From positions 1-13,668 of the forward strand of contig RPYR01000218.1 of assembly GCA_008671285.1 (NCBI GenBank): DNA of 13,668 bases, read 5' to 3'. This document shows positions 1 to 13,668 of this stretch, in pieces (position 1 is the first letter of the stretch; the number at the start of each line of letters is the position of its first letter). The stretch comes from Collinsella aerofaciens. Its GTDB lineage: Bacteria > Actinomycetota > Coriobacteriia > Coriobacteriales > Coriobacteriaceae. The translations under genes were made by a program, and so were the position numbers. The notes below the pieces were generated by a model that worked only from the letters and a program-made list of their open reading frames with translations, did not search any database and was not told where the DNA came from.

Positions 1-267
1 CTTATTGCAGTCGGTGAGTAAGTGCTTGCAGCCCAGCTATTTCACGACATTCGCGAAGTAGCGTGCGTATTTGGGGCGCAAAAAGCTCAGGTTGCCCAGC
101 TCGCCAAAGTGAATCTTGATGGCGACGAACTTGTTCTCAAAGTCGATCTGCTCAATTCCGGCGCGGCGGATGAGGCGCTTGAGCTTGTCGAGCTGGCTCT
201 CGCGAGCATGCGTGCGCAGGTTGGTGAAGTACACCTTGGCGGGTGCTGCGGGTGCAGTTGCGGTCAT
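1..267 (-). pseudogene. DUF362-family protein, N-terminal part, interrupted by an in-frame TAG
   Basis: The minus strand encodes 76 residues from an ATG at 265-267, with a GAGGGG ribosome site (276-281) eight bases upstream. The segment KVYFTNLRT, the phrase FVAIKIHFGE and the following GNLSFLRP resemble the N-terminus of DUF362 proteins, which are usually about 370 residues long, often iron-sulfur linked and of poorly defined role. A TAG stop lies at 37-39. The same frame continues beyond it as LGCKHLLTDCNK, matching the family's usual L-G-x-K-x-x-L-T-D-C-N segment. The stop therefore sits inside a conserved region rather than at a natural end. The gene runs off the window edge. The simplest reading is a nonsense-mutated pseudogene. 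A sequencing error or programmed UAG readthrough cannot be excluded from this window. Family assignment is by recognition of motifs. Confidence 0.72.
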
Positions 268-309
268 AAATCTATCCCCTCGGTCTATATGGCGTTACAG
301 ACATAAGAG

Positions 310-340
310 ATGGTACCCGTTGAAGCAGGGTCAAAGTCAA
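310..340 (-). promoter_or_regulatory. Candidate promoter with a 19-bp spacer, possibly MerR-type
   Basis: On the minus strand, TTGACT (335-340) and TACCAT (310-315) are separated by 19 bases and lie about 45 bases upstream of the DUF362 start codon. The spacer holds a short dyad, ACCC and GGGT separated by 9 bases (315-318 and 328-331). A lengthened spacer with a central dyad is the layout of promoters activated by MerR-family regulators. The -10 matches consensus at only 4 of 6 positions and no regulator gene is in view, so this is a hypothesis. Confidence 0.35.
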
Positions 341-351
341 GCGCAACACCT

Positions 352-519
352 AGTCATTGGGGACAGACTTAAATGACTGAAACCACTCATTGGGGACAGA
401 CCTAAATGAGTGCCTCGCCACCTGGCAGCTAGGGACGTTCCTTTCCTGCCGGCAGCTGGGGACAGTCCTTGCCAGCACGGCCGGCGAACCGGCGAATCGG
501 CAAAGACTGTCCCCGATGA
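352..519. repeat. Cluster of REP-like palindromic repeats with GGGGACAG core
   Basis: This gap contains five related units. Units 1 (354-376) and 2 (387-409) are 23-base direct repeats differing at one internal base, each closed by complementary ends AGTCATT/AATGACT (352-358, 372-378) and ACTCATT/AATGAGT (385-391, 405-411). Units 3 (424-450) and 4 (451-473) are tandem hairpins that both begin GGCAGCT and contain GGGAC followed by TCCTT. Unit 5 (499-519) is inverted: read on the minus strand it starts TCATCGGGGACAGTC. Bases 458-473 and 499-514 form an inverted repeat matching at 15 of 16 positions. The cluster ends directly at the stop codon of the FtsX-type permease, so it may also end that transcript. 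Similar palindromes in other bacteria are mobilised by REP-associated Y1 transposases; none is seen here. Confidence 0.8.
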
Positions 520-3186
520 CTACTCCTGCACCTTGAGAGCTTCGGCCAGGCCCACACGTTTGATGGAACGCATGTGCAGCAGCGCCACGACCAGGTAGGT
601 CACAAAGCCGATTCCTGCGCACGCCGCCATGGACCAAGCGGGCACGTAGATCTCGATATTGCCGTTGTAGGCGAGCAGCATCGAGCGGAAGATGGCCGTG
701 AGCGAGCCGATAATGACCGGCAGGCTCAGCACGAGCGACGCCGCCACGCACAGCGTGATCGAGCGGATGTACAGATGCGAGATCTCGCTATCGCGATAGC
801 CAAAGACTTTCATGTAGCTGATCGACCGGGCGCTGTGGTCGATCACAGCCTTGGTCAGCAGGTACATAAACAGCAGGAAGATGAACACCGCAAGCCCAAC
901 CATCATGCCGATCATTTTGCTCATCATGCCGATGAACTGGTCGCCCACGGCGCGCATGTCGTCGGGCGTGGTGTCGCCGGCAAAGTAGCGCGCGTCGAGG
1001 TCGAGCTTCTCGTTGCTCACGTAGCCATTAAAGTAGGCGGCGTCGTTGCCGAACAGCTCGTTAAAGTCGTCGATGCTCATATAGACATTCATATCCGACT
1101 TAGAGCCCCAAACGCAGTCCTTGCCCACGTACTCAAAGGAATAATTCTTGCCCTCGTACTTGTCGCGAAGCTTAACCTTCTGACCCTCGCTCCAGCCAAA
1201 CTTGTCGAGCAAGCCACCGCCAAAGACGACGCGTCCGTTGCCGACGTCCAGCCCTTTCCAGTAGCGCGAATCGGGCGAGATGCCGTAGACGGAAATCGTC
1301 TCCTCGCCATTACCATCGCCGCGGTCGTATTGCAGCTGGTAAACGGCGTATTTCTCGGCCTGCGCGATTGTACCCGCGCCGTTGTCGGTCGTATTGATCG
1401 GGTGGATATCGTCGTTGTCAGTGTCGATCTTAGAGGCCTTGTCGATCAAGTCGATAGCCTCGTCGCGGTCGCAGCCGAGGGCATCGGCAAGATCGTCAAG
1501 GCGCGCGTAGAGCGCATCCTTCTTGTCCTGAACCTTGGCAAGCGCATTCTGCGCTGCGGTCAGGCTCTCGGCAGACGGAGACGCGGTCGCGGCATCGGCT
1601 GCCGCCTGCGCCGCATCGGCCGCATCGTCAAGCTCGTCATCGGCATCCTGGGCGGCGGAAAGCAGCGCGCCGTCAACCGACTGCAAGCGCTCGAGTGCCG
1701 ACCACTGCTCACGCTCCTCGGCAGTGCCCTCGAGCTCCAGCGGAGCCTTGAGCGTGTACTGGTGCTCGGCGACCAGGCTTGTCTCGAGGTTGTCCGCGTA
1801 GTGCGTCATCGTGGGCAGAATCGCCAGGCCAAAGAGCAGCAGCAGCGAGGCAAACGCAATGCCCACGAAGAGCGTGGCGAAGTTGCCCAGGTTGCGCAGG
1901 AAGATACGCAGGCGGAAACGGGAAACAAAGCCCATACGCTCCGGCAGCTGCAGGCCACGCTTGGTGCCCGATTTGCCGCTCGCTTCGTGACGAAGAAACT
2001 GCAACGGCGTCTTGCCCATCTTGCGAAGCAGGCCCACCAGCGTGATGAGGATGAGCGCGGCGGCGGGAACCACGGCGCACTTCACAAAGATCTCCAATCT
2101 CCAGTACACCTGGAAGGGCGGCAGACTGTACGATCCGTAATAGAGGCTGCGCATGGGCTCGGTAAAGAACACAACGCCGAGTGCAGTGCCCAAAAGCGCC
2201 GCGAGCACACCCACGATGGCGGGAAGCGCCAGGTAGTGGAGTACAATCTCGCGACGACGATAGCCGCTGGCGAGCAGCGTGCCGATGATGGCGCTCTCCT
2301 CCTCGATGGTCGCGTCGGTAAGGACCACAAAGACGAACGCCATAATCACGATAATAATGTCGAGCAGCGTCATCCACATCATGGAGTCGCCGTCCACGTC
2401 GTCGCGCGCATAGCCAATGCCCTGATTGGAATCGGCGTCGATGAGGTCATCCACGCGCGCATGGGCATCGGTCAGTGCCTCGACCATATCCTGCTCCGCA
2501 TCGATGCGATCCGCAGTGGGGAGGTCGCGATCGGTAAAGGTAAAGGAGTAGGTGTAGGCAGGCGCGCCGCCGGCATCCTCGAGCGCGGCAAAGCCGGCGT
2601 CGGTGACCTCGGCCACGCCATAGGTGATGGTGTTCACCGTAAAGTCCGAATTGTTGAGGAACAGCGCCTGGCTGTCGGGCTGGGTCATGATGCCGCAGAT
2701 GGTGTAGGTGCGCCCCTCGAGCTCGACCTTATCGCCCACGGCGAGGTCGTTGTTGGTGGCAAAAACGCGGTCGATTGCTACCTCGTCGTCCGCCTTGGGC
2801 TCCTTGCCCTCACAGTAGGACGCGATATCGACCTTGGTGCGGTGCGCATAGGTGCGCAGCGTGCGCTTGGTGCCGTCGTCGCCGGCGGTCTTTTTGATGA
2901 TGGCGTCGATGGAGAAATTCTTGTAGAGCGTGACGCCGCCGGCATCGTCAGCTGCGCCCTCGGCTGCTTTGAGTTGATTGTCGGTAGCCTCGAAGGAGGT
3001 GGTCACGCGGCCGTCTTCGATGATGTACTCGTCGCGCATGCCGTCGATGAGGCAGCCGATGGAGTGGGCCGCGAGCAAAAAGCCCGAGGTAAGGGCGATG
3101 CTTCCGCACATAAGCAAAAAGATGCCCAGGTACTTGCCGATATTACGGCGCAGCTCGCGCGGGAGACGTTTTGCGAGAGGTGTCAT
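520..3186 (-). CDS. FtsX/MacB-type ABC transporter permease with a large coiled-coil extracytoplasmic domain
   Basis: This is the membrane subunit (888 residues) partnering the ATPase just upstream. One membrane segment (about 17-42) is followed by an extracytoplasmic domain. A first FtsX-type block with three segments comes next (about 270-292, 318-342, 367-388). After one further segment (about 436-457) there is a second outer domain, then a second three-segment FtsX block (about 757-780, 808-832, 848-872). This duplicated layout is typical of large Gram-positive FtsX-family permeases tied to lipid, lipoprotein or antimicrobial-peptide handling. The substrate cannot be told. Residues about 490-570 of the second outer domain are very rich in Ala and Asp and probably form a coiled coil. 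I chose ATG 3184-3186: a TTG at 3199-3201 in the same frame would overlap the ATPase gene. The chosen start lies 8 bases after the ATPase stop, with AGGCGG just upstream. Confidence 0.9.
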   Translation of the reverse strand: MTPLAKRLPRELRRNIGKYLGIFLLMCGSIALTSGFLLAAHSIGCLIDGMRDEYIIEDGRVTTSFEATDNQLKAAEGAADDAGGVTLYKNFSIDAIIKKTAGDDGTKRTLRTYAHRTKVDIASYCEGKEPKADDEVAIDRVFATNNDLAVGDKVELEGRTYTICGIMTQPDSQALFLNNSDFTVNTITYGVAEVTDAGFAALEDAGGAPAYTYSFTFTDRDLPTADRIDAEQDMVEALTDAHARVDDLIDADSNQGIGYARDDVDGDSMMWMTLLDIIIVIMAFVFVVLTDATIEEESAIIGTLLASGYRRREIVLHYLALPAIVGVLAALLGTALGVVFFTEPMRSLYYGSYSLPPFQVYWRLEIFVKCAVVPAAALILITLVGLLRKMGKTPLQFLRHEASGKSGTKRGLQLPERMGFVSRFRLRIFLRNLGNFATLFVGIAFASLLLLFGLAILPTMTHYADNLETSLVAEHQYTLKAPLELEGTAEEREQWSALERLQSVDGALLSAAQDADDELDDAADAAQAAADAATASPSAESLTAAQNALAKVQDKKDALYARLDDLADALGCDRDEAIDLIDKASKIDTDNDDIHPINTTDNGAGTIAQAEKYAVYQLQYDRGDGNGEETISVYGISPDSRYWKGLDVGNGRVVFGGGLLDKFGWSEGQKVKLRDKYEGKNYSFEYVGKDCVWGSKSDMNVYMSIDDFNELFGNDAAYFNGYVSNEKLDLDARYFAGDTTPDDMRAVGDQFIGMMSKMIGMMVGLAVFIFLLFMYLLTKAVIDHSARSISYMKVFGYRDSEISHLYIRSITLCVAASLVLSLPVIIGSLTAIFRSMLLAYNGNIEIYVPAWSMAACAGIGFVTYLVVALLHMRSIKRVGLAEALKVQE

Positions 3187-3194
3187 GGTGCCGC

Positions 3195-3920
<726 letters not shown>

Positions 3921-4001
3921 TGTTAGCCTCGTGCTACTTTATGAACGTAATAGTAAACCTTGGCGAACTATTTTGGGGCGAGGCCTAGGATTTATTTCAG
4001 A

Positions 4002-5207
4002 CTAGGCGCGAGATTTAGCGCGTGCGAGGGCGAGGCCTGCGGCGGCGATGGCTGCGGCGAAGAGCACGGTGACGCCTAGGTCGCAGGCGATGTCGCCCAG
4101 CACGGCAGACGTCAGGTCCGAGGCGAGCGCCTTGCTAATCGCGTCGTTCACCCAATACGTCGGCACAAAGTGCGCCACGGTCTGCACGGCCGAGCCCATG
4201 AGCGACAACGGCATCCAGGCGCCGCCCAAAAACGTCATGAGCATGCCAAGCAGGTTGCCCACACCGTTGAGCAACTCCTCGCGCGCGCCCAGGCTCGAAA
4301 GGGCAAAGCCAACGGCCAGTGGCGTCAGCGCTAGGGCAAACGTTGCCGCCAGCGCCAGACACACGCGGCCCACGCCGACCTCGGCAACCGCACCGGCAAA
4401 GCCCACGACGCCCAGCATGATCGACACAAACCAGATGCAGACGGTGAGCACGGCGGCGGCCGCAAACACAGCAAACGAACGCTGGCGCTCGGAGATTGGG
4501 CCGGCATCCATACGACGCACGCGCTCGGGCTCGTTCATGCCCGAGAACACCAACCCCACAGATACGATGACCGACGAGATAATCGCGTACGCGCCAAAGT
4601 TGAAATACGACTCGAGCGTGGCGGCGGCAGTCGAGTCGACCTTGACCTGCTCGATCTCGACCTCGGCACGCTCGGTGGCCGCGTGTTCGGCAGCCTTGGC
4701 AACGTCGCCGTTAGAAGCAGCGGGCTCAAGTGCGGCCGCAGCGCCCGCGAGCGAGATCCAGCGCGAGGCCTCGGCAGACGAAAGCGCCGCCGCCATGGTG
4801 CCGGCACCGTAGGTCACATCGAGCCTGGGCAGAGACTCCCCCGCGCGGGCGGCTGCAACGAGGTCGCCCTCAAACCCCTCCGGGATAAAGAACACGCAGT
4901 CGGCGCTGCCCTTGGCGCTGTTGCTCTTGGAGAGCGCGTCCGCAAGGTCGTAGGTGCCGTCGCCGACGCCCGTGACCAGCTCAAAGCGCGAACCCAGATG
5001 CTTGGTAAGCGCGCGCGAAAGGTCGCTGTCGTCGCGGTCGACCACGATCACGTTGGCATCGTAGGGCTTGTACTCGGTGAGCTGCGACGAGTCCCAGCTC
5101 ACCGATGCCGCGATGAATACGCCCATGAGCGAGATGAACACCGTATAGATGAGCAGGTAGAACGGGTGCGCCAGCGCCATGCGAAGCGCGGTCTTAAAGG
5201 TGCTCAT
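4002..5207 (-). CDS. ABC-2 family exporter permease (second permease of the operon)
   Basis: The 401-residue protein has one N-terminal membrane segment (about 16-36), an extracytoplasmic domain of roughly 165 residues, and five C-terminal segments (about 203-222, 245-270, 282-303, 312-334, 375-395). This is the layout of ABC-2 (ABC2_membrane_3-like) drug or peptide exporters. The stretch GGAWMPLSLM near the fifth segment is characteristic of this superfamily. The start is ATG 5205-5207, preceded by an excellent GGAAGGAG site five bases away. A TTG in the same frame at 5220-5222 is much less likely. The start overlaps the end of the upstream permease by 14 bases, indicating translational coupling. 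The two permeases share topology but little obvious sequence, so a heterodimer is the likely functional unit. The stop is at 4002-4004; a weak 6-bp inverted repeat (3983-3988, 4002-4007) straddles it. The substrate is unknown. Confidence 0.88.
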   Translation of the reverse strand: MSTFKTALRMALAHPFYLLIYTVFISLMGVFIAASVSWDSSQLTEYKPYDANVIVVDRDDSDLSRALTKHLGSRFELVTGVGDGTYDLADALSKSNSAKGSADCVFFIPEGFEGDLVAAARAGESLPRLDVTYGAGTMAAALSSAEASRWISLAGAAAALEPAASNGDVAKAAEHAATERAEVEIEQVKVDSTAAATLESYFNFGAYAIISSVIVSVGLVFSGMNEPERVRRMDAGPISERQRSFAVFAAAAVLTVCIWFVSIMLGVVGFAGAVAEVGVGRVCLALAATFALALTPLAVGFALSSLGAREELLNGVGNLLGMLMTFLGGAWMPLSLMGSAVQTVAHFVPTYWVNDAISKALASDLTSAVLGDIACDLGVTVLFAAAIAAAGLALARAKSRA

Positions 5208-6381
5208 AGCGGCTCCTTCCAAAGATCAGCGTGGCGGCGGCAACGAACAGCAGCGCCATCAGGACGAGCGCGCCGGCGCGAACGGCAAAGGGGCTCAGGT
5301 CCTCAAAGAAATACAGGCGGTTGAACATGTCGCAGATGAGCTTGACGGGATTGAGCCAGCACTCGGTCGGACAGGCGCGAGCGACGTCGTCGGCAAGCGC
5401 CATCGCCGGCTCGCCGTAGAGACCGGCGAACAGGGCACACGTGGTGGCAAAGCCTGTGAGGATGCCCGACTTGGACGCCTTTCCGCCCTTAACGGGCAGC
5501 GTGCCCACAAAGAGCCCCAGGCCCGTCGCGGCAAGCGCGGAGGCAGCGCCGCCCACCAGGCAGAGCCCCTCGCGCCCGCCAAAGTCGACGCCAACAACCA
5601 GACGCACGTAGCCAATCGCGATCGCCATCGAGGCAAAGGAAACCAGCCACGATCCGACAAAAATACCGGCCAGCGACGCCGTCTTGGAAAGGCCGCCCAC
5701 GCATCGGCGAGCGCCAAGGCCGGACAGATTGGGCTGCAGATCGACGACGCTCAAGGCGGAAAACTCGGCAGACATCATCGCGACCAGACCAAAGAGTGCG
5801 TAATAGTAGATGACCGTGCCATCGGGCGTGGTACGTGTCAGGCTTACGCGGCGGGTGCCGCCCTCGAGCGACAGGGCGCGCGCAACCGCCTCCGGGTCGG
5901 CGAGCGCCGCCGGGTTGTCCTGGGCGATCTGGCGCATGAGCTCGGCATTTTGCGTATACGAGCTTACCACCGTCTCCAGGATGCTGCGATCGGTGAGCAC
6001 CGACGAGGCGCGCGAGCTGTCGTAGCTCGAAAGCAGCGTGAGTTTGGGCGCGCCTTCGGCGTCGACCGTATAGATGCCCGCAACCTCGCCGGCCTTAAGC
6101 GCACGGTTCGCATCGGCTGCGTCGTCGAGCTCGTGGATCTCGAGCAGTTGATCGTCGCCTTCCTTGGCAAGCGACGTCGCCACGTCCTTAAAGGTCGAGG
6201 CGTCCCAGGCCTCGTCCGCCACGACGGCCACCGGCACCGGGTCGATCTTGCCGTCGGAGCTGAGGTTCGCAAACATAAACATGAACATCGTGGAAAGCGC
6301 GATGGGAAAGAGAGCACCCCAAACCCACGTGCTCGGCCGGCGCAGCAGCGTCTTGACCGTGATAATAATGGTGTTGAACAT
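5194..6381 (-). CDS. ABC-2 family exporter permease (first permease of the operon)
   Basis: This 395-residue integral membrane protein has a first segment at about 19-38 and a long outer loop (about 40-188). Five more segments follow (about 190-212, 235-257, 273-293, 304-322, 368-386). The 1+5 topology with a soluble outer domain matches ABC-2 exporters of the NatB/YhaP kind. The ATG at 6379-6381 has AGGGGG six bases upstream and lies 9 bases after the ATPase stop. The next permease gene overlaps its 3' end. The order ATPase, permease, permease and the shared topology suggest one transporter made of two ATPase copies and one of each permease. That stoichiometry is inferred from related systems. 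Likely cargo classes are drugs, peptides or lipid-linked compounds; the sequence does not decide among them. Confidence 0.88.
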   Translation of the reverse strand: MFNTIIITVKTLLRRPSTWVWGALFPIALSTMFMFMFANLSSDGKIDPVPVAVVADEAWDASTFKDVATSLAKEGDDQLLEIHELDDAADANRALKAGEVAGIYTVDAEGAPKLTLLSSYDSSRASSVLTDRSILETVVSSYTQNAELMRQIAQDNPAALADPEAVARALSLEGGTRRVSLTRTTPDGTVIYYYALFGLVAMMSAEFSALSVVDLQPNLSGLGARRCVGGLSKTASLAGIFVGSWLVSFASMAIAIGYVRLVVGVDFGGREGLCLVGGAASALAATGLGLFVGTLPVKGGKASKSGILTGFATTCALFAGLYGEPAMALADDVARACPTECWLNPVKLICDMFNRLYFFEDLSPFAVRAGALVLMALLFVAAATLIFGRSRYEHL

Positions 6382-6390
6382 AGCTGCCCC

Positions 6391-7329
6391 CTAGTCGCGC
6401 AGCTCGCGGCCGGTGATCTCGAGGAACACGTCGTTGAGGGTCGGCGGCTCGCTCCACACGCGGCCGAGCGCCACGTCGGCGGCGCGCAGCGTGTCGAGGA
6501 TGTCCACCAGGTTGTGCGGGCTCGCCTCGCAGGTGCAGACGAGCTCGCCGCCGGACAGCTCGACGCTGAGCACGTGCTCGTGGGCGCGCAGGCGCTCGAC
6601 TGTGGCGACCTCGACGGCGCCGACCTCGACAGTCACGCGCTCGCCCATCTGAATCATGCGCTTGAGCTCGTCGTTGGTGCCCTGCGCCAGCACGCGGCCG
6701 CCGTCCATGATCATGATGCGGCTGCAAATCTGCTCGACTTCCTCCATGTAATGGCTGGTATACACCACCGTGGCGCCCTCGTCGCGCAGGCGGCAGATGC
6801 CCTCCAGGATGGCGTTGCGGCTCTGCGGGTCGACTGCCACCGTGGGCTCATCAAAGAAGATGAGCTCGGGCTTGTGCGCAATGCCGCAGGCAATGTTGAG
6901 GCGACGCGCCAGGCCGCCCGAGAGCTTGCCGGGGCGAAACTTGGTAAAGTCGCCCAGCCCGACAAAGTCGATCGCCTCGTCCACCAGCGCGCGACGGCGT
7001 TTGCGGTCGTTGACGTAGAGGCTGCAGAAATAGTCGATGTTCTCGCGCACGGTGAGCTCGTCGAACACCGCCACCTGCTGCGGCACCACACCGATGCGGC
7101 GCTTGAGGTCGTAGCGGGCGGGCGTCATGGGCTCGCCGAACAACTCGATGGTGCCCTTATCGTAGGCAAGCAGCTGCAGGATACAGTTGATGGACGTGGT
7201 TTTGCCCGAGCCGTTGGGGCCGAGCAGGCCAAAGATCTCGCCGGGGGCGATGCTCAGGTTAAAGTGGTCGAGCGCGATAAGATCGTCATAGCGCTTGACG
7301 AGGTTTTCGACGTGGACGATGTCTGTCAT
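6391..7329 (-). CDS. ABC-2 exporter ATP-binding protein
   Basis: This 312-residue ATPase is the first gene of the exporter operon. It shows Walker A GPNGSGKTT (37-45), Q-loop VVPQQ (Gln84), signature LSGGLARR (136-143), Walker B LIFFDEP (156-162) and switch histidine in TSHYMEE (His193). The C-terminal extension from about residue 225, ending in PTLNDVFLEITGRELRD, is typical of the DrrA/CcmA-like multidrug exporter ATPases. The D-loop region reads VAVDP where most relatives have GLDP, a mild variation. I chose ATG 7327-7329 because GGAAGGG lies seven bases upstream and the family's conserved start follows at once. A longer frame to 7395 would add 22 low-quality residues. The gene is divergent from the histidine kinase gene across a 197-base region, which suggests control by that two-component system. 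Confidence 0.93.
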   Translation of the reverse strand: MTDIVHVENLVKRYDDLIALDHFNLSIAPGEIFGLLGPNGSGKTTSINCILQLLAYDKGTIELFGEPMTPARYDLKRRIGVVPQQVAVFDELTVRENIDYFCSLYVNDRKRRRALVDEAIDFVGLGDFTKFRPGKLSGGLARRLNIACGIAHKPELIFFDEPTVAVDPQSRNAILEGICRLRDEGATVVYTSHYMEEVEQICSRIMIMDGGRVLAQGTNDELKRMIQMGERVTVEVGAVEVATVERLRAHEHVLSVELSGGELVCTCEASPHNLVDILDTLRAADVALGRVWSEPPTLNDVFLEITGRELRD

Positions 7330-7514
7330 GAGGCGGCCCTTCCGTTGATTGCGGCCCGGTACGATTGCATCATCGCAGGAGCCGCCGGCGCGCACCAGTG
7401 AGCTTTGTCACGAGTGCGAGGCTTGGCCGCGTGGCCTGCCGACGCCCCCGATTTGCCGCGTGGGAGGAATGTCACAGTTGCGCAGGCGGCCCCTCCACCA
7501 CGCGCGGCTTCGCG

Positions 7515-7520
7515 TACAAT
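7515..7520 (+). promoter_or_regulatory. -10 element TACAAT giving a probable leaderless kinase transcript
   Basis: TACAAT (5 of 6 consensus bases) ends six bases before the kinase ATG at 7527-7529. Transcription would then begin at or next to the A of the start codon. No purine-rich ribosome site precedes the ATG, in contrast to every other gene start in the window. This fits the leaderless mRNAs common in Actinomycetota. No convincing -35 is visible. The rest of the divergent gap (7330-7514) holds two imperfect copies of TGTCAC-N3-TGCG (7406-7418, 7470-7482), whose similarity is not beyond chance. Confidence 0.6.
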
Positions 7521-7526
7521 ACCCGT

Positions 7527-8672
7527 ATGAACAGGCTTTTCGACAAATCGATCGTGCTGGCGTGCTGTATTGCGGCCGCCATGGGTCTTGCTGTGGACGC
7601 TCGCCTAGTCGCGGCGTTTTGCCTTGGCGTTATTGCCACCTCGCTGGCCGAGGTGGCACAGGGAGAACGCACGCGCCGTGCAAGCGAGGCCGCGAGCTAC
7701 GTTTACATCATCGCGGCCGTCTTTATACCGCCGTTTGTGCCGTTTGCGCCCCTCGCCCTCTATGACATCGCGCGACGCGTGCGCCGTGAACGCATCTGGC
7801 CCGCGCTGGCGATTGGCGCCGTGTTTGTCTGCGCGCTTGTCGCGGACCTTCGCGGCGGCGCGCTCACCACCCGAACGCTCCTGCTGACCGCCATCCTTTC
7901 GGTTGCCGCCACCTTGCTATCGCTACGTACCGCCCAGCTGGAGCGCGAGCAACAGCGCATGCGCCGTACCCGCGACGGGCTGCAAGAACGAGCCCTCGCG
8001 CTCGAAGCGCGCAACCGCGACCTTGCCGACCGCCAGGACTACGAAGTCGAGCTCGCGACGCTCGCCGAACGCGCCCGCATCGCGCGCGAGATCCACGATA
8101 ACGTCGGGCACCAGCTCACGCGCGCCTCGCTGCAGGCCGAAGCCCTACGCGTGGTCCACGCCGACGAGCCTGGCGTCGCCGCCGATTTCGCCGACGTTAA
8201 ACGCACGGTTGACGAGGCGCTCCAGCTTGTGCGCACCAGCGTCCACGCGCTCAACGACAACGCCGTCGACCTTTCCGTGCAGCTCGAACGCATTGTTGAA
8301 GGCGCGCGCTCGGACGGCGGCCCGCAGATTGAGCTTGAAGTTTTGGCCGAGCATGCGCCCGCAAATGTCGCCAACTGCTTTGCAGCGGTCCTGCGCGAGG
8401 CACTCTCCAATACCATGCGCCACGCTTGCGCCCAGACCGTCACCGTACGATGCATGGAACATCCGTCGTTTTACCAGCTTGTCGTTACCGACGATGGCGC
8501 GGGCGGGGTCCAAGCAAGCGGCCGCGGCGCTGCGGAGGGCATGGGGCTCGCCTCCATGCGCGAGCGCATCGAGGCGCTTGGCGGCACCTTCACCGCCGGC
8601 CCGCGTGCCAGCGCCGGCGGCTGGCGCGTGTTTGCCACCGTTCCCAAACAGCAAGGAGATGAGGACCGATGA
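7527..8672 (+). CDS. Sensor histidine kinase, NarL/DesK type (HisKA_3)
   Basis: This is a 381-residue sensor kinase that should phosphorylate the response regulator encoded next. The N-terminal half has about four to five hydrophobic segments with short loops (about 8-42, 57-79, 92-107, 117-133) and no large outer domain, so it probably senses the membrane itself or a partner protein. A coiled coil (about 135-175) leads to the HisKA_3 H-box ERARIAREIHDNVGHQL, with His190 as the predicted phosphorylation site. The ATPase domain has the N-box LREALSNTMRHA (Asn295), DDGAGG (322-327) and the lid motif GMGLASMRERIEALGG (338-353). I chose ATG 7527: earlier in-frame starts would add an unlikely basic leader, and the -10 sits six bases before this ATG. 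The TGA stop overlaps the ATG of the regulator gene by four bases. Kinases of this LiaS/DesK group often control adjacent ABC exporters. Confidence 0.92.
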   Translation: MNRLFDKSIVLACCIAAAMGLAVDARLVAAFCLGVIATSLAEVAQGERTRRASEAASYVYIIAAVFIPPFVPFAPLALYDIARRVRRERIWPALAIGAVFVCALVADLRGGALTTRTLLLTAILSVAATLLSLRTAQLEREQQRMRRTRDGLQERALALEARNRDLADRQDYEVELATLAERARIAREIHDNVGHQLTRASLQAEALRVVHADEPGVAADFADVKRTVDEALQLVRTSVHALNDNAVDLSVQLERIVEGARSDGGPQIELEVLAEHAPANVANCFAAVLREALSNTMRHACAQTVTVRCMEHPSFYQLVVTDDGAGGVQASGRGAAEGMGLASMRERIEALGGTFTAGPRASAGGWRVFATVPKQQGDEDR

Positions 8673-9298
8673 GGCTCATCGTTGTCGACGACGACCGCTT
8701 AGTGGTCGATTCGCTCAAGATTATCCTGGGCGCCCAGCCGCAGATCGAAGTGGTGGGCACCGGCGCCAATGGCGACGAGGCGGTCGCGCTCTACAGCGAG
8801 CACGCGCCCGACATCGCGCTGCTCGACATTCAGATGCCGGGACGCGACGGCCTTTCGGCGGCACGCGAAATCCTTGAGCGCGACCCCACGGCGCGCGTGG
8901 TGTTTCTGACGACATTCTCGGATGACGAGTACATTGTGTCGGCGCTTAAACTGGGCGCCCGCGGCTACCTGATCAAGACCGATGTCGCCGCCATTCCGCC
9001 GGCGTTGGCACAGGTCATGGATGGCAAACGCGTGCTCGAGGGCAAGGCGATCGAGGATATCGATTTTAATGGGGCGGGCACCGAAGCCGACGCGCCCCGC
9101 CGGCCCACAGCCTTTGCCGGCCTAACCGACCGCGAGTTCGAAGTCGCCGAGCTCATCGCCCGCGGCCTCGACAACAAGGAGATCGCCGCCACCGCCTACA
9201 TGGGCGAAGGCACCGTGCGCAACCACATCAGCTCGATCCTAGCCAAAATGGGGCTACGCAACCGCACGCAAATCGCCATCGCCTATCTGCGAGGCTAG
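8669..9298 (+). CDS. Response regulator, NarL/LuxR family
   Basis: This is a 209-residue two-domain regulator. The receiver domain (1-120) has the acidic cluster VVDDD (Asp7, Asp8), phospho-acceptor Asp53 in LLDIQMPG, Thr81/Thr82 in FLTTF and Lys103 in YLIKTD. A short linker follows. The C-terminal LuxR-type helix-turn-helix (about 147-207) begins LTDREFEVAELIARGLDNKEIA and contains GTVRNHISSILAKMGLRNR, the DNA-recognition segment. Overlap with the kinase stop (ATGA) indicates translational coupling; GAGG lies four bases before the ATG, with AAGGAG further up. The likely targets are the divergent promoters at 7330-7526, controlling the ABC-2 operon and perhaps its own synthesis. This is an inference from position. 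Transcription should end at the hairpin at 9636-9670. Confidence 0.93.
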   Translation: MRLIVVDDDRLVVDSLKIILGAQPQIEVVGTGANGDEAVALYSEHAPDIALLDIQMPGRDGLSAAREILERDPTARVVFLTTFSDDEYIVSALKLGARGYLIKTDVAAIPPALAQVMDGKRVLEGKAIEDIDFNGAGTEADAPRRPTAFAGLTDREFEVAELIARGLDNKEIAATAYMGEGTVRNHISSILAKMGLRNRTQIAIAYLRG

Positions 9299-9328
9299 CC
9301 GCTGGCTGCCGCCAATTTGATGCCATTT

Positions 9329-9482
9329 CAAAACTATGCCGGTTTACTACGATGAACCGCATATCTCCGACCACGGCAAATTGTGCACTTACAAAACCGC
9401 AGGTAGAACACTTGCGATATTTGCAAAAATGCGGGTGTGGTCAGGAATCTCGGATTCATCGTAGTAAACCGGCATAGTTTTG
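9329..9482. repeat. Palindromic element A: 28-bp perfect inverted arms around a 98-base centre
   Basis: Bases 9329-9356 and 9455-9482 are perfect 28-base inverted repeats; the left arm begins CAAAACTATGCCGG and contains TACTACG. The 98-base centre has a secondary GACCAC/GTGGTC pairing (9369-9374, 9437-9442) and ACAAAACCGCAGGTAGAAC (9391-9409), which forms a small CGCAGG...CTTGCG hairpin with a 7-base loop and one G-T wobble. No open reading frame is credible here and no clear target duplication flanks the arms. It starts 30 bases after the response regulator stop. Its architecture parallels element B; I do not recognise a named family. Confidence 0.85.
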
Positions 9483-9574
9483 TTCGGGCGGCCCTGCACG
9501 AGTGTCTCCGCCAGCCTCGCGGGACCAAAATGATCCGTTTTCCTCCGTCCCCAAGGGATCAGCCGGAACCGCTC

Positions 9575-9734
9575 GCCACGAAATCGGCCCATCTACTACG
9601 TTTGACTCGATACCCCTGACCATACCTTCGTTTTGAACAAAACCGCAGGCGTTCTACCTGCGGTTTTGTTTTTGCGCTTTTCGGCATGGTTGGGGGTAAG
9701 GGGCTAAACGTAGTAGATGGGCCGGTTTCGTGGC
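9575..9734. repeat. Palindromic element B: 29-bp inverted arms, nested stems and a terminator core
   Basis: Bases 9575-9603 and 9706-9734 are inverted repeats matching at 28 of 29 positions; the left arm starts GCCACGAAATCGG and includes CATCTACTACGTTT. Inside lies a second pairing (9611-9623 with 9686-9698, 11 of 13 bases), and at the centre a perfect 14-bp hairpin (9636-9670). The minus strand carries the same 19-mer ACAAAACCGCAGGTAGAAC found in element A. The spacing between arms, 102 bases against 98, is also similar. The region between the two elements (9483-9574) has no gene and only a weak TGATCC/GGATCA dyad (9531-9536, 9556-9561). Confidence 0.85.
9636..9670. terminator. Bidirectional Rho-independent terminator inside element B
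   Basis: A perfect 14-bp stem, AACAAAACCGCAGG paired with CCTGCGGTTTTGTT, encloses a 7-base loop (9650-9656). On the plus strand the GC core is followed by TTTTGTTTTTG, and on the minus strand by TTTTGTTC. It lies between two converging transcripts, the two-component genes and the pilin gene, and could stop both. Confidence 0.8.
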
Positions 9735-9754
9735 AGGCCCTTTTCGCCTACGCA

Positions 9755-9796
9755 CAAAAGCGCCGCCACGGAGGAGGGAGATGCCTCCGTGGCGGC
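9755..9796 (-). terminator. Rho-independent terminator of the pilin-like gene
   Basis: A perfect 13-bp stem, GCCGCCACGGAGG (9762-9774) with CCTCCGTGGCGGC (9784-9796), encloses a 9-base loop. On the minus strand it is followed by GCTTTTG, a short T run. It lies about 75 bases past the stop codon of the pilin-like gene. Confidence 0.75.
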
Positions 9797-9833
9797 TGGG
9801 GGTAGGAGTAGGTCGTGATTTAACCCTGCCGGC

Positions 9834-9859
9834 CGCCCGGGGCCTTTTGGCCCCGGGCG
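9834..9859. other. GC-rich 11-bp hairpin just after the pilin stop
   Basis: CGCCCGGGGCC and GGCCCCGGGCG are separated by TTTT, a very stable stem 12 bases beyond the pilin stop codon. There is no T run after it on either strand, so it may protect the 3' end of the message or pause polymerase rather than terminate. Confidence 0.7.
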
Positions 9860-9871
9860 CTGTCGACGTGC

Positions 9872-12800
9872 CTAGCGCTTACGGATACCCCAGACCAGGG
9901 CTCCGACGCCGGCCATGGCGATAACAAATGCCATGAGCAGGGCCGTGGCCTGCTGGTCGCCTGTGGTGGGCAGGAAACCCTTGACCGTCTTGACGATGTT
10001 CGTCACGGTCTTGGGCGTGCCAGGATCGGGCGTCGGCACGGGCGTCTCGGGCTTCTTGTACGTGTTGTTGAACACGATACCCTCGACGCTTTTGTCGCCC
10101 TTGGTAAAGGCGACGTTCGCCTTGAGGTTGCCCTCGCCGTCATCGACCACGTTGACGGTCACGGTAAAGACGGACTTGTCGTAGGTCATACCGACCTCGT
10201 CGCCCTTGACCTCGCTGATGGTGTAGGCGGGCGTACCGGGCTCGTCGTACTCAAACTTGTCAAAGTTGATCTTGCCGTCGGCATCGTTGGTAACCGTAGA
10301 CTCGATGTCCTCGCCAACGAGCTTAAAGCTAAACTCGTCCTTCTTGAGTTCGCGTCCCTCGAGCACCTTGATAGCGCCGATGGAAACCTGCGTAGGCATG
10401 GCGTGATACTTGTTGGTAAAGCCAGCCGACTCGGTGGTTCCCTCGAGCTTGTGCGTCGCGGTCAGCGTGCCGTCGCCGTTGTCGGAGACGGTGGTCACGA
10501 CGGTGTAGGTCGTGCCGTCATAGGTGACACCCTTGTACAGACCGAGCGCGTTGGGGCAAGCCTCACGCAGCATGTACGTGTGCGTGCCGGGCGCCTCGTA
10601 GCGGATCGGGCTCAGCGCGACGGTGCCGTTGGCGTCGTTGGTGCCGCTAGCGACAACCACGCCGTCCTCGAGCAGCTCAAACGTGAACTCGCCCGCTGCA
10701 AGATCGCGTCCGGTCAGACGCTTGACCGTCTTGACCTGGTCGGTCACCACAGAATCGGTAGGCGTCACGCTGTAGGTGTTGGTGAACGTGAAGGCAGCGC
10801 CGTCGCCGCCGTCGCGCACGACACGCAGATGTCCGGTACCGTCGTCAGTCACGGTGTAGGAAACCTTGCGCATGGCGTTGGCGTCGTTGGTCACACCAGG
10901 GGCGCTACCGGACTCGGTCACCGTGTAGGTAAAGGTGTGCGAGCGCGGAGCGGTGGGGGCTGCGGACTCGGACTCGTCATTAGGCTCGTCAGCGCTGGCG
11001 TCGGCGTCAGTTGCAGCCTCGTCAGTCTCTGCCTCGTCGACTTCCGCCTCGTCGGCATCGTCGGCATCAGCTTCGACCTTGTCGGTCACATCGGTCGTCA
11101 CGCCCAGGGCGCGGTTGAGGTCGTCGAGCGTAAAGTGGATCTTGCCAAAGTCCACGTTGCCGGCCGCGTCGTTGGTCACGGTTGTGTGCTCGGGCATCGG
11201 GGCACCAGCCTCGTCGGCAGTCACGGTAAAGGTGAACTTACCCGTGATGTCGGCCGGGGTCAGGCTCTCGGCAGCTTGGAGCTTCTTGGTACCGGCGAGC
11301 GTGGCGTCAACGGCATCGGCGCCGTAAACGTTCTCGAACACGGGCTCGGCGTCACCGTAGTTGGGCGTTGCCGTCAGGGTACCGTCGCCGTTGTCGACGA
11401 CAATGACCTTAAAGCTAAAGCTCGGCGTTGTGGCGGTAATGCCCTTGCCGTCCAGCAAGTTCGTAAGCTCAAAGGCCGTGTAGTTAATAGTCCATGCAAG
11501 CTTGGCATCCGTGTCGGTGCGGATGGCACGCTTGGCGCTTACCAGATCGGCGAGCATCTCGGTCGTGTAATGCAGCGTTCCAAAGCTCACCTGACCGTTA
11601 ACGTTGGTAGCCGGAGTGCCCTGGATTGCTTCCGTCTCGCCTGCGTAGGCAATGCCGAACCAGAACTCGCCGTCGGCCATCGGACGACCGGTCAGGGTCT
11701 TGGTGGCAACGACCTGAGCAGCGGCACCACCAGGTGCGTCGGTCGTGGCGCTATAGCTGTTGCGGAACGGAATCACAGCGCTCTCGACCGTAGCGGCACC
11801 AGTCTTGTACTCGGTCACCAGCGTGCCCTTGTCGGGGTTGCCAGTAACGGTCGTGGTGGCAGTAAGCGTACCGGCGCCGTCATCGGCGATAGCGATCGTC
11901 ACGGTGCGGGCAGCGTCGTCATAGGTGTAACCGGGCTGGCCGTCGTTCTTCTCGGCCACGGTGTACGTAAAGGTCTTGCCCGCGTCAGCCTGCGTAAACT
12001 TGACCTCATGGCCAGCCAGGATGTCAATCAGACCAACCGTCGCCTCTGCCGTTGCAGGGGACTTGTACACGTTGGCGCCCTCGTGCAGGCCGAGCGCTTT
12101 GGCCGAAGCCTCGTCGGCGGGCGTCACGGTAAAGGTGAACTGGCCCTCGGTCATGGGACGCCCGGAGAGGGTCTTGCTGAGCTTAAGGCCACCGGCCGCG
12201 GTGTAGTTGAGCTCAGTGTGGTACGTGTTGGTAAAGCGTCCATTCCCCTTCTTGGTGACGTTGGCGATCAGCTTGCCCTCGCCGTTCTCGGTCACGGTCA
12301 CCTCGGCGGTCGCGACATGAGAGTCATACGTCATGCCTGCCGCGCTGCCCGCGTTCTCGCGGATCTCGTACTTGTAGGTTCCAGCAGCCGTGTAGTGGAT
12401 CTTGCCGAACTTGATGGCGGCGATGCCATCCTTCGCGTCCTTCTTGCTCACAGTTACGGTTGCGGGGTCGGGCAGCGGGGTGCCCTCGGGAGCGGTGATG
12501 GTAAAGCTGAACTTGTCGGAGTCCGTCCAGTCGCGACCGTCGATGGCCTTGCTCAGGTCAAAGTCGAGCTCTGCGTCGAGCGGGGTCACGCTGTAGGAGT
12601 TCTTGAACTCGGCGGGCTCGGTGCCCTTCAGGACATGCTCGGCCCTGAGTGTGCCGTCGCCATTGTCCGTGATGGTGGTCTCGATGGTGAACTTGGCATT
12701 GCTGTAGGTGATGCCCTTGCTGGTGGTTCCGCCGTTGACCTCGTGCAGCGTGTAGATATGCTTGCCGGCCTTGGTGTACTTCACGGCGCTCATCGTGATC

Positions 12801-13668
12801 TTGCCCTCGGCGTCGTTGGTGCCAGTGGCGACGACCTTGTCGCCCTCGACGAGCTCGAAGGAGAACTCGCCGGCCTTGAGGTCGCGGCCGTCCAGGACCT
12901 TGGTCGCGGTGATCTGGTCGGTGACGCTGAACTCGTCAGGCGTCACGTTATAGGTATTGGTGAACGTAAATGCCACATCGCCGTCCGGCTTGCGGGATAC
13001 GCTCAGATTGCCCTTGCCGTCATCAGTCACGGTGAAGGAAACCTTGCGCGACAGCTTGGCGTCGTTGGTCACGCCAGCCACTTCGCCGGACTCGGTCACG
13101 GTGTAGGTAAAGGTGTGCTCGCGCTTCTCGGGCTTCTCGCCCAGAGCCTTGTTAAGGTCGTCGAGCGTAAAGGCGATCTTGCCAAAGTCGACCTTGCCGT
13201 CAACGTCGTTGTGCACGCTCGTGCTCGCAGGCATAGGCGCGCCCTCTTCACCGGTCACGGTAAAGGTGAACTTGCCGGTGATATCAGCCGGGGTCAGAGC
13301 GTCGTCAACCTGCAGATTCTTGATACCCGCAAGCGATGCCTCGGTAGCATTCGTGGTGTAGGCGTTCTTGAACTCGATGCTCTTGACGTCCTTGGCGTCC
13401 TTCAGCTCGTGCGTGGCAACCAGCTGGCCCTTGCCGTTATCGGCGATGGTCGTCACGATGGTGTAGACCGCGTCATCGTAGTCAATACCGCCGGCGTTGC
13501 CCTTAACCTCATGCAGCTTGTAGGTGTGCTGGCCGATCTCGGTGTACTTGATGGCACTGAACGTCACCTTGCCGTCGGCGGCGTTCTTAACGGTCTCGAC
13601 AGGCTTAACTTCCTTCTCAATGATTTCGAGCAGCTCAAAGCTGAACTCGTCGGCCGTAAGGGCACGCC
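9872..13668 (-). CDS. Giant LPXTG-anchored pilin-like surface protein with FctA/Spy0128-type isopeptide domains (5' end missing)
   Basis: The C-terminal 1264 residues of a wall-anchored surface protein are visible; the frame is open at the window edge. Eight complete domains and one partial domain lie at about 13668-13358, 13336-12950, 12916-12593, 12556-12221, 12187-11753, 11713-11324, 11302-10772, 10738-10406 and 10390-10058. Each complete domain has the Lys in a TKxLxGR- or AGxKxLQ-like start, a Glu in a YTxxE-like strand and an Asn in a final FxNxY, the triad expected for a spontaneous Lys-Asn bond in Spy0128/FctA pilins. A Pro-rich stalk (KKPETPVPTPDPGTP) leads to LPTTG (9959-9973), a hydrophobic segment and the tail IRKR, the substrate signal of a sortase. 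No sortase is in the window. The apparent start at 13565-13567 is an internal GTG; the sequence GRALTADEFSFELLE continues the fold upstream of it. The likely role is adhesion or a surface fibre. Confidence 0.93.
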   Translation of the reverse strand, partial: RALTADEFSFELLEIIEKEVKPVETVKNAADGKVTFSAIKYTEIGQHTYKLHEVKGNAGGIDYDDAVYTIVTTIADNGKGQLVATHELKDAKDVKSIEFKNAYTTNATEASLAGIKNLQVDDALTPADITGKFTFTVTGEEGAPMPASTSVHNDVDGKVDFGKIAFTLDDLNKALGEKPEKREHTFTYTVTESGEVAGVTNDAKLSRKVSFTVTDDGKGNLSVSRKPDGDVAFTFTNTYNVTPDEFSVTDQITATKVLDGRDLKAGEFSFELVEGDKVVATGTNDAEGKITMSAVKYTKAGKHIYTLHEVNGGTTSKGITYSNAKFTIETTITDNGDGTLRAEHVLKGTEPAEFKNSYSVTPLDAELDFDLSKAIDGRDWTDSDKFSFTITAPEGTPLPDPATVTVSKKDAKDGIAAIKFGKIHYTAAGTYKYEIRENAGSAAGMTYDSHVATAEVTVTENGEGKLIANVTKKGNGRFTNTYHTELNYTAAGGLKLSKTLSGRPMTEGQFTFTVTPADEASAKALGLHEGANVYKSPATAEATVGLIDILAGHEVKFTQADAGKTFTYTVAEKNDGQPGYTYDDAARTVTIAIADDGAGTLTATTTVTGNPDKGTLVTEYKTGAATVESAVIPFRNSYSATTDAPGGAAAQVVATKTLTGRPMADGEFWFGIAYAGETEAIQGTPATNVNGQVSFGTLHYTTEMLADLVSAKRAIRTDTDAKLAWTINYTAFELTNLLDGKGITATTPSFSFKVIVVDNGDGTLTATPNYGDAEPVFENVYGADAVDATLAGTKKLQAAESLTPADITGKFTFTVTADEAGAPMPEHTTVTNDAAGNVDFGKIHFTLDDLNRALGVTTDVTDKVEADADDADEAEVDEAETDEAATDADASADEPNDESESAAPTAPRSHTFTYTVTESGSAPGVTNDANAMRKVSYTVTDDGTGHLRVVRDGGDGAAFTFTNTYSVTPTDSVVTDQVKTVKRLTGRDLAAGEFTFELLEDGVVVASGTNDANGTVALSPIRYEAPGTHTYMLREACPNALGLYKGVTYDGTTYTVVTTVSDNGDGTLTATHKLEGTTESAGFTNKYHAMPTQVSIGAIKVLEGRELKKDEFSFKLVGEDIESTVTNDADGKINFDKFEYDEPGTPAYTISEVKGDEVGMTYDKSVFTVTVNVVDDGEGNLKANVAFTKGDKSVEGIVFNNTYKKPETPVPTPDPGTPKTVTNIVKTVKGFLPTTGDQQATALLMAFVIAMAGVGALVWGIRKR

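Follow-up and report, generated by a model that had tools for sequence, protein, structure and literature searches.

Elements A and B, two palindromic stretches of similar size, stand side by side in 13,668 nucleotides of Collinsella aerofaciens DNA (assembly GCA_008671285.1, contig RPYR01000218.1; this whole stretch is referred to as the window). They lie between the convergent genes of a response regulator and a surface protein, and their arms differ from one element to the other around a shared centre. The question is what such elements are and why one interior should be enclosed by different arms. The original prediction had proposed three identities: a non-autonomous mobile element, a structured RNA or a dual terminator.

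Elements A and B in the window

Both elements are inverted repeats, as had been described. A, first drawn as 9329-9482, and B lie 92 bp apart and have arms of 46 and 52 nt with 85% and 83% complementarity, respectively. Their RNA folding z-scores of -11.9 and -15.3 lie far beyond those of shuffled sequences, none of 200 folding as well in either case. Because homology among the family copies extends over 160 bp, A was redrawn to the limits given in Table 1, with B remaining at 9575-9734. The finer features also agreed with their first description: the heptamer TACTACG is at an equivalent place in both elements and has an inverted partner in each, the GACCA/TGGT motifs occupy equivalent positions, the loop of 7 bases is present, as is the G-T pair of A, and a 19-mer is shared in opposite orientations (9391-9409 on the plus strand in A, 9651-9669 on the minus strand in B). 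Scanning the window with the family model revealed no elements beyond A and B. Both are present at the same place in the nearest genome examined (G001).

Table 1. Positions of the two elements, their parts and the neighbouring genes in the window.
Feature	Position	Strand	Basis
Element A, core on plus, type A arms	9326..9485	+	Covariance model R1, 153.5 bits, E 1.6e-51; inverted repeat
A left arm, outer and inner, TACTACG 9345-9351	9329..9360	+	Sequence; best local score 23 against group II nuclease gene-side arm, G001
A right arm, CGTAGTA 9460-9466	9451..9482	-	Inverted repeat; score 24 against group II gene-side arm, G001
A inner motif GACCA, left	9369..9373	+	Sequence; alignment A1
A inner motif, right, TGGTC on plus	9438..9442	-	Sequence; alignment A1
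A conserved asymmetric core AAAACCGCAGGTAGA	9393..9407	+	Per-position conservation 96-100% in 163 aerofaciens-type copies (partly from selection of copies, see text)
Element B, core on minus, type B arms	9575..9734	-	Covariance model R1, 157.3 bits, E 8.1e-53; inverted repeat
B left arm, TACTACG 9594-9600	9575..9606	+	Sequence; score 27 against group III nuclease gene-side arm, G009
B right arm, CGTAGTA 9709-9715	9703..9734	-	Score 30 of 32 against group III gene-side arm, G009
B inner motif GACCA, left	9618..9622	+	Sequence
B inner motif, right, TGGTT on plus	9687..9691	-	Sequence
B conserved asymmetric core	9653..9667	-	19-mer at 9651-9669, minus
B core hairpin, perfect 14 bp, 7-nt loop, then T-rich DNA on plus	9636..9670		Inverted-repeat search
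LuxR-type response regulator gene, 209 aa	8669..9298	+	Pfam PF00072, PF00196
Surface protein gene, Spy0128-like (FctA) isopeptide domains	9872..13567	-	Pfam PF12892, 9 stretches

Other repeats are found in the same intergenic region. A separate perfect 13-bp hairpin (GCCGCCACGGAGG/CCTCCGTGGCGGC) lies at 9762-9796, 3' of the surface-protein gene, and the DNA between A and B holds a repeat with TGATCC..GGGGACGG..GGATCA at 9525-9570. The latter, together with the GGGACGGGGCTTTTTT and GGAATAGTTCC repeats, adjoins many other element copies, and these sequences may be parts of other repeat systems, for example of Y1 genes.

A dispersed family with one core and many arms

The TACTACG arms proved to be dispersed across Collinsella. 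Exact pairs (TACTACG, 90-120 bases, CGTAGTA) occur 1-13 times per genome in 22 of 43 genomes among the matches listed, while the reversed control pattern gave zero listed matches in the genomes holding such pairs; the pairs listed span 121-123 bases, although 104-134 were permitted. Named collections yielded 119 stretches in all, and the 80 listed comprise 79 from Collinsella and one from an archaeon, with 0 matches in viral contigs. An alignment of 34 copies (A1) is almost free of indels, starts with GCCAC and ends with GTGGC, and AAAACCGCAGGTAGA is common to its copies. The high per-position conservation of this 15-mer in the aerofaciens type (Table 1) stems partly from selection, since copies were admitted on a core match of at least 11/15 or by a model. 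Conservation does not extend to the 3' half of its hairpin, and what persists family-wide of the shared hairpin core first postulated is the 15-mer.

Arm types A and B both recur in every genome inspected in detail, left and right arms nearly always match each other (mixed cases exist), and many element positions are common across the aerofaciens group. Orthologous sites with and without an element were compared at one position between convergent genes (L051 and its orthologues L100-L121). Fifteen genomes lack the element there and have an ordinary convergent hairpin, GTGGGACAAAAA..TTTTTGTCCCAC, in its place; seven have it, with B arms in four and A-like arms in the other three, and a similar core. 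At the one filled/empty locus compared for a target-site duplication, the flanks were too diverged. At a second site, the bases adjoining TACTACG have changed in concert on the two sides. An inverton was rejected: orthologous pairs have one orientation in 490 cases and are flipped in 47, and the 20 flipped pairs inspected compare different elements.

Among 65 genomes of the bacterial family, 54 had a listed match to the covariance model built from A1 (R1), in five of six genera; the 19-41 listed matches per genome are an upper figure for the elements, as both strands of a palindrome may be counted. The palindromes matched more weakly have the core and an inner pair, CCGAGTAGAC/GTCTACTCGG, between outer arms of quite another sequence, and in other species and genera AAAACCGCAGGTAGA is likewise found between different arms that match left to right at near-constant spacing. 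Class-wide, where the element search was by sequence only because model R2 holds no base pairs, the interior sequence model matched 80 of 296 genomes among the matches listed, chiefly Coriobacteriaceae and some of two other families of the order. The element combines lineage-specific outer arms, which form matched inverted sites, with an inner inverted motif, a common asymmetric core and nearly fixed spacing. In G049, for instance, a 15-base arm piece occurs 27 times, as 12 pairs at 125 bases, one at 126 and one lone site. Some elements of G025 (C1 419977-420178 and others) carry iteron-like tandem copies of the outer arm, with a period of exactly 31 bp, on one side or on both.

A nuclease gene beside the elements and its arms

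The candidate partner of the elements is a protein of ~385 aa that joins an AbiEi-like N-terminal part to a VSR/I-Bth0305I-like nuclease. EDxHD endonucleases of the I-Bth0305I type act in homing. The modelled C-terminal domain resembles VSR and I-Bth0305I in its fold and in invariant acidic/His residues, making nuclease activity putative; it differs from both in having no mismatch-repair or intron context and in the AbiEi-like part that precedes it. With the first protein model as query, Foldseek found nothing at E ≤0.001. Among the matches listed, the nuclease family is represented in 51 of the 52 Coriobacteriaceae genomes examined, usually by several copies (3-9 matches per genome). Among the class-wide matches listed, for which gene pieces were counted separately and at most six candidates were scored per genome, it is present in 187 of 296 Coriobacteriia genomes sampled. 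Genomes with core matches hold the gene in 79 of 80 cases and other genomes in 108 of 216, again among the matches listed and uncorrected for kinship.

Seventy gene loci were analyzed, the 30 best and 40 hand-picked among the matches listed; 15 of them are seed genes or close relatives, and a further five (L439, L454, L455, L456 and L458) were known beforehand to lie near elements. The two models match at 44 of the 70 loci, at 29 of 55 outside the seed locus and at 24 of 50 when the five pre-known genes are also left out. A model-free search detected a long-armed palindrome within ~400 bases of a gene end at 56 of 70 loci (46 of 55 and 42 of 50 after the same exclusions). The controls gave 0/55 in random windows more than 700 bases off, 0/55 inside the gene, 1/53 in shuffled sequence and 1/40 beside Y1 genes, and a far control that includes loci with a second downstream element gave 8/91. 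The core, at 11/15 or better, was recovered in 43 of 67 gene-side palindromes and in 2 after shuffling, and the element commonly lies ~50 bp past the stop codon of the nuclease gene.

Some loci deserve separate mention. In G049, a Transposase_mut gene flanked by two inverted elements was rejected as a candidate, the intervening protein belonging to the nuclease family. The nuclease genes at L032 (G002) and L423 (G007) are broken or cut, and related genomes have intact copies. At L038/L419 and related loci, the element and the segment following it beyond the nuclease gene are duplicated in tandem, ~0.8-1 kb apart; from its translation, this segment reads like tRNA genes.

The arms beside the genes were compared with those of dispersed copies in nine genomes, which provided 14 genes with a usable flanking palindrome and 4-16 dispersed copies per genome. 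For seven of the 14 genes the flanking arms match independent dispersed repeats of their own genome, two match their own flanks only and five have no match; arm matches across genomes numbered 2 in 1,582 comparisons. The gene's arms are matched by eight of nine non-flanking copies in G049, two of six copies in G064 and one of four in G059. Where two genes of a genome could be followed, one matched 9/11 copies in G065 and another 1/11 of a different arm family, and in G046 the counts were 3/6 and 1/6. The aerofaciens group has two further paralogues, with arms CCTAAGTGAGTAGACTTTT and CGGAAGTATGCGGCAAATT, that match dispersed copies at L007 in the same genome and at six loci in related genomes; the arms of a third further paralogue had no dispersed match.

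Thirteen genomes were compared at the main aerofaciens locus. Their proteins fall into four groups, one consisting of a single sequence, with four arms beside the gene, and the arm follows the group in every case. Groups I-III have over 1.1 kb of upstream DNA in common, and group IV shares ~0.3 kb upstream or ~1 kb downstream. Protein identity between arm types drops to 0.41-0.66 in much of residues 30-240 and is 0.91 at alignment positions 300-330. The B arms of the window match the group III gene-side arm, whereas for the A arms the top score is with group II (24), group I following closely (22); the group IV arm is not dispersed. The arms of A and B would thus differ owing to an origin from different specificities of the nuclease. 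Each genome contains A and B copies whatever its present nuclease allele, suggesting that these copies would predate that allele.

Proposed mobilisation in trans and the alternatives

Since the copies are dispersed, lie at non-orthologous places between species and match a paralogue-specific nuclease gene, the non-autonomous mobile-like element is the best supported of the three identities first put forward. We consider it probable that A and B belong to a dispersed, non-coding and non-autonomous palindromic family that is served by dedicated nucleases as REPINs are by RAYTs, with an unrelated enzyme. Each arm family would have its own partner, a paralogue or allele of the AbiEi-like plus VSR-like (PD-(D/E)XK type) nuclease. 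The AbiEi-like part would bind the two arms as inverted repeats, as suggested by the arm-to-gene match and by the binding of AbiEi to inverted repeats in the passages of PMC7319586 that deal with it. The VSR-like domain, judging from its fold and invariant residues, would then nick or cut the element, and the element would be copied to new sites by the logic proposed for RAYT/REPIN, to which the dispersal and turnover of copies point.

The elements could instead be stationary sites that the AbiEi/VSR-like proteins bind in a resident role, such as marking of self, curbing a toxic nuclease or organising the chromosome, and not be mobilised at all. AbiEi antitoxins autoregulate by binding inverted repeats, according to the same passages (PMC7319586), and the positions common to the aerofaciens group are in line with such a role. 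Among the copies of one genome, whose length is nearly constant, similarity is higher in the arms than in the interior in eight of nine genome groups, clearly so in most (0.75 vs 0.58 in G049, for instance), whereas the two are about equal in the 162-bp group of G017 (0.65 vs 0.64). Near-identical unlinked copies were absent from 12 genomes, the most alike pair within any of them reaching 92%. However, outside the aerofaciens group the species have no positions in common: no copy pair between genomes has homologous genes on both sides, 149 pairs matching on one side, and no common neighbour gene family was found among 91 flank proteins (from 173 candidate ORFs). The filled and empty alleles of one site also speak against this explanation, which we regard as unlikely.

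Much less probable is a structured RNA or bidirectional terminator. The folds of A and B are very stable, B has a hairpin followed by T-rich DNA, one element replaces the ordinary hairpin at a locus, and a count from crude gene calling, uncorrected for any background frequency, puts 35 of 91 non-aerofaciens copies between convergent genes; yet other copies lie between divergent (15) and tandem (41) genes, and a consensus scan found no terminator-like site. Mismatched pairs in the outer arms are G-T in 278 and A-C in 279 cases overall (p = 1), with 172 vs 200 in the aerofaciens set and 106 vs 79 in the non-aerofaciens set (p = 0.056), the latter leaning to G-T. Without a preference for G-T over A-C, the arms behave as two matched DNA sites and not as an RNA stem. 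That pairing is kept while the arms diverge is true, and agrees better with two matched protein-binding sites than with selection for an RNA fold. RNAalifold supported the outer arms alone in A1 and no pair in A2, and Rfam gave no match for the whole window at gathering score or for 9250-9800 at a relaxed threshold. Collinsella-1 RNA (RF01700, a table row in PMC2864571) has no match anywhere in the window. The structured-RNA idea is weakened by these results, and at some places a dual terminator may come about as a by-product, as at the site where one element takes the place of the hairpin of 15 genomes.

The least probable explanation is that of ordinary MITEs of a DDE transposon or of strict REPINs of a Y1 (RAYT) transposase: the elements are short, intergenic and non-coding with inverted ends, and 10 of the 14 genomes tested have Y1 genes, but 20 Y1 gene loci had no element by R1 or R2, the element-rich G017 and G025 (31 and 24 model matches among the matches listed) have no PF01797 match, and a single interior with many unrelated arms is not the product of internal deletion. 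No longer, autonomous version with TACTACG arms was found in three near-complete genomes, nor one with another arm in one genome, and the sole distant same-arm pair was rejected as a transposon, being an element split by an IS256-type insertion. This insertion sequence (L249 1104-2741 in G002) lies within the palindromic element and has the 8-bp repeat TCGACATG on its flanks.

ERIC and Correia elements are intergenic palindromes of about 100-160 bp; to our knowledge, each has one arm family and neither has a nuclease partner of the AbiEi/VSR kind. Among enzyme families, we know only RAYT to be linked to repeats of this sort with one gene for each repeat family. In the account of Bertels and Rainey (2011, PMC3116915), as far as it covers these features, REPIN families each stand beside their own single-copy gene, several per genome, and the elements have inverted conserved ends, a diverged spacer of kept length, compensatory changes, an extragenic location and many copies. 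The elements described here resemble REPINs in all of these latter respects and in adjoining a dedicated gene (7 of 14 genes had independent copies of their arms), which is of another type, an AbiEi/VSR-like nuclease and not a Y1/HUH transposase. They also differ in that the core is common across arm families and in their arms of 25-45 bp, tandem at 31 bp in one genome. The GTAG/CGTC-tagged REP dimers, as characterised in the relevant part of PMC3733652, are likewise dispersed palindromic repeats, often dimers with spacers of 20-100 bp, but their units of 20-40 bp have their own stem and a terminal tag, whereas here the inner motif GAGTAGAC contains GTAG but the ends lack a short hairpin after it. 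Compared with the AbiEi antitoxin in the passages of PMC7319586 concerned, the protein is fused to a nuclease-like domain, and the elements lie mostly past the 3' end of the gene and genome-wide.

Returning to elements mobilised by dedicated nucleases, we suggest tentatively, as a possibility short of an expectation, that AbiEi-VSR-type nucleases are a new class of mobilising enzymes that spread non-coding palindromes in trans and evolved independently of the Y1 RAYTs, that their specificity is swapped between strains as a variable gene part together with the adjacent element, and that each paralogue founds its own repeat family within a genome. Each protein can be tested with its own arms, the several foreign arms serving as built-in controls. 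Intergenic palindromes of unknown origin are present in many bacterial genomes. If the proposal is true, a second, unrelated enzyme family would follow the one-to-one logic, which would suggest that such partnerships arise repeatedly, and a function would be given to a widespread uncharacterised protein family, the one present, among the matches listed, in 187 of the 296 Coriobacteriia genomes sampled.
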